Part shown: positions 1-64,000 of the stretch, in pieces
Layout: each line of letters begins with the position of its first letter
Numbering within the stretch: position 1 is the first letter of the stretch
Origin: Methanoplanus limicola DSM 2279
GTDB lineage: Archaea > Halobacteriota > Methanomicrobia > Methanomicrobiales > Methanomicrobiaceae
Direction: 5' to 3'
Length of the DNA: 64,000 bases
NCBI RefSeq assembly: GCF_000243255.1
Contig: NZ_CM001436.1
Span: 656,077-720,076, forward strand
Notes under the pieces: generated by a model
What the model saw: the letters and a program-made list of their open reading frames with translations, nothing else
Database searches by the model: none
Told to the model about the DNA's origin: nothing
Position numbers and translations under genes: made by a program

Positions 1-169
1 TGCTGAATTTGATACAGTTACTATCAACGACATTTCTCTTGGTTACTGGATGGAACCGAGGATCTACGAGCAGAATAAAGTAGTTCCCATATATGTTTTT
101 AGTGGAACTGCAACAAGAGGTAAATTAACAGATCCATTTATTGAATATGTGTATGCTTTGGAATCATGA
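1..169 (+). CDS. C-terminal end of a hypothetical protein (cut by window edge)
   Basis: An open frame enters from the left edge (codons start at base 2) and stops at TGA 167-169, giving the last 55 residues, rich in aromatic and acidic residues (GYWMEPRIYEQ, EYVYALES at the end). I do not recognise the family. The style resembles C-termini of secreted methanogen proteins, and the following genes are exported proteins, so an extracytoplasmic protein is a reasonable guess only. A T-rich stretch at 230-240 could end transcription. Confidence 0.5.
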   Translation, partial: AEFDTVTINDISLGYWMEPRIYEQNKVVPIYVFSGTATRGKLTDPFIEYVYALES

Positions 170-203
170 AAAACATAGAATTATAATAATGAATTATACA
201 TAA

Positions 204-428
204 ATGTATTGTGATAAATACAAAAAGTCCACCTTTTTTTATCAACAAATAAAAAGGGGTTCTTCTCCGGATGGCCACACATTCGGATATTACTATGACA
301 ACAGTGATGGTTCAAATGACGGAAGAATTCAGTTCAATATCAATAATCCGGATGGCATTGCCAGAGGCACCTGGCGCTATGAGGTTTATGGATACGACGT
401 ATCAGGAACAGAGGATTATACCATATGA
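204..428 (+). pseudogene. probable 3' remnant of a secreted-protein gene
   Basis: An open frame of 74 codons. From about codon 20 onward it reads like genuine protein (SPDGHTFGYYYDNSDGSNDG, then GTWRYEVYGYDVSG), with good codon use. The first ~18 codons cover an AT-rich, T-run-containing stretch with no ribosome site and no signal peptide. The likeliest reading is the surviving 3' end of a larger exported-protein gene whose 5' part was lost. It could instead be a small real gene. No homologue is visible in the window. Confidence 0.35.
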
Positions 429-443
429 TGTATTAAATAAAAT

Positions 444-1205
444 ATGATGGATCTCCACCAGAAATTAGTAATCTTTTTTTTATTGACTGCTCTGCTCTGC
501 ATTTATCCCGGATGCTGTGAATACACAGTCACATTTGGTGAAAGTAACAGCCCGGATGCAGATATTTCAGGAGCAGATAAATCCACGACCTTCCGGGAAC
601 TGCCGCTCTGGATTAAAATATCATATGTCGCATCAATTATTGCCGGATTTTTTGCAATTGTCAAATTTTTGCCCCCAATAGTTGGGAGAATTCGTTATGT
701 TCTTGCCAATGAAAAAAGAAAGGAAATTATGGATTACATATCAGCAAATCCCGGAAAATCTGTCGGTCAGCTTGCTGAGGAACTTAATACCAAACGTGAG
801 ACTATCCGGTACCATCTTAATCGCCTCGAAAAAAATAACCATATAGTTTCTGAAAAAGACAGTAATTCCAAGAGAATTTTCATCAACCAGAACAGGTTTA
901 CAGGCCCGGAAAGAAGAATTATTGCCTTATGCCATAACCCTGTTAAGGCCAGAATTGTTGCAATTATCCTGAAATATCCGGGAATAAAAAATTCCGAGCT
1001 AAAAGAAGAACTTAACATTTCAAAAAGCGCTGTGACGTGGCACATCAAAAAGTTAGATGGTGCAGATCTGTTATCCACAAGGATCTCAGGAAAATTCAGG
1101 CATTATCATATCAGATCAGAGTTTGAAACTCTTTTCATCGAAAACCTGCCTGATGAGATAAAAGATGAATATAATCTGAAAGCTAATAATCAGGAAGATA
1201 AATAA
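444..1205 (+). CDS. membrane-anchored tandem winged-helix transcription regulator
   Basis: 253 aa. The N-terminus has a hydrophobic signal-like segment (residues ~8-26). A short ~30-residue extracytoplasmic stretch follows, then a transmembrane helix (~57-80, KISYVASIIAGFFAIVKF). The cytoplasmic part has two winged-helix domains. The first (~88-150) has a helix-turn-helix like GQLAEELNTKRETIRYHLNRL. The second (~165-235) contains LKEELNISKSAVTWHIKKL. Such ArsR/MarR-like tandem wHTH proteins with N-terminal membrane segments are frequent in Methanomicrobia; target genes are not known to me. It stands directly upstream of the repeated secreted-protein cassettes and may control them (inference). 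The ATGATG start has no clear Shine-Dalgarno sequence. Confidence 0.75.
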   Translation: MMDLHQKLVIFFLLTALLCIYPGCCEYTVTFGESNSPDADISGADKSTTFRELPLWIKISYVASIIAGFFAIVKFLPPIVGRIRYVLANEKRKEIMDYISANPGKSVGQLAEELNTKRETIRYHLNRLEKNNHIVSEKDSNSKRIFINQNRFTGPERRIIALCHNPVKARIVAIILKYPGIKNSELKEELNISKSAVTWHIKKLDGADLLSTRISGKFRHYHIRSEFETLFIENLPDEIKDEYNLKANNQEDK

Positions 1206-1511
1206 AAGCAAATTATCAAATTGGATAATATTTCCCGGATACTTATAAGCTGACTGATCAATTACCTCAACAAATCAAATTATGAAACATTATAATTATA
1301 CACCCATTCAATGAATTGTAACCCGGAAAATAAGATTATTAAGGCAGTTCTGAATCTATTATGCACAAAATTAGCGCACCAACCATAATAGTAGAATAAT
1401 CGAATAGAAACACTCCATTTTATCAAAAATCAGCCCACAAATAATAATTTCACCAAAACTTTATTGCCTGAAATATCCTGATCGCAGACAGTATTCACAG
1501 ACATTGCACTA
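1206..1511. other. AT-rich intergenic stretch, no gene seen
   Basis: About 300 bases with no convincing ORF in either strand. Its last part (from ~1400) is weakly similar to bases ~4590-4700 ahead of the third cassette copy; both include a segment resembling ATCAAAAATCAGCC...TTTCACCAAAACTTT. The homology of the cassettes may therefore extend further upstream than the well-conserved core. Confidence 0.4.
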
Positions 1512-1545
1512 ACAGTTCAAGACTATAGTGAGAGAACATATAATC
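1512..1545 (+). promoter_or_regulatory. cassette promoter, copy 1
   Basis: Bases ACAGTTCAAGACTATAGTG followed by AGAG and a TATA-like ACATATAAT (about 1537-1544). The same block, with the same ~63-base distance to the conserved leader, occurs at 4168-4200 and 4711-4744. The shared TTCAAnGAnnTnGTGAGAG motif sits where a BRE or activator site would be. If transcription starts ~26 bases past the TATA centre, the 5' UTR is close to 218 nt. Confidence 0.6.
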
Positions 1546-1575
1546 ACTTACATTGAATAATTTATTTGAAGGGCA

Positions 1576-1870
1576 ATCAAAGGAGTGATCTTTTGATTTA
1601 ACCTTTCTTAAAACAATTTAGGTAGTAATTGACAGGAAAGAATAAGGGCCATTTTAGCCAATTCAGTTTCCTTATCCTGCCCTGTTGTCTGCCAGTTATA
1701 GTCAACCGGCATTTAACTGATATCACGTTAACTCTGATTAAGGTTTGCATGCCGGTTGCTCTTAGAAACTATGAGGTACAACTATGAGATTAAAGAAAGG
1801 CGTGCGGGCCTTGAGCCTGCTATTGGTAATGGCATTGCTGACGGCGATGTTTGTTCCGGCAGTTAGTGCA
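1576..1870 (+). repeat. leader + signal-peptide cassette, copy 1
   Basis: 295 bases starting ATCAAAGGAGTGATCTTTTG and ending after the signal-peptide codons (…VPAVSA). It is highly similar to 4231-4526 and 4773-5066. The untranslated part contains two inverted repeats. Arm GACAGG..AG.ATAAGG (1631-1647) faces CCTTAT.CT..CCTGT.GTC (1670-1689). A perfect 10-base pair CAACCGGCAT (1703-1712) / ATGCCGGTTG (1749-1758) lies just upstream of the ribosome site GAGGT (1773-1777). The three copies diverge abruptly after the signal peptide, so leader plus export signal behaves as one module. Confidence 0.85.
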
Positions 1871-3403
1871 ACGGAAACACAGAGTAGTTCTACGCAATCA
1901 TCAGTGGACATGGACAAAGATATAAATTCACATGAAAATTATATTACACCAGAATATTTCAAAGATTCAAAACCGGCAGAACCTTTGCATGAATCAGAAA
2001 TGATAAATTTAATTATACCTAAGAAAACTCTTGATTCTTTTAATCAAGAAGAAAATTTAGGAATAATAAGTATTCCAGTATTCTACTTAGATATAAAAAC
2101 ACATTTCGATAAATCAAAAGATTATCCAAACAGATATATTGCTAAAGACATTAATTCCAATGAGGCAGTTGTTCTGATGCGAATGCCTATGGACATGTTA
2201 GATCGTTTTCTTGCTACATCGAAAAATAATGTTGTAACCTGGATTCCCGGAGACACATAACTAGGGCAGGACAAATGCGGCCAAATTCATATTTAATCAG
2301 AATTTGGCCAACATATTGTAGCCATTTTAAAAATGCACGGCCCAGTTATGCTTTGTAATTACTACCTAACGAGCGAAACAACATCCATCAATAAAATACG
2401 CACTATTTCTAATTTAAAATGTGATACGGCCATTTTAAAAATGGCTCGTTAGGAATTTTCGGGAATCCAGGTTGTAACTCTTCCATTCGCGAATTTTTTT
2501 AGGAACTATAATAATATTATGGACCTTGATTCGCACGTAAAACTTGAAGGAGATTCTATAATAGTAAATCCTGGCGAAAATGATGTTACATTAATTAAAC
2601 AAATTTCATCTGCATCATCAGTAATTGAAACACCTGCTTTGGAAAGTAGTACAAGAACTGGGACAAAGTCAGTAAGGGTTACACCTCAAGGTGTTGATAC
2701 TTGGCATAATGAAAGAGTATTTTTTGAACGGGCCAGCAAAACAGTTAATTATAACTACATTATTGGTCAAATAACCCCTGATACTTGGTCATTTTCAGGA
2801 AACAATGATCAATATTATGTTCCACAGGAGAGGGAAACCTATCTAAATCCTAACAGACAGGATGCCATTGAGGTTGTCGTAAATTACGACCATTATTCAG
2901 ATTATCCTCTTGGTAAAGTATCATTATTTCCAGCCATCTATGACGATGGTTCAGATGTCATAGATTTAAGCAATTATGAGGATTCAGGGGCAGAGATTAT
3001 CGAACTAATTCCTAATTCATTCCCTCATTCATATGGATACCATATTGAGATTTATAATGGTAAATATTACATAAACTTTGAAGATATGAATACATTGCAG
3101 TGGTTTGATCAGTATGTATATAATGATCAGGACAATCCCAGTACAACTTTCACTGAAGTTTGCGGTTCGTCTGAATTTTTCCAGCATACCAGCCCAATAA
3201 CGGACTCTTTCTATGCATATACTGAACCGATTATCGATGAATGGGTCCGTGAAACCGGCGGCACATGGAGGGAACCAAGACAGGTTTGGACATTTGAAAA
3301 CCAAACAGAAAACGAGAATTTCGTCCACATTAACTGGTGCTGGGGTGGTTCAAACAACCAGGAACTTATCACAGAATCATATGCCTGGTCAGGTTGGGCT
3401 TGA
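1784..3403 (+). pseudogene. secreted-protein gene split by a MITE-like insertion
   Basis: Two open pieces, 1784-2260 (158 aa) and 2519-3403 (294 aa), belong to one former gene. Removing bases 2239-2478 (the element plus one copy of its 8 bp target duplication, 240 bases) rejoins them in one frame to give a 459-residue product. That product aligns along its length with the 410-aa protein at 4980-6212. Shared spots include a …NFFRNYNNIMDLD / …NFFGKYDNYEDM region, an ERE-containing stretch, PAIYDDG/AAIYDE, KYYINFEDMNTL/KYYIWFKDITTL and QYVYNDQDN/NYVYDDSND. The N-terminus is a signal peptide (MRLKKGVRA…VPAVSA) preceded by GAGGT. As it stands, translation ends inside the insertion after the residues IPGDT. 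The 294-codon half has an ATG but no ribosome site or export signal, so it is probably silent. The function of the family is unknown. Confidence 0.85.
2239..2470. mobile_element. 232 bp MITE-like non-autonomous insertion element
   Basis: Perfect 11-base terminal inverted repeats CTGGATTCCCG (2239-2249) and CGGGAATCCAG (2460-2470). The element is flanked by identical 8-base direct repeats GTTGTAAC (2231-2238 and 2471-2478), the signature of a target-site duplication. No transposase is encoded. The interior is full of hairpins: GGCCAAATTC/GAATTTGGCC, CCTAACGAGC/GCTCGTTAGG, and the palindrome GCCATTTTAAAAATGGC. The 8 bp duplication is compatible with several IS families; I cannot name the parent element from the ends alone. 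It must be mobilised by a transposase elsewhere in the genome. Confidence 0.88.
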
Positions 3404-3536
3404 CCTCCCAATTATTTTTATATTCGCCAAGGGATGATACATATTAATTATGAAATTCCTCAGGTTGTACCCAACCTGATTTTACCGGGTATAAAGATCA
3501 TCAAACAAAAATTACACTTTAACAGATGTGTTGTAA

Positions 3537-4067
3537 ATGAAATTATCAAATATTAAGAAAAACTATCCAATACTCCTTGTTAGCCTCATTATTGCCATAA
3601 TTATCATGATTTGTCTTATTTATTTTATGGTGATTCCATTCGAAAATCTTCATCCAAACCAATCAAATGAGATCCCACAAACCTCAGTTCCGTCGAATAC
3701 CACTTCTCAGACCAATGACTATTGTTACATTCAGGAGGTAGATCCTGATTATATAACAAATCGAGTTATTGTTCACCTGACTAAAGAGGATCTGATTTCA
3801 TTTCCACAAGTTGAAAACGGGATTCTGAACTATGCAAATAATGACAATAAATGGTATAATGGTCGTAAATTTGTTTATGACTTTAAAGGTTCGGTGAATC
3901 AAATTACAGAACTTCGAAATTTATCTTGTAAAAACAGCACCGATCCAAAATGCGATCCTTTAGAATCACCTGTATTGTATGAGTACGATGGACAATTTTT
4001 TGCGATAGGTTGCCTTCCAGAATTTGGGAAGTCCAGACCTACGGTGCCTTCGCCAACAGCCGGCTAA
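3537..4067 (+). CDS. small membrane-anchored hypothetical protein
   Basis: 176 aa. A single N-terminal signal-anchor helix (~residues 12-34, ILLVSLIIAIIIMICLIYFM) is followed by a Ser/Thr/Pro/Asn-rich linker (~38-60). An extracytoplasmic domain of about 110 residues follows, with cysteines at CYIQEVDPDY, LSCKNSTDPKCDP and IGCLPE that could form disulfides. I do not recognise the fold. It follows the interrupted secreted-protein gene by ~130 bases in the same direction. The intact paralogue at 4980-6212 is likewise followed by a small exported protein, so the two may be parts of paired sets (inference). Confidence 0.6.
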   Translation: MKLSNIKKNYPILLVSLIIAIIIMICLIYFMVIPFENLHPNQSNEIPQTSVPSNTTSQTNDYCYIQEVDPDYITNRVIVHLTKEDLISFPQVENGILNYANNDNKWYNGRKFVYDFKGSVNQITELRNLSCKNSTDPKCDPLESPVLYEYDGQFFAIGCLPEFGKSRPTVPSPTAG

Positions 4068-4167
4068 TATATTAAAAGGCTTTCTTTTTTTGTGAATATA
4101 TAACAGAGGGAAAACATGGTAAAAAATTATGACTCATCTCCAATTTTCTGAGATGAGTCAAGAATAA

Positions 4168-4200
4168 TAGTTCAATGATATAGTGAGAGTAAATTTATAA
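4168..4200 (+). promoter_or_regulatory. cassette promoter, copy 2
   Basis: AATAGTTCAATGATATAGTGAGAG followed by an ATTTATAAT TATA-like box. It has the same motif and spacing to the leader as copies 1 and 3. The inferred transcript would start near 4222, about 218 nt ahead of the ATG at 4440. Confidence 0.55.
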
Positions 4201-4230
4201 TTCAATAGACTATTTTTAAATGGAGATGAC

Positions 4231-4526
4231 ATCAAAGGAGTGATCTTTTGATTTAACCTTTCCTTAAAACAATTTAGGTGGTAACTGACAGGAGAGAATA
4301 AGGGCCGTTTTAACCAATCCAGTCTCCTTATCCTGCCCTGTTGTCTGCCAATTATAGTCAACCGGCATTTACCTGATTTCACATAAAATCTAATTAAGGT
4401 TTGCATGCCGGTTGCTCTTAGAAACTATGAGGTACAACTATGAGATTAAAGAAAGGCGTGCGGGCTTTTTGCCTGCTATTGATAATGGCATTGCTGACGA
4501 CGATGTTCGTTCCGGCGGTTAGTGCT
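4231..4526 (+). repeat. leader + signal-peptide cassette, copy 2
   Basis: 296 bases nearly identical to copy 1 through the signal peptide. The long inverted repeat (arms from 4287 and up to 4345) and the CAACCGGCAT/ATGCCGGTTG stem are preserved. One internal pair differs from the other copies in a compensating way: GGAAA…TTTCC in copies 1 and 3 is GGAGA…TCTCC here (4291-4295 and 4323-4327). The ribosome site GAGGT precedes ATG 4440. Confidence 0.85.
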
Positions 4527-4580
4527 GTCGATACGGATTTTATTTCCCCCAACTATGCAGGAAAAATTATTCCGTTTTGA
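4440..4580 (+). pseudogene. orphan signal peptide stub (46 codons)
   Basis: Begins with the same signal peptide as the neighbouring secreted proteins (MRLKKGVRAFCLLL, VPAVSA). It carries on for only 17 residues (VDTDFISPNYAGKIIPF) before TGA at 4578-4580. Leader, promoter and ribosome site look intact, so it may still be transcribed. Nothing resembling the mature secreted domain follows before the third cassette begins ~130 bases later. Either the body of a third family member was deleted or the cassette was copied here without cargo. A short secreted peptide as a real product is possible but unsupported. Confidence 0.7.
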
Positions 4581-4710
4581 GATAGGCGCAGTGATATTTT
4601 AGAGAGGAAAATCCAATATTTATTAAAAATAAGCCATCAGCGATGATTTTACAAAAACATTGTCACCCAAAATCTCCAAATCCCGGATATTGCTGTCAAT
4701 ATTACAATAA

Positions 4711-4744
4711 CAGTTCAATGATGTGGTGAGAGGTCTATATATAG
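4711..4744 (+). promoter_or_regulatory. cassette promoter, copy 3
   Basis: CAGTTCAATGATGTGGTGAGAG followed by a clear TATA element (CTATATATAG, 4735-4744). It has the same order and spacing as copies 1 and 2. Predicted start near 4765, leaving a ~215 nt leader before ATG 4980. Confidence 0.65.
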
Positions 4745-4772
4745 TCCTACTTTCTACTTTTAACTGAGGGGT

Positions 4773-5066
4773 AACAAAGGAGTGATCTTTTGATTTAACC
4801 TTTCCTTAAAACAATTTAGGTGGTAATTGACAGGAAAGAATAAGGGCCATTTTAACCAATTCAGTTTCCTTATCCTCCCCTGTTGTCTGCCAATTATAAT
4901 CAACCGGCATTTACCTGATTTCACATAAACTCAGATTAAGGTTTGTATGCCGGTTTTAAGAACAAAATGAGGAAAAGTTATGAAAATTAAAAAAGGCGTG
5001 CGGGCTTTTTGCCTGCTATTGGTAATGACACTACTGACAGCGATGTTCATTCCAGCGGTTAGTGCA
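4773..5066 (+). repeat. leader + signal-peptide cassette, copy 3
   Basis: 294 bases matching copies 1 and 2. The last ~40 bases before the ATG differ more (TTTTAAGAACAAAATGAGGAAAAGTT in place of the GCTCTTAGAAACTATGAGGT type), but the stem pair CAACCGGCAT/ATGCCGGTT and the ribosome site (GAGGA) are kept. It drives the only intact member of the secreted family. Confidence 0.85.
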
Positions 5067-6212
5067 ATAAGTTATAACGAAATGGAACAAGGATCTTCTG
5101 AATCAATAGCAATATTAACACCAGACTATAGTAAAACTGAACAGTATCTCAAAGATCCACTCTCGGAATCTGAAATTTCATATTATGTTTTTCCTGCTAA
5201 ATGGATTATTGAAAATAATTTGAATGAAGATTTGGAAATCGTGAATTTAAATCTTGAAACTTCTGAATTGAATAAAGAATATGATGAAAAATTGGAACAT
5301 CTGGTATATACACCAGTTCAGATAGATTCTGATGAAGTAATATATTTACTGAGATTACCTACTCAAATGATTAAAAATCAAAATGGAGATGATGAAAAAC
5401 TGGATTTGAATTATCCAATAAACTTCTTTGGAAAATATGATAATTACGAAGATATGCAAAATGACATTCTGGAAAAAAGAAAATTAAGCAAATTAAATCT
5501 TGAATCCTCGAAAGATCCAAATAATTCGGAAAAATTTTCCTCTGTTGCCATATCAAAAGATACTAGATCCATAAATTATATGGAAAGTATTCAATATGAT
5601 TCAGCATCAGGTTATTCTGATATAGATTATGTAACTGGTAAAATACAGCCATATTCATTTACTTCCGGACAATCTTGTGTAATATATCAGGAAAGAGAAA
5701 TCCACTTTGATCGTGCTGGTGATCTTGTTGAGTTAATTCTCTGGTATCAACCTGATGGTGATATTTATCTCTCTGCAGCAATTTATGATGAGACAGTTCT
5801 TTGCTGGCCAAATAACGAGTGGATTGATGCATCTTCTATGCATCAGTATGAATATTATGTTCAGGTAAATTCTGATAAGTATTATATTTGGTTTAAAGAC
5901 ATAACAACCTTAGACTGGGATAATTATGTTTATGATGATTCTAATGATGGAGCAGAATATGTTACACATTTAATAGGAACATCAGAACTGGATTTGGTTG
6001 GAACACCTCAAACAGATTTTGAAGCTATTACTAATACAATGCAGGATGAGTGGTCACAAGACAGTGATAATAACTGGATCCGTCCGGGAATTTCATTTAG
6101 CTATAATTCCCATACTTATCCATATGGCTCTGGAAATTATGTCTACATGAATGATTGGGTTTCATCCAATATCATTTACACATATCATAAAGCAGGAAGG
6201 TATCAAACATGA
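4980..6212 (+). CDS. secreted protein of unknown function, cassette-driven
   Basis: 410 aa with a Sec-type signal peptide: basic MKIKKGVRA, a hydrophobic core, and cleavage probably after VPAVSA-like IPAVSA (~29). The mature part is acidic and rich in Tyr, Asn and Asp. An N-terminal third (~30-150) is followed by a probable linker (~155-190) and a beta-rich C-terminal domain (~200-400) with repeated aromatic pairs (IYQEREIHF, YYVQVNSDKYYIWF, DNYVYDDSND). It has no C-terminal sorting motif or transmembrane helix, so it should be released or loosely bound. It is a paralogue of the product interrupted at 1784-3403. I recognise no catalytic motif; a surface or extracellular binding role is only a guess. 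GAGGA precedes the start. Confidence 0.75.
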   Translation: MKIKKGVRAFCLLLVMTLLTAMFIPAVSAISYNEMEQGSSESIAILTPDYSKTEQYLKDPLSESEISYYVFPAKWIIENNLNEDLEIVNLNLETSELNKEYDEKLEHLVYTPVQIDSDEVIYLLRLPTQMIKNQNGDDEKLDLNYPINFFGKYDNYEDMQNDILEKRKLSKLNLESSKDPNNSEKFSSVAISKDTRSINYMESIQYDSASGYSDIDYVTGKIQPYSFTSGQSCVIYQEREIHFDRAGDLVELILWYQPDGDIYLSAAIYDETVLCWPNNEWIDASSMHQYEYYVQVNSDKYYIWFKDITTLDWDNYVYDDSNDGAEYVTHLIGTSELDLVGTPQTDFEAITNTMQDEWSQDSDNNWIRPGISFSYNSHTYPYGSGNYVYMNDWVSSNIIYTYHKAGRYQT

Positions 6213-6287
6213 AAGAACATAATAAAACAATCACACCATTATTTTTTCACCATATATGTATTGATGAGATAAATGGAGTATACACAT

Positions 6288-6920
6288 ATGAGTTTAATAA
6301 AAATTAAAGTTATTCTCACTATTTTCTTTTTTGTTTTTTGTAATTTAACTGCGGGATGCGTTGGAACAATTAATGAAAATACGGATAGCAGCGACATTAT
6401 AGAGAATTCTCACGATGGAGATAATATATCAACTGTACAACAGGATATAATCTGGCAGGTATTGCCAAAGCAAACCTCTGTTGAAGAGACTTATCCTCCA
6501 AATATGATTGCTCCGACAGCAGCAGGGAATGAAGTTGCCGACCTGACAGTGTATGCAGAAAATTCGGAGAATTCAGTGAAATCAGGTGAACCTGTATCTA
6601 TTGATGTCATATTTGAATCAATAGATGATTCTCCGGGTATTATCAACAACTTTCCTCCAAAAATGTTCGTTGCTTATGCAGACCTATTGGAAACCGAACG
6701 CTATCAGGTTGTTGAATATATTGATGAGAGAAAAGGAGATGTAACAATTAATCCCGGTGAAAAAATCACTCAAAATATAGTCTGGACTCCAAACAAAACA
6801 GGAGAATTTTGTCTTGCAGTAATGGACGTAAATATCTTTGATGGTGAAGGATGGTATGGATATTATTCCCATGTTGATCATGACAGAGGAGTTCCTGTTG
6901 CAAACATTACGGTGAAATGA
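6288..6920 (+). CDS. putative lipoprotein
   Basis: 210 aa from the ATG at 6288, chosen over the ATG at 6273 because GGAG (6275-6278) lies at proper distance only for the later one. Signal peptide with lipobox-like LTAGC (residues ~21-25), then a Ser/Asp/Glu-rich linker. The C-terminal ~100-residue beta-sandwich-like domain (DLTVYAENSENSVKSGEPVSI … NPGEKITQNIVW … ANITVK) resembles immunoglobulin/intracellular-proteinase-inhibitor folds in style; this is not a firm assignment. It lies 75 bases after the secreted protein gene in the same direction and may act with it at the cell surface. Confidence 0.65.
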   Translation: MSLIKIKVILTIFFFVFCNLTAGCVGTINENTDSSDIIENSHDGDNISTVQQDIIWQVLPKQTSVEETYPPNMIAPTAAGNEVADLTVYAENSENSVKSGEPVSIDVIFESIDDSPGIINNFPPKMFVAYADLLETERYQVVEYIDERKGDVTINPGEKITQNIVWTPNKTGEFCLAVMDVNIFDGEGWYGYYSHVDHDRGVPVANITVK

Positions 6921-6975
6921 TAACTTAAGAGCTGAACAAAAGGGTAAATAGAATTGATTTTATCGCTCTTGCCAG

Positions 6976-8118
6976 ATTATAGATCTTTTAGTCGGCGACA
7001 AGACCGGCCCGGTCGGCATGGCTTTTGCAAACGCAATGTCACAGCTCTCACCCGGACACACACCACTTCTGGCAGTAATAAGGCCTAATCTCTTAACAAA
7101 GCCTGCAACACTCATCATACCTAAAGTGACTCTTAAGACCGGAGAACAGGTAAATGCAATGTTTGGCGCAGTCCAGGCGGCAGTTGCAAAGGCTGTTGCA
7201 GACTCAGTTGAAGAGGGCGCATTCGGTGACAATAATATAGAAGACCTTGTACTCCTGGTAAGTGCATTCCTTCACCCGGATGCAAAGGACTACAACAGGA
7301 TTTACCGCTACAACTACGGTTCAACAAAGCTTGCAATCACCCGTGCACTCGCAGGATTCCCGGACAAAGAAACAGTTCTCAAAGAGAAAGACCGTGCAGG
7401 ACACGCTGTTATGGGATTCAAAGTACACAGGCTCTGGGACCCGCCGTACCTTCAGGTGGCCATGGACCTTGTTGACATGAAGTCTGTAGAGAGAGTCTTA
7501 ACATCAGTGCCCAAGAACGACCATGTATTAATTGAGGCAGGAACACCTCTGATTAAGCAGTTCGGGCTTTCAGTAATAAGCGAGATCAGAAAGATAAGGC
7601 CTGATGCATTCATCATCGCTGACTTAAAGACCCTTGATACCGGAAACCTTGAGGCAAGGATGGCAGCAAACGCATCCGCAGACGCTGTTGTTGTATCAGG
7701 GCTTGCACCTGTGCCGACAATTGTCAAATTCATCCAGGAAGCAAAGAAGACCGGCATCTACTCAGTCATAGATATGCTCAATGTTGATAAACCGGCAGAG
7801 CTTATAGAAAAGCTTGCAAAAGAAGGCGCAGTTCCAAGCATTGTTGAGATGCACCGTGCCATTGACGCTGAGGGCGATGACTACAACTGGGGCGACATTC
7901 CGGCAATCAAAGAAGCAGCCGGCGGAAAACTCCTTGTCGCAACCGCAGGCGGTGTCAGGCAGCATGTTGTAAAGGACGCACTCAAGTCAGGCGCTGACAT
8001 CCTCGTTGTCGGAAGGGCAATCACTGCATCCAGGAACATCCAGAACTCGGCAGAGCAGTTCCTTGAAGAGATGAACAAGGAAGAGATTGACCAGTTCAGG
8101 ATCATGACTGATTTCTGA
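6976..8118 (+). pseudogene. 5'-truncated formaldehyde-activating enzyme / hexulose-6-phosphate synthase (Fae-Hps)
   Basis: The open frame from ATG 7018 (366 aa) is an Fae domain (~1-145) joined to an Hps domain (~150-366, an orotidine-decarboxylase-like barrel with DLKTLDTG and a C-terminal VVGRAIT). Intact archaeal Fae-Hps links C1 transfer on tetrahydromethanopterin with ribulose-5-phosphate formation. Homology runs back in frame to codon ~6979 (IDLLVGDKTGPVG) but stops there. The usual ~17 first residues, including the conserved His of the …VAHID motif, are replaced by unrelated sequence (CQI before ID) with TGA at 6955. There is no ATG/GTG/TTG between and no ribosome site at 7018. Only the Hps half could still be functional. 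The break coincides with the right end of the accessory block. Confidence 0.75.
7929..8118 (+). repeat. hps 3'-end direct repeat, copy 1
   Basis: The last ~63 codons of the Fae-Hps frame. They are repeated in the same orientation at 8802-8991 with roughly 88% identity by eye. Most differences are synonymous third-base changes. The two copies bracket the hicBA remnant. Confidence 0.85.
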
Positions 8119-8252
8119 TCTGGAAAGACAATATTTTTTCAGAACTTCTTTTTTTAGCTCCATTTACCGCTAATTTCGCCATAAATGGCATTATACTCTG
8201 TTTAGCAGAATGTATGAGAATTAATATAACGGAAAAACAAATACTCATAATT

Positions 8253-8468
8253 ATGCGGAACTTAAAAATTATCGTTGAAAAACATGAAGATGGTTATATT
8301 GCATACCCCATTGGCCTGAAAGGGGTAGTAATTGGTGAAGGCGACACATATGAAGAAGCACTTTCAGATGTTAAATCTGCAATTGTGTTTCACATAGAAT
8401 CGTTTGGAAGTGATGTATTTGAAAATGAGGAGATACTGGAAACCTTTGTGGCAGAGGTTGCAGTCTGA
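8253..8468 (+). CDS. hicB: HicB-like antitoxin
   Basis: 71 aa from ATG 8253 (an in-frame ATG at 8214 is less likely). It is a HicB_like fold with the family pattern KIIVEKHEDGYIAYPIGL … GEGDTYEEALSDVKSAI …. Typical members neutralise HicA mRNA interferase and often repress their own operon. A TATA-like AATTAATATAAC ~28 bases before 8253 fits a leaderless transcript starting at this ATG. The stop overlaps the next ATG (ATGA at 8466-8470), the usual HicB-HicA coupling. The PIGLKG variant replaces the commoner PSLPGC loop. Confidence 0.7.
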   Translation: MRNLKIIVEKHEDGYIAYPIGLKGVVIGEGDTYEEALSDVKSAIVFHIESFGSDVFENEEILETFVAEVAV

Positions 8469-8702
8469 TGAAGTTTCCACAGGATGTACCAATTGCAAAA
8501 GTTCTAAAAACATTTGAATTACCCGGGTTTGTAACAGTCAGGGCAGAAAATCACATCTCAATGCAACGGAGTAATCCTGACGGTACAAAAACTCCGCTCA
8601 CACTCCCTAAGTCTTAGTAAAATTAAAGTCTCAACATTAAGGGTGATATGTAATCAGGCCGGCATATCAAGAGAAGAATTCCTGAAATATTATAATCAAT
8701 GA
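8468..8702 (+). pseudogene. HicA-like mRNA interferase toxin, frameshifted
   Basis: The first 49 codons show the HicA fold: PQDVPIAKVLKTFELPGF, the catalytic-histidine segment AENHISMQR, and NPDGTKTPLTLP. The frame then ends at TAG 8615-8617. Shifting by one base at ~8609 resumes the family C-terminus, SLSKIKVSTLRVICNQAG and REEFLKYYNQ, ending at TGA 8700-8702. Total length would be ~80 residues, normal for HicA. The toxin is thus probably dead by a one-base indel; no slippery heptamer that would suggest programmed shifting is obvious. Overlaps hicB by ATGA. Confidence 0.75.
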
Positions 8703-8801
8703 CATCGCCGGGATGGGAAAATACTACATTCCCTCATCCTCTACACCTTAAATGGCAGTTTACAAAAGCAACAGGTCAACTGCCTTACCGCTAATATCAA
8801 A

Positions 8802-8991
8802 TCTTCCTGTCGCAACCGCAGGCGGTGTCAGGCAGCACGTTGTTAAGGACGCACTTAAGGCAGGCGCTGATATTTTAGTTGTCGGAAGAGCAATAACAGC
8901 ATCTAAAAACATCCGGAACCCGGCAGAGCAGTTCCTTGAAGAGATGAACAAGGAAGAGATCGACCAGTTCAGGATCATGACTGATTTCTAA
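8802..8991 (+). repeat. hps 3'-end direct repeat, copy 2 (gene fragment)
   Basis: Encodes PVATAGGVRQHVVKDALKAG … EEIDQFRIMTDF and a stop, the C-terminal ~62 residues of the Hps barrel, with nothing of the rest of the gene ahead of it. Similarity to copy 1 continues past the stop into the ACAATATTTTT… tail. It is a fragment, not a gene. The synonymous nature of the differences shows that this copy was once part of a functional, diverged hps. Confidence 0.85.
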
Positions 8992-9325
8992 TTCAGCCAC
9001 ACAATATTTTTAAAACTCATTTTTTAGAACTTTTCTCACCCATAATCAACACAACAGGAGTAATATGCTATTTTGAAGGATCTGTGAAACTGAACCTCTC
9101 TTTGAAAATACAGAGGATTACCTCAAAGCAGTATTATTCAGAAAAGTGAGATAACAGAGCAATATAACCGCCAGAATCAGCCGGGATATACTATATAACT
9201 GGCTCATAGCCAGCTGAAAAATAAGCATGCAACAGTCTCAGCAGGTTATGTAAAATAATTTCACTCATATTATATCCTTTGCAGTAAAATCACACATATC
9301 AGTTATTTAACAGATATAGCCGGCG
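8992..9325. other. intergenic stretch upstream of cardiolipin synthase
   Basis: 334 bases without a convincing gene. Seen in it: T-rich tail after the hps fragment (9007-9030), a TATA-like run GATATACTATATAA (~9184-9197) and a short hairpin CTGGCTCATAGCCAG (9199-9213). These could belong to the promoter of the downstream gene, though they lie 115 bases from its start. Confidence 0.4.
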
Positions 9326-10813
9326 GTGATGATAATAAATGAAATTATCCAGTTGATCTGGGATCTGATAATACCAATTATAATTATAGCAAATATGATT
9401 TTTGCTCTGGCAGTTGTTTTTATCGAGAGGAAAAACCCAACTGCCACAGTTGCATGGCTTATGGCACTTATTTTTGCTCCGGTCATAGGATTTGTCCTCT
9501 ACCTTTTTGTCGGTCAGAGTTTTTACCGTGAGAGAATGTTCCGGATAAAAAAAGAGGAAGATCAGGCAATTACAGAAATAATAGAATCACAAAAAAAGGA
9601 GCTTATTACAAAAGATCTTCCGGTGGAAAAAACACTGTATGATCCCTACAAACGGATGATTCTGATGCTTATGGAGAGCAACAGGGCTGCATTGACAACC
9701 AAAAACAGGGTAAAGGTTTTTGTTGACGGAAATGATAAGTTTGAATCCCTCCTTGAAGCAATCAAAAGTGCAGAAGACCACATCCACATGGAGTATTATA
9801 TCTTAAAAGATGATGAAATCGGGAATGAAATATTTGCTGCACTTACAGAACGTGCAGATGCAGGTGTAACAGTAAGGTTTCTTGGTGACGGGCTTGGATG
9901 TGCAGGACCAAAAAAGGAATTTTATGAACCTTTTAAAGCAGCCGGAGGAAAAGTGGCCTTTTTCTTTCCTTCTTTGGTAGCAATCAGGCATCCGAGGATA
10001 AATTACAGAAACCACAGAAAGATTGCAGTAATTGACGGCAAAACAGGGTTTATCGGAGGATTTAACATTGGAGACGATTATCTCAGCCGGATTCCAGAAT
10101 GGGCACCATGGAGGGATACTGCCGTCCGGATTAAAGGTCATTCAGTACTGCCCATGCAGATAAGATTTATTCTGGACTGGAATTATGCTGCAAAAGATGA
10201 ACAGATAGAACTGAAAGGCAGATATTTCCCGGAGATGACAGGAGATGAAACTGAAAAGAGCGGTAATGTACCTGTTCAGATTGTATCAGGAGGTCCTGAC
10301 ACCTACTGGAATCCAATAAAGGAGTCTTATCTGAAGATGATAACCCTTGCAACTGAGTCGGTTTACATTCAGACCCCGTATTTTATTCCGGATGAAAGCA
10401 TTATGGATGCACTGAGAATTGCAGCATTGTCAGGGATTGACGTTAAAATTATGATCCCGTCAAAACCTGACCACCTCTTTGTTTACTGGGCGGGATATTC
10501 ATACATCGAACAGCTCCTTGATGCAGGAGTAAAAGCCTATACCTATAATGATGGCTTCATTCACGCCAAAACAATAGTCGTTGACAATGTCGCCGCATCT
10601 GTTGGAAGTGCAAACTGGGACGTAAGAAGTTTCAGGCTCAATTTCGAGACAAATGCCATAATGTATGACAGAAATGTTGCAGAGGAACTAAAAGAATACT
10701 TCATCAGAGACCTTTCAGACTGCACAGAACTGACAGAAGAGCGTATTTTATCACTGCCAAAAATTACAAGATTAAAACTCTCAGTTTCAAGGCTTTTTTC
10801 TCCCCTGCTCTGA
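9326..10813 (+). CDS. cls: cardiolipin synthase-type phospholipase D protein
   Basis: 495 aa, normal length for ClsA-type enzymes. It has two N-terminal transmembrane helices (~8-32 and ~40-62), then two phospholipase-D domains with HKD motifs: HRKIAVIDGKTGFIGG (~residue 230) and HAKTIVVDNVAASVGS (~412). Family members join two phospholipids through their polar heads; in archaea the substrates would be archaeal glycerol-ether lipids, giving archaeal cardiolipins. Acts at the membrane. GTG 9326 or ATG 9329 is the start; GGTGAT overlaps it, so the start is uncertain by a few codons. Transcribed alone. Confidence 0.88.
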   Translation: MMIINEIIQLIWDLIIPIIIIANMIFALAVVFIERKNPTATVAWLMALIFAPVIGFVLYLFVGQSFYRERMFRIKKEEDQAITEIIESQKKELITKDLPVEKTLYDPYKRMILMLMESNRAALTTKNRVKVFVDGNDKFESLLEAIKSAEDHIHMEYYILKDDEIGNEIFAALTERADAGVTVRFLGDGLGCAGPKKEFYEPFKAAGGKVAFFFPSLVAIRHPRINYRNHRKIAVIDGKTGFIGGFNIGDDYLSRIPEWAPWRDTAVRIKGHSVLPMQIRFILDWNYAAKDEQIELKGRYFPEMTGDETEKSGNVPVQIVSGGPDTYWNPIKESYLKMITLATESVYIQTPYFIPDESIMDALRIAALSGIDVKIMIPSKPDHLFVYWAGYSYIEQLLDAGVKAYTYNDGFIHAKTIVVDNVAASVGSANWDVRSFRLNFETNAIMYDRNVAEELKEYFIRDLSDCTELTEERILSLPKITRLKLSVSRLFSPLL

Positions 10814-10950
10814 GAATTTTCTTTTTTTAAGCCCGGAATTTTTGCTGATCAAAACATGGATCATACGAAAAACTTCTACTTATCCATCCATCACCTTTGA
10901 GCCATTGCTTATGGGTTACTTAATTTAAGCATAAAAAAAGGATATGAGAA

Positions 10951-11814
10951 TTATTTATCTGAACTGAAAATATCAGACATTCTCCTTTTATTCGCCAAAT
11001 AATGCGCAGAAAGATATGATAAGGTGTACGGAACAAAACTCCATGCAATTACACCTGCTGTTGCACCCTTATTTAAGAAGTTCCCGGACTTTCCAATGAC
11101 AATATTCTTCCGGTTCACAATTCCGGAGAGAAACTCCTCAACCGTTTCAACATATGAACCTGTCAGGACATTACCTACATCAGGCAGGATATGGGCATCC
11201 GAACCACCGGTAAAAGGAATGTCATTATTCCTGGCATATTCCATTGATTTCTCATTTAAGCCCCTTATCATTCCGCCACAGATTGCTTCAATCCCGTCCA
11301 GGTGGTCCATAACTCCGGGGAGCATATTTTTATCCACACATTTTAAGACCCCACGGTTTATTCCGTAATATCCAAAGGGATGTGCTGCAACTCTTAAACA
11401 GTCATATTGTTCTGCAAGAGTGAGGCATTTCATAACCGGCAGATTTTTTGTGAGGGCCGGACTTAATTCAGCTTTTTCCCTGTTAAAGTCATTAAAAAAT
11501 TCAGATAGGTCATCTGATGTATAAAAATATATGAGGAGATGTGGTCCTTCTTTGGTATCAAGTTCAATGCCGGGAATTATTAAGGTGTCCTCTGCATATT
11601 TTTCCGCTTTTAAAGCACCCCCTATCTCATTATGGTCAGTTACTGAAAGTGAAATTCCTTTTTTTTCCGCATATCTGAGAAGGTCCGGAATTTTTGTGAG
11701 GCCATCTGAGTAGCAGGTATGAAGGTGCATATCCGCAGGGGTATAGCCATCTTTTTTTAAGGCTGAGATGTCAGGTTTTTCAAGTTTTATCGGGTTATAT
11801 AAAGAGTTTGTCAT
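10951..11814 (-). CDS. PHP-domain metal-dependent phosphoesterase
   Basis: 287 aa. It has PHP motifs in order: DMHLHTCYSDG (~29), SVTDHNEI (~57), a central IPGIELDT (~80), AAHPFGYYG (~150) and a late GGSDAHILPDVG (~205). Members hydrolyse phosphoester bonds with two or three bound metals; substrates of the stand-alone archaeal type range from nucleotides to small phosphates, so no specific reaction is assigned. The C-terminal 45 residues (IAWSFVPYTLSYLSAHYL) are hydrophobic. The start ATG touches the stop of a tiny upstream ORF (TAAATG), so the two are probably translated together. Confidence 0.8.
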   Translation of the reverse strand: MTNSLYNPIKLEKPDISALKKDGYTPADMHLHTCYSDGLTKIPDLLRYAEKKGISLSVTDHNEIGGALKAEKYAEDTLIIPGIELDTKEGPHLLIYFYTSDDLSEFFNDFNREKAELSPALTKNLPVMKCLTLAEQYDCLRVAAHPFGYYGINRGVLKCVDKNMLPGVMDHLDGIEAICGGMIRGLNEKSMEYARNNDIPFTGGSDAHILPDVGNVLTGSYVETVEEFLSGIVNRKNIVIGKSGNFLNKGATAGVIAWSFVPYTLSYLSAHYLANKRRMSDIFSSDK

Positions 11815-11913
11815 TTATTTTTTCATTTCCTTTGCTCTTTTCCTGCGGTATGGGACGGCCAATATTGCCAGAAATAATATTGTAAATTGTTTATAAAACA
11901 GAGGTGCCTTCAT
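11815..11913 (-). CDS. 32-residue membrane mini-protein upstream of the PHP gene
   Basis: ATG at 11913-11911, stop TAA at 11817-11815 immediately followed by the ATG of the PHP gene. The product MKAPLFYKQFTILFLAILAV…KEMKK has one hydrophobic helix and a strongly basic tail (YRRKRAKEMKK), typical of a single-pass membrane peptide. A TATA-like TTTAATATA lies 25-35 bases upstream of its ATG (near 11946), so it would be the first gene of the transcript. It might be a leader peptide coupling translation rather than a functional protein. Confidence 0.45.
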   Translation of the reverse strand: MKAPLFYKQFTILFLAILAVPYRRKRAKEMKK

Positions 11914-12118
11914 AACTTATACCTTACACAACCAACAGCGATCCATATATTAAATTCAAACCCGGAATTGTGGCAAAGGGAATGAATGATACCGACAGTG
12001 CAGTTTTTGAGGCTGAAGGTCACTTATTTTATGACATTTTACCAACCGGCAATATTGCAGATACGCCAGATGCCAGATCTCCTTATAGCAGCAGAGAAAA
12101 ATTACTAATAAAATTATT

Positions 12119-12136
12119 ACTAATAAATTTATTAGT
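12119..12136. promoter_or_regulatory. 18 bp perfect palindrome ahead of the ATPase gene
   Basis: ACTAATAAATTTATTAGT, 6 bases before ATG 12142. The half site TTACTAATAAA is also repeated directly ~15 bases earlier. Position and symmetry suggest an operator or a TATA-containing promoter of a leaderless transcript; AT-richness makes chance symmetry possible. Confidence 0.45.
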
Positions 12137-12141
12137 TTATT

Positions 12142-13338
12142 ATGGCATTCACATTAACGCCTGTAAAAGGGGAAGACTTCATCAACAGAACCAGAATTCT
12201 TGATGAAATGATCTCTGAACTATCCAATCCGGACTCAACATCAGGATTTGCCCTTTATGGCCGCCGGAGAATTGGCAAAACTTCAATCTTAAAGGAAGTT
12301 TCAGGGAGGCTGACAGAAAAGGGAAATATTGCAGTTGTTTATCTGTCTGTCTGGGATCTTATTGATTATACAGTTGAAGAACTCTGCAGAAAACTGATAC
12401 TTGAGATAATTGATGCTTACAGGCCGTATTTATCCCTGAAATTCCGTTCATACGAGCTGATAAAAACTCCTCTGTCCATACTCAGGAAAATTCTTTCTGA
12501 GGCTGAACTTAAAGTGGTTTATGATGAAATTGAGTTTATTATAAGCCGGAATAATGTGCAGAAAAGCAGAGATGAAATGATTGAGCACACTTTTACAGTC
12601 TCTGAAAAACTGTCAGAAAAATGTCCCGGAAATATCAAATGTGTAATAATGATCGATGAATTTCCTTCTGTTATTGACCTTAAAAGTAACAATATTAAAG
12701 TTGGGGAGGCAATTTTGCGTAAAATCAGAACCATATCGGAAAATTATCAGCACACTGCCCTTTGTGTATCCGGGTCTCTCAGAAGCACAATGAACCTTGC
12801 TGTACTCTCACCAGGGTCACCGTTTTACCGGCAGTTAATCTCAAAAGAGATACTCCCGTTCGATCTTAAGCATACCGGGGAAATATTATCTGCCGGACTG
12901 AATATCACAGAGGATTGCATTATAGAGATTTATAATTTCTCAGCCGGAATTCCGTTTTACATACAGTATATCGGTAAGATGCTTAAGAGAAGAAGACCTG
13001 AAGGCGGCACCGTCACTATTGGAGATGCAAAAGAGACTGAATCTGAATTTATAAGAGAGGAGGGAAATATGCTATTCAGAGAGGAATTTAATTCTTTAAG
13101 TCCAAAAGAGAAGCTGGTTGTGCTTAAGATTGCTAAAGGCTATCACAGACCAAAGGAGATCGGGGAGAGAAATGAGTTGAATTCCGGAGATATCCGGGAT
13201 AAAATATCAAATGTAAGTACTTATCTTGGCTATTTAACAGATAAGGGATTTGTCATAAAAACCGGAAAAGGTCAATATGAACTCTGTGATCCCGTATTTG
13301 AAAGATGGATAAGAGAAGTTTTACTGGACACACGCTGA
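12142..13338 (+). CDS. archaeal AAA ATPase (Arch_ATPase type)
   Basis: 398 aa. It has an N-terminal FINRTRILDEM segment, a Walker A variant YGRRRIGKTSIL (~35) and a Walker B CVIMIDEFPS (~170). A sensor-like ALCVSGSLRSTM follows (~210), then a lid region and a C-terminal winged helix (LNSGDIRDKISNVSTYLGYL, ~345). This is the archaeal STAND-like ATPase family, whose members are numerous and often lie in variable regions; their partners and substrates are mostly unknown. No ribosome site is present, so a leaderless mRNA is likely. It stands alone. Confidence 0.8.
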   Translation: MAFTLTPVKGEDFINRTRILDEMISELSNPDSTSGFALYGRRRIGKTSILKEVSGRLTEKGNIAVVYLSVWDLIDYTVEELCRKLILEIIDAYRPYLSLKFRSYELIKTPLSILRKILSEAELKVVYDEIEFIISRNNVQKSRDEMIEHTFTVSEKLSEKCPGNIKCVIMIDEFPSVIDLKSNNIKVGEAILRKIRTISENYQHTALCVSGSLRSTMNLAVLSPGSPFYRQLISKEILPFDLKHTGEILSAGLNITEDCIIEIYNFSAGIPFYIQYIGKMLKRRRPEGGTVTIGDAKETESEFIREEGNMLFREEFNSLSPKEKLVVLKIAKGYHRPKEIGERNELNSGDIRDKISNVSTYLGYLTDKGFVIKTGKGQYELCDPVFERWIREVLLDTR

Positions 13339-13387
13339 TTTCACAGGCACCTTTCAGGGGATATATATCTCAAATCACACATACAGA

Positions 13388-13433
13388 TTCATTATATATC
13401 CTGCCATTAGAGTAACTTAACCGGGAGATCATC
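13388..13433 (+). promoter_or_regulatory. promoter and ribosome site of the ABC exporter operon
   Basis: TATA box CATTATATATCC (13388-13399) 35-46 bases before ATG 13434, with GGGAGATC as ribosome-binding sequence 4 bases ahead of the ATG. The expected transcription start is near 13420. Confidence 0.55.
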
Positions 13434-14219
13434 ATGCCACCCGTAATTCTGACAAAAAACCTGACTAAAAACTTCGGAGAACTAAGAGCTGTCGATTCAG
13501 TCACGCTTTCGGTTGAGAAAGGCAGCCTCTTCGGGCTGTTAGGACCAAACGGCTCCGGAAAGACGACAATGATCAGAATGCTCACCGGACAGATGAAGGA
13601 GTCGTCCGGCTCGGCAGAGGTTCTTGGAATTGACCCTGCAAAGGAACCGGTAAAAGTCAGAGCGGCGGTGGGGATAATCCCCGAACAGGAGACACCGCCG
13701 AGCTTTCTGACTGCTGAGGAGTATCTCTCATTTGCCGGAAAAATCCGTAAAATCGGGGATATTGAGGAGAAGGCAGAATGGTGGTTTGACTACCTCGATT
13801 TTGCGGACAAGAAGGATGTCTTATGCAAGGATCTCTCACGGGGAACAAGGCAGAAGCTCATGTTTGCACAGGCATTTCTCCATAATCCCGATCTCGCATT
13901 AATAGATGAACCCCTCATCAACCTCGATCCGGTCATGCAGAGAAAGGTCAAGGGCTTTTTAAAGGATTACACAGATTCCGGAAGGACAATATTTCTCTCT
14001 ACCCACATACTTGAAATTGCGGGGGAGATATGCACAGATTTTGCAATTCTTCATAAAGGAAAACTCCTCCATACCGGAAAAGTAACTGAACTAAAGGAAA
14101 AAGATATTCATCTTGACGACTTTTTCATGGAGCTTGTGGAGAAAGAAATTATAGATGAGATAATTGAAGGGAAAGAAAGAGGAGAAGAAGGAATCGTAGA
14201 GAGGGAGAAGAATGCCTGA
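13434..14219 (+). CDS. ABC transporter ATP-binding protein
   Basis: 261 aa. Walker A LLGPNGSGKTT (~36), Q-loop region IIPEQETPP (~85), signature LSRGTRQKL (~137), Walker B LALIDEP (~157) and H-loop STHIL (~189). It is a DrrA/CcmA-like exporter ATPase without its own membrane domain. The C-terminal tail is charged. Its stop overlaps the start of the permease gene by 8 bases, so the pair is cotranslated and forms one transporter; the substrate cannot be told from sequence. Confidence 0.88.
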   Translation: MPPVILTKNLTKNFGELRAVDSVTLSVEKGSLFGLLGPNGSGKTTMIRMLTGQMKESSGSAEVLGIDPAKEPVKVRAAVGIIPEQETPPSFLTAEEYLSFAGKIRKIGDIEEKAEWWFDYLDFADKKDVLCKDLSRGTRQKLMFAQAFLHNPDLALIDEPLINLDPVMQRKVKGFLKDYTDSGRTIFLSTHILEIAGEICTDFAILHKGKLLHTGKVTELKEKDIHLDDFFMELVEKEIIDEIIEGKERGEEGIVEREKNA

Positions 14220-15618
14220 ACTTTTCTGTGCCATGTTTAAGGAAGAGTGGCGGATGCACTCAACACTCTTTGGAAGCCTGAACTTTGCCCTCTTCCCATT
14301 CATGATCTTCGCAATCGCATTTATGGGTGCATTTCTGATACCGCTTGTAAGAGAGGTAATTGAGATAAACACCCTTGCACTGATAATACATGCCCAATTC
14401 GCACTTCTCGGAATAATGGTCGGATCGTTTGGACTTTTAGGGAAAGAGGTTATGAACCGGAGGTTCGGGCAGTCAAGCCTGATTGCCTATTCAGCACGAA
14501 GCCTGCCGATATCTGAGAAGGTGATATTCTTAAACTTCATCATTAAGGACATTGTATATTACTTCATCCTCTGGGTAATTCCATTTGGACTGGGCTTTTT
14601 AATCGCAGCGCCATTCCTTGGAATTAACCTGTATTACCCTCTTCTTCTCCTCCTGACGATTACACTCTCGTTTCTGACCGGGCTTTGCCTTGTTTTTCTG
14701 CTATCATCCGTCTATTCAAGGAGCAAAAAAGCTCTTCTTCTGCTGATTGCTGTAATTGTAGTGGCTGCCAGACTTATAACATTCGGCACAGGAACAGAAT
14801 TCTCCTTCCTCTTCCCTCCGCTGGCGCTGTTTTATTCTTTGTCCCCTGTAAACCTTGCAGTCTCAGTTCTTCTGATAATTCTTCTGTTTACCATTTCGAT
14901 GATATTCTTCACGCCGGAATACCGGAGTTCTGAGAAGCACTACAAAAACCGTTTTCTGCCTCTCTCCGAAAAACTCAGCATCTTAAGGGAGAATAACCTT
15001 GTAGCAAAGGACTTCATTGACCTGTACAGAAGCGGGGCCGGGATAGGGCAGACGCTCTTCTCATTTCTGCTCCCCCTGGGAATAATCTGGCTCTTACTCT
15101 CACTTATGGAAGGAATAATCCCACAGGAGAGTCTCTTATTCAGTCTTGCGGTTGTAACCGGAGTTATATCCTCAACTATGTACACCTGGCTTACGGAATT
15201 TGACTCATTCGCAGCATACATCTTCCTTCCGGTCAGGACTTCGGACATCATCAAAGCAAAGGCCGAATCCTTCACAGTGCTACAGGTAATTCCGGTGATC
15301 TTTCTCGTGGCTGCCGGAATTTCATCCGGAATTCCGGCACACATACCCGGAGCGGTTGTGCTCTGCCTTTCAGTATCATTTTTTGCCCTGTCAGTTCAGA
15401 TAAGGCTCTGCGGACTTAATCCGGGCATACTCATCTACAATGTCAGAGTATTTCTGCTCTATATGCTTTTAATCGGCCCGGCTGTACTGGTTATGCTTGC
15501 ACTCACATCGGCAGGCCCTGTATTTGCCTATGCCGGAGTTATACTGCTAATCCCGGCATGGCATATGATAAATTCCGGGTTTAAAAAATGGGACAATACT
15601 GAATTTAAAGGGCTTTAG
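14212..15618 (+). CDS. ABC transporter permease
   Basis: 468 aa with about twelve hydrophobic helices in two similar halves (for example ~23-45, ~60-80, ~110-165, ~175-240, then ~280-460), interrupted by a cytoplasmic loop at ~240-280 (ENNLVAKDFIDLYRSG). It has the layout of ABC-2-type export permeases of the larger, fused kind. Partner of the ATPase just upstream. The substrate is unknown. Confidence 0.8.
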   Translation: MPELFCAMFKEEWRMHSTLFGSLNFALFPFMIFAIAFMGAFLIPLVREVIEINTLALIIHAQFALLGIMVGSFGLLGKEVMNRRFGQSSLIAYSARSLPISEKVIFLNFIIKDIVYYFILWVIPFGLGFLIAAPFLGINLYYPLLLLLTITLSFLTGLCLVFLLSSVYSRSKKALLLLIAVIVVAARLITFGTGTEFSFLFPPLALFYSLSPVNLAVSVLLIILLFTISMIFFTPEYRSSEKHYKNRFLPLSEKLSILRENNLVAKDFIDLYRSGAGIGQTLFSFLLPLGIIWLLLSLMEGIIPQESLLFSLAVVTGVISSTMYTWLTEFDSFAAYIFLPVRTSDIIKAKAESFTVLQVIPVIFLVAAGISSGIPAHIPGAVVLCLSVSFFALSVQIRLCGLNPGILIYNVRVFLLYMLLIGPAVLVMLALTSAGPVFAYAGVILLIPAWHMINSGFKKWDNTEFKGL

Positions 15619-15630
15619 GATTTTAGAACA

Positions 15631-15798
15631 TTGGGATTTCAAACAGAAATAAGAACAGCTATCTGCACAAAAAATAACTGTGGATACATAGACGATCTCT
15701 CAAGAGTTTCCTATATGGTTGCCGGATTAGCACCTGACGATATGGAAGCAGAACATCAGTATCCAATTATGTTAATCATGCGTTTCCTGACTTCATGA
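15631..15798 (+). pseudogene. possible small gene or gene fragment
   Basis: An open frame of 55 codons beginning at TTG 15631 and ending at TGA 15798. It reads like real protein (GFQTEIRTAICTKNNCGYID, VSYMVAGLAPDDMEAEHQYP) with sensible codon use, but has no ATG or ribosome site and its last 43 bases overlap the convergent toxin-like gene. I think it is the surviving part of a conserved gene cut by arrival of the toxin-antitoxin pair. I do not recognise the family. Confidence 0.35.
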
Positions 15799-16151
15799 AG
15801 GTCGTGTTTATCAAGTGTAAAACGATAATCTGAGAAATATTCACGGTTTATGGTATAAATCTGCTCACACTTTATCAGCGTATTATTCTTTAGTTCCGGA
15901 TATTTCTCAGGTTTAATCAGATAATGGGAGTAAATTCTTGGCCTGTTATTAACTTCATCCCACATCTTAGACTTAACCGATGTCATCGGCACACAGATTA
16001 TTGTTCTGTGATTTTCGTTAAGAAGTTTTCCTGGATTCATTACAACTGCAATATAATGCGGATCTTTCATTGTGCTCTCTGAAATTCCGGTGTGCCCAGT
16101 TAAATCAAGGAAAAAAACATCCCCTTCCCCCAGATTCAGTTTATCCTTCAT
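15756..16151 (-). CDS. PemK/MazF-like toxin candidate
   Basis: 131 aa. Has the layout of the CcdB/MazF beta-barrel: N-terminal GEGDVFFLDLTGH, then PHYIAVVMNPG, IICVPMTSVKSK, and a C-terminal KCEQIYTINREYF … HEVRKRMINII. Family members cleave RNA (MazF/PemK) or poison gyrase (CcdB); RNase action is the more likely. It lies 23 bases downstream of the Panacea-domain gene in the same transcript, in the usual antitoxin-first order. Assignment rests on fold-level pattern and context, so confidence is moderate. Confidence 0.6.
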   Translation of the reverse strand: MKDKLNLGEGDVFFLDLTGHTGISESTMKDPHYIAVVMNPGKLLNENHRTIICVPMTSVKSKMWDEVNNRPRIYSHYLIKPEKYPELKNNTLIKCEQIYTINREYFSDYRFTLDKHDLHEVRKRMINIIGY

Positions 16152-16174
16152 CCTTTACTGACCATTTACAACCA

Positions 16175-16777
16175 TTATTCTGATCTGTCCATTGATTCCA
16201 ACTGGAGGGACATCATTTCTTCAGAGACTGTGTCACAGGCATCATCTCCCGGATATTCAGTTACCCCTTCAGCATCAGTTAAGGCCTGATTATAATAAAA
16301 AAAAGATTCAAGATCATCATATTCATATTCATCAAGCCGGAGTTTTTCTTTGGTTATAATATCACTGTTTTCTGCTTCTTTCCAGAGAGTAAATCTGTGA
16401 GTGAGATCACTCACTGACTGAGTATTGTATTTCTTCAGTGTCTGGATAATCAGATCAAACAATTTAATGTCATCTTCGGAGAATAGTAAAACATCAGATT
16501 TTTTTCTTGGTTTATACTGATATAAACAGTGTTCCGGGCCTATCTGCTCACAGGTTACACTCAGATAGGCATTTGAATTATCTGTATATGAAAAACCAAT
16601 ATCAGGCACAGGACCGTTTGGAAGACGAATATATTCATCTTCCAGAAGTGTCTCTCCGGTCTGGTTAAATCTGAATAAATCCACAAAAAAAACAAATTTC
16701 ATCAGCTTGGTTCTTCCGATCTCCGGATATCTCTCAATGGCATAGATAAGGGCATTAAGCTGTTTTTCAGTCTTCAT
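16175..16777 (-). CDS. Panacea-domain (SocA/DUF4065-like) antitoxin
   Basis: 200 aa from ATG 16777, preceded by GAGGTG at 5 bases; the GTG at 16783 overlaps that site and is less likely. The Panacea hallmark is clear: LIYAIERYPEIGRTKLMKF, then FFVDLFRFNQTGETL, EDEYIRLPNGPVPD. The C-terminal ~70 residues are acidic and probably form the toxin-binding extension. Panacea domains are known as promiscuous antitoxins that pair with many toxin folds. Here the partner is the PemK/MazF-like gene directly after it. Confidence 0.75.
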   Translation of the reverse strand: MKTEKQLNALIYAIERYPEIGRTKLMKFVFFVDLFRFNQTGETLLEDEYIRLPNGPVPDIGFSYTDNSNAYLSVTCEQIGPEHCLYQYKPRKKSDVLLFSEDDIKLFDLIIQTLKKYNTQSVSDLTHRFTLWKEAENSDIITKEKLRLDEYEYDDLESFFYYNQALTDAEGVTEYPGDDACDTVSEEMMSLQLESMDRSE

Positions 16778-16960
16778 ATTCACACCTCAAAGTTTAAACT
16801 GATTTACCGGCCTTGCGATAATAATTCACATGAATATTTGAAAATATCCGGATATTTACACAGAAGAATTCAGCAAATTCTTAATATGATATATTTAGTT
16901 ACCCTATACCCTTCGGAATAAATAATTCTTCCTGAGAATACACAAAACAAAAATAAGGTT

Positions 16961-18238
16961 TCAGAGAGTCTCAGCGCCGTTCATATACGGCCTTAAGACC
17001 TTTGGCACAACAACCGTGCCGCCCTCTTCCTGATAATTTTCCATAATAGCACGAATCGTTCGTGTGGTTGCAACCGCTGTGCTGTTTAAGGTGTGAACAA
17101 AGTTCTTCGTCTCAAAGTCATGTGCATCCCTGACCTTGATGTTCAGCCTCACAGACTGGTATGCCGTACAGTTTGAGCATGATACAACCTCACGGTATGT
17201 CTCCTCACGCGGCATCCAGACCTCCATATCATACTTCTTGGCGGCGACAGTGCCTATATCTCCGGTGCAGATATTGACAACCCTGTATGGAAGGCCAAGC
17301 ATCTGGTAGAGGTCCTCAGAATTTTTGAGAAGCTCCTCATGCATTGCCCATGAATCCTCCGGCTTACAGTAGATGAACTGCTCAACCTTGTTGAACTGGT
17401 GAACCCTGAAAAGTCCTCTGGTATCAAGGCCGTGTGCACCGATCTCACGCCTGAAGCAGGGGCTTATACCGGCCATCCGGATTGGCAGGTCCTTCTCCTC
17501 AAAGATCTCATCCATGTACATTGCAGCCATCGGGTGCTCACTTGTTGCAATGAGGAATTCGTCCTCACCGTCAATGGCATACATCACATTTTCAAAGTCA
17601 GCGAGATCTGTAACGCCTTCATATGCGGCACGGTTCATCATGTAAGGCGGAATTATGGGAGTATAGCCACGTCCGGTAAGAAGATCGACTGCAAGGCGCT
17701 GAAGGGCGAGATCCATCATTGCGAGGTTTCCCTTGAGCATGTAAAATCCGGAGCCGGAAATTCTTGCTGCTCTCTCAAAATCAGCCAGGTTCTTCTCCAC
17801 CGCAAGTTCACCGTGGTTTTTAAGCTCAAATGAAGGCACGACAGCTTCGCCCCATTTTTTAACCTCTACATTCTCAGAGTCATCCGCACCGACAGGGACA
17901 GTCTCATGGAGAAGATTTGGGATTCTCATCTGGTAATATTTCAGCTTCGCATTAATCTCCTCAAGTTCTGCCTCATCTTCCTTTATTCTGGCAGGCAGGG
18001 ATTTTGCCTCTTCAAGAAGTCCCGAAAAATCTTCCTTTGCTTTCCGTGCATCATTTATCTCCCGGCTGATAACATTGCGCCGTGCCCGCATGGTGTTGAT
18101 TTCGGTCTGCATCTCACGGGATTTAATATCCTTTGCAAGCAGGTCATCGATCCATAAAAGCTTCTCCTCATCTCCCCTTTTATTGAGGTCAGCCCTGACA
18201 ACATCCGGGTTATTCCGTATAAATTTCAGTTCAAGCAT
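16961..18238 (-). CDS. serS: seryl-tRNA synthetase
   Basis: 425 aa from ATG 18238 (MLELKFIRNNPDVV, the standard family start; the frame stays open 28 codons further up without homology). It has the N-terminal long coiled-coil arm (~30-100), then class II core motifs: motif 2 around ACFRREIGAHG and motif 3 near LNSTAVATTRTIRAIMEN. This is the common bacterial-type SerRS, not the rare methanogen type. It charges tRNA-Ser, one of whose genes lies at 63076-63160. A monocistronic gene. Confidence 0.92.
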   Translation of the reverse strand: MLELKFIRNNPDVVRADLNKRGDEEKLLWIDDLLAKDIKSREMQTEINTMRARRNVISREINDARKAKEDFSGLLEEAKSLPARIKEDEAELEEINAKLKYYQMRIPNLLHETVPVGADDSENVEVKKWGEAVVPSFELKNHGELAVEKNLADFERAARISGSGFYMLKGNLAMMDLALQRLAVDLLTGRGYTPIIPPYMMNRAAYEGVTDLADFENVMYAIDGEDEFLIATSEHPMAAMYMDEIFEEKDLPIRMAGISPCFRREIGAHGLDTRGLFRVHQFNKVEQFIYCKPEDSWAMHEELLKNSEDLYQMLGLPYRVVNICTGDIGTVAAKKYDMEVWMPREETYREVVSCSNCTAYQSVRLNIKVRDAHDFETKNFVHTLNSTAVATTRTIRAIMENYQEEGGTVVVPKVLRPYMNGAETL

Positions 18239-18343
18239 AAATTCATTATATTTATGCCAACCATATGAGATTATTGTTTTGAGGGACTCGTAAAAAGTGG
18301 TCCGGATGCTATGAAAATACATCCGGAAAAATGGTTATAAGAA

Positions 18344-18820
18344 TTAGATGCGGACAAAGGTGTTGTCGTCATTTACGAGTTTCGCACCGCCATCCTCAAT
18401 CCCAAGTCTGATTAAAATCGAATTTTCATCATATTCATCGCTAAGACGGATATACACCTTTCCATCCTTTACAGAATACCTGAAAGTGGCATAATACTGC
18501 CGGTATCCGTTGACCGACTCGTAAATATCACACTCTCCTCCGGATTTAAAAATAAGCACCATGGGATACTCACCTTCATCCGGATTTATTGGCCCCCTTT
18601 CCTGGAAGTACTCACCGCTCACTGTTGTAACGGATTTATCGACTTTACCAATCAGGTCTCCGGCAACTCCAAAAAATCCGCTATACTGTCCAAAATCCCT
18701 GAGTACAATAATCTGCATATTATCACCTTCACCCTCCACACACCCGGAACTGCAGGCAATAGCAGCAAATGCAATAATTACAAAAACAGAGATTAATCCC
18801 CTGTTCGACAGTAGAAGCAT
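18344..18820 (-). CDS. putative lipoprotein of unknown function
   Basis: 158 aa from the ATG at 18820, chosen because the signal peptide begins there (MLLLSNRGLISVFVIIAFAA) and a TATA-like AAATTTTTTTATC sits ~25-35 bases upstream. Lipobox-like CSSGC (~26), then a soluble ~130-residue mainly beta domain (VLRDFGQYSGFFGV, GYRQYYATFRYSVKDGKVYI). I recognise no family. It would sit on the outer face of the membrane. Confidence 0.6.
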   Translation of the reverse strand: MLLLSNRGLISVFVIIAFAAIACSSGCVEGEGDNMQIIVLRDFGQYSGFFGVAGDLIGKVDKSVTTVSGEYFQERGPINPDEGEYPMVLIFKSGGECDIYESVNGYRQYYATFRYSVKDGKVYIRLSDEYDENSILIRLGIEDGGAKLVNDDNTFVRI

Positions 18821-18893
18821 AGAAGGCAATTTTGTCCTGTAATGATAAAAAAATTTCCCTGATAAGATCTCCAAAAGTTCAGTCTGGCAGACA

Positions 18894-18908
18894 ACTGTCA
18901 ATGACAGT
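18894..18908. repeat. 15 bp palindrome
   Basis: ACTGTCAATGACAGT, perfectly symmetrical around a central A, with another TGACAGT core at ~18927. It lies upstream of the lipoprotein gene and could be an operator, though no regulator is linked to it. Confidence 0.35.
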
Positions 18909-19203
18909 CTAAGAATTCCCACTTGTGACAGTGAGAGTCTCCCCGATTGCGCCTGTAATTGTTACTCTTACTCCAGTAAGAAGAATTAATTCCTGAAATC
19001 CGGAGAAGAAACAGATAGATTAAACTGAAAATTTAACAGGACACTCACCATGAGATCCATGATTGACATCCATATGACATCCAAGAATTGGCACTCAGAA
19101 CCTGCAATATTTGAAAAATTTATTAAGAAACAGAAAATTCTGAAAAAAATACCGGGAAAAATCTTAACTGCATTTAAGCCAGAGAAATATCCGGAGCAGA
19201 ATC

Positions 19204-19410
19204 ATGAACACAAAAATTACCGGAATCTTCAATGAGGGAGATACAGAACGAATCAGGGAATGGGTGAAGAAAGAGACAGAATCCATTTACAACAGTACAG
19301 ATGAGCTTGCTGAGATCAAAATGGAAATAAAATCACTCAGGAAGGCCGTTGAATCAATGGATAAAAAAATTGAGAGAATTGAAAGAATTCTTGAAAAGTT
19401 TTCTGATTAA
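19204..19410 (+). CDS. small coiled-coil protein
   Basis: 68 aa. Ribosome site CCGGAG 7 bases before the ATG. The C-terminal half (~35-66: EIKMEIKSLRKAVESMDKKI) shows heptad spacing of Ile/Leu/Met, expected to form a coiled coil; the N-terminal part is charged. I know no function. The short, charged, cytoplasmic form would suit a subunit-binding or regulatory peptide. Confidence 0.55.
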   Translation: MNTKITGIFNEGDTERIREWVKKETESIYNSTDELAEIKMEIKSLRKAVESMDKKIERIERILEKFSD

Positions 19411-19439
19411 TCACCCTCCTTCACGCCGGAAAGGTTAAT

Positions 19440-20336
19440 TCATCCCATCTCAAAGGACGTGACACCAAATATATTATTTAAGGGAAGCTCCGGCACCTCA
19501 TTCCTATACATCCTTGCAGTGCCGAAGACCTCCACCATACCGTATTTTTCAGCAATTGCCACCGCCTTCACATTGGGTTCAGGGGTATCAAAGTAAACAG
19601 GGCCGGACTTAACTGAACCAGAATCCACTGAACCGCAGAGTGCAAGAAAGAGCTCTTCTGCAATTATTTCATCTTCACCAAATAAAGGGCCGATTTTCCA
19701 CCCGGAAACGCATCTCCGAATCATACCGTAACCTGTGATCTCACCGTCTTTTTTGCTTACAAGGCAGGTGCTCTCCGGCTGGTTAATCCACTTCTCAAGA
19801 AAAGTTCTCCTCTCAGCCGGAAAATGACGGGTGTCATACTCAAGAAGCTTCTCAAAGGAAACATCTGCCGCATTCAGAAATCCGTGATCCTTCCTCCCTT
19901 CAATATTTCCTTCCCACCTGATATTCCGGTACGCAAAAATAAACCCGTACTTCCGGGAATAGGTGTCCTGCATCTCAAAAACCCCGTCTGCACCGCAGAT
20001 CCTCTCTTCCGTATGTGAAAGGCCCGCCTTCAGGAGTGCATCACCAATGCCAAGATTTCTAAGCTCCGGTTTTACAACCAGAAATCCTCCGAATGAGAAA
20101 TTATCATCATAATTTGAGAACTGCACAATACCAACAACAACACCCTCCGACTCAGCTACAAACCAGCCGGCAGGATCAACGGCATAATGACACACACCGT
20201 CATACAGTCCCGGGTTCCATCCCTCTTCAGCCGCAAAGCTAACTGCTGTTGAAACCTCACCAGGCCGCATATTTCTTATGATAAACTCAGCCCCATCACT
20301 CTCAAAGCTGCCGGAAATTCCGGAATCCTCTGCCAT
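19440..20336 (-). CDS. GNAT-family N-acetyltransferase, double-domain
   Basis: 298 aa. The N-terminal GNAT domain (~12-145) has the acetyl-CoA loop LVVKPELRNLGIGDALL (R/Q-x-x-G-x-G/A). A second, degenerate GNAT-like half (~160-290) includes CLVSKKDGEITGYGMIRR. The arrangement resembles YitI-type two-domain acetyltransferases. The acceptor is unknown (an amine of a small molecule or protein). It runs leftward alone and its promoter region adjoins the 20.4-20.6 kb scar. Confidence 0.78.
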   Translation of the reverse strand: MAEDSGISGSFESDGAEFIIRNMRPGEVSTAVSFAAEEGWNPGLYDGVCHYAVDPAGWFVAESEGVVVGIVQFSNYDDNFSFGGFLVVKPELRNLGIGDALLKAGLSHTEERICGADGVFEMQDTYSRKYGFIFAYRNIRWEGNIEGRKDHGFLNAADVSFEKLLEYDTRHFPAERRTFLEKWINQPESTCLVSKKDGEITGYGMIRRCVSGWKIGPLFGEDEIIAEELFLALCGSVDSGSVKSGPVYFDTPEPNVKAVAIAEKYGMVEVFGTARMYRNEVPELPLNNIFGVTSFEMG

Positions 20337-20396
20337 AAAGAATAATAGACATATAAATTAATTGAAGGTTTCCAATCACCCTGATTATCTTGCCCT

Positions 20397-20421
20397 GGGC
20401 TTTTGACATACTGTAAAGCCC
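20397..20421. repeat. perfect hairpin
   Basis: GGGCTTT and AAAGCCC separated by an 11-base loop. It lies between the acetyltransferase start and the duplicated hydrolase tail. Possible transcription-stop structure or junction of the inserted segment. Confidence 0.4.
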
Positions 20422-20444
20422 AACCACCCGGCCGGAGAGAGCAG

Positions 20445-20589
20445 GACCTGCTCCTGTAAAGCATCATTCAGCAGAGCAGAAGGAGAATATACCTGAAGAT
20501 CTTACCGGATCACTTCTCCGGATAAGCAACCGGATCAATCCCATCTCCGGGGTTCATGGCGCAGACCTTCATATCCATAACAGCCTCAA
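20445..20589 (-). repeat. duplicated 3' end of the UPF0173 hydrolase gene (fragment)
   Basis: 145 bases strongly similar to 21301-21443, covering the last ~26 codons of the hydrolase and ~65 bases beyond its stop. Read leftward it gives FEAVMDMKVCAMNPGDGIDP…YPEK and a stop (20510-20512), against ETVTDMKVCVMNPGDEIDP…YLKE in the intact gene. The rest of the gene is missing. Together with 21301-21443 it brackets the hicBA pair as direct repeats. Confidence 0.85.
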
Positions 20590-20655
20590 AATATTACTGA
20601 AAATCTGACAAATAATTAAATAACTTTACGCAGACATTAAAACAAGGCACCCGAA

Positions 20656-20892
20656 ATGGAAAAAAACTATAATTTCAGAATTATGCTCAGAAAAGAACCT
20701 GAAGGAGGATATACAGCATATGTACCTTCACTTCCGGGATGTGTTACATTTGGAGATACTATAGACGAAGCTACAGAAATGGTAAGGGAGGCCGTTGAGC
20801 TGTACATTGAAAGTCTCATAGAACATGGTGAACCTGTACCTTCAGACGATGAAATATTAGAATATAATCTTCAGATTAAAGCACAGGCATGA
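20656..20892 (+). CDS. hicB: HicB-family antitoxin
   Basis: 78 aa. Classic HicB fold: FRIMLRKEPEGGYTAYVPSL, PGCVTFGDTIDEATEMVREA, and a C-terminal acidic SDDEILEYN. It lacks the DNA-binding C-terminal domain of longer HicB proteins, so any autoregulation would need another route. It would block the RNA-binding face of the HicA made by the next gene. An ATGA overlap couples the two. A TATA-like TTAAATAA ~35 bases ahead fits a short leader. Confidence 0.88.
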   Translation: MEKNYNFRIMLRKEPEGGYTAYVPSLPGCVTFGDTIDEATEMVREAVELYIESLIEHGEPVPSDDEILEYNLQIKAQA

Positions 20893-21107
20893 GGCTTCCT
20901 AATTTAAACCCGGAAAAGGTAATTAAAGTTATCAAAAAAAAGGGTTTTCTTCTCGACAGAGTAAAAGGAAGTCACCATATATACGTTCACCCTGAGACAA
21001 GGCAAAGGGTTGTTATTCCGGCTCATAAAAAAGATCTGCCTAAAGGTACACTAATGGAGATATTAAAGCAGGCAGGCATAAATAAAGATGATTTTGAAGA
21101 TTTTTAG
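20889..21107 (+). CDS. hicA: HicA-family mRNA interferase toxin
   Basis: 72 aa, full length. Double-stranded-RNA-binding-like fold with the catalytic histidine in VKGSHHIYVHPE and the family C-terminus HKKDLPKGTLMEILKQAGIN. Cleaves mRNA when freed from HicB. Intact, unlike the HicA at 8468. The pair sits between two copies of the neighbouring hydrolase gene's 3' end and reads against that gene. Confidence 0.88.
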   Translation: MRLPNLNPEKVIKVIKKKGFLLDRVKGSHHIYVHPETRQRVVIPAHKKDLPKGTLMEILKQAGINKDDFEDF

Positions 21108-21300
21108 AAATATCACCACACACATAATTGCAGCACAATACACTCTTTTCAGGGAACTTTTCCGGGATCATTTGATTATTCAGTAAACATTCATTTAAAT
21201 GCAATAATCTGACATTTTGCAGATGGCAATCTCACCACGCTAACCCCGTGTCATTGCTGCCATGCACCTGCCCTCCAGAATAACCGGATAGAGATCAGAA

Positions 21301-21443
21301 ACCTGCTCCTGTTAAACATCATTCGGCAGAGCAGAAGGAGAATATACCTGAAGATGTTACCGGATCACTCCTTCAGGTAATCTTCAGGATCAATCTCATC
21401 ACCGGGGTTCATTACACATACCTTCATATCCGTAACAGTCTCA
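21301..21443 (-). repeat. 3' end of the UPF0173 gene, matching copy
   Basis: The counterpart of 20445-20589. It includes the final codons of the intact hydrolase and ~64 bases past the stop (the AGGTAACATCTTCAGG-type sequence when read leftward). Similarity ends sharply on both sides, near 21300 and 21443. Confidence 0.85.
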
Positions 21444-22036
21444 ATCGCCCTCTTAAACTCCCCTGCATCCTGCTCAATAGGCGGGAAAGTATTGTAGTGC
21501 ATCGGAATAACAAGCGGAGCACCGACAAATTCAGCTGCCATCATGGCCTCTGCCGGCCCCATAGTAAACCGGTCCCCGATAGGAAGCAGGGCAACATCCG
21601 GGTGATAGAGATCATGAATCAGCTTCATATCTGAAAACAACCCTGTATCTCCGGCATGATAGACACTCACACCATCCATCTCAATCACAAAACCGGATGC
21701 GGGCCCGCCGTATGCACCCTCACCGCCCATCTCAAACCATGACGAATGAAGTGCCGGAACCATTGTAAACCTGACACCCAAAACCTCAATTGAACCACCA
21801 ATATTCATCGGTTCAGTCTCAAGCCCCCGTTCAGAGAGATATTTGGCAAGCTCATTGGGGCAGACCGTAAGTTTATTCAAAGAAACTGTCTCACCCAGAT
21901 GGTCACCATGCCCGTGTGTTACTGCCACAATATCAGGCATACAGTCAAAACTGCCATAAGGCATAAATGGGTCTATCAGAATTCTCTTTGAGCCTTCAAG
22001 ATAAAAACACGAATGTCCAAGCCACTTGATCTTCAT
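21365..22036 (-). CDS. UPF0173-type metal-dependent hydrolase (metallo-beta-lactamase fold)
   Basis: 223 aa. Motif VTHGHGDHLGE (~39-49, HxHxDH), further ligands in PALHSSWFE, YHAGDTGLFSD and IPMHYNTFPP. Small stand-alone member of the metallo-beta-lactamase superfamily found widely in archaea and bacteria; its substrate is not established. No operon partner. Its tail is duplicated beyond the hicBA insertion. Confidence 0.88.
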   Translation of the reverse strand: MKIKWLGHSCFYLEGSKRILIDPFMPYGSFDCMPDIVAVTHGHGDHLGETVSLNKLTVCPNELAKYLSERGLETEPMNIGGSIEVLGVRFTMVPALHSSWFEMGGEGAYGGPASGFVIEMDGVSVYHAGDTGLFSDMKLIHDLYHPDVALLPIGDRFTMGPAEAMMAAEFVGAPLVIPMHYNTFPPIEQDAGEFKRAIETVTDMKVCVMNPGDEIDPEDYLKE

Positions 22037-22179
22037 ACAGATAAGATCAGTTCTTTTGATTAATTAACCCTGCCCGGAAAAACTTCCGGTGAAAAAAAAC
22101 TAAGAGAACAGTCCGGGAAAAAGTGAAATGCTGTACACTTATGCAGGAGATAATTCCGAATAAAAAAGCTAAAAAAATA

Positions 22180-22815
22180 TCAGGATATATCAGCCAGTTC
22201 AGCTTCAGTCCTGTCTATAGCATCAGAAAGTCCGTCATTTGCAAGCCCGCCGGTCATCGATTCAGTAAGGTCACGATCCTCCATCACATCCTTAATTCTC
22301 TCAAGGAATGGATCAAGAGTAACATCCTTCTCCTGCTCGATGACATGCCGGTATTCACGAAGTGTTGAGGGGCTTACTCCAAGTTCTGCACTTATATCCT
22401 TCATTGTCTGCCCTGATTCGAGAAGTACTTCCATCTTTGCCCTCTCAAAAGGCATCTTAAAATCAAGATCGCGGAATAGTTTCAGCCTTACTCTGGCACG
22501 TGCCACAGTCTTGGAGAGTTTTTCATCCCCAAGATCACGTGCAATCTCGGTGTCGTTACGTCCCTCATAGTACCCGCATACAAGACAGGCGAGATCCCTT
22601 GGTTTCAGTTTGGTCTTGAAAAAACCCAGATCAAGGATTTCACGCATAATTAAAGCGACTTCGCGCTCAATTGCATCTTTATCACGCAAGGTACCATGAA
22701 TCTTCTTCATAGGCTCCACAATTTCAGTTTTTCCGGAGATATTGGAAAATAAATCCAATAGCTCCTTCTTCCTGCTTGTAGAGTTTGTCTTTTTCTTTCT
22801 TCTGACGGCTGCCAT
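22180..22815 (-). CDS. conserved archaeal HTH protein ('conditioned medium-induced protein 4' type)
   Basis: 211 aa. Basic N-terminus (VRRKKKTNSTSRKKE), a helical middle with two helix-turn-helix-like units: LVCGYYEGRNDTEIARDLGD (~80-100) and ESGQTMKDISAELGVSPSTL (~133-152). Homologues occur in methanogens and halophiles, where one was named for induction by conditioned medium. A DNA-binding regulatory role is likely but targets are unknown. A single gene with its own upstream region. Confidence 0.7.
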   Translation of the reverse strand: MAAVRRKKKTNSTSRKKELLDLFSNISGKTEIVEPMKKIHGTLRDKDAIEREVALIMREILDLGFFKTKLKPRDLACLVCGYYEGRNDTEIARDLGDEKLSKTVARARVRLKLFRDLDFKMPFERAKMEVLLESGQTMKDISAELGVSPSTLREYRHVIEQEKDVTLDPFLERIKDVMEDRDLTESMTGGLANDGLSDAIDRTEAELADIS

Positions 22816-23070
22816 GTTATTACCACACCAGATAGACCTCTATAATTATCGCAATCACATAAATAAGTTCTCATTTGACACAAATATTACATAGCGACAG
22901 ATAAACAGCCAGGATAGTTAATTCACAAAAAAATCAGGTATAAACAGTAAAAAAATAGCCTGAGAATAACAGCCCTGCCGGATTAAAGATAAATTTCAGA
23001 GAGACATCACTTTAATATACCTTTTATAATTCCCGGACAGAATTATTAAGAACATATCAGGTAATTCAGT

Positions 23071-24792
23071 ATGCCCGACATCTATGATAAAATAATGGAA
23101 CTCGCAAAGAGGCGTGGGTTTGTATGGCCGACATCAGAATGCTATGGATCAGTTGCCGGATTTATAGACTACGGCCCCCTCGGCGCAATGATGAAAAGAA
23201 AAGTGGAGAATCTCTGGCGTGACTTTTATGTCATCCGGGAAGGCTACTTCGAGATCGAATGCCCGACAATCGGCGAAGAATCGATATACATCGCATCAGG
23301 TCACGTAAAGGGATTTGCAGACAAGATGATCCAGTGCCCTTCATGCAGTGAATTCCACAGAGCCGACCATATTGCGGAAGCAAACGGCATCACCAATGCA
23401 GAGACAAAGCCAATAGAAGAACTGACAGAGATCCTGAAAGACCTGCCCTGTCCAGCGTGCGGCGGGATGTTTGCAGGTTCAGAAGTCTATCACTTCAACC
23501 TCATGTTTCATACAAACATCGGGCCGGGATCACAGAGAAAGGGATACATGCGCCCGGAGACAGCTCAGGGTATATTTACGGATTTCAACCGCCTGCTCAG
23601 GTTTTACAGGGATAAACTACCCTTTGGTGCAGTCCAGATCGGAAAATCATACAGAAACGAGATCTCCCCCAGGCAGGGAATGATAAGACTCAGGGAATTT
23701 ACCCAGGCTGAAGCTGAGATATTCGTTCATCCGGATAAGAAAGACCACCCGCAGTTCTCCAGATATGCTGATATGAAAGTTCCTCTGAGAGGGATAGAGC
23801 AGCAGGAGAACGACCGGGAGGCCGCCATTACAGGAATGGCAGATGCAGTCAGAGCAGGTACTGTAGCAAACGAATATGTGGCATATTATATCGCGCTCAC
23901 ATACGATTTCCTCATATCCTGCGGGGCAAACCCTGAGAAGATCAGGTTCAGGCAGCATCTTCCGGATGAGAGGGCACATTACGCAACCGACTGCTGGGAT
24001 GCGGAGATATATTCTGAGAGATTCGGATGGGTTGAAACCGTAGGAATAGCCGACAGGACGGACTATGACCTCCGTGCACATGCCTCACAGAGCAATGAAC
24101 CATTTACCGTATTCATCCCGTACGAAACTCCTGAAAAAGTTATGCAGAAGAGGGTGAAGGCAGACATGGGACGGCTCGGACCGCTGTTCAGGGGAAAGGC
24201 AAAAGCAGTTTCAGAAGCCCTTGCAGATGCAGTTCCCGGAGAGGACGGAGCAAGAGTTGTTATAGACGGCGAGGAGCATTTTGTCCCTAAGGATATGTAT
24301 GAACTTGTCGAAGAGGAAGTTGAGATTCGCGGAGAATATGTCATGCCCCATGTAATAGAACCTTCATACGGCATTGACAGGGTCATCTACACCGTCCTTG
24401 AGCATTCATACGAGGAAGAGGATGTCGACGGTGAAATCAGGCGTGTCCTGCACTTCCCGCCAAAAATTGCACCTGTCCAGACTGCTGTTCTTCCGCTAAT
24501 GACAAGAGACGGCCTTGAAGAGATTGCAAGGAATATCGAAGAGAAACTTCTCGATGAAGGCATACTTGCCCAGTATGACGACAATGGTGCAATAGGAAGA
24601 AGATACAGAAGGCAGGACGAAGCAGGCACACCTTTCGCCGTGACAGTTGATTACGACACAAAGGAAGACGGAACAGTGACACTAAGAGACAGAGATACAA
24701 TGAAACAGGCAAGGGTTCCCGCAGAAGAAGTTCCGGCAATACTATACTCACTAATCAAAGGCAGAATTAACTTTGAATCACTCTGCAAGTGA
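23071..24792 (+). CDS. glyS: glycyl-tRNA synthetase (archaeal/eukaryotic type)
   Basis: 573 aa, class II dimeric type. Zinc-finger-like pairs CPSCSEFH (~91) and CPACGGMF (~131), RPETAQGIF (~163), motif 2 FTQAEAEIF, motif 3 PSYGIDRVIY (~430), and a C-terminal anticodon-binding domain (~475-570). It charges tRNA-Gly. Only 9 bases separate it from the helicase gene, so they share a transcript. Confidence 0.94.
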   Translation: MPDIYDKIMELAKRRGFVWPTSECYGSVAGFIDYGPLGAMMKRKVENLWRDFYVIREGYFEIECPTIGEESIYIASGHVKGFADKMIQCPSCSEFHRADHIAEANGITNAETKPIEELTEILKDLPCPACGGMFAGSEVYHFNLMFHTNIGPGSQRKGYMRPETAQGIFTDFNRLLRFYRDKLPFGAVQIGKSYRNEISPRQGMIRLREFTQAEAEIFVHPDKKDHPQFSRYADMKVPLRGIEQQENDREAAITGMADAVRAGTVANEYVAYYIALTYDFLISCGANPEKIRFRQHLPDERAHYATDCWDAEIYSERFGWVETVGIADRTDYDLRAHASQSNEPFTVFIPYETPEKVMQKRVKADMGRLGPLFRGKAKAVSEALADAVPGEDGARVVIDGEEHFVPKDMYELVEEEVEIRGEYVMPHVIEPSYGIDRVIYTVLEHSYEEEDVDGEIRRVLHFPPKIAPVQTAVLPLMTRDGLEEIARNIEEKLLDEGILAQYDDNGAIGRRYRRQDEAGTPFAVTVDYDTKEDGTVTLRDRDTMKQARVPAEEVPAILYSLIKGRINFESLCK

Positions 24793-24801
24793 AGATACCA
24801 G

Positions 24802-27132
24802 ATGAAATACATAAGCCACCCGCTGATTAAACCGGACTCACTTGAGGAGAGAAGGTACCAGTTATCAATAGCTGTGCATGCCCTTGAGGGAAACACCATG
24901 GTAGTACTTCCCACAGGTCTTGGTAAGACAGCAGTGGCTCTTCTTACAACCGCATCAAGGCTTAAGACTGCCGGCGGGAAGATGCTGATGATGGCACCGA
25001 CAAAGCCGCTTGTCGACCAGCACAGAAGAATGTTCACCGAACTTTTGATCGAGCCTGAAAATCCTGACGATGACTTCTCCGGGTTTGCATTCTTTACAGG
25101 CGAGACAAAGACCTCACAGAGGAAAGAGATGTGGGAGAAGTCAAGGGTTATCCTTGCAACCCCTCAGGTCATTAAAAATGACATAATAGCCGGCAGGTAC
25201 TCGCTTAAGGATGTAACCCTCCTGATAGTCGATGAATGCCACAGGGCAGTCGGGAACTATGCCTATGCATTTATAGCTGAAAGTTACATGCAGACCGGAA
25301 AGAATCCCCTGATTCTTGCAATGACCGCATCTCCGGGCAGCAAAGAGGAGAAAGTTCATGAAGTCTGTGAAAATCTCACAATAAAGATTGTCGAGAGCAG
25401 AACGGAAGATGATCCGGATGTTAAGCCCTACATCCATGAGCGGGAGGTTGAATATGTAAATGTTGAACTTCCGGAAAAACTGGAAGAATCTGTAGGGATA
25501 CTTAAATCAATTCTCGAAAAGAGGCTCAATACCCTTTCTGACATGGGATACACAGTCCCCCGCCCGGATAAGCTCTCAATGAAGGAGCTAAACGGCATCA
25601 ATGCACAGGTCCAGAGGAATATCCAGAAGAGAGAGCCTGACGCATTTCTTGCGGCATCCATCCATGCCGAAATTATGAAGATCAGGCATGCCGTAACACT
25701 CGGAGAGTCACAGGGCAGCACAATTCTGAAAGGATACCTGAACAAACTCGCCGGTGAAGCATTCTCACCTTCAGGCAGCAAAGCAGGAAAAAGGCTGGCG
25801 GCAGACCATACCTTTCAGGACCTGCTTGCCCGGTCAGACGGGTGGAAAGAGGAGATACATCCCAAACCGGATAAGGTAGCTGAGATAGTCAGGGCACAGC
25901 TGGATGAATTTCCGGACAGCAGAATTCTGGTATTTGCCAACTTCCGTGACACTGTAAACCTACTTTCTGAAAGGCTCAATAAGGAAGGCTTTGAATGCGC
26001 AAGATTCATCGGCCAGGCATCAAGGGACAGTGAGAAGGGATTATCGCAGAAGAAGCAGATAGAAACACTTTCCAAATTCAGGGAAGGAGAGTTTAGGGTG
26101 CTTGTCGCCACATCTGTCGGTGAGGAGGGGCTTGATGTCCCATCAACCGACCTGGTCATATTCTACGAGGCGGTGCCATCTGAGATCAGGAGCATACAGA
26201 GGAAAGGCAGGACAGGCAGGCACGGGAGCGGGAAGATAATAGTCCTGATAACCAAAGGCACAACTGATGAAACATTCAGTTATATAAGTGGTTCAAGAGA
26301 GAAGTCCATGAAAAAAGGGATATCGCTCTTAAAGGACAATATAGGGAGAAAGCCTGAGATACAGGGCAGCCTTCTGAACTTTGGCGGTGGAGGCAGCACA
26401 GGAGAAGCGGGAACTCCCGGAGATCAGATGACTGACAGCGAAGCAGTCCACGCAGAAGGGCAGACCTCATTTGAGAACTTTCCGCTCACAACAGCAGGTC
26501 CGGCCATAATTGCGGATGACAGGGAGACATCATCGGCAGTCGTTGAAAATCTGTATAAGAAAGGTGTATCCCTCACCATTGAAAGGCTTGAATATGGCGA
26601 CTATAAGATCGGAGATAAGATACTCATTGAGAGAAAGACAGCAAGGGATTTTGTCGATACTCTTGTTGAAAGGGATCTTATAACACAGATAAGAAAGATG
26701 GCTGAGGAAGTGCCAAAGCCTGTTGTGATAATAGAAGGAAGAGATCTTTACTCACAGAGAAATATCAACCCGAATGCAATAAGGGGCGCACTTTCGGCGA
26801 TAACAATAGGCATGGGTGTATCAGTATTCCAGACTGAAAGTTCATCCGACACTGCTGAGATGCTCTATGTCATGGCATCAAGGGAGGCAGGCGGCAGTAC
26901 ATCATACCGGAGTGCTCACCAGCAGAAGGCATACAGGTCAAAGCGGGAGAACCAGGAGTATATCATATCTTCATTCCCGGGAGTCGGACTTAAAAATGCA
27001 AGGGCACTTCTGGAAAAATTCGGTACAATTCAGAATATTCTCAATGCCGATGAGGACGAACTGGAGAGCGTTCCCGGAATCGGAAGAAAGATTGCAGAAT
27101 CAATACTTGACATCTCAAAAAAAAGGTATTAA
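24802..27132 (+). CDS. hef: Hef-type helicase/structure-specific nuclease
   Basis: 776 aa. The N-terminal superfamily 2 helicase has Walker A LPTGLGKTAVA (~36), DECH box LLIVDECHRA (~142), a middle insertion, and the C-terminal motif VI QRKGRTGRHG (~466). A glycine-rich linker follows (~525-550), then an XPF-family nuclease (IADDRE ~568, core ERKTARDF ~610). The last part is a tandem helix-hairpin-helix (PGVGLKNARAL, PGIGRKIAES). Archaeal Hef (FANCM/XPF relative) processes stalled replication forks. All domains look intact. Confidence 0.92.
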   Translation: MKYISHPLIKPDSLEERRYQLSIAVHALEGNTMVVLPTGLGKTAVALLTTASRLKTAGGKMLMMAPTKPLVDQHRRMFTELLIEPENPDDDFSGFAFFTGETKTSQRKEMWEKSRVILATPQVIKNDIIAGRYSLKDVTLLIVDECHRAVGNYAYAFIAESYMQTGKNPLILAMTASPGSKEEKVHEVCENLTIKIVESRTEDDPDVKPYIHEREVEYVNVELPEKLEESVGILKSILEKRLNTLSDMGYTVPRPDKLSMKELNGINAQVQRNIQKREPDAFLAASIHAEIMKIRHAVTLGESQGSTILKGYLNKLAGEAFSPSGSKAGKRLAADHTFQDLLARSDGWKEEIHPKPDKVAEIVRAQLDEFPDSRILVFANFRDTVNLLSERLNKEGFECARFIGQASRDSEKGLSQKKQIETLSKFREGEFRVLVATSVGEEGLDVPSTDLVIFYEAVPSEIRSIQRKGRTGRHGSGKIIVLITKGTTDETFSYISGSREKSMKKGISLLKDNIGRKPEIQGSLLNFGGGGSTGEAGTPGDQMTDSEAVHAEGQTSFENFPLTTAGPAIIADDRETSSAVVENLYKKGVSLTIERLEYGDYKIGDKILIERKTARDFVDTLVERDLITQIRKMAEEVPKPVVIIEGRDLYSQRNINPNAIRGALSAITIGMGVSVFQTESSSDTAEMLYVMASREAGGSTSYRSAHQQKAYRSKRENQEYIISSFPGVGLKNARALLEKFGTIQNILNADEDELESVPGIGRKIAESILDISKKRY

Positions 27133-27178
27133 ACCGGAATTTCCTGCCAATGTCAGTCTTCCGGTGAATAAAAAAATA

Positions 27179-27631
27179 TCAGTTTTTCAGATTTTTCAGC
27201 GCCACTGTCCCGGCCTGAATACATTCCATATAGGTGAGGCAGTCTCCGGGGTTTGCAGTATTTCTTACCCGTGCGCACAAGCTCTTTATGGTCTCTTCAA
27301 TATCGAGGTATAAAGAATCCGGGTCTAAATCTCTTACCTCCGGGATTTTTCCGCCAGCATTACCGGAAGCGGCACACGCAGGCGGATAGTTATCAGGCGC
27401 GCCCGTCAAACTTACGGGATCATCTCCGGGACGAAGGTCAACATCACTTATTTTTGCGGAATCCGGGATCACAGGCTGTTCTGCGGCAGCAGACGAATTT
27501 TCTGCACATACTACACATAACGTCTCACCTTTCACAATAAAAAGGGGCGAACCGCAGACAGGACAGCTTTTTTCAAGCATTTTACCACCTTTTAGCAGAT
27601 AATCTGCCATTATATCCTCAGGGTTTCTCAT
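27179..27631 (-). CDS. zinc-ribbon protein, Sjogren/scleroderma autoantigen 1 family
   Basis: 150 aa. The N-terminus follows the archaeal family pattern (MADYLLKGGKML, then CPVCGSPLF … CVVC), a single treble-clef zinc site from two CxxC pairs. An acidic low-complexity middle (~45-105) precedes a helical C-terminus (LYLDIEETIKSLCARV). The archaeal role is unknown. Divergent from the UPF0147 gene, with 65 bases between the starts. Confidence 0.75.
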   Translation of the reverse strand: MRNPEDIMADYLLKGGKMLEKSCPVCGSPLFIVKGETLCVVCAENSSAAAEQPVIPDSAKISDVDLRPGDDPVSLTGAPDNYPPACAASGNAGGKIPEVRDLDPDSLYLDIEETIKSLCARVRNTANPGDCLTYMECIQAGTVALKNLKN

Positions 27632-27696
27632 TTATGCACCATCTCTACATCTTATATATGCTCAACCACCAATTAATAATAGGATGGTGATATAAT

Positions 27697-27960
27697 ATGG
27701 CAGAACCTGAAAAAATCATAAATAACTGCGTAATGATGCTCCAGCAGATAATGGATGATTCAACAATTCCAAGAAACATCAGAAAAGTTGCAGACGAGAC
27801 AAAGAAAGTCCTCACAAATGAGACACAGACTCTCGGTCTTCGTGCTGCAACCGCAATTTCAATGATCGATGAGATCTCAAACGACCCGAATATGCCGGTT
27901 CATGCAAGGACAAGAATCTGGGGACTGGTCTCACAGCTTGAGACTGTACCGCTTGACTGA
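27697..27960 (+). CDS. UPF0147 family protein
   Basis: 87 aa, all-helical. Carries the family pattern [40 protein letters not shown] and [13 protein letters not shown]. Widespread in archaea with no known function. GGTGAT lies 7 bases before the ATG, and TATA-like TTATATATGC ~40 bases upstream. Confidence 0.85.
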
Positions 27961-28178
27961 ACAATCATCATTTAAAATATACATTTTTCAATCCGGATAT
28001 AATAGTAAAATGCCGCTTTTTTGTAAAAAAATGAGATTCGGACAATTATACTATTCAGGCATGATCTCCCCTGCGTAAGCAGGCGGTAGTTCATCCGGCA
28101 GATGAAAAAAACCATTGGACCAAAAATGCAAACGGGACATATCTGCTGAGATATGACAATAATTTCCCGGAAATTAGG

Positions 28179-28595
28179 TTAATCTCCGGAAAATGTACAG
28201 TGAACTCTCCTTGACCTTTTATTTCTCACATCAAGCTCAAGAAGAACAATCTGCTGCCATGTGCCCAGAAGGAGACTATTATCCCTGAAAGGTACGGTCA
28301 GAGACGGACCGATTATTGCCGCACGGACATGCGATCTCCCGTTGCCGTCACCCCATGCGAGATCGTGTTTATATTCAGCATCAGCCGGGGCGATTACATT
28401 GAGTGCCCTCCTTAAGTCTTCAAGAACTCCTGGTTCATATTCTATCGTTGTTATGGCAGCTGTTGAACCTTCGCAGAAGATATTTGCAATGCCGTCTGAA
28501 AGCCTGCTTTCAGAGAGGAGATTTCTGACATAGGGAGTGATATCAATGATATCACCCTCACCAGCTGTATCGATATTCAGAGGATAATGCTTCAT
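28179..28595 (-). CDS. YjbQ/UPF0047 family protein
   Basis: 138 aa. Family features: GSTAAITTIEYEPG, a histidine-bearing GRSHVRAAIIGPSL and the C-terminal GTWQQIVLLELDVR. Bacterial YjbQ has a side activity as thiamin-phosphate synthase; the physiological role is open. It lies 8 bases after the stop of the preceding secreted-protein gene (both leftward), so the two may share a transcript. Confidence 0.85.
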   Translation of the reverse strand: MKHYPLNIDTAGEGDIIDITPYVRNLLSESRLSDGIANIFCEGSTAAITTIEYEPGVLEDLRRALNVIAPADAEYKHDLAWGDGNGRSHVRAAIIGPSLTVPFRDNSLLLGTWQQIVLLELDVRNKRSRRVHCTFSGD

Positions 28596-28603
28596 AAAAA
28601 AAG

Positions 28604-29287
28604 TTATTTTCTCGTATAAAGATAAGTCTCTTCCGCCGTCACTTCTCCGCCTGCCGGCAGGTTAATATTAACCTTAATCTGGCCAATTCCAAGGTCATAC
28701 TCTCCGGTATTAAGTTCACTGTATGGAATTCTAAGACCACTCAGAGGATTGTTGCTTCCTTCATCAGAAGATGTTATTGTTGCATACCCTTTATACAGAA
28801 CTTTCCTCGGACTGACCGGCCGCTGGAGTTTGTCAAATGACGGAGTGTATGCAGTTACTGTGGCACTTATTGATGACCCGCCGAAGATGACTTTTCTGCC
28901 ATATTCATCATAGAATGTAAAGTGAATTACAATGCCGTCATTTCCCGGTTCCCCGTCCCAGTCAACAGGTTCACCGAAGAGATCCATCTGCTTAATCATA
29001 GACGGTGTTCCGGCCACCTCTCCGGCATACACATAACCAGGAGTTGTATAGCCAGTTACTGCCGCAACTCCGCCATTATTGGAATTTCCGGATGCTGAAG
29101 AACTTTCAGCAGAGTTCTGGTAAACAACTGTCGTGCCTGCCGGACTGACCTGACTTCCGGAATTTCCCGGGCCTGATGACTGTGAACCAAATCTTACTGC
29201 GTCCGGATATTTTGTCAGGAGTATGTAACCTCCGGCTATCATTATAAGAATTACAACAGCAATAGCCGCAATATGTCCTTTTTGCAT
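28604..29287 (-). CDS. membrane-anchored hypothetical protein
   Basis: 227 aa. N-terminal anchor helix (GHIAAIAVVILIMIAGGYIL), then a Gly/Ser/Asn-rich linker (~35-75) and a beta-rich domain of ~140 residues (VIHFTFYDEYGRKVIFGG … ITSSDEGSNNPLSGLRIPYS … EVTAEETYLY). It resembles exported Methanomicrobiales proteins; I cannot name a family. Probably a surface protein. Confidence 0.6.
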   Translation of the reverse strand: MQKGHIAAIAVVILIMIAGGYILLTKYPDAVRFGSQSSGPGNSGSQVSPAGTTVVYQNSAESSSASGNSNNGGVAAVTGYTTPGYVYAGEVAGTPSMIKQMDLFGEPVDWDGEPGNDGIVIHFTFYDEYGRKVIFGGSSISATVTAYTPSFDKLQRPVSPRKVLYKGYATITSSDEGSNNPLSGLRIPYSELNTGEYDLGIGQIKVNINLPAGGEVTAEETYLYTRK

Positions 29288-29485
29288 AGACTGAGTTAGA
29301 GCGGGATATGATATAATAATAGTCCAGAATTCAGTATGAATATTCTAATAATTCCCAAACATTAAGATTTAACATCCCAGTAAAAAATTAAATTCAGATA
29401 ATGTCAGAAAGTAAAAATAAACGGGACATTAAAAAATAAAAGAGAAATGTTTCAGAATAATATAAATTAATTTGTATTCTGGCAG

Positions 29486-30688
29486 CTACCTTGACGAATC
29501 AACACTCAAATCTTCTTCATATTTTATGAACTTCTCACCGTCCATACGTACCAGATAGACAACGACATGGTCAGTACCTGCTCCGGGTTCAGATGCCCTG
29601 GCACTGACCTTTGTCCCGACCGGAATACCGGACCCGCCGGCCTCAGGTTCTCTTAGCTCTGTGCTGACCGTACCGTCAGGTTTTGTGACCACAATCTCAA
29701 TTCCGCCAACGACATTCTCATCAGTTCCGCCTTTGAAAAACACCTCAATATTTCCTGTTGAAGGACTCTTCTTTACCGATACATCAGCCCTCAGATATGC
29801 CAGATGCCAGTATGCCTCTCCGCTGTCCCCGACATTCATCTTCAGGTAGGTATCCTTATTCAGCTTAAAAGACTCAGGTACGTCAAAGACAAGCCATCCG
29901 GTCCTCTCACCGGCAACCGACATATTGTGGAGCTTACCATAGACAGTCTGTCCGACATAGATATCACCGACATCCTCCAGTGCATAACTCCTGATAAGTG
30001 CCTCATCATCTGCCAGACTGTTTTTAATAACTGCTCCCATCGGAGGGCAGATATTCAGTTTTGCCTCATATGTCTCAGAACCGTCAATCAGTGAAAAGTC
30101 AGATGCGGCCGGAGATACAAAAGTCTCGATAGTATCTCCCTCGAGAGCCATCTTAACAGCAAGCAGTACAAATTTCCTGCCGGAATCTGCATTTTCTGTC
30201 ACAGACCTCCCTTTCTTCAGGTCAACAACAGGATACTGTCTGGTGGTCTTTAAATCTCCAAGTTCCACAAAGGAATTTGTATAAGAGTCGTATCTCGTAA
30301 AAGACCTGCCTGACGATTGATCAAAATAGACTATGTCATATTTTTCATAAGCATCGGGATACATATAATAATCAGCCGCTGTTCCTGCAACTCCTGATTT
30401 TACAGCAGATTCTGCCACGGCAGCGACAGTTTCATCTGCTGATGCCCCTGTATCAGTCTCTGTAGTTTTGTCTCCTGAAAAAACATCATTCATCTTGATC
30501 GGAGTTTCAGCCGGAGCAGTGCTTCCAGCAGAAGTTCCCACAGAATTATCATCATTCATTGTGTTACCAGCCGTATCTGCACCTGTATCAGAACCTGAAG
30601 TAGAAACAGGCCCGGTTGTGCATCCGGCGATAACAATAGAGATAAACAGCAACCCTGTTATGCAGCCATATAAAAATGAATTCCCCAT
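29486..30688 (-). CDS. lipoprotein with DUF4352-like domain
   Basis: 400 aa. Lipobox IVIAGC (~18-23), then a long Thr/Ser/Ala/Gly-rich linker (~25-95). Next comes a beta-sandwich (~150-300) with the TGRKFVLLAVKM-like and YVGQTVYGKL/GWLVFDVPE pattern common to telokin-like DUF4352 domains. The C-terminal ~80 residues (IEVFFKGGTDENVVGG, KFIKYEEDLS) form a further beta domain. Extracytoplasmic and membrane-tethered. Function unknown. Confidence 0.65.
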   Translation of the reverse strand: MGNSFLYGCITGLLFISIVIAGCTTGPVSTSGSDTGADTAGNTMNDDNSVGTSAGSTAPAETPIKMNDVFSGDKTTETDTGASADETVAAVAESAVKSGVAGTAADYYMYPDAYEKYDIVYFDQSSGRSFTRYDSYTNSFVELGDLKTTRQYPVVDLKKGRSVTENADSGRKFVLLAVKMALEGDTIETFVSPAASDFSLIDGSETYEAKLNICPPMGAVIKNSLADDEALIRSYALEDVGDIYVGQTVYGKLHNMSVAGERTGWLVFDVPESFKLNKDTYLKMNVGDSGEAYWHLAYLRADVSVKKSPSTGNIEVFFKGGTDENVVGGIEIVVTKPDGTVSTELREPEAGGSGIPVGTKVSARASEPGAGTDHVVVYLVRMDGEKFIKYEEDLSVDSSR

Positions 30689-30915
30689 AATAATTACTTA
30701 AACAGAAGTATGATATATAACTTATGAAACGCCGGCATCGCCACAGATTCCAATAAAAGGCAAAATATGAAGAGAACCAAGATAATTTAATCAGGTGAAA
30801 AATAAGATTCCGGTTAATAACAACCGGACACCACACAAATTTGATAAAAATTCAGAAAATTCTGAGAAAATAAATTGATTAATTAACCATACAGATTAAT
30901 CCGCATGAGTTAACT

Positions 30916-35862
<4,947 letters not shown>

Positions 35863-36171
35863 TCAGTCATATCTTCCGGCATCCGGATCTTTTATTCCAA
35901 GTTCCTTATCAACCGCAATAACAAGTCTTCTCATTGATCTTATAACGCCGTCAAGATCATCAGCATCCATCTGACCGTTCTGATGCCACATAACCTTCTG
36001 CCGCAGGTCACCCGCAATCTCCTCAATCTCAGTCCCCTTAAACTGTTCAGGAATTTCCATCTCCATCATATGATCTGAAAGTCCGTTCCATGCCCTCACC
36101 GGGGGAAGACTGAGATGTTTTGATATGAGCATTATTACGGTTATAAAACCCCTGCCAAACTGACTTGCCAT
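35863..36171 (-). CDS. conserved hypothetical protein
   Basis: 102 aa. N-terminal hydrophobic segment (GFITVIMLISKHL), then a helical, charged region (LRQKVMWHQNGQMDADDLDG … SMRRLVIAVDKELG). I recognise no domain. The first ~12 residues could be over-extended, with a later start near MLISKHL or MMEMEIP possible. The gene precedes gyrB in the same direction but is separated by the hairpin. Confidence 0.5.
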   Translation of the reverse strand: MASQFGRGFITVIMLISKHLSLPPVRAWNGLSDHMMEMEIPEQFKGTEIEEIAGDLRQKVMWHQNGQMDADDLDGVIRSMRRLVIAVDKELGIKDPDAGRYD

Positions 36172-36279
36172 GTAACGGATTATGAAGTTTTTCAGTGATT
36201 AAATTAATTGAAATCATCCGGGAGTGTTACTGCGTCACCCGGTACAGGAAAACAGAAGAAAAGAAGTGCAGTAAAATAT

Positions 36280-37428
36280 TCAGGATGAGAATACCGACTT
36301 TATCTCCATGCAGGCCGCAAGCCCGAGAGCCTTAACCACTGCCGGCCTTTTGAGCACTTTCCGGATGATAACTCCCGGTCTGTCCATATCACCGTATTTT
36401 ATAATGTCATCACGGATGTCAGGCCTTGAGAGTATACGGCAGATGTCATCTATCCTGTCATCGGGAAGATTTCTCCTCATCTTATACATCATCATCCCGA
36501 TCTTAAGCTCACGTCCAAAGTCCGCCTTCCACCGCCCTTCATACCTTTTAAGATCAGAATCTGAAAAACTGTCCTTCTCTATACACTCAAGTGCAGTCTC
36601 TGAAGCATGAAATGCAGACCGGACTCCCGTATAAATGCCGCCGCCCGAAGTGGGTTTGGCAAAACCGGCGGCATCACCGACAAAGAGCGTCCTGTCATGA
36701 TATGTCTTCGGCATTACACCAAGCGGGATTGTGCCGGATACAAGATGTACATTTCCGGAACCGAAGCGTTTTAAAAATTCTGAAAACCTCTGCGGGACAT
36801 TCTCACCTCCGCAGAGACCGACCCTTGCCCTGCCCTCACCGGCAGGAATCACCCATCCGAAGAAGTCCTCAGATGCACCCGGATATATCTCTACAAGGTT
36901 ATGGAACCCGGGAAAGGACACTTCGGCCTGTGCACCGGACAGAATCATCTCCTGCCGTTTTAAACCGTAACAGCGGGACAGTACGCTTCTTGGACCGTCT
37001 GCGGCGATAATCATCTTTGCCGGGATCTCTTCCCTGCCCGACTGACCGCGTACAAAGACCCTGCCGTTCTCTGCGCCGCAGACATATGACTTAAGCCTGA
37101 ACTCAGCCCCGGCATTTGCAGCATTCTCCGCCATCTCACGGTCAAGTGCCGCCCTGTCAACGACATATGCCTTTGTTTTTCCGGAATCAAACTCCAGGAC
37201 AGAACCGCCCGAAGAGATGATCTTTGCCCCTGAAACTTCCTGAAAGACTGATCTCTCAGTTACCCGGCACTCATCAAAGGCATTGCAGCTCAGAAGGCCT
37301 GCACACTGAACGGGGTAGCCTATGGAGGCATGCTCTTCCAGAACAAGCACCTTAAGCCCGGACTCTGCACAGAACCGTGCAGCAGCACTTCCACACGGCC
37401 CGCCGCCAACAACTATCACATCATACAT
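36280..37428 (-). CDS. geranylgeranyl reductase family FAD-dependent oxidoreductase
   Basis: 382 aa. N-terminal dinucleotide fold VVGGGPCGSAAARFCAESG with E ~35 (VLEEHASIGYP), second FAD motif FVGDAAGFAKPTSGGGIYTG (~250), and a GWVIPAGEGRARVGL beta stretch. The family (GGR, PF01494-like) reduces double bonds of the isoprenoid chains of archaeal lipids or related polyprenols. This gene could serve archaeol saturation, but paralogues with other substrates exist, so the substrate is not fixed. Confidence 0.8.
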   Translation of the reverse strand: MYDVIVVGGGPCGSAAARFCAESGLKVLVLEEHASIGYPVQCAGLLSCNAFDECRVTERSVFQEVSGAKIISSGGSVLEFDSGKTKAYVVDRAALDREMAENAANAGAEFRLKSYVCGAENGRVFVRGQSGREEIPAKMIIAADGPRSVLSRCYGLKRQEMILSGAQAEVSFPGFHNLVEIYPGASEDFFGWVIPAGEGRARVGLCGGENVPQRFSEFLKRFGSGNVHLVSGTIPLGVMPKTYHDRTLFVGDAAGFAKPTSGGGIYTGVRSAFHASETALECIEKDSFSDSDLKRYEGRWKADFGRELKIGMMMYKMRRNLPDDRIDDICRILSRPDIRDDIIKYGDMDRPGVIIRKVLKRPAVVKALGLAACMEIKSVFSS

Positions 37429-37570
37429 CTGTGGCTATATTTTATTCCGGAAATCCGATAAAGTGAACTGAACAGGATGAATTCCATAATAAACCGGAGA
37501 AGAGAGAAGTCATCTGCCCCTGCACCATCTGGTAACTATTTCATTTACAAAATCCAAAGGATATGAAAGA

Positions 37571-37933
37571 ATGACTCCTGAACCTGCATTTGAATGGAAA
37601 CAGTGCCTTATAATAAGAAATGACATTAAAATGAGCTGCGGCAAGAAATGCGCCCAGCTTGCGCATGCCGCAGTCATTGCATATGAAAAGGCCGACAAGA
37701 TTACAAAGAAGAAATGGTACGACGAGGGAATGAAGAAAGTCGCCCTCAAGGCAAACTCCCAGAGGGAATTATATGAGCTTAAGACCATTGCGGAAGAGGC
37801 GGGAATCTCAGCCGCAATTATCACTGATGCCGGAATGACTGAAATTCCGCCGGGAACAGTCACAGCACTGGGACTTGGGCCTGCAAAATCCGAAGACCTC
37901 GATAAGATCACAGGAGACCTCTCCCTCCTATGA
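37571..37933 (+). CDS. pth2: peptidyl-tRNA hydrolase, archaeal type 2
   Basis: 120 aa. Family motif IKMSCGKKCAQLAHAAVIA (~20-38), central AGISAAIITDAGMTEIPPG and C-terminal ALGLGPAKSEDLDKITGDL. Releases peptides from tRNA dropped off the ribosome. The stop overlaps the truD start (ATGA), so the two RNA-related genes are translationally coupled. Confidence 0.93.
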   Translation: MTPEPAFEWKQCLIIRNDIKMSCGKKCAQLAHAAVIAYEKADKITKKKWYDEGMKKVALKANSQRELYELKTIAEEAGISAAIITDAGMTEIPPGTVTALGLGPAKSEDLDKITGDLSLL

Positions 37934-39210
37934 TGAAAACCGGATTTGAAACCGAGAAGATAATCGGGACGGAATATTACATAACCGATTCTTTGGGTAC
38001 AGGGGGAATTCTCAGGAAAACACCTGAGGACTTCACTGTAAAGGAGATATACGGCGAGAAGAAGATGACAGGCGGCCCTTACCTCATCTGCGAGCTTGAG
38101 AAGAGAAACTGGGAGCTTCAGAGGGCTGTAAAAGAGATTTCAAAGAGGCTTGGTATCAGCCACAGAAGAATAGGCTGGGCCGGTACAAAGGACAAAAATG
38201 CCGTCACCACACAGCTAATTTCCCTATATAATATAGACGAGGAGAGAATCTCAGCCCTCAGCATAAAAGATATGGTCCTAAAACCGGTCGGCAGAGCAAA
38301 TGCTCAGCTCTCGCTCGGTGAACTTAAGGGCAACGGCTTCGGGATTACGATAAGTGACTGTGAATGCAGCACGGAAGAAATGAATGGTGCTGCTGAAGAG
38401 TGCCGCATTGCCGGGGAGAAGGGGATAATCCCAAATTACTACGGCATACAGCGCTTCGGAGCAGCAAGGCCGATATCCCACCTTGCAGGGCTTGAGATCC
38501 TCAAAGGTGATTACGAATCGGCGGTAGCCTGCTATGTCGGCATGTCATTTCCGGATGAGAAACCTGAAACAAGAGAGGCAAGGGACATTTATTACAAAAA
38601 CCGTGACCCGGTGGAGGGCCTGAATGTAATCCCTGTCTTTCTCCGGTATGAAAGAGCAATGCTTCATCACCTGACAGAAAAACCGGATGATTATCAGGGC
38701 GCACTAAAAGTGCTGCCACCAAAACTGCTCTCAATGCTCGTCAGTGCCTGCCAGTCCTATATATTCAACAGGGCGCTTTCTCACAGGATAGAATCAGGCA
38801 CAGGCTTAAACGAGATAATACCTGGAGACCGTATCATCTTCTCAGATGGAAAGGAGGATATTGCAGATGAGAAGAACATCAATACCGCAAAGGTGCATAT
38901 GAGAAGAGGCAGATGCATGCCGGCAATATTTATGCCCGGCAGTGAGGAGTACAGAGTCTGCGGAGAGACTGACACCTTCATAGAAGAAATTATGGCAGAA
39001 CTCGGCATTGACAGGGAGAGCTACAGAATCGCAGCTGCACTTACAGAGACCTCATTTAAAGGCAATACCAGACCTGTGGCAATAAAGGCGGATATATCAT
39101 ACGAAATTTCAGAAAACAGCCTGAAGCTTGACTTCACCCTCCCGCCCGGCCATTATGCAACAACCGTATGCAGGGAGATAATGAAGACAAATCCACTGAA
39201 TATGGCCTGA
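37930..39210 (+). CDS. truD: tRNA pseudouridine(13) synthase TruD
   Basis: 426 aa. Catalytic aspartate in the motif RIGWAGTKDKNAVTTQ (~78-92), KGNGFGITI, and the TruD signature NYYGIQRFG (~158) with the large inserted TRUD domain between. Makes pseudouridine at position 13 (archaeal type) in tRNA. Full length for the archaeal family. Coupled to pth2. Confidence 0.93.
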   Translation: MMKTGFETEKIIGTEYYITDSLGTGGILRKTPEDFTVKEIYGEKKMTGGPYLICELEKRNWELQRAVKEISKRLGISHRRIGWAGTKDKNAVTTQLISLYNIDEERISALSIKDMVLKPVGRANAQLSLGELKGNGFGITISDCECSTEEMNGAAEECRIAGEKGIIPNYYGIQRFGAARPISHLAGLEILKGDYESAVACYVGMSFPDEKPETREARDIYYKNRDPVEGLNVIPVFLRYERAMLHHLTEKPDDYQGALKVLPPKLLSMLVSACQSYIFNRALSHRIESGTGLNEIIPGDRIIFSDGKEDIADEKNINTAKVHMRRGRCMPAIFMPGSEEYRVCGETDTFIEEIMAELGIDRESYRIAAALTETSFKGNTRPVAIKADISYEISENSLKLDFTLPPGHYATTVCREIMKTNPLNMA

Positions 39211-39299
39211 TTCAGGAATAATAAAATAAAATACTATTTTTACAGAAAAATTATAAACCAAAGGCATCAGATTATACCGGAAAAATACCGGGATAAATC

Positions 39300-40112
39300 T
39301 CAGGCAGAATCAGCCTTAAAGCTGCCTCTGCTCCGGCTGAGTTCCCTCGCACCTTCCATCGCAGCATAAAGGTTGCCCGTCCGGTCGACAAGCCCAAGCT
39401 CAATCGCCCTCGAACCACGGACAATCTGGGCCTCCTCAATATCGGCGCGTGAGATATTTCTCTGCTCCATCACATCACTGATAAAAAGTTCAAAACTGTC
39501 ATCAACGATCTCCTGAACATAATCCCTCTCCTCAGTTGTCATGGACCTGTACTCTGAGCCTATATCCTTCTGCTCACCGGATTTCACAACCGAAACATTG
39601 ACCCCTTCCTTCTCAAGAGAGCCGCTGATGTCATGAAATGTCCAGATCGTCCCTATACTTCCTGTCATCGTGTCCGGATTTGCATAGATGAGATCAGAGT
39701 GTGCACTTATATGGTACGCCGCAGAGGTTGCGATATCCCCCATTGAGACGACAACGGGCTTTTTTGTCTTCGCATACTCAACATCCTGGATTATCTCCTG
39801 TGCGCCTGCCGGAGAGCCGCCCGGACTGTTTACCCTGAGAACTATTGCATCTATGAGAGGATTGTCCGCTGCCTCGCGGATCTGAGAACCGGCATACTCG
39901 CTGCCGATGTACCCGCCGCCATAGCTGTTGCCTGATACAATGGTCCCTTCAATCCTGACAACCTTAACACCTCCCTCCTCAGAAAAAGGAATGAATGCCA
40001 GAGCGATAATGAGAAGAACAGAGATCAGAATTCCGGCTAAAAACCACTTCAGACCATTCTTCCGGAATTTCTTCTTCTCCCTCTTTTTCATCTCATCTTC
40101 AAACCAGGACAT
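39300..40112 (-). CDS. sppA: signal peptide peptidase SppA-like (S49 family)
   Basis: 270 aa. One N-terminal transmembrane helix (~22-43) anchors the enzyme, with catalytic domain outside. NSPGGSPAGAQEI (~105) and serine region SMGDIATSAAYHIS (~133, catalytic Ser in the AxSAAY context), and a Lys later in VVKSGEQKDIG. Degrades cleaved signal peptides in the membrane. Ten bases separate it from the upstream reductase gene; the pair probably shares a transcript. Confidence 0.88.
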   Translation of the reverse strand: MSWFEDEMKKREKKKFRKNGLKWFLAGILISVLLIIALAFIPFSEEGGVKVVRIEGTIVSGNSYGGGYIGSEYAGSQIREAADNPLIDAIVLRVNSPGGSPAGAQEIIQDVEYAKTKKPVVVSMGDIATSAAYHISAHSDLIYANPDTMTGSIGTIWTFHDISGSLEKEGVNVSVVKSGEQKDIGSEYRSMTTEERDYVQEIVDDSFELFISDVMEQRNISRADIEEAQIVRGSRAIELGLVDRTGNLYAAMEGARELSRSRGSFKADSA

Positions 40113-40121
40113 GGGTTCAGA

Positions 40122-40829
40122 TCACCTGTACAAAACATCGTACTCAGTAACAAGATTAGTGCCGCACAGATAGTGCTTCTTAAGTTCAAGCCGGAACATC
40201 TCATCCTCAGAATCAATATGCATACCTCCAACAAGGGAAGGCGTGTCATATCCACCTACAATGAAGGGCAGATGAATTAGCCTTATTTCGTCAACCAGCC
40301 GGTTCTGAAGCATATAATAATTTAAGGTAGGACCTCCCTCAACCATCAGGGATTTGATGCCATAATCTCTGGCAAGAATCTCCATAAGCAGAGTATAATC
40401 GACATGAATGTCGCCTGCAACCACGACTTTAACGCCGCGGCTTTCCAGGTACTTTATATTTTCAGGACCTGCCGCCTTAGTAACGGCAACAATAGTTTCT
40501 GCATCGTTTAAGAGGACATTTGAGTCAGCAGGAAGATCGCCCAGGCTGCACGGGATAACCCTCACCGGACTCTTACCCTCAACATGCCGCACTGTAAGAA
40601 AGGAGTTGTCGATTCTTATTGTATTTGAACCGACCATAATTGCGTCATATTCGGCCCTGGTCTTATGAAGCAGAATATCGGTCTTCTCATCCATGTACTT
40701 CATAAGTATCTTGCTTGAGGCGCCCTTCTTCAGAGTCAGTTTCCCGTCAGCAGTAATCTCTGACATTATGAGCACATGAGGTTTAATCTTATTTTCAGAC
40801 ATAGTCATCATATATAATTGTTTAATCAT
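40122..40829 (-). CDS. 2,5-diamino-6-ribosylamino-pyrimidinone 5'-phosphate reductase
   Basis: 235 aa; RibD C-terminal fold without a deaminase domain. Motifs SEITADGKLTLKKG (~23), HKTRAEYDAIMVGSNTIR (~55), SLMVEGGPTLNYYML (~165). In archaea this enzyme reduces the ribosyl side chain at the step shared by riboflavin and coenzyme F420 chromophore synthesis. The true start may be a few codons in (MMTMSENK). A TATA-like CATTTAAATAATC lies ~30-40 bases upstream. Confidence 0.85.
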   Translation of the reverse strand: MIKQLYMMTMSENKIKPHVLIMSEITADGKLTLKKGASSKILMKYMDEKTDILLHKTRAEYDAIMVGSNTIRIDNSFLTVRHVEGKSPVRVIPCSLGDLPADSNVLLNDAETIVAVTKAAGPENIKYLESRGVKVVVAGDIHVDYTLLMEILARDYGIKSLMVEGGPTLNYYMLQNRLVDEIRLIHLPFIVGGYDTPSLVGGMHIDSEDEMFRLELKKHYLCGTNLVTEYDVLYR

Positions 40830-41009
40830 CTTTTTGCAGACAAAACAGTTATCATTTATGATTATTTAAATGCCTTTTAACCAACAGGTTTGATGACAGT
40901 AACCGGCAGGCATATAATATAATTACCGGAAATTGACAGAATCAACATGAATTTTCAGTAACGGTCAAGTTGGTTTTTTCACTCTGCAACTACTAATAAT
41001 GATCAGGAT

Positions 41010-41654
41010 ATGAATATTACTTCCCTCAGACCCAAATTTACAAAATGCCTTGAGCCACTCGCAGGCATATTCATAAAACTGGGCATCTCTCCGAATATGA
41101 TAACCGCACTGTCACTCATTGCCGGAATTATCGCAGCTTATCTCTTCTTAATCAGAATGTTTCCGGCAGGAGCACTCATGCTGTTATTATCGGCAGTGCT
41201 CGATCTCACAGACGGAAGTGTTGCAAGGGCAAAAGGGACAGAAAGCAGATTCGGTGCTGTAATCGACTGGATTGTTGACAAATATGTGGACGGAATTGTG
41301 ATTATTGCAATAGGTCTGTCCGGAATACCGATAATCTCAGGCATATTTAACCTGGCACCGCAGTATATTCCGGTTGCGGACTTCGCAGTCGCCGCATTCG
41401 CCCTCTTCGGCTCAATGATAAATACATTCATCAAACCTGTTGTCTATGCCGAGGCAGGATTTCAGGAGAGGGAGGACGGGAAGATAAATGACCCGCTTGA
41501 AGGAGTTGGCTTTTTCGGGAGGCCGGAAACGATAATTATTCTGATTATCGGGGGCCTTACCGGGTTCATCTGGGCATCAGTAATCATCGTTGCGGTCTGC
41601 ACAAATCTCTCAGCCATACAGAGAATTATTTATCTCTACCAAAACCTCCGGTAA
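41010..41654 (+). CDS. CDP-alcohol phosphatidyltransferase
   Basis: 214 aa with about six transmembrane helices. Active-site signature D-x2-DG-x2-AR-x8-G-x3-D-x3-D is present as DLTDGSVARAKGTESRFGAV followed by IDWIVD (~69-95). Transfers a phospho-lipid from CDP-archaeol to an alcohol such as inositol phosphate, serine or glycerol phosphate. The archaetidylinositol-phosphate or archaetidylserine branch cannot be separated by eye. It converges on and overlaps the 3' end of the archaeosortase gene by 29 bases. Confidence 0.85.
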   Translation: MNITSLRPKFTKCLEPLAGIFIKLGISPNMITALSLIAGIIAAYLFLIRMFPAGALMLLLSAVLDLTDGSVARAKGTESRFGAVIDWIVDKYVDGIVIIAIGLSGIPIISGIFNLAPQYIPVADFAVAAFALFGSMINTFIKPVVYAEAGFQEREDGKINDPLEGVGFFGRPETIIILIIGGLTGFIWASVIIVAVCTNLSAIQRIIYLYQNLR

Positions 41655-42450
41655 AATACTTTATTTTACCATAATAGAGGTTAACAATCTCTTCTGAAAA
41701 TATACCCAGATTTCTGTTGATTCTGAACAGGATAAGTGCAAGAACTATCAGAAATACAAGTGCGCCAAGTTCTGCAATCACATTATGCGCCCAGAAGAAA
41801 CTTTCATAGCCATACTCCCCGTTTGACGCAATCTCAGGGAGTACCTGGAGCCACTGACCAGTATATGCCATAATAACAAAGACATTCCTGAAGAGGTTAA
41901 GGATATAGATTACCGGCGCGACAACAAGAAAAGAGAGAATCTTCTCATTAAAGGTTGATGGTACACAGAATGCAAGCCCAAGCATAATTGCTATCGCCTG
42001 AAGACCTGTACAGGCCAGGATAATCTCAACCCGGAACCCGTCATGCGACACCAGATTCCACGCAAGCTGTGTGATATCAAAACCTATTGCATTCAGAATA
42101 ACGACACACTGTGATGTAACAATCGCAATCAGGGCATCACCCAGCGGCTGAATATATCCAAAAGGCACATAGATCAGGAAGGCAATTGCCGCGCCTCTGC
42201 TGAGATAGTGAACATATTTATTGTCCTTTAACAGTTCACCTGCCGTTATGGCAACAAAAGGAATCCCAAGTATCCCGATAACCGGATATAAAAAATTATT
42301 TTCACTATTTATGTAATACGGGATATCGGCTACAACAGAGGCAACGATAAAAACCCAGCCCGCAATTGCAGGGTATTTCCTGAATTTTTCAGGAATTACA
42401 AGAAATATAAGAAATGATATTGCAGACGCAAAAACAAGGGCCGCTTCCAT
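41626..42450 (-). CDS. artA: archaeosortase A
   Basis: 274 aa, about eight membrane helices. Conserved catalytic triad: Cys in ILACTGLQAIA (~146), Arg in LFRNVFVIMAY (~188) and His in FFWAHNVIAE (~225). ArtA processes proteins bearing a C-terminal PGF-CTERM sorting signal, and in haloarchaea this leads to lipid anchoring of the S-layer glycoprotein. No protein in this window has such a signal, so the substrates lie elsewhere. The overlapped neighbour makes phospholipids, which is suggestive because lipid attachment is the reaction outcome. Confidence 0.9.
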   Translation of the reverse strand: MEAALVFASAISFLIFLVIPEKFRKYPAIAGWVFIVASVVADIPYYINSENNFLYPVIGILGIPFVAITAGELLKDNKYVHYLSRGAAIAFLIYVPFGYIQPLGDALIAIVTSQCVVILNAIGFDITQLAWNLVSHDGFRVEIILACTGLQAIAIMLGLAFCVPSTFNEKILSFLVVAPVIYILNLFRNVFVIMAYTGQWLQVLPEIASNGEYGYESFFWAHNVIAELGALVFLIVLALILFRINRNLGIFSEEIVNLYYGKIKYFTGGFGRDK

Positions 42451-42561
42451 TACAGAATTATTTATCCTGAAAGGGTTTTTAGATTGTCATTTTACAAAAA
42501 AATGGAGTTGAGGGTGCCTGATTCGCAAGGGTTATTCACAGATAAAATAAAAATTTATACA

Positions 42562-42876
42562 ATGATGTTTTGTCCAGAGTGCAAAAGCCTGATGAAGGCA
42601 TCCGGCGGTAAGCTAAAATGTACCAGATGCGGTTTTGAAAAAGATATTGCTAATAAATCCCAGTTAATGAAGACCTCAACAAGGACAGAGAAGGAGATCA
42701 CCATCGTTGACAGTGAAGATGAGATTGCAACACTCCCGACAACCGCAATAAGATGCCCTGAGTGTGGAAACAACACGGCATTCTGGTGGCTCAGGCAGTT
42801 AAGATCTGCTGATGAAAGTGAGGTCCGGTTCTTCAAATGCACAAAGTGCAAGTTCACCTGGCGTGAATACGACTGA
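42562..42876 (+). CDS. tfs: transcription factor S (TFIIS-like, TFS)
   Basis: 104 aa from ATG 42562 (MMFCPECKSLM), the family's standard start; a longer open frame from TTG 42484 has no homology upstream. N-terminal zinc ribbon CPEC … CTRC and C-terminal ribbon CPEC … CTKC, with the RNA-cleavage acidic pair in RSADESEVRFF (~82-86). Stimulates transcript cleavage by stalled archaeal RNA polymerase. TATA-like AAAAATTTATAC a few bases upstream suggests the frame upstream of 42562 is promoter. Confidence 0.92.
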   Translation: MMFCPECKSLMKASGGKLKCTRCGFEKDIANKSQLMKTSTRTEKEITIVDSEDEIATLPTTAIRCPECGNNTAFWWLRQLRSADESEVRFFKCTKCKFTWREYD

Positions 42877-43133
42877 GGCAGATAAACAGATAAAATCAAT
42901 CAAAATTCCGGAATAAATCCCGGACAATAATTTTTAAATCCCAAAATAATATCAGAACCATCCCGCAGGAAATTTTTAAAAAGACTCTTTTCAGACGCGG
43001 AATCAATCATTAAGAACCATTCCAAAAGTAATACGGAGTGTAAAATACAATAATCACCGCACGCCTGTACAGTGAACAGGTCTGCTAAATACGGATAAAT
43101 TCCGGTATGAAAGGACAATAAAAGAAAAAAATA

Positions 43134-45194
43134 TTAGAAGAGTCCCTGACCCTTTGCACGGAACTTGCTCTGAAGAGTCCTGCCGACTACACGGAAGGCA
43201 GTCTCAAGCTCTTCAAAAGGTGGCACCTTATTCTCTCTTAAAATTTCACGCCCTCCTGTCATCTCAGCACCGCCAAGAAGCACGGACACTATGCGCTTAT
43301 CGGTGTCATCCGAAAGCTGCATGATCTGCTTTGCAAACCTCTCAGAAGTGAGCACAAGGTTCGGGAATCCTATTACAACACAGATATCCCAGAGATCGTC
43401 ATGCTTTGCGAGGACATTGAAGGTTCTTGCAAACCTCTCGCCGTCTGCATCACCAAGGAGATCAACAGGGTTGCCTTTGTTCCAGAATTCCGGCAGGAAA
43501 GTATTCATCTCATCAATGACATTCTGCGGCAGGTCAACTATCTCAATACCATAGCGCTCTGCGTAATCGGTTGAGAGAACTGCAAAACCGCCTGCATTTG
43601 TAACCACTACAGCCCTTCTGCCAAGCGGATAGTGCTTGTGGTGTGAGAGGAATTCAGCAGCAAGGAAGGCATCTTCGAGGTTTGTAACCGAAAGAACGCC
43701 CGCCTCACGGAAGGCCTCCATATAGACCTCGTAACTTCCTGCAAGTGAACCTGTGTGTGAGGCTGCCGCTGCACGACCCCTTGCTGATGAACCGGATTTT
43801 ATTGCAACAACAGGTTTAACCTTTGCAACTTCACTCACACGCTTCATGAACTCCCGGCCATTGTTAATCTCCTCAATATACATGATGATTGCATCGGTAT
43901 TCTCATCCGACTCTGCCCAGTGGAGATAATCAAGGAAGGTTAAGTCACTCTGGTTTCCTACAGAGACTACAGATGAGAATCCGACATCATGCGTGAGACT
44001 CCAGTCAACAACAGCATTTACAATTGCACCACTCTGTGAAAGGAAGGCGATGTTGCCGGGTGTCGGTGATCTCTGGACATAGGTCGTATCATATCCTTTA
44101 TGAGGGCTGATAAGTCCGAGACAGTTAGGCCCTACAATTCTTGTGCCATGCCTCTTTGCAATGGCAACCATCTTCTCTTCAAGCTTTCTGCCCTCCTCAT
44201 TCATCTCCTTGAATCCGGCAGTGATTACAACCGCAATCTTAACGCCCTTCTTGCCGCACTCATCCATCACACCCGGCACAAGTCTTGACGGGACTGTAAT
44301 TACAGCCATGTCGACATTCCCTTCGACATCAAGAATGCTCGGGTACGTCTTAAAGCACATAATGCGGTCCCTGTTTGGATTTACAGGGTAGAGTTTGCCG
44401 GGGAATGACGAGAGTTTGTGCATTACAGCATAACCCATCTTTCCAGGGCTCTCGGATGCACCTATAACTGCAATAGATTCCGGATTGAAATACTCAACCG
44501 GAACAAGCTCCTGTTCGGCCTGACTGCCGTTATGCTCATCACTGAAGATGAAAGCCGTATCAACAGCACATGCGCCCTTTTCATAAAGCCTGAGAGGATT
44601 GATATCAAACTCTTTTAAGTCCTCAGTCTCTTCAAAGGCCCGGCAGACATTCATAATTATCTTTATAAGTCCGTCCTCGTCCTTTGGGGTTGATCCCCTG
44701 TATCCTGAGATCAGTTTGTAGGAGTTGATCTCACGGACCATTTTGCGGACTTCTTCTTCAGTTAAGGGCAGAATCCTGAGCGAGACATCTTTTAAGAATT
44801 CGACAAGTGTTCCGCCGATTCCAAATGTAATTGTCTTGCCAAAGGAGGGATCGGTCTTTCCTCCGATGATAAGCTCAACGCCCGATTCAGCCATCTCTTC
44901 AACAATTACACCCTCAATCTCCGCATCCGGATTTGCAGATGAAATATTGGATATAATTTTATCATATGCTCTGGATGCCTCTTCTGCACTGCTCACACCA
45001 ACTATGACACCTCCGGCGTCACTCTTGTGGATGATCTGCGGTGAGACGATCTTCATGACAACCGGAAATCCGATCTCTGCGGCAGAATCTGCCGCATCGT
45101 CTGCGGATTTTACAATCCTGTATTCAGGTACCGGCACATCATATTTTTTGAGGAAATCATATCCCTCTGCTTCACTTAATAACCATTCTGCCAT
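43134..45194 (-). CDS. acd: ADP-forming acyl-CoA synthetase (beta-alpha fusion)
   Basis: 686 aa. The N-terminal ATP-grasp half (~1-220, KIVSPQIIHKSDAGGVIVG) is followed by a CoA-binding Rossmann domain (SIAVIGASESPGKMGYAVM ~238) and two succinyl-CoA-ligase-like domains. The phosphohistidine loop AAAASHTGSLAGS is at ~478 and is the expected catalytic His. Converts acetyl- or other acyl-CoA plus ADP and phosphate to acid plus ATP. The beta subunit at the N-terminus is a circular order compared with the alpha-beta type. Single gene. Confidence 0.88.
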   Translation of the reverse strand: MAEWLLSEAEGYDFLKKYDVPVPEYRIVKSADDAADSAAEIGFPVVMKIVSPQIIHKSDAGGVIVGVSSAEEASRAYDKIISNISSANPDAEIEGVIVEEMAESGVELIIGGKTDPSFGKTITFGIGGTLVEFLKDVSLRILPLTEEEVRKMVREINSYKLISGYRGSTPKDEDGLIKIIMNVCRAFEETEDLKEFDINPLRLYEKGACAVDTAFIFSDEHNGSQAEQELVPVEYFNPESIAVIGASESPGKMGYAVMHKLSSFPGKLYPVNPNRDRIMCFKTYPSILDVEGNVDMAVITVPSRLVPGVMDECGKKGVKIAVVITAGFKEMNEEGRKLEEKMVAIAKRHGTRIVGPNCLGLISPHKGYDTTYVQRSPTPGNIAFLSQSGAIVNAVVDWSLTHDVGFSSVVSVGNQSDLTFLDYLHWAESDENTDAIIMYIEEINNGREFMKRVSEVAKVKPVVAIKSGSSARGRAAAASHTGSLAGSYEVYMEAFREAGVLSVTNLEDAFLAAEFLSHHKHYPLGRRAVVVTNAGGFAVLSTDYAERYGIEIVDLPQNVIDEMNTFLPEFWNKGNPVDLLGDADGERFARTFNVLAKHDDLWDICVVIGFPNLVLTSERFAKQIMQLSDDTDKRIVSVLLGGAEMTGGREILRENKVPPFEELETAFRVVGRTLQSKFRAKGQGLF

Positions 45195-45420
45195 ATTTTA
45201 ATCCTCTTTTTTCATAAAAGGGGTTTTGTAGAGGTCGGAAAATCTACCCATATAAGTTCAGATATTATTACTGAACCGGCATTTTCCGGCACAGACATAC
45301 CCTTCAACAAATGACGAAAAACCATTCGTTAGGATTTGCTTACCATCTATTGATCTAATTTATAGATAAAATTTTGTAATAGTTAATCGTGTAGAATAGA
45401 GAGTAGTTTAAATACATACC
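45195..45420. other. intergenic region between acd and tbp
   Basis: No gene seen. It contains the acd upstream sequence and AT-rich runs (CTAATTTATAGATAAAATTTTG, then TTTAAATACATA at ~45407) that may be an upstream promoter for tbp. The dyads closest to tbp are listed separately. Confidence 0.4.
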
Positions 45421-45423
45421 AAA

Positions 45424-45481
45424 GTTGCGCAACTAACTGTCGAATTCGACAACCAACCAATCATTTATATACTATATAAAT
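45424..45481 (+). promoter_or_regulatory. tbp promoter with three stacked palindromes
   Basis: In 58 bases there are three perfect dyads: GTTGCGCAAC (45424-45433), GTCGAATTCGAC (45439-45450), and ATTTATATACTATATAAAT (45463-45481). The last carries the TATA box. From its left TATA half, transcription would begin at or next to the ATG at 45495, giving a leaderless message. The first two dyads sit just upstream of the TATA element, the place for an activator, or for a repressor affecting TBP/TFB binding. TBP binding its own symmetrical site is also possible. Confidence 0.6.
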
Positions 45482-45494
45482 CCTTTTTATAAAC

Positions 45495-46055
45495 ATGAAG
45501 GTGAATCCTGAAGATTCTTTAAAGATAGAAAATATTGTAGCCTCCGCAAAGGTTGCCGATGAACTTGATCTTCAGATGATAAATGAAGAGATCAAAGATG
45601 CTGAGTACAACAAAAAGAGATTTCCGGGCGTTGTACTGAGGATGCAGGACCCAAAGATAGCAGCACTTGTATTTGGTTCAGGAAAAGTTGTCCTTACAGG
45701 GGCAAAAAGTATAGATAACCTCTCAAGAGGTCTTGAGATTCTCGGAGAGAAACTCAGGGCATTAAAACTGGATATACCCACCAACCTTGAATATAAGGTC
45801 CAGAATATTGTAACATCAGCAGACCTTGGATCCCCAATCAATCTTAATAAGATAGCAGTCGGGTTTAACCTTGACAGAATAGAATATGAACCTGAGCAGT
45901 TTCCGGGGCTGGTGTACCGCCTCGAAGAGCCAAAGGTCGTAGTATTATTATTTGGTTCAGGAAAACTGATCATAACGGGCGGTAAAGAGACAAAAGATGC
46001 GAAAGCGGCAGTCATAAAGATTATGTCAGACCTCTCAAACCTTGGACTCATATAA
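45495..46055 (+). CDS. tbp: TATA-box-binding protein
   Basis: 186 aa, two direct ~90-residue repeats (first FPGVVLRMQDPKIAALVFGS with GKVVLTGAKS; second FPGLVYRLEEPKVVVLLFGS with GKLIITGGKE), forming the saddle. Binds promoter TATA boxes with TFB to recruit RNA polymerase. Full length for archaeal TBP with a short N-terminus. Likely monocistronic. Confidence 0.95.
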   Translation: MKVNPEDSLKIENIVASAKVADELDLQMINEEIKDAEYNKKRFPGVVLRMQDPKIAALVFGSGKVVLTGAKSIDNLSRGLEILGEKLRALKLDIPTNLEYKVQNIVTSADLGSPINLNKIAVGFNLDRIEYEPEQFPGLVYRLEEPKVVVLLFGSGKLIITGGKETKDAKAAVIKIMSDLSNLGLI

Positions 46056-46197
46056 TATCTCCGGTTAAATAACAAATTCCATTTTTTTCAGATCAATATT
46101 TTTTGCATTAATTTCAGCAGAAGAAATACCCTGCATAGGATAAACACCTATATATATCATTTTGACATAATTTGTATGAAATAATTCTGGTGAAGAT

Positions 46198-46575
46198 ATG
46201 AAACTTGAAAAAGTACTAACATTTACAGATGCAGAAGAGGAGCTTGCCAATCTGCTTACAGAGATCGGCATGAAGAGAAATGTCTCAAAAGTGCTTGTAT
46301 ATCTTGCAAATACAAATGAGGCAACATCAAGGGATATTGAGAGGGGAACTGATCTCAGGCAGCCTGAAGTGAGCATTGCAATGAGGACACTCATGGAGAA
46401 GGAATGGATTGACAGCCGCGAGAGCAAAGCAGAGAGCAAAGGCAGGCCTGTTAAGATCTATTCACTCTCAAAGGACATCAATGACATAGTTGATATCATT
46501 GAAGTCGAAAAAGAGAAGGAAATTAATATTCAGCTCAAACTTATTGAGAAGGTAAGAGGCTTAATCGCCGAGTAG
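46198..46575 (+). CDS. winged-helix transcriptional regulator
   Basis: 125 aa. Winged helix over ~25-95: VSKVLVYLANTNEATSRDIE, helix-turn-helix GTDLRQPEVSIAMRTLMEK, then wing SKAESKGRPVKIYSLS. A C-terminal helix (~100-125) likely dimerises. MarR/TrmB-like; methanogens carry similar small regulators near metabolic genes. TATA-like CCTATATATATC and GGTGA precede it. It meets the convergent rpiA with a 15-base overlap. Confidence 0.75.
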   Translation: MKLEKVLTFTDAEEELANLLTEIGMKRNVSKVLVYLANTNEATSRDIERGTDLRQPEVSIAMRTLMEKEWIDSRESKAESKGRPVKIYSLSKDINDIVDIIEVEKEKEINIQLKLIEKVRGLIAE

Positions 46576-47253
46576 GATTACCTCAACATCATTTTTCTTT
46601 CCGATTACAACTCTGGTTTTAGAGGAATACTGCGTAAACAGTCCACAGGACAGTACTCCGGGTATATTGTTCAGTCTGCTCTCAAGGCTTTCCGGATCTT
46701 TGATTATCCCAAATGAGCAGTCTATCTCAAAATTGCCGCTGTCAGTTATTACCGGGCCGTCCTTCTTTACACCTTCCCTTACAACCGGAACTCCGCCAAG
46801 CTTTCTTACGGTCTCCATCATGGTTGAACATGCAAAGGGGATGACTTCAACGGGAACAACTGCATCAAGTCTGTCAGAGAGTTTTGAAGGATCGCTTACA
46901 ACTATAAAACTGTCTGCCGCATCGCATACACATTTTTCCATGGTCTGTGCCGCACCCCTGCCCTTAATCATCCTGAGCTTTGGATCAATCTGGTCTGCAC
47001 CATCGATTGCCAGATCAAGCGTGGGGTAATCGTCAAGAGTTCCAAGTGGTATGCCATACTCCCGTGCACGCCTCATCGCCTGATAGGAGGTCGGAACTCC
47101 CACTATGTCAAGACCACCGTTTATCATAGAGGAGAGTTTCTCCATTGCAAAAAATACTGTCGAACCGGTTCCAAGTCCGACAATCATCCCGTCTTCGACA
47201 AGTTCTGCCGCATAATAACCGGCATTCTTCTTCATAATATTAGCATCAGTCAT
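46561..47253 (-). CDS. rpiA: ribose-5-phosphate isomerase A
   Basis: 230 aa. Motifs GLGTGSTVFFAMEKL (~26), IDGADQIDPKLRMIKGRGAA (~80-100, catalytic Asp and Lys), and EVIPFACSTMM (~130). Interconverts ribose-5-phosphate and ribulose-5-phosphate. In these methanogens pentoses come from hexoses by reverse Hps/Phi reactions, so it is metabolically linked with the broken fae-hps at 6976-8118. Confidence 0.92.
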   Translation of the reverse strand: MTDANIMKKNAGYYAAELVEDGMIVGLGTGSTVFFAMEKLSSMINGGLDIVGVPTSYQAMRRAREYGIPLGTLDDYPTLDLAIDGADQIDPKLRMIKGRGAAQTMEKCVCDAADSFIVVSDPSKLSDRLDAVVPVEVIPFACSTMMETVRKLGGVPVVREGVKKDGPVITDSGNFEIDCSFGIIKDPESLESRLNNIPGVLSCGLFTQYSSKTRVVIGKKNDVEVILLGD

Positions 47254-47434
47254 GAAAATTCCTGATTATAATTGCATACCCATCTGAATTAAATTATTCC
47301 GGGAATTATGCAGAAGAGTAAGACGATGAGAACCGGAAATTTATAGGGGAACAGACATTCATCCGGTCAAAAATGAAATTTTTTAAAATAATTGATTTTC
47401 GGAGAAATCTGCTGATTCCTGCCTAAAAACCAGA

Positions 47435-48172
47435 TTACATTATCAGGTAATCGATAGAGACAGATGCTGTAACATCGACAGTGTCAGGCTGTACCGGAGT
47501 AGGGACAGCCATACCGCCTGCCGCTTTTTCCATTACCGCATAGTCCATACTGTTGCTGTAGCTGTATGGTGTGTAGCTTGAACCGACATTGACGGACTTA
47601 ACGCCCGAAATTGTAACGCCAAGCGCTGCTGAGACAGCATCGGCATCAAGTTTTGCCTGCTCAACTGCCGCAGTGATTGCCTGTGATCTGAGTGACTGTG
47701 ACTTTTCGTCACTTAGTGTGAAGTAGATGCTGTTTATCCGGTTCGCACCGTTCATAACGCTTGCATCAATGATGTCTCCTGCAAGATCAATCTTGTTGGT
47801 ATCAACAAGGACAGTGTTTGTAACCTTATAGATCTTCTTATCCTTTCCAAACGGAGAGTCTGAACCTGTAGTATAGGAGTAGATGTTATAACCTGCTGTG
47901 CTTATTTCGTCATCTGTCAGACCAAGAGCTTTTAAGCTGCTTACGGTCTTTGTCATCCTCTCTGCATTCTCCTGCTGTGCCTTAACGGCGTCTGTATTCT
48001 CAGTCTCAACGGCTATGGTTATCTTCACAACATCCGGGTCTGTTGTGACCTTGCCTGTGCCTGAGACATGAATAAGCCTGTCATCCTCCGTAGTCTGTGC
48101 CGATGCTGTGCCTGCCAGTGCCAGGACTGCAATGAGCATGACTGCGAGAATTATAATTCTTCCACTCTTCAT
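47435..48172 (-). CDS. SIMPL-domain exported protein
   Basis: 245 aa. Signal peptide (AVMLIAVLALAGTASA), then the SIMPL domain from LIHVSGTGKVTTDPDVVKI through the helical QQENAERMTKTVSSL and GLTDDEISTAGYNIY to a C-terminal beta sheet. Oligomeric extracytoplasmic proteins of unclear role, sometimes tied to stress responses. No linked partner. Confidence 0.85.
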   Translation of the reverse strand: MKSGRIIILAVMLIAVLALAGTASAQTTEDDRLIHVSGTGKVTTDPDVVKITIAVETENTDAVKAQQENAERMTKTVSSLKALGLTDDEISTAGYNIYSYTTGSDSPFGKDKKIYKVTNTVLVDTNKIDLAGDIIDASVMNGANRINSIYFTLSDEKSQSLRSQAITAAVEQAKLDADAVSAALGVTISGVKSVNVGSSYTPYSYSNSMDYAVMEKAAGGMAVPTPVQPDTVDVTASVSIDYLIM

Positions 48173-48365
48173 AGTTATCAGAAGATAGTCGTCCTTAAAA
48201 ATATTAACCCTATCCTTGACTTCGAAAAAGATCGAAGTTAAAATACGGAGGCATTTCCGGAAATATGACTGATAACAGAATAAATCAGAGGAAATTATGT
48301 AAAAACGGAATTGGATGTAAATAATTCCGGGGGTAAAAAAAAGACCGGAAATATAAACACTGCTC

Positions 48366-49322
48366 TTAGTTCAGAGAGATAGTCCCGACAACACGGAGTT
48401 TACCCGCGTCCAGGTGATGAATCACTGCCCGGTCGCCCGGAAGATAAACCATATCCTTATCAAGCTTCAGTGTTATTTCAGGCTTTTTGGGGTCATCACC
48501 TGAGACAGACTCTATTTTTCCGGAGAGATACTGCATCCAGTGGCCAAGGTGAATCACCATTCCCGGTTCAAGCGGTGTGGGCCAGTATTTAACCACAGAT
48601 GCCTCACCGGAGAATATGTCTTTACATCTGACACCATCATCGGTGGTCAGGACAAATCCCCTGTCAAGGTCATCTGCCGAGATGTTTTTCAGGGCCAGAC
48701 CTACACGGTCACCTGTGTGTGCATCAGGGCAGTCATCATCATGCTTCTGAATGGACCTGAGCTGTGCGATCTTCTCATCCGGAAGAACAGTCAGGGAATC
48801 GTGAACCTTAATTTTCCCTCTCATAACTGTGCCGAGAATTACGGTCCCAATACCCTTCACATTGAAATGATGATCTATGGAAACAGTACCAGGACCGTCA
48901 TCCTTTACAGTTTCAAGGCTTACAGCCTTATCCAGAAGCGACTCACGGAGAATGATCGGGTCATCCTCAGAATACTCATAATTTTCAAGTACAGTCCCCT
49001 TAATGAGCGGGGCAATCTGTGATCTGTCGATATAATTTCTCAGAATTATGCAGCCGGATTTTACACCGGCGCAGTCGGTCATCAGTACGATCTCACCAAA
49101 CTCTGCTGTAATACCATCAACAACAATAATGGCATAATCTGCCATAGATACGGTGTAAAAGAGCGGTGCAAGCTTTTCAGGATACCTCAGAGGTTCAATA
49201 AGGGTTACAGTATCCTCTCCCTTCTTCAGATTATACAATATTATATCAGATCGGGTTCCTTCCTTTCCGATGGTCTTTGCATACCCGGCGCACCCGAGCA
49301 CTGCTACATTCAGATTTGGCAT
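48366..49322 (-). CDS. EF-Tu/SelB-like protein with a degenerate GTPase domain
   Basis: 318 aa. The N-terminus corresponds to a translational GTPase domain, but the P-loop is altered (GCAGYAKTIGKEGT instead of GHVDHGKST) and I see no DxxG-Gx or NKxD. Then come EF-Tu domain 2 (DHHFNVKGIGTVILGTVMRGKI, ~160-235) and a domain 3-like end (VKYWPTPLEPGMVIHLGHWM). Probably cannot bind GTP normally. Methanogens have such EF-Tu paralogues with no assigned job; an RNA-binding or translation-associated role is inferred. Confidence 0.75.
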   Translation of the reverse strand: MPNLNVAVLGCAGYAKTIGKEGTRSDIILYNLKKGEDTVTLIEPLRYPEKLAPLFYTVSMADYAIIVVDGITAEFGEIVLMTDCAGVKSGCIILRNYIDRSQIAPLIKGTVLENYEYSEDDPIILRESLLDKAVSLETVKDDGPGTVSIDHHFNVKGIGTVILGTVMRGKIKVHDSLTVLPDEKIAQLRSIQKHDDDCPDAHTGDRVGLALKNISADDLDRGFVLTTDDGVRCKDIFSGEASVVKYWPTPLEPGMVIHLGHWMQYLSGKIESVSGDDPKKPEITLKLDKDMVYLPGDRAVIHHLDAGKLRVVGTISLN

Positions 49323-49416
49323 AGTGCCTTAATGTTAGAATCTATTGAATAATGATGTTTCTTATTGAAAGGCATTGAGAGAAGAAAAAGAGGAGAATGA
49401 AGAGATAAATCAGGCA

Positions 49417-50697
49417 TCAGTCATCAAGGTCCAGATCATAATGATTTTTCAGAACTCTTCTGACTTTGTCAGATTTCAGGTAATGGTTATCAAGTTCATC
49501 AATTATCCGGTCAATCTCATCTGCCTGCCTGAGAATCTCTTCGTTTGCAGGACTTTCAGCAAGAGATGAAATGCCCACAATAACAGATAAAGGATTTCTG
49601 ATATGATCATTTAAAATTGCCAGCTGTTCAAGATTTTTTTCGATCTGGACAAGTGAATCCTTCTCCCTCTTATGGCTCTCAAATTCCAGTGTTTTATCTC
49701 TTAAAAGCAGAATAAATCCGGAATTAAACTCTTCAGGTTCAAGCGGTGCACTCCGGACGAGGATGTACTTTTTTCCGGCAGTACAGACCCAGTCAATAAA
49801 CTCTCTGACATCACCCCTGTTAAAATCATGAGTCATATCCTCAGAGAACTCTGCAAATATATCGCTGACTCGCAGACCGACCACATTTTTTGATTTAATC
49901 CCAAGAACAGCTTCCGCCGGGGGATTGATATCGATAATAATTCCGTTTCTGTCTGCAACAATGACACCCTCAATCATACTCCTGAAGACTTTTTTGTAGG
50001 CCTCAGGGATTACTTCAGCGAGGGGCACTCTGAAAACACCGATATAGATTAAAATTCCGGCCAAAAGAAAGAAAAAAGGTGTCAGATCAAAGAGATCATC
50101 CGGCGCAGAACCTGTGACAAATATAATATTCCAGATAAACGGAATAAGACCGCCCGACATCACACAGGATATCTGTACCCTCTGATGTCGCGGAGACGGG
50201 ATATACGTCCATAAGAGGAACAGGAATCCAAGAGAGAGAATCAGGTAAGAATAAAAAATATAGACGTAATACCATGGCCCAAAAAATAAGGAAATAAAAC
50301 CAAAACCGCTGACGCCCAGATATACAGCGTTCACAAAAAGCCCGTGGTAACCGTTTGTCAGAATAACTGCCACCGTCAGAACCGGAATTATCAGAAGAAA
50401 TGCCAGATTTCTAAGACACAGACAGCTCTTCCTGCCGGTATAATCAAGGACAAAACAGAGCCATAAACAGGGAACAAATGCCCCGGCAAAGAACGGAAAG
50501 ACATTGAAGAGCATCATCAGTGCATAACTGGAAAAATTGAACTCAATGGCATAAAATAACGACCAGAAAGATACAAAGACCATCATAACTGAGAAGGGAA
50601 CGGCACCAAGAACATGCTTTTTGGACGCCGAGAGGTAAGCGATAAGAATTGAGATTAGAGACGTAAATATGAGAAACAGATAAAGTATACTATTCAA
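49417..50697 (-). CDS. membrane PAS sensor with HisKA-like end and no ATPase domain
   Basis: 426 aa. Seven hydrophobic helices make an N-terminal 7TM sensor region (~1-215), then a PAS domain (~220-340, GVIVADRNGIIIDINPPAEA). The end has an H-box-like helix EQLAILNDHIRNPLSVIVGIS (~360) and a second helix, and stops at ~426 without the HATPase_c motifs. Such proteins may depend on a separate kinase, or act as a sensor adapter. The end is natural: no ATPase-like sequence follows within the 94 bases to the next gene. Confidence 0.75.
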   Translation of the reverse strand: MNSILYLFLIFTSLISILIAYLSASKKHVLGAVPFSVMMVFVSFWSLFYAIEFNFSSYALMMLFNVFPFFAGAFVPCLWLCFVLDYTGRKSCLCLRNLAFLLIIPVLTVAVILTNGYHGLFVNAVYLGVSGFGFISLFFGPWYYVYIFYSYLILSLGFLFLLWTYIPSPRHQRVQISCVMSGGLIPFIWNIIFVTGSAPDDLFDLTPFFFLLAGILIYIGVFRVPLAEVIPEAYKKVFRSMIEGVIVADRNGIIIDINPPAEAVLGIKSKNVVGLRVSDIFAEFSEDMTHDFNRGDVREFIDWVCTAGKKYILVRSAPLEPEEFNSGFILLLRDKTLEFESHKREKDSLVQIEKNLEQLAILNDHIRNPLSVIVGISSLAESPANEEILRQADEIDRIIDELDNHYLKSDKVRRVLKNHYDLDLDD

Positions 50698-50754
50698 CCC
50701 CCGGAAATCCTTCCCCGGGGGATAATATAGTAAAATAGTATATATTATTTTTGG

Positions 50755-52443
50755 TTACCGGTGGGTGAAGTATGCAGTTACACTGTCCCCGCTGACAGAA
50801 TCAATCTTTACAAAACCGATCCTCTCAAACTGGATCTCTTCTCCGGCCATATGCTTAACTCCTTCCTCGCAAAGCCCTTCAGCATCACCATCAGGCCTTT
50901 TAATCCGGCAGGGCACCGACGCCTTCCCATAGGGCAGCCACTGGATTATAGGCGCATGTTTCTCTTTTGCCTCCTCAAGAGAATCACCTGCATAAGTAAT
51001 AAGAGCCTCGCCGTCCTTCTCCGTAACTGTTACATTAAAGAGGTCCTTAAGCCTTACAAAGGATTTTCCGGCAATATCTTCAGGCGAGATATGCACTTTC
51101 CCGGTAAACTCAAGCTTTCTGACACCCCTTGAACTTTCATTCGGATGAAGAGGGATTTCGGCGGTTTTTGATGGTGCACCGGATATCTCAAAGAGGGCCG
51201 GCTGAGGCACAAAGAAATAACGGTCAGAAACCGGATCAATTATAGCCTTATTTTCGGCAAAGAGATTCTCCCATGAGAAGTTTATATCAGTCTGACCGAC
51301 TCCGAGATCAACCATTGCCTTCCTGACCGCTTCAGGCTTAATACCCCTCCGTGCAATTGCCTTTAAGGTTCCAAGCCTGATGTCGTCCCATCCGGAATAT
51401 GTCCCGTCTGAGATCCCTGCCTTCATTGCAGAAGTCGAGAGCACCACATCTCCGACTGACATCCTGCCATAGTGGTAGTACTCAGGCTGTTTCCACCCGA
51501 AATAATCATAGATATAGCCCTGCCTTCTTGTATTGGCGATATGGTCCTTGCCCCTGATGACATGGGTCATTCCAAGCAGGTAGTCATCCACAACGACTGA
51601 CAGGTTCATCATCGGATAGACAGTCACATCTTTTCTTGGATGTGGCGGTGAATCAACAACCCTGAATATCGAAAAATCCCTCATTGCAGGATCAGGGTGC
51701 TCTATGTCAGTTTTAACCCTGACTGTGACTGTGCCTTCCGCAAATCCGCCTGCGAGCATCTCATCCCACTGCCTGAGATTATCCTCAACGGAATTGTCCC
51801 TGCATGGGCATGGCTTTTTGCTGTTCTTAAGCTCCCTGAAGCTTTCGGCATCGCAGGTGCAGACATAAGCCCCGCCGATCTCAATCAACCTTCGCCCGTG
51901 CTCATAATATATATCAAACCTGTCGCTCTGGTATACAATATCCGTAATATTTAATCCGAGCCATTTGATGTCCTCAAGGAGGAGTTCATAGTTTTCAGGC
52001 TCAACACGCCTCGGATCAGTGTCCTCAATCCTTAAGACATACTTTCCGCCATATTTCCGGACGTAATAGTCATTGAGATATGCAGCCCTTGCATGGCCCA
52101 GATGGAGAGGGCCGCTTGGATTGGGCGCAAAACGCATCACAACGCCTTCCTCGCCAACATTCTTAAGCTCACGAAGAGGCTCCTTCTCTTTCTTCTCCTT
52201 CTTTTCAGTGAGAAGTTCAGGAGCTACGGCCATCAGCCTCTCCTTTCTCTCCTCAGGAGAGAGAGCCTCAACTTCAGATAAGACATCCTTAAGAATAGCA
52301 GACATCTCCTTTGCCTGCGACCTGAATTCAGGGTGTTTGCCCATAAGCATGCCGAGGACAGTGCCGGCTTTAGGCACATTCTCATGCTGAACTGCATTTA
52401 AGAGGGCATGCCTGAAGAAGAAATCACGTGGATCCACAGACAT
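50755..52443 (-). CDS. gltX: glutamyl-tRNA synthetase (archaeal, non-discriminating type)
   Basis: 562 aa. N-terminal archaeal extension (~1-95), class I HIGH-like motif PSGPLHLGHARAAYL (~112), KMSKS-equivalent LSTSAMKAG (~338), and a beta-barrel anticodon domain. Archaeal GluRS charges both tRNA-Glu and, in organisms relying on transamidation, tRNA-Gln. Starts 3 bases after the stop of the prenyl synthase gene in the leftward operon. Confidence 0.92.
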   Translation of the reverse strand: MSVDPRDFFFRHALLNAVQHENVPKAGTVLGMLMGKHPEFRSQAKEMSAILKDVLSEVEALSPEERKERLMAVAPELLTEKKEKKEKEPLRELKNVGEEGVVMRFAPNPSGPLHLGHARAAYLNDYYVRKYGGKYVLRIEDTDPRRVEPENYELLLEDIKWLGLNITDIVYQSDRFDIYYEHGRRLIEIGGAYVCTCDAESFRELKNSKKPCPCRDNSVEDNLRQWDEMLAGGFAEGTVTVRVKTDIEHPDPAMRDFSIFRVVDSPPHPRKDVTVYPMMNLSVVVDDYLLGMTHVIRGKDHIANTRRQGYIYDYFGWKQPEYYHYGRMSVGDVVLSTSAMKAGISDGTYSGWDDIRLGTLKAIARRGIKPEAVRKAMVDLGVGQTDINFSWENLFAENKAIIDPVSDRYFFVPQPALFEISGAPSKTAEIPLHPNESSRGVRKLEFTGKVHISPEDIAGKSFVRLKDLFNVTVTEKDGEALITYAGDSLEEAKEKHAPIIQWLPYGKASVPCRIKRPDGDAEGLCEEGVKHMAGEEIQFERIGFVKIDSVSGDSVTAYFTHR

Positions 52444-52446
52444 TAT

Positions 52447-53412
52447 TTAATAGCCTCTGTTGATGAAGTAATCTGTAATCTCCCCAAGAATCCTGCTCTC
52501 CTCACATTCAGGGAAAACTGCAAGCATATGTCTGGCCTTCTCAACATGCTCCATAGCAGCATTCCTGGCTTCCTCAATAACTCCTGCATCTGTGAGAATA
52601 TCAATAGCCTCCTGTATCTCCTCATCGGTTAAGGAATCCTTTCTGTACTTTGAGAGATCAATGCCCTTCTCCTTTGCAATAATTGCAATAAGTGTCTTTT
52701 TGCCCTCTCGGAGATCCGAAGCCCGGTCTTTTCCTGTCTTTTCGGTCTCACCCATAAAGTCAATTAAGTCATCCTGAATCTGAAAAGCGATGCCGCTGTG
52801 GTAACCCCAGTCATAGAGAGCCGAAACCTCTTTTTTATTACCACCCGCAAGAGTTGCACCTATTGAAGCAGCGGCAGCGTATAACTTCCCGGTTTTCTTA
52901 CCGACCATATCGATATATTCAAAAGAGTCCACATCATCGCGGTTCTCAAACGACATATCCTCATGCTGACCCTGACATATCTCAACACAGGTTCTTGCAA
53001 GAATAGCAACACTATGAACTTTTGCAAGATTATCAGCAAGAGAATTGGTTATAAGCTCGAATGCCTCAGCATATAATACATCACCTGCAAGAATTGCTGT
53101 AGGCTCGTCCCATTTTACATGAACAGTCGGCGCACCTCTTCTGACAGAATCGCCGTCCATTATATCGTCATGAACAAGGGTGAAAGTGTGCGTAACCTCA
53201 AGGGCAAGTGCTGCCGGAAGTATATCCAGTGATCTCCCTTTAGAGACGAGATCAGCTGCAAGTAACGTCACTGCAGGCCTTAACCTCTTGCCACCCGCAA
53301 GGAGGAGATGGCTGCTTGCTTTCCCAAGCTGGGTAGGAAGCCCTCCAAACTGCCTGTTCAGTTCAAGGTCGACAAGTTCAGCAGTATTTTCAAGATATTC
53401 TTCAAGATTCAT
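52447..53412 (-). CDS. idsA: polyprenyl (geranylgeranyl) diphosphate synthase
   Basis: 321 aa. First aspartate-rich motif LVHDDIMDGDSVRRG (~82) and second QIQDDLIDFMG (~213), the trans-prenyltransferase pair. Condenses IPP with allylic diphosphates to make the C15-C20 chain for archaeal membrane ethers. Cotranscribed with the mevalonate-branch genes and RNase J upstream. Confidence 0.92.
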   Translation of the reverse strand: MNLEEYLENTAELVDLELNRQFGGLPTQLGKASSHLLLAGGKRLRPAVTLLAADLVSKGRSLDILPAALALEVTHTFTLVHDDIMDGDSVRRGAPTVHVKWDEPTAILAGDVLYAEAFELITNSLADNLAKVHSVAILARTCVEICQGQHEDMSFENRDDVDSFEYIDMVGKKTGKLYAAAASIGATLAGGNKKEVSALYDWGYHSGIAFQIQDDLIDFMGETEKTGKDRASDLREGKKTLIAIIAKEKGIDLSKYRKDSLTDEEIQEAIDILTDAGVIEEARNAAMEHVEKARHMLAVFPECEESRILGEITDYFINRGY

Positions 53413-53432
53413 AGGGATTTCCTCACATTAAA

Positions 53433-54779
53433 TTATTTACTGACATTTACTCTCATACCGTTTCTCAGAATGTGTATATCATTATTTAAAGTATATCCGC
53501 AATCCTCTGCAAACCGGACATATGCCCCGGTCATGTCAATATCACCGTGGGACGGGATGATATGCTGAGGATTGAAGAGATGAATAACTTCATAATGATC
53601 TTCCTTCTGGGCGTGGCCGCTCACGTGAAGTTCCTGAAAGATACGGGCGCCCTTCATTCTCAGGAATGTCTCCTGATGGTACCTCTGCCCGTAGTTCATC
53701 GGATTTGGAATGATCTTGGCACTGTAGAGGATCTTATCACCCTTATCAACACGGTAAGGCGTATTTCCGGCGGCAAGCCTTGTTAAAATTGCACCAGGTT
53801 CACCCTGGTGACCGGTAACAATAGGCACAAACTTGTCCTTGCCCTCCTTCATGATCCTACGAAACATCCTGTCAACAGTCTTCCTGTTGCCATACATTGA
53901 GAGCGTGTCCGGGAATCCTACAAGTTTCATCTGTTCGGCAGTAGAGGAGTATCTCTCCATTGACCTTCCAAGCAGCACCGGTTTTCTGCCGATCTCATGT
54001 GCACATTCTGCAATGGTCTTTACACGGGCGATATGGGATGAAAAAGTGCTTACCATCATGGCGCATTTATCATCCTCATAGCTTGTCATAACATCCCTGA
54101 CAAGTTTATGGGCGACCTTCTCACTCGGACATCTTCCCGGAAGGCTTACATTTGTACTCTCTACAATAAGGGCTAAAACCCCTTCACGCCCAAGTTCTGC
54201 CATACGGGCAAAGTCCGGAGGGTTTCCAAGCACAGGAGTCCTGTCAAGCTTGAAATCATTTGCATATACGATTATTCCGGCAGGTGTATGTAATACCGCC
54301 ATTGCAGTATCAATTATACTGTGCTGGACATTGACAAACTCAAGGCTTATATCGGGAGTTATCTGGTACCTGTACTTCTTTCCGGCATTCAGTGAAAATA
54401 CCTTATTATTGACACCAAACTTCTTCTCGCCCTCAATCTGCTGTTCGATAAGTTTTGCAGTATAGGGCGTTCCGATAATCGGGGCATTATAGCGGTGCGC
54501 AAGCTTTGGAATGGCACCTATATGGTCAAGATGTCCGTGAGTGCAGACTATCGCCTTCACACTGCCCGCGACAGTATTCATTATAGTGTCATCAGGAATA
54601 GCCTTCATCTCAATGAGATCAAGAGAATGCATATTTTCAACTTCAGCATCCTCATGAATCATTATCTGGTCAAGGCGAAGGCCCATATCAAATATTACTA
54701 TATCTTTGCCTACGCGGACGGCTGTCATATTACGGCCGACTTCTCCATAACCGCCTACGGCAATTATTTCTACTTCCAT
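53433..54779 (-). CDS. rnj: ribonuclease J (archaeal)
   Basis: 448 aa. Metallo-beta-lactamase motif VCTHGHLDHIGAIPKL (~79-90, HxHxDH), beta-CASP domain in the middle (~200-350) and C-terminal SGHAQKEDHYEVIHLFNPQHIIPSHGD. A 5'-3' exonuclease/endonuclease for RNA processing and decay. It lies between isoprenoid genes, a conserved euryarchaeal order. Its start overlaps the stop of fni by 10 bases. Confidence 0.92.
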   Translation of the reverse strand: MEVEIIAVGGYGEVGRNMTAVRVGKDIVIFDMGLRLDQIMIHEDAEVENMHSLDLIEMKAIPDDTIMNTVAGSVKAIVCTHGHLDHIGAIPKLAHRYNAPIIGTPYTAKLIEQQIEGEKKFGVNNKVFSLNAGKKYRYQITPDISLEFVNVQHSIIDTAMAVLHTPAGIIVYANDFKLDRTPVLGNPPDFARMAELGREGVLALIVESTNVSLPGRCPSEKVAHKLVRDVMTSYEDDKCAMMVSTFSSHIARVKTIAECAHEIGRKPVLLGRSMERYSSTAEQMKLVGFPDTLSMYGNRKTVDRMFRRIMKEGKDKFVPIVTGHQGEPGAILTRLAAGNTPYRVDKGDKILYSAKIIPNPMNYGQRYHQETFLRMKGARIFQELHVSGHAQKEDHYEVIHLFNPQHIIPSHGDIDMTGAYVRFAEDCGYTLNNDIHILRNGMRVNVSK

Positions 54780-55849
54780 ATTTTATTCATCTCCATTCTG
54801 TTTTTCATCTGAGCCGTCTTTCCCGTGATATATGCCCCGACTTTAGACAGTTCAGCTAAATTTCCTGAACCGGTCAGGTACATGGCAACGGTAAGTTCAC
54901 GGTTTATAAGTTCAATCTCTTCAAAGAGCGCTTCACGTGATTTCATGGCCGGTTTTAAAAGCTTTAACGCCATGCCGCCAAGAGAGGCTCCGAGTGCAAC
55001 TGATTTTGCAATATCTATTCCGGATTTTAAGCCTCCGGTTGCGATAACAGGCACACCACAGTCCGCAACTTCCATTAAGGATACAGCAGTCGGTATGCCC
55101 CAGTCATTAAAATCGTCACCCATCCTTGCCAGAAGGTCACTGTCAGCCCTGAGAGCCTCAACAGCCGCCCACGATGTTCCGCCGAGTCCCCCGGTATCTA
55201 TGGCAGAGACTCCTGCATCACAGAGCATCTTTGCAGTCTCACCCGATATTCCGCACCCTGTCTCCTTAACGATGACAGGATATTTGGAAGAGAGGCACAG
55301 GTCCCGGATAGCCTCAAGGCATCCGCCGGAATTATGATCACCCTCCGGCTGAATTGCTTCCTGAAGCGGATTTAAATGAATACAGAGCGCCTCTGCGTCA
55401 ATCATCTCCACAGCACGATCTGCCCATTCAGGACCTTTTTCTGCAAGCTGAACCGCACCGAGATTGCCGCACAGAAATGCACCTGGCGCCCTTTCACGGA
55501 CTATTGTAAAACTGTCCTCAAGTTCGGGATTTTCAAGAGCAGCACGCTGGGAACCGACACCCATGCCAATATTAAAGTGTTCTGCCGCCTCGGCAAGAAC
55601 TGCATTGACCTCAGCGGTATCACTGTGCCCGCCGGTCATTGCGGCAATAAAAAGTGGCGAAGATAGCTCATAGCCAAGAAACTCAGCCCCTCTGTCAATA
55701 TTATTCATATCACACTCAGGAAGTGCATTATGAACAAGCCTTATATCCTCAAAACCTGAAAAACCTGATTCAACAGGTTTTTCACAGCATATCTCAAGAT
55801 GCTCTCTCTTTCTTGAGGATGTATATCCGGATTTATCTATTGTTGTCAC
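54770..55849 (-). CDS. fni: type 2 isopentenyl-diphosphate isomerase
   Basis: 359 aa. FMN-dependent TIM barrel: RKREHLEICCEKP start, PLFIAAMTGGHSD (~67), HLNPLQEAIQPEGD (~153), GISGETAKMLCDAGVSAIDT and GGLGGTSWAAVEAL (~213), VIATGGLKSGIDIAKS. Interconverts IPP and DMAPP. About 150 bases lie between it and ipk, so an internal promoter is possible, while it overlaps rnj. Confidence 0.92.
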   Translation of the reverse strand: MTTIDKSGYTSSRKREHLEICCEKPVESGFSGFEDIRLVHNALPECDMNNIDRGAEFLGYELSSPLFIAAMTGGHSDTAEVNAVLAEAAEHFNIGMGVGSQRAALENPELEDSFTIVRERAPGAFLCGNLGAVQLAEKGPEWADRAVEMIDAEALCIHLNPLQEAIQPEGDHNSGGCLEAIRDLCLSSKYPVIVKETGCGISGETAKMLCDAGVSAIDTGGLGGTSWAAVEALRADSDLLARMGDDFNDWGIPTAVSLMEVADCGVPVIATGGLKSGIDIAKSVALGASLGGMALKLLKPAMKSREALFEEIELINRELTVAMYLTGSGNLAELSKVGAYITGKTAQMKNRMEMNKIWK

Positions 55850-56001
55850 CTCTTATATATCCGGATTTTCAGGACTATTGCGGCCCTTAAGCCTGATTTT
55901 CCGGGATTGTGCGGAGATATTACTGAGGTTAAACCAGTACCGATTAGCCGGGATCAAATCCTTCCCTGATCCCTTTATCGCATAACTACTGTAATGCAGT
56001 G

Positions 56002-56766
56002 CTAATGGTCTTTGGTCACCACAGTTCCGCCGTGGCTGCGCCCGTCCAGGAAATCACCAAGTCTGTCTATATGGAATATACCGGAACTGATCCCGTCTTC
56101 GGCAAGAACAAGAAGTTCTTCTATTTTGCCTTTCATTCCACCTGTAACATCAGTGTTCCCTGAATCATTGAAAGTCAGATCTGCAATTGACTCTGAGGTT
56201 ATTCTCTCTATTACGTATCCGTCTTTGAGAACCCCGGAGACATTGGTTGCAAGCCCAATCCTGTCAACTGCCATATTCCCTCCAAGGTAACTGACAAGTT
56301 GATCGCCTGATACAATACAGGCACCCTGACCCAGATCCATCACAACATCCCCGTGTAAAACAGGAACAATGCCATGACGAACCAGCATTTCAACAGGACC
56401 AAGCTCAAATGATATTAGACGTCCGTTTTTTGCGGTACATGCATCAAGCGGGTGAATACCTACTGCCTCCACTCCACTGGCACGAAGCGCATCTACCACC
56501 CGTTCATTCAGTTTTCTGACTGCCGCATGGGTGATAAATATACCTGATCTATTATTATGATCCAGACCTTTATCAATATGATGTTCTTTCGCTTCCGGAT
56601 GACCGCATGATCCTGCACCGTGGATGACAACCGGAAATATGTCCTTTCTTGTGGATATCTCCTTTGCAACAGCAGAAATTCTCTCTTCGTCTATCATGCA
56701 GCTGCCGGATTTGTCAGTGATAACACTACCGCCCAGTTTTAAAATAATAATTTCTTTAACTGTCAT
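56002..56766 (-). CDS. ipk: isopentenyl phosphate kinase
   Basis: 254 aa. Amino-acid-kinase fold: ILKLGGSVITDKS (~8), the catalytic-histidine loop VIHGAGSCGHPEAKEH (~48), and the nucleotide region with VSGDQLVSYLGG (~151). Makes IPP from isopentenyl phosphate in the archaeal mevalonate route. Starts inside the last 11 bases of the mevalonate kinase gene. Confidence 0.92.
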   Translation of the reverse strand: MTVKEIIILKLGGSVITDKSGSCMIDEERISAVAKEISTRKDIFPVVIHGAGSCGHPEAKEHHIDKGLDHNNRSGIFITHAAVRKLNERVVDALRASGVEAVGIHPLDACTAKNGRLISFELGPVEMLVRHGIVPVLHGDVVMDLGQGACIVSGDQLVSYLGGNMAVDRIGLATNVSGVLKDGYVIERITSESIADLTFNDSGNTDVTGGMKGKIEELLVLAEDGISSGIFHIDRLGDFLDGRSHGGTVVTKDH

Positions 56767-57625
56767 CCTCAGTCCGTACCCCGTCGGTATCTATTGACGT
56801 AATTATAGCTCTTCCTTCTGCCGCTTCTATTGCCTTTGCAATCCGGCTCTTTGACCTCTTGGGACAGAGTGCAATCATGCACCCTCCGCCACCCGCACCA
56901 GTCATCTTTGCTCCGTAGGCACCGGATGTCCGGGCGGCAGTCACAAGGCGGGTGAGCATTGGGTGACCTACACCGAGCGCCTCAAGGAGTGCATGATTGA
57001 CATCCATATACCGTCCGAGAGTCTTCTGATTATGGAAATTATGAAGTGACCTGATAGTCACTGCCTCAATAGCATCAAGAATCGGGTCAACAACATGGGG
57101 GTTACTGCGCCTGAACTCTCCGACCATGCCAACAAGTTCAGCAGTCTTATGGGACACCATCGTATTCCCGATTACAAGACTGAGATTTTCAGGCGGAAGT
57201 ATTCTTCTTTTATTGTCCTTTACCAGGACAAGGCCGCCATATGTGGATACAAAAGTGTCGGTAGGGCTGGCCCTTCCGCGCTGGACCTTTTTCTCGATCT
57301 TAAAGGCAGTCGAGGCGATATGTGACCTGTCCATGCCGAGGTTATACTCCTCATTTATAGCTGAAAGTGTTGCCACAGTTACAGCAGCAGAAGACCCAAG
57401 TCCGGAAGACGAAGGCAGCTGCGAATGGATATATGCACTCCCGTTAACGCCGGTCTGCTCAAAACAGTTCTCAATGTAAGGTGAATTCACACGCGGTGGA
57501 TTTTTGCCCCTCCTTACAGTGACAAAAACCCGGGGTTTGATTCCCATGGCAATGCCCGGTTTTCCGAAAACCACTGCATGTTCACCAAAAAGAAAGACCT
57601 TGCCGGGTGCGCTGCAGGTGGCCAT
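56756..57625 (-). CDS. mvk: mevalonate kinase
   Basis: 289 aa; GHMP-kinase family. N-terminal APGKVFLFGEHAVVFGK (~6-22), ATP-binding LPSSSGLGSSAAVTVA (~70), and C-terminal GAYGAKMTGAGGGGCMIALC (~232). Phosphorylates mevalonate, first dedicated step of the archaeal isoprenoid route. The next enzymes between it and ipk (phosphomevalonate steps) are not in this window. Stops overlap ipk start; 4 bases from MEMO. Confidence 0.93.
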   Translation of the reverse strand: MATCSAPGKVFLFGEHAVVFGKPGIAMGIKPRVFVTVRRGKNPPRVNSPYIENCFEQTGVNGSAYIHSQLPSSSGLGSSAAVTVATLSAINEEYNLGMDRSHIASTAFKIEKKVQRGRASPTDTFVSTYGGLVLVKDNKRRILPPENLSLVIGNTMVSHKTAELVGMVGEFRRSNPHVVDPILDAIEAVTIRSLHNFHNQKTLGRYMDVNHALLEALGVGHPMLTRLVTAARTSGAYGAKMTGAGGGGCMIALCPKRSKSRIAKAIEAAEGRAIITSIDTDGVRTEDDS

Positions 57626-57629
57626 ACTT

Positions 57630-58436
57630 TTAAACCACCGCTAATGACGCATAACCGACAACCTGGCTCCGGTCGCCATTAATGTCACCACTTGTTGAGT
57701 AATGAAGCTTAACTGCTTTCTTTGCCCCAAGTCTCTTTGAAACCTCAGCCATAACCATAATAGGACCATAACCACATGCAGAGATCCCTTCGTCATTAAT
57801 TCTCCGGTAAAATTCAGCAGTATCAAGATGTAAGAGGGCATCAATTGCATAGTTGTCAAGCATTCTGGCATCCTTATCACTGATGTAATGTGAGAAATCC
57901 GATGATGCCACAATCTTTACAGGATTCTCTGACAGTTCAATGGCTTTAAAAAGCTTCTCTGCAAGAGAAAGTGAATTCCTCCTGGTCTGACTGCCCACCA
58001 GAACCGGCACAATCCGGCAGTCCGGAAAACGGTACTTGATGAACTGCATCTGAACCTCAAGAGAATTCTCTCTCTGCCTGTGTGCGTAATTGTCAACCGG
58101 AATGTCCAGGTTTCTGATAAAACCGTTGTCATTTTTAAGAGTCCCAAGAGGTGTTTCCCAGTTGTCAGTTGAGACGCAGTCTGGATAGCCGGCGTGGCTG
58201 GGACCTATAACAACAAAAGTTCCCTTAAATTCTTTGGGAATTGCCGAATAAGCATATGCGGATGTCTGTCCGGAGAATATAATTCCTGCGTGCGGCGATA
58301 CAACGCCAAAAGGCTCTGGAAGTGCAGAAAGTGATTTATCAGGAATGTTTTCAAAAAAAGATTTCAGTTGTTTTCTCAGAACAGAAGAATCTGCCGGATA
58401 GAAACTGCCGGCAAGAGTGCTCCTGCGTAATTCCAT
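57630..58436 (-). CDS. MEMO1 family protein
   Basis: 268 aa. MEMO signature: LRRSTLAGSFYPADS, VVSPHAGIIFSGQTSAYAYS, GPSHAGYPDCVS, with VASSDFSHYI (~195) and ACGYGPIMVMAE (~222). Related to non-haem Fe dioxygenases, function in archaea unknown. It is regularly placed between rpsB and mvk in euryarchaea, as here. Confidence 0.9.
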   Translation of the reverse strand: MELRRSTLAGSFYPADSSVLRKQLKSFFENIPDKSLSALPEPFGVVSPHAGIIFSGQTSAYAYSAIPKEFKGTFVVIGPSHAGYPDCVSTDNWETPLGTLKNDNGFIRNLDIPVDNYAHRQRENSLEVQMQFIKYRFPDCRIVPVLVGSQTRRNSLSLAEKLFKAIELSENPVKIVASSDFSHYISDKDARMLDNYAIDALLHLDTAEFYRRINDEGISACGYGPIMVMAEVSKRLGAKKAVKLHYSTSGDINGDRSQVVGYASLAVV

Positions 58437-58452
58437 TAGGTTTCGCCCCCAA

Positions 58453-59061
58453 TTATAACTCTACTTCAAAATCTTCAGGTGTAAGTGAAGTTGCAATACC
58501 GCGTTTGCTCATTACTTCCTTTGCAAGGAGGTAATAGACAAGACTGAGGGCTTTTCTGCCCTTGTTGTTTGTCGGGATTACAATATCGATGTACTTGGTA
58601 ATATTGTTTGTATCGCAGAGTGCCACAATAGGAATGCCACACTGGACAGCCTCGTTGATTACCTGAAGATCTCCGATAGGATCTGTTACAACTACAACAT
58701 CAGGTTCGATGTATTCCCTGATGCTCTGATTTGTTAAAAGGCCCGGAATAAACCTTCCGACCTTTGAAACACCACCGACAGCCTCTGCAAACTTTCTTGC
58801 AGGGTACTGGCCGTACTGACGTGATGTGACAACAAGCACCTTTGCAGGATCAAATTTAGCGATAAAATCTGCTGCGACTTTGATGCGCTCATCTGTCTGC
58901 TGGATGTCAAGGATGTAAAGTCCGTCTCCCCTTACACGGTATATGAACTTTTTCATATCCTGACTCTTCTGCTGTGTTCCAATATGAACTCCGGCAGCCA
59001 GATATTCTTCTACAGGCACAAGTGATTCTTTCAGTTCAATCTCTATTTCATTTGAATTCAA
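58453..59061 (-). CDS. rpsB: 30S ribosomal protein uS2
   Basis: About 202 aa from TTG 59061. The frame stays open to an ATG at 59112, but that would overlap rpoK by 31 bases and add non-homologous residues. TTG has GGAG 11 bases ahead and gives the expected archaeal N-terminus ([20 protein letters not shown]). Conserved [36 protein letters not shown] and [20 protein letters not shown]. Start position moderately sure. Confidence 0.92.
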
Positions 59062-59080
59062 TTTTACATCAGCTCCAGTA

Positions 59081-59251
59081 CTATTTTCTCTTAACGGTGA
59101 TGGGTATGACACCTAATTCATACTCCTCAAGAGCGATCTCAAGCGGATCAATCCTGTCAGTCTTAACCAGAAGAGGTGCGCCCATTGAAATCTGAAGAGA
59201 GCGTGCACCTACAATTCTGGCTCTCTCATATCTGGTGTATGTATTCATCAT
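59081..59251 (-). CDS. rpoK: RNA polymerase subunit K (Rpb6/omega homologue)
   Basis: 56 aa, too short to attract notice by length alone. Starts ATGATG (59251 or 59248), stop TAG 59083-59081. Sequence [20 protein letters not shown], then [20 protein letters not shown] and [12 protein letters not shown], the full Rpb6 core. Needed for assembly of archaeal RNA polymerase. Twenty bases before rpsB in the leftward operon. The enolase gene often found between them in euryarchaea is absent here. Confidence 0.92.
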
Positions 59252-59290
59252 AATCCCATAGAATCTTTATTTTGTTTTTAAATTTGACAA

Positions 59291-59363
59291 TGGGGTCGCT
59301 GAGATTCGAACTCAGGTTACAGCATCCCGAACGCCATAGGATTCCAGGCTACCCCACGACCCC
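59291..59363 (-). tRNA. tRNA-Pro (CGG anticodon)
   Basis: 73 nt, cloverleaf on the minus strand: acceptor GGGGTCG/CGACCCC, T-arm CTGAG TTCGAAT CTCAG, anticodon loop TTCGGGA giving CGG. The anticodon stem TGGCG/TGCTG uses three wobble pairs and is weak. Discriminator A; CCA is not encoded. It sits between rpoN and rpoK within the transcription/translation operon, so it may be cut from a shared precursor. Confidence 0.85.
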
Positions 59364-59371
59364 TCATAAAT

Positions 59372-59560
59372 TTATTGGTAAGGGTTGAGATCATCAATGA
59401 TCTCTTTATGGGTGAGCAGCATCCTCCTGCAACAGTAGCGCTCAAGCCCCAGATCGTCAAGGATATCCCTGATCTCCTCACCGGCATCTCTTCTTTTCTT
59501 AAACTCTTCGTAGTATACGGAAACTACTCTTCCGCATGTAAAGCACCGGACCGGAATCAT
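59372..59560 (-). CDS. rpoN: RNA polymerase subunit N (Rpb10 homologue)
   Basis: 62 aa. Zinc-binding motif [13 protein letters not shown] and [20 protein letters not shown] (CxxC…CC), full length. Structural subunit at the D/L platform of archaeal RNA polymerase. In the operon rpsI-rpoN-tRNA-rpoK. Confidence 0.95.
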
Positions 59561-59592
59561 TTTTTGATCTCTCCCTTATAATTTTAGCTGTT

Positions 59593-59994
59593 CTAACGAT
59601 AAGACTTCTGGAATTTCTTCCTTGCACCACGGCCGTGTGGCTTCTTGGCTTCCTTCTGGCGTGAGTCATTAACAAGGAGAGTCCTGTCATATTCAAGATA
59701 TGCGTCCTTTACCCTTGGATCATTGTGCCAGTTTACAATACCACGTGCAATTGCTGTTCTTACAGCCTCAGCCTGGCCCATGTAACCTCCGCCTGAAACA
59801 TCAACAGTTACATCAACATCATCTGTTGAACCAGGGAAGAGAAGGATTGGCTCTGAAATTTTCATCCTTGCAATTTCTGTGCTGTATATCTCAAGAGGGA
59901 TGGAATTGATTCTGATTCTCCCGTTTCCTTCTTTAAATGTAGCCCTTGCAATTGCGGTCTTCTTTTTTCCGCTCGTATTTATTACTTTAGACAT
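59593..59994 (-). CDS. rpsI: 30S ribosomal protein uS9
   Basis: 133 aa from ATG 59994 ([18 protein letters not shown]), preceded by GGGGG at 10-14 bases; the ATG at 60027 would overlap rpl13. Conserved [19 protein letters not shown] and basic tail [16 protein letters not shown] that reaches the P site. Confidence 0.94.
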
Positions 59995-60010
59995 ATTTTT
60001 CAAAGCCCCC

Positions 60011-60433
60011 TTAGAATTTTGCTCCAAGAATGCTGCTTATTGTTCCGACAGCCACATATTTGGGTGTTGAAAGACCTTCAATGTGGGCAGATTCAATAGT
60101 CTCGGCTTTTATGTCTGCAAACTCTTCAGGCACACCAACATAGACTTTTACACGGGCGAATGCCTCAATACCACGCTGTCTCTTGTAAGGAAGCATCCCC
60201 CTGATGGTGCGTTTTACTATATGATCAGGTCTTCTTGGATAGAACGGTCCGCCTTCTCTGGAGCCGCGCTTTCTCTTCTGATCATAATCTGCAAGAACAC
60301 GGGCTTTTGCACCGGAGATCACTGCAGCTTCTGCATTGATGATTGCAATCTCTTCACCCTGAAGTGAACGTTTTGCAACAATGCTTGCAAGTCTTCCAAG
60401 GCGCAGACCGGCTGCATCGATAACTGTAACCAT
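60011..60433 (-). CDS. rpl13: 50S ribosomal protein uL13
   Basis: 140 aa from ATG 60433 ([17 protein letters not shown]). Conserved [38 protein letters not shown]. Core large-subunit protein. A gap of 7 bases from rpl18e; ends 16 bases before rpsI. Confidence 0.94.
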
Positions 60434-60440
60434 TCTCAAT

Positions 60441-60803
60441 TCACCTCAGAATTCTTACGCTTTTACCCTCGGGATTTGACTTTACGAGGTCTTCTATGGT
60501 CATGCAGGTGCCGTTGGCATTTTTAATTTTGTCAATGGCTGATTCGCTGAAGTTTAGTGCCGCGACAGAAACTCCTGATGAAAGCACACCGCTTCCAAGG
60601 ACCTTGCCGGGAACAATTACAGTTTCGCCTTCACGTGCGTATCTGCTGATTTTATTCAGATTAACTTCAGCGTGGTTTCTGGAGGGAGCCTCCAGCCTTT
60701 TTGCAATCTCACGCCATACGCCTGCATCATTGGTCCTTGATGCATCCTTTAGAGTTGCAACCAGGGCAGAGTAGCGCGGATTTGTCTTAGTAGCTATCTT
60801 CAT
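60441..60803 (-). CDS. rpl18e: 50S ribosomal protein eL18
   Basis: 120 aa. Archaeal/eukaryotic eL18 pattern: [53 protein letters not shown]. One base from the rpoD stop, so tightly coupled. Confidence 0.93.
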
Positions 60804-60804
60804 T

Positions 60805-61629
60805 TTAGATCGCTCCTGAAATGTCGCTTAATACATCCACCAGGCCACGTGATTTATTCCCGATTATATCCAGTGCGCGGATCATAATGTCTTTTACAGG
60901 CATTGAACCATCGCTTTCGACTACAAATATATAGTCACTGTCATGGGGATTTACACGTATCGCCGGCTCATCTCCGATATCACTTGCCATACAGGCCTTT
61001 TCACAGAGCCTGCACATGGAACAGTCTTCCAGTCTGCTTTCAATGACTAACACTGCCTTACTACCGGCTTTAAGGACATTTCTTGGGCACTGCTCAACGC
61101 ATTTCCCACACCCGTCACAGCGATCGCTCACTGTAATGACAGGATATGCCTTATATCCACATGCAAGTGTCGGTTGCCACTTTGCATGTTCCATACCGGT
61201 ATTCAGTTCTGCCCTTGCTTCAAGGACAACCTTCTGATCTTCATCCAGTTTTACAATCGGAATGTCAGGGTTTACAGGAACTGCTCCCGGATTCTGGGGA
61301 ACCAGATCTCCGGACATAACAATTCCCGGACCTTCGACACTCAGAGTAAATACTGCCTGGCACTGTGAGCATCCCTCGCCTCCGCAGGAACACTCGTCTC
61401 TTCTGACATATTCTGAAAGATCTGTTGTAATCGGAATCAGGCCGAGGCGGTGAGTGAGAATTTCATCGAAGAGTGCACTGTTATTGTCGTACAGATATAC
61501 ATCTTCAATTGCAAGTGTGGGCACATCTGTAATCATTGCCCTTCTGAAGGAATTTGCAAAGGCAAATGTCGTACCTTTCAGAATAAACTTTGCAGCATTC
61601 TCATCAAGCCTGCTGAATGTGATTTCCAT
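60805..61629 (-). CDS. rpoD: RNA polymerase subunit D with two Fe-S cluster motifs
   Basis: 274 aa. Alpha-like dimerisation core (FAFANSFRRAMITDVPTLAI) with inserted ferredoxin-like domain: CDGCGKCVEQCPRNVL (~173) and CSMCRLCEKACMA (~203), eight cysteines able to hold two [4Fe-4S] clusters, the full methanogen form. An additional CSCGGEGCSQC (~81) in the N-terminal part may bind zinc. Assembles with subunits L, N and P. Confidence 0.95.
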   Translation of the reverse strand: MEITFSRLDENAAKFILKGTTFAFANSFRRAMITDVPTLAIEDVYLYDNNSALFDEILTHRLGLIPITTDLSEYVRRDECSCGGEGCSQCQAVFTLSVEGPGIVMSGDLVPQNPGAVPVNPDIPIVKLDEDQKVVLEARAELNTGMEHAKWQPTLACGYKAYPVITVSDRCDGCGKCVEQCPRNVLKAGSKAVLVIESRLEDCSMCRLCEKACMASDIGDEPAIRVNPHDSDYIFVVESDGSMPVKDIMIRALDIIGNKSRGLVDVLSDISGAI

Positions 61630-61632
61630 TAA

Positions 61633-62031
61633 TCAGACTCTCCTGCCCCTTCTTCCACCTTTAGCACGAATGCTGTCATGTGGAACAGGTGTTACGTCCT
61701 CAATACGGCCGATTCTCATTCCGGCACGTGCAAGGGCACGGATTGCTGCCTGTGCTCCGGGACCGGGGCTGCGCTGTTTGCCACGTCCAGGTGCACGCAC
61801 CTTTACATGGACACCAACAATACCCTTGTCCTTTGCTGCATTTGCAACATTAATTGCCATCTGCATTGCCGCATAGGGAGAGCTTTCGTTACGTGCCTGC
61901 TTTACAACCATTCCACCGCTTGACTTGGTAACGGTCTCTGCACCGGAAAGATCTGTAACTGTAATAACTGTATTGTTAAACGAAGCGTAAATGTGAGCTA
62001 CGCCCCATTTTTCCTTTGAATCTTCTGCCAT
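61633..62031 (-). CDS. rpsK: 30S ribosomal protein uS11
   Basis: 132 aa. [40 protein letters not shown], the C-terminal [18 protein letters not shown]. The start overlaps the stop of rpsD by a single base (62031). Confidence 0.95.
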
Positions 62032-62579
62032 TACTGTCTGCCTCCGGAGACGATACGACCGCGCTCAGGGTGAGCTTCACCTGTGAACGGGGAATTTCCG
62101 TAATAACGAACCTCAGATTCCTCTGACTTCCTGATTCTGCAACCCGGAATTGTAACTTTTCTTCCGTTTACAGATATGTGGCCGTGTGTTATCATCTGGC
62201 GTGCCTGCTTTGGTGAGCGTGCAAGACCTTTTCTGTACACGACCGTCTGAAGACGGCGTTCAAGTTCATTTTCGGTCTTCATTGCCAGTACATCGCCGAT
62301 ACCTGCACCTTCAGGAAGAAGGCCGTATTTTGCAAGATGGCCAAGAAGCTCATCTTCCTTCCTCGCAATAAGTGCTTCATCAGTCACACTTGATTTAAGA
62401 GCAAGGAGGTCACGGGCTGCACGGCGGTAGCGCCTTAACGTACTCTGGGCTTTCCAGAGCTCACGCTTGTTTCTGAGACCGAACTCAATGACAAGACGGT
62501 TCTCATCATCGATACGGCTCTTCTCAAAGCGCCTCTTTGGTGTTTCATACTGCTTGTGATTCTTACCAGGATATACCAT
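62031..62579 (-). CDS. rpsD: 30S ribosomal protein uS4
   Basis: 182 aa. Archaeal short-form uS4: [33 protein letters not shown]4 domain [20 protein letters not shown] and [17 protein letters not shown]. Primary 16S rRNA binder. Confidence 0.95.
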
Positions 62580-62592
62580 TTAAACCACCCGA

Positions 62593-63042
62593 TTACTTCT
62601 TCTTCCTGCTGACACCGACAGTCGATCCTCTTCTTCCGGAAGACTTGGTGCGCTGCCCGCGTACTTTCTGGCCGGTCTCGTGACGGATACCGCGGTAACA
62701 GCGAATCTTACGCATCCTGTTAATGTCATCCTCAAGGGCAAGACTGAGATCTGAACCGAGAAGCTGTTTTGCCTCTCCGGTATAGACATCCTTCTGACGG
62801 TTGAGCATCCATACAGGAACAAGATTCTGATAATCTGTCACCACATTGCGAATGCGTTCCACATGCTCCTCATCGAGAAGACCAAGGGTTGCACGCGGAT
62901 CTACATCTGCCATATCTGAAATTACAGCAGATGTGTGCATGCCGATTCCCGGAAGGCCGGTAAGTGCAATCTGAACGGACTTTGTTCCGTCGAGATCGGC
63001 ATTTTCAATCCTTACAAAGTAATTAATCTCTTGTTCTTCCAT
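62593..63042 (-). CDS. rpsM: 30S ribosomal protein uS13
   Basis: 149 aa, archaeal length. [55 protein letters not shown] with basic tail. First gene of the operon rpsM-rpsD-rpsK-rpoD-…; tRNA-Ser lies just upstream. Confidence 0.95.
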
Positions 63043-63075
63043 TCAATAGCCTCACAATGAGATTTGCTCTAAAAG

Positions 63076-63160
63076 CGCTGAGGGAGGGATTTGAACCCTC
63101 GAGTCCCAGGGGGACACGGGGTTAGCAACCCCGCGCCATGCCAGGCTTGGCTACCTCAAC
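63076..63160 (-). tRNA. tRNA-Ser (GCT anticodon)
   Basis: 85 nt, minus strand. Acceptor GTTGAGG/CCTCAGC, anticodon stem GCGGGG…CCCCG with loop TTGCTAA reading GCT, class II long variable arm (GTCCCCCTGGGAC), T-arm GAGGG TTCAAAT CCCTC, discriminator G. No CCA encoded. Confidence 0.93.
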
Positions 63161-63275
63161 AGAGTAATCTCGCATCTTACGACACTCGCGATAACATATA
63201 TCGCTCCATGAATGTTGCTTAATTAGATATGATAAATTTGTTATTAAGGGTTGTGGTATAGCCACACAGGATCGG

Positions 63276-64000
63276 TTATTCAAAGAAGGATTTCATATCC
63301 GGAATCCTGGCCCGGATAAGTTTTCTCTCAGTCAGTGCCGAAACAATGAGCGGGAGCGCGATTGTGGCATCTGCAAAACACTGGACACGGTATGAGTCCG
63401 GCGCCTCCTTGCCCCAGCTGATGGCCTCTTCAAATGTGCAGCCCGAAAGTCCGCCCCAGTGTGGCGCATCTGTTGTGTACTGGATGGCGTACTGGTGACC
63501 GTCAGTATCCCTCTCATGTATTCCTGCAATAACATGAGTCTGCTGAATGAAATTTTTAGGGACGCCTCCGCCGACATATATCACTCCGGTGTGAACAGAA
63601 TTTTCTATGACTGTGGTTATCTCATCAACATCAGCGATCTGATCAACCGATACATCTGTACCTTTTCTTCTTGCCATAAGCACGGCAATCCCAACCGATG
63701 AATCACATAGAGCAGGAATAAATACCGGAATGCCGGCTTTTGCGCATTCGTTCAGCACTGACTCTCCGGAGGGGTTCTTCTCACCAAGCCACGTGCCCAT
63801 TTTTTCCATAAGGAGGCGTGAAGAGGCATTGAACGGGGAGACACCCTCAATAAAAGAAGCTATTTCAGACTCAATACCACGGAATTCATCATCATATGCA
63901 AAGACATCATAAATGCGGTCAATACCTCTTGAAAAGAGTTCACAGTCGTCAGCATTGTGATGACCCATATAGTGGCGCACACCCAGATGCTCACAGGTGT
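63276..64000 (-). CDS. deoxyhypusine synthase-family protein (N-terminus beyond window)
   Basis: The visible 241 codons run off the right edge. Features: NECAKAGIPVFIPALCDSSV (NAD region), the catalytic-lysine loop YVGGGVPKNFIQQT (~151) and HQYAIQYTTDAPHWGGLSG (~175). The family makes deoxyhypusine on aIF5A from spermidine, or acts as a homospermidine-type synthase. The GGGVPKNF variant is common in archaeal members. Which reaction it performs cannot be decided without the N-terminus. Confidence 0.82.
   Translation of the reverse strand, partial: TCEHLGVRHYMGHHNADDCELFSRGIDRIYDVFAYDDEFRGIESEIASFIEGVSPFNASSRLLMEKMGTWLGEKNPSGESVLNECAKAGIPVFIPALCDSSVGIAVLMARRKGTDVSVDQIADVDEITTVIENSVHTGVIYVGGGVPKNFIQQTHVIAGIHERDTDGHQYAIQYTTDAPHWGGLSGCTFEEAISWGKEAPDSYRVQCFADATIALPLIVSALTERKLIRARIPDMKSFFE

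Follow-up and report, generated by a model that had tools for sequence, protein, structure and literature searches.

Within a 64,000-nucleotide stretch of Methanoplanus limicola DSM 2279 DNA (the window, by which we mean the whole of this stretch) a promoter motif, a leader and a signal peptide occur together three times in front of different sequence, raising the question of what kind of system joins one constant export segment to a changing series of proteins. The initial annotation proposed a modular secretion cassette that receives or exchanges cargo, as in surface-antigen variation. Our analysis supports a modular expression and secretion unit that exchanges cargo at the border of the signal peptide, and we favor, with somewhat better than even confidence, a polymorphic secreted effector-immunity system that is driven by this cassette and probably controlled by a membrane-anchored regulator.

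Copies of the cassette in the window and beyond

The three copies, all on the forward strand, were located where they had been described, with promoter-proximal motifs starting at 1514, 4169 and 4712. In the first, the operator motif (1514 to 1534) lies directly upstream of a TATA box at about 1539 to 1545 and is followed by a type I leader (5' untranslated region, 1582 to 1783) and the shared 29-codon signal peptide (1784 to 1870); the corresponding coordinates are 4169 to 4189, 4237 to 4439 and 4440 to 4526 in the second copy, and 4712 to 4732, 4779 to 4979 and 4980 to 5066 in the third. The leader core GGAGTGATC is found at 1582, 4237 and 4779, and the motif-to-leader spacing is 68, 68 and 67 bases when measured from the motif start to GGAGTGATC, or 63, 63 and 62 with the anchors of the initial annotation. 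The three signal peptides differ by a few residues only. The description of the leader as structured fares less well: it has no match in Rfam, and the conservation of a 7-bp hairpin in its 3' part, close to the start codon, is mainly at the sequence level, with weak covariation (one compensatory pair in 14).

The first signal peptide leads into a broken cargo gene of a glutamic-peptidase-like family, the first part of which (1871 to 2238, forward strand) is separated from the remainder (2479 to 3403, forward strand) by a MITE-like 232-bp insert at 2239 to 2470; this accounts for the split already noted, and the insert has 11-bp inverted ends (CTGGATTCCCG) and is flanked by an 8-bp target duplication (GTTGTAAC, 2231 to 2238 and 2471 to 2478). 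The second lies within a 46-codon short open reading frame and is followed on the same strand by a 17-codon tail (VDTDFISPNYAGKIIPF), a stop codon and a spacer (4527 to 4711), and both this tail and the 410-residue cargo are as originally described.

A search of the 3.2 Mb M. limicola genome and of related Methanomicrobiales takes the cassette far beyond three copies. The genome has 25 DNA matches to the cassette and 22 signal-peptide matches; the signal peptide is present approximately 23 times, mostly in two clusters, and 17 cargo genes carry it. Of 199 genomes from the order Methanomicrobiales, 45 encode the signal-peptide family at E≤0.01, representing 14 genera; a stricter threshold of E≤0.001 applied to 232 genomes of the class gave 29, from 11 genera, all of them within Methanomicrobiales. 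Across the order, approximately 20 mutually unrelated cargo families stand behind one signal peptide and leader; 66 distinct cargos form 21 BLAST clusters, and after removal of the signal peptide profile comparison relates only two of these to each other.

The border at the signal-peptide cleavage site

Similarity between unlinked copies stops within approximately one base of codon 29, where cleavage is predicted, in agreement with the sharp drop reported for the window copies. Two units at genome positions 645279 to 647502 and 652380 to 654597 are 98.3% identical over 2,232 bp, up to the cleavage site, and then enter unrelated cargos. The histories of cassette and cargo are decoupled: the cargo at 2855251 is 96–100% identical over its first ~750 bp to a cargo in a genome of another genus (G025), while the signal peptides are 82% identical and the upstream sequences match at background level, and the G025 cassette shares 97.5% identity across 396 bp with a neighbouring cassette whose cargo is unrelated. 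Cargo and partner genes are homologous across genera while residing on different cassettes, and the presence of cargos is patchy among genomes.

These disagreeing histories, and the position of the border, support the proposed exchange of cargo and bear directly on simple tandem duplication followed by cargo divergence and decay. Cluster A does hold duplicated units, including copies of Fae-HPS and of the regulator described below, and some copies are broken. However, simple duplication is refuted, and we give it virtually no credence, because the cargos are non-homologous by profile comparison and their histories conflict with those of the cassettes; the narrower case raised at the outset, of just three tandem paralogues with co-linear histories, likewise fails because the cassette is present in at least 11 genera and the two histories disagree.

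We suggest that homologous recombination swaps pairs of cargo and partner genes, with the cassette copies acting as the left-hand homology; because the cassettes would supply that homology, the join would fall at the signal-peptidase site. Later gene conversion would keep the cassettes of one locus alike regardless of their cargo. A search for a vehicle, using one cargo against viral contigs and plasmids, found none.

The tail-spacer module (VDTDFISPNYAGKIIPF plus spacer) is present in six copies in the genome that are 92–100% identical, occur behind two different leader types, and in every case are placed exactly after a signal peptide and before the full cassette, promoter included, that follows it. 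This arrangement would also be produced if the cassette itself, comprising tail, spacer, promoter, leader and signal peptide between two successive cleavage sites, were a mobile promoter element inserting behind signal peptides. We consider this unlikely: neither a recombinase nor a target duplication or free copy came to light, the same product arises from unequal crossing-over between signal-peptide repeats, and the exchange of cargos is left unexplained. We also considered and rejected the 17-residue tail as a secreted signalling peptide; the six copies are near-identical in DNA, non-coding spacer included, and recent spread is enough to account for their conservation without a peptide function.

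Cargo proteins and their membrane partners

Peptidase activity is predicted for 15 of the 17 cargos in M. limicola, and the predictions fall into four kinds: metzincin, C39-like, caspase/CHAT-like and glutamic. The metzincin (M12-like) cargos match Reprolysin_5 above the cut-off (E 3e-8 to 2e-7), and 12 of 15 members contain the zinc motif HExxHxx(G/D/N)xxH (here HExGHxFxAxH), the remaining three being short fragments. The C39-like cargos have the C39 signature with its Cys and His, and the DUF6345/CHAT cargos an SGH..C signature. The third cargo in the window (5067 to 6212, forward strand) comprises a pro-domain and a beta-sandwich, and is a predicted glutamic peptidase of the eqolisin (G1)/neprosin type. 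Glu 238, 240 and 336 (E238, E240, E336) are invariant in its family alignment and are putatively catalytic, and its model, of moderate confidence (pLDDT 59.8), has its best Foldseek matches to 1s2b, 2ifr, 2ifw and neprosins (E 9e-7 to 6e-5). The likeness lies in the fold and not in a sequence match: comparison of this cargo and its family profile with the sequences of solved structures gave nothing useful, and fold comparison alone was informative. Family searches leave approximately half of the cargo families without an assigned function, and NCBIfam and Pfam gave no assignment for most of the otherwise unplaced cargos.

Behind most cargo genes, at a distance of no more than ~25 bp, lies a gene for a cargo-specific membrane protein. 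A membrane protein is encoded on the same strand no more than 100 bp downstream of 39 of 48 cargo genes, compared with 50 of 194 controls (p = 2e-12), and cargo families and partner families match in 31 pairs, against a permutation maximum of 12 in 2000. The coupling is not rigid, with partner families recurring with different cargos in 10 pairs, and related cargos having partners that are not recognisably related in 56 pairs; some partners are polytopic. In the window, all on the forward strand, the probable partner of the first cargo, by position and topology, is a membrane protein at 3537 to 4067 with an N-terminal hydrophobic segment and an extracellular domain ending in LYEYDGQFFAI; no family could be assigned to it, its LptF_LptG match (7e-4) being below the cut-off. 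The partner of the third cargo is a lipoprotein (6288 to 6920; lipobox LTAGC) with cognate homologues. It is the only partner modelled, as a low-confidence beta-sandwich (pLDDT 50.6), and fold comparison gave no useful match. Positions 2 to 169 encode the 3' end of a 333-residue membrane partner of an upstream DUF6345 cargo (genome stretch 655244 to 656245), which has homologues; the start of this gene lies before the window.

Partner genes also occur without cargo. One operon (L146) contains eight membrane genes, at least five of which are related to partners, and there are further cargo-free arrays. The partners have no match among known immunity families, and one partner has weak PepSY/YcdB-like matches; PepSY/YcdB-like domains are known from protease propeptides.

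The suggestion of surface-antigen variation, in which one expressed surface protein is altered by recombination with donor copies, is consistent with the sharp-bordered homology cassettes and with homogenisation resembling gene conversion. It is nonetheless very improbable, as the cargos are mostly predicted peptidases rather than surface antigens, and cargo-specific cognate partner genes travel with them. There is also no sign of a single expression site with silent surface-antigen donors, because many copies have their own promoter: the type I copies each have the promoter motif, and full copies in general have promoters of their own.

A second alternative is a regulon of secreted digestive proteases, in which the common promoter, leader and signal peptide would co-express scavenging enzymes that release amino acids from surrounding protein, and the membrane partners would anchor or mature these enzymes at the cell surface. 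The predominance of peptidase-like cargos in M. limicola, the coordinately placed promoter common to the copies, and the PepSY/YcdB-like matches are all compatible with this, and we regard it as possible though doubtful. It would not lead us to expect cargo-specific partners, polytopic ones included, cargo-free partner arrays under the same operator, or the patchy presence and replacement of cargos, and many cargo families are without peptidase signatures.

A previously undescribed effector-immunity system of the Methanomicrobiales, polymorphic in its cargo, has in our judgment slightly more than an even chance of being correct. Its constant part would be the operator, leader and signal peptide, with whole peptidases of several catalytic classes and membrane-anchored immunity proteins exchanged at the cleavage site. 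The constant 5' cassette (operator, TATA box, leader and 29-residue signal peptide) would drive export of an exchangeable cargo, mostly peptidases of the four kinds; we infer that the cargo kills and that the membrane-anchored partner encoded downstream of each cargo protects the producer as an inhibitor or immunity protein. Partner genes that lost their effector would give rise to the orphan arrays under the same operator, which resemble toxin-free immunity arrays.

A conserved 5' region and signal peptide also precede strongly diversified mature proteins in Hessian fly salivary effectors and in the conotoxin and frog peptide families, but these are eukaryotic and their mature parts have usually diverged from a common ancestor, in contrast to the unrelated families here. 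The literature searched agrees with the earlier statement that no archaeal system of the same kind has been described. Among the closest parallels are bacterial polymorphic toxins (CDI, Rhs, MafB and others; PMC3482391), which likewise have a constant 5' part with variable 3' cargo, a cognate gene just downstream (here the cargo-specific membrane partner, with its presumed immunity role), joint replacement of cargo and partner by recombination, and toxin-free partner arrays (polyimmunity loci) comparable to the cargo-free arrays; peptidases, the only signatures of this sort carried by the cargos here, are among their known toxin types. They differ in that their constant part is a large trafficking protein, whereas here it is far smaller, just a promoter, leader and 29-residue removable signal peptide; the cargo here is itself a complete secreted protein, the partners are membrane-anchored, and the exchanged homology includes the operator and leader. 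In the Vibrio cholerae type VI system effector-immunity pairs are similarly replaced through homologous recombination and old immunity genes kept in arrays, but delivery is by an injection machine rather than, as far as is visible here, by general signal-peptide export (PMC5361080). The VARTIG modules of Thermococcales are archaeal, hypervariable and recombining, with secreted proteins in a polymorphic-toxin-like layout, but are centred on a large protein with Ig domains and a variable C-terminal domain and have neither a shared promoter-signal-peptide cassette nor a series of peptidase cargos; the study describing them detected no equivalent elsewhere among archaea (PMC8416519).

If the effector-immunity reading is correct, environmentally important methanogens deploy exchangeable extracellular proteases with matching protection, and a removable signal peptide and promoter can be a recombination platform, a role played by larger trafficking domains in bacteria. 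To our knowledge, little has been learned about antagonism by archaea, and almost no secreted weapons of methanogens have been described. At a minimum, these loci represent a conserved archaeal regulon comprising secreted peptidases and membrane partners, and the operator-leader-signal-peptide cassette may serve for protein secretion in methanogens.

The shared operator and a candidate regulator

The operator motif, GTTCAR-N5-TRGTGARAG, is present at three sites in the window, compared with 0.06 expected from shuffles, and at 16 sites in the 3.2 Mb genome, compared with none for a reversed control pattern. This 20-bp operator stands before the cassettes, individually in the case of each type I copy, and also before a regulator operon and the cargo-free membrane-gene arrays. 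Under the effector-immunity reading one recognisable operator would control the arsenal, and the whole of it could thus be listed from genome sequence and the proposal directly tested.

The predicted regulator (444 to 1205, forward strand) has an N-terminal signal or anchor and a transmembrane segment, behind which lie two winged-helix DNA-binding domains; two stretches give a Pfam HTH_24 match (9e-18) and MarR/ArsR-type matches. Members of its family adjoin most cassette loci, five in M. limicola as well as loci of other genera, and regulator and cassette copy numbers are correlated across 28 family genomes (rho 0.94, ignoring kinship). Acting through contact with the shared motif, this membrane-anchored double-winged-helix protein and its small secreted companion probably control both the cassettes and the regulator's own operon. 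In another genome of the same genus as M. limicola (G001), an operator site precedes partner homologues in the absence of cassettes and of any detectable regulator homologue, and another factor may therefore read the motif.

The small secreted protein is normally encoded just 5' of the regulator, and received no assignment from NCBIfam and Pfam. Comparison with intact copies identifies a C-terminal remnant of it (..GTWRYEVYGYDVSGTEDYTI) at 260 to 428 on the forward strand, the start being approximate; its 5' part is missing from the unit in the window, where it lies beside the incoming cargo-partner pair.

Cassette copies in the genome and among relatives

The three cassettes that the initial annotation placed in the window are present, with signal peptides at 1784-1870, 4440-4526 and 4980-5066 that are members of one tight family. 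Each has an operator-like motif, GTTCAR-N5-TRGTGARAG, a few bases 5' of the TATA box, and the three sites observed in the window compare with 0.06 expected. Restriction to three copies, the situation in which simple duplication had been offered as the explanation, does not hold: a cassette search of the M. limicola genome (3,200,946 bp) gave 25 DNA matches, mostly in cluster A (646-661 kb, which takes in the window) and cluster B (2850-2869 kb). Other signal-peptide genes lie at 1138, 1141, 1143, 1171 and 1442 kb, and by our count the genome contains 17 cargo genes and six short ORFs.

Of 199 genomes from the order, 45 (14 genera) matched a signal-peptide profile at E≤0.01; at E≤0.001, 29 of 232 genomes from the class did so, representing 11 genera, all within the same order. 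Several Methanomicrobiaceae genomes, G037 among them, contain 8 to 15 copies each. DNA differences per site in the signal peptide are 0.23, 0.13 and 0.39 at codon positions 1, 2 and 3, and the excess at third positions indicates that selection acts on its amino acid sequence.

The cleavage-site border and the histories of cassette and cargo

DNA homology between unlinked copies ends within about a base of codon 29, the predicted signal-peptidase site, with unrelated sequence beyond. Cluster A units 645279-647502 and 652380-654597, for example, share 98.3% identity along 2,232 bp ending at codon 29, after which the first continues into a C39-like cargo and the second into a DUF6345 cargo. The left part is also modular, as cluster B has one 3' leader and signal peptide behind two different upstream leaders, and leaders of still other kinds occur at loci beyond it. 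A leader stretch 5' of the start codon, GATTAAGGTTTGCATGCCGGTT (e.g. window 1737-1760), hardly varies among several genera or between two leader types; its conservation is more of sequence than of structure, and it is possibly a protein- or recombination-related site.

Cassette and cargo also differ in ancestry. The metzincin cargo at 2855251 and a cargo in G025, a genome of another genus, share 96-100% DNA identity for ~750 bp past the cleavage site, whereas their signal peptides are 82% identical and sequences further upstream are at background. The G025 cassette preceding this cargo instead matches that of another gene at the same locus (97.5% identity over 396 bp), the likeness stopping at the cleavage site and the two cargos being unrelated. 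Within a genome, mean signal-peptide DNA identity is 79% with unrelated cargo versus 82% with related cargo; between genomes, with related cargo, it is 76%. Cargo exchange together with local cassette homogenisation would leave such conflicting patterns. Duplication followed by decay was rejected as the origin of the cassette series, as it cannot yield these separate histories. The border and the discordant histories together demonstrate, at the level of sequence comparison, a modular cassette with exchanged cargo, bearing out the cargo exchange at the cassette border suggested in the initial annotation.

Cargos, partner genes and orphan arrays

With signal peptides removed, 66 cargos form 21 BLAST clusters, only two of which are united by profile comparison, and many cargo families from other genomes are without a family match. 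Fifteen of the 17 M. limicola cargos are predicted peptidases, counted here by family membership, with some members broken. Six are metzincin-like (Reprolysin_5 above cut-off, motif HE[ILF]GHxFxAxH), and four are C39-like with conserved Cys and His. Two DUF6345- or CHAT-like cargos have the pattern SGH...C; from this motif and a weak CHAT match we read them as putatively caspase-like. The remaining three, including both window cargos, are glutamic-peptidase-like, with Glu 238, 240 and 336 invariant in the family alignment; a predicted model (pLDDT 59.8) has eqolisins and neprosins among its top solved structures, matching 1s2b with E 9.4e-7 and TM 0.55 on target.

In 43 of 46 cases the gene downstream of the cargo shares its strand and is no more than 100 bp away (median 24 bp), and 42 of the 46 downstream neighbours have a predicted membrane segment. 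Membrane-protein neighbours placed in this way follow 39 of 48 cargo genes versus 50 of 194 same-locus control genes (p 2e-12), and cargo family predicts partner family, with 31 concordant pairs against a maximum of 12 in 2000 permutations. Partner homologues are found also where cargo is lacking: the G025 operon L146 (1952987 to 1946361), preceded by an operator site, comprises eight membrane genes, at least five of them related to partners, and has no signal-peptide cargo. Comparable cases are at 1091 kb and 573 kb in M. limicola, and others are in the cassette-free congener G001. Such orphan arrays would be hard to explain if partners merely anchored or matured the cargo, and they are reminiscent of polyimmunity loci in polymorphic toxin systems (PMC3482391) and of the V. 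cholerae arrays of orphan immunity genes (PMC5361080).

The cassette-cargo-partner series is best interpreted as a polymorphic secreted effector-immunity system, with presumptive toxicity and immunity; the main rival is a regulon of scavenging proteases. In keeping with the novelty inferred initially, a literature search of open-licence full texts found no described archaeal counterpart. The VARTIG authors sought analogous modules outside Thermococcales and reported none like VARTIG (PMC8416519).

Two loci, L144 (genome 573216-578203) and L145 (2535046-2541963), contain an array of lipoproteins and tandem secreted paralogues of ~325 amino acids (including TKVFFEKNGEPYNGTVSFTVTCYGY) with operator sites in front, and the array is kept in a congener without any cassette. 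At genome 1091974-1093543 (minus strand), a partner homologue (1091974-1092843; 30% identity to the partner of a DUF6345-like cargo) comes after a 228-aa protein with an N-terminal hydrophobic segment of a different kind; the two may form a cargo-partner pair that is not part of the cassette.

Operator, short modules and neighbouring elements

Operator sites number 16 in M. limicola (none in the reversed control), five in G007 and seven in G037, two further genomes compared, and are positioned before cassettes, the regulator operon (644993; G007 1385128) and orphan arrays. In the predicted regulator (window 444-1205), an N-terminal signal or anchor and a transmembrane segment are followed by two winged-helix domains, and a small secreted protein gene usually directly precedes the regulator gene. 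Within the family, the number of regulators per genome correlates with the number of cassettes (Spearman 0.94 over 28 genomes, uncorrected for kinship). We infer that this regulator binds the operator motif, with caution because G001 has a motif site and no detectable regulator.

Six near-identical short modules, each consisting of a 17-codon tail, spacer, promoter, leader and signal peptide, are bordered exactly by a signal peptide on the upstream side and a full cargo on the downstream side. Such an arrangement would result from unequal crossing-over between signal-peptide repeats, or from integration between them, and a functional 17-residue peptide need not be assumed.

A 232-bp MITE-like insert with an 8-bp target duplication occupies window 2239-2470; its end sequence CGGGAATCCAG is also found at genome 2857266, adjoining sequence common to a transposase-like region at 650.2 kb. 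The cluster A units are flanked by copies, variously full-length, truncated or fragmentary, of a gene that fuses formaldehyde-activating enzyme with hexulose-phosphate synthase (Fae-HPS; window 7018-8118 and 8752-8991; genome 643449-644639 and 650824-651531; 92-96% DNA identity). In G007, a cassette locus with other cargos adjoins that genome's own Fae-HPS gene, and the upstream neighbours are the same. A small gene pair following a Fae-HPS copy (window 8214-8617), a candidate HicB/HicA-like toxin-antitoxin pair, is duplicated together with Fae-HPS at genome 651627-652114 and from 664290.
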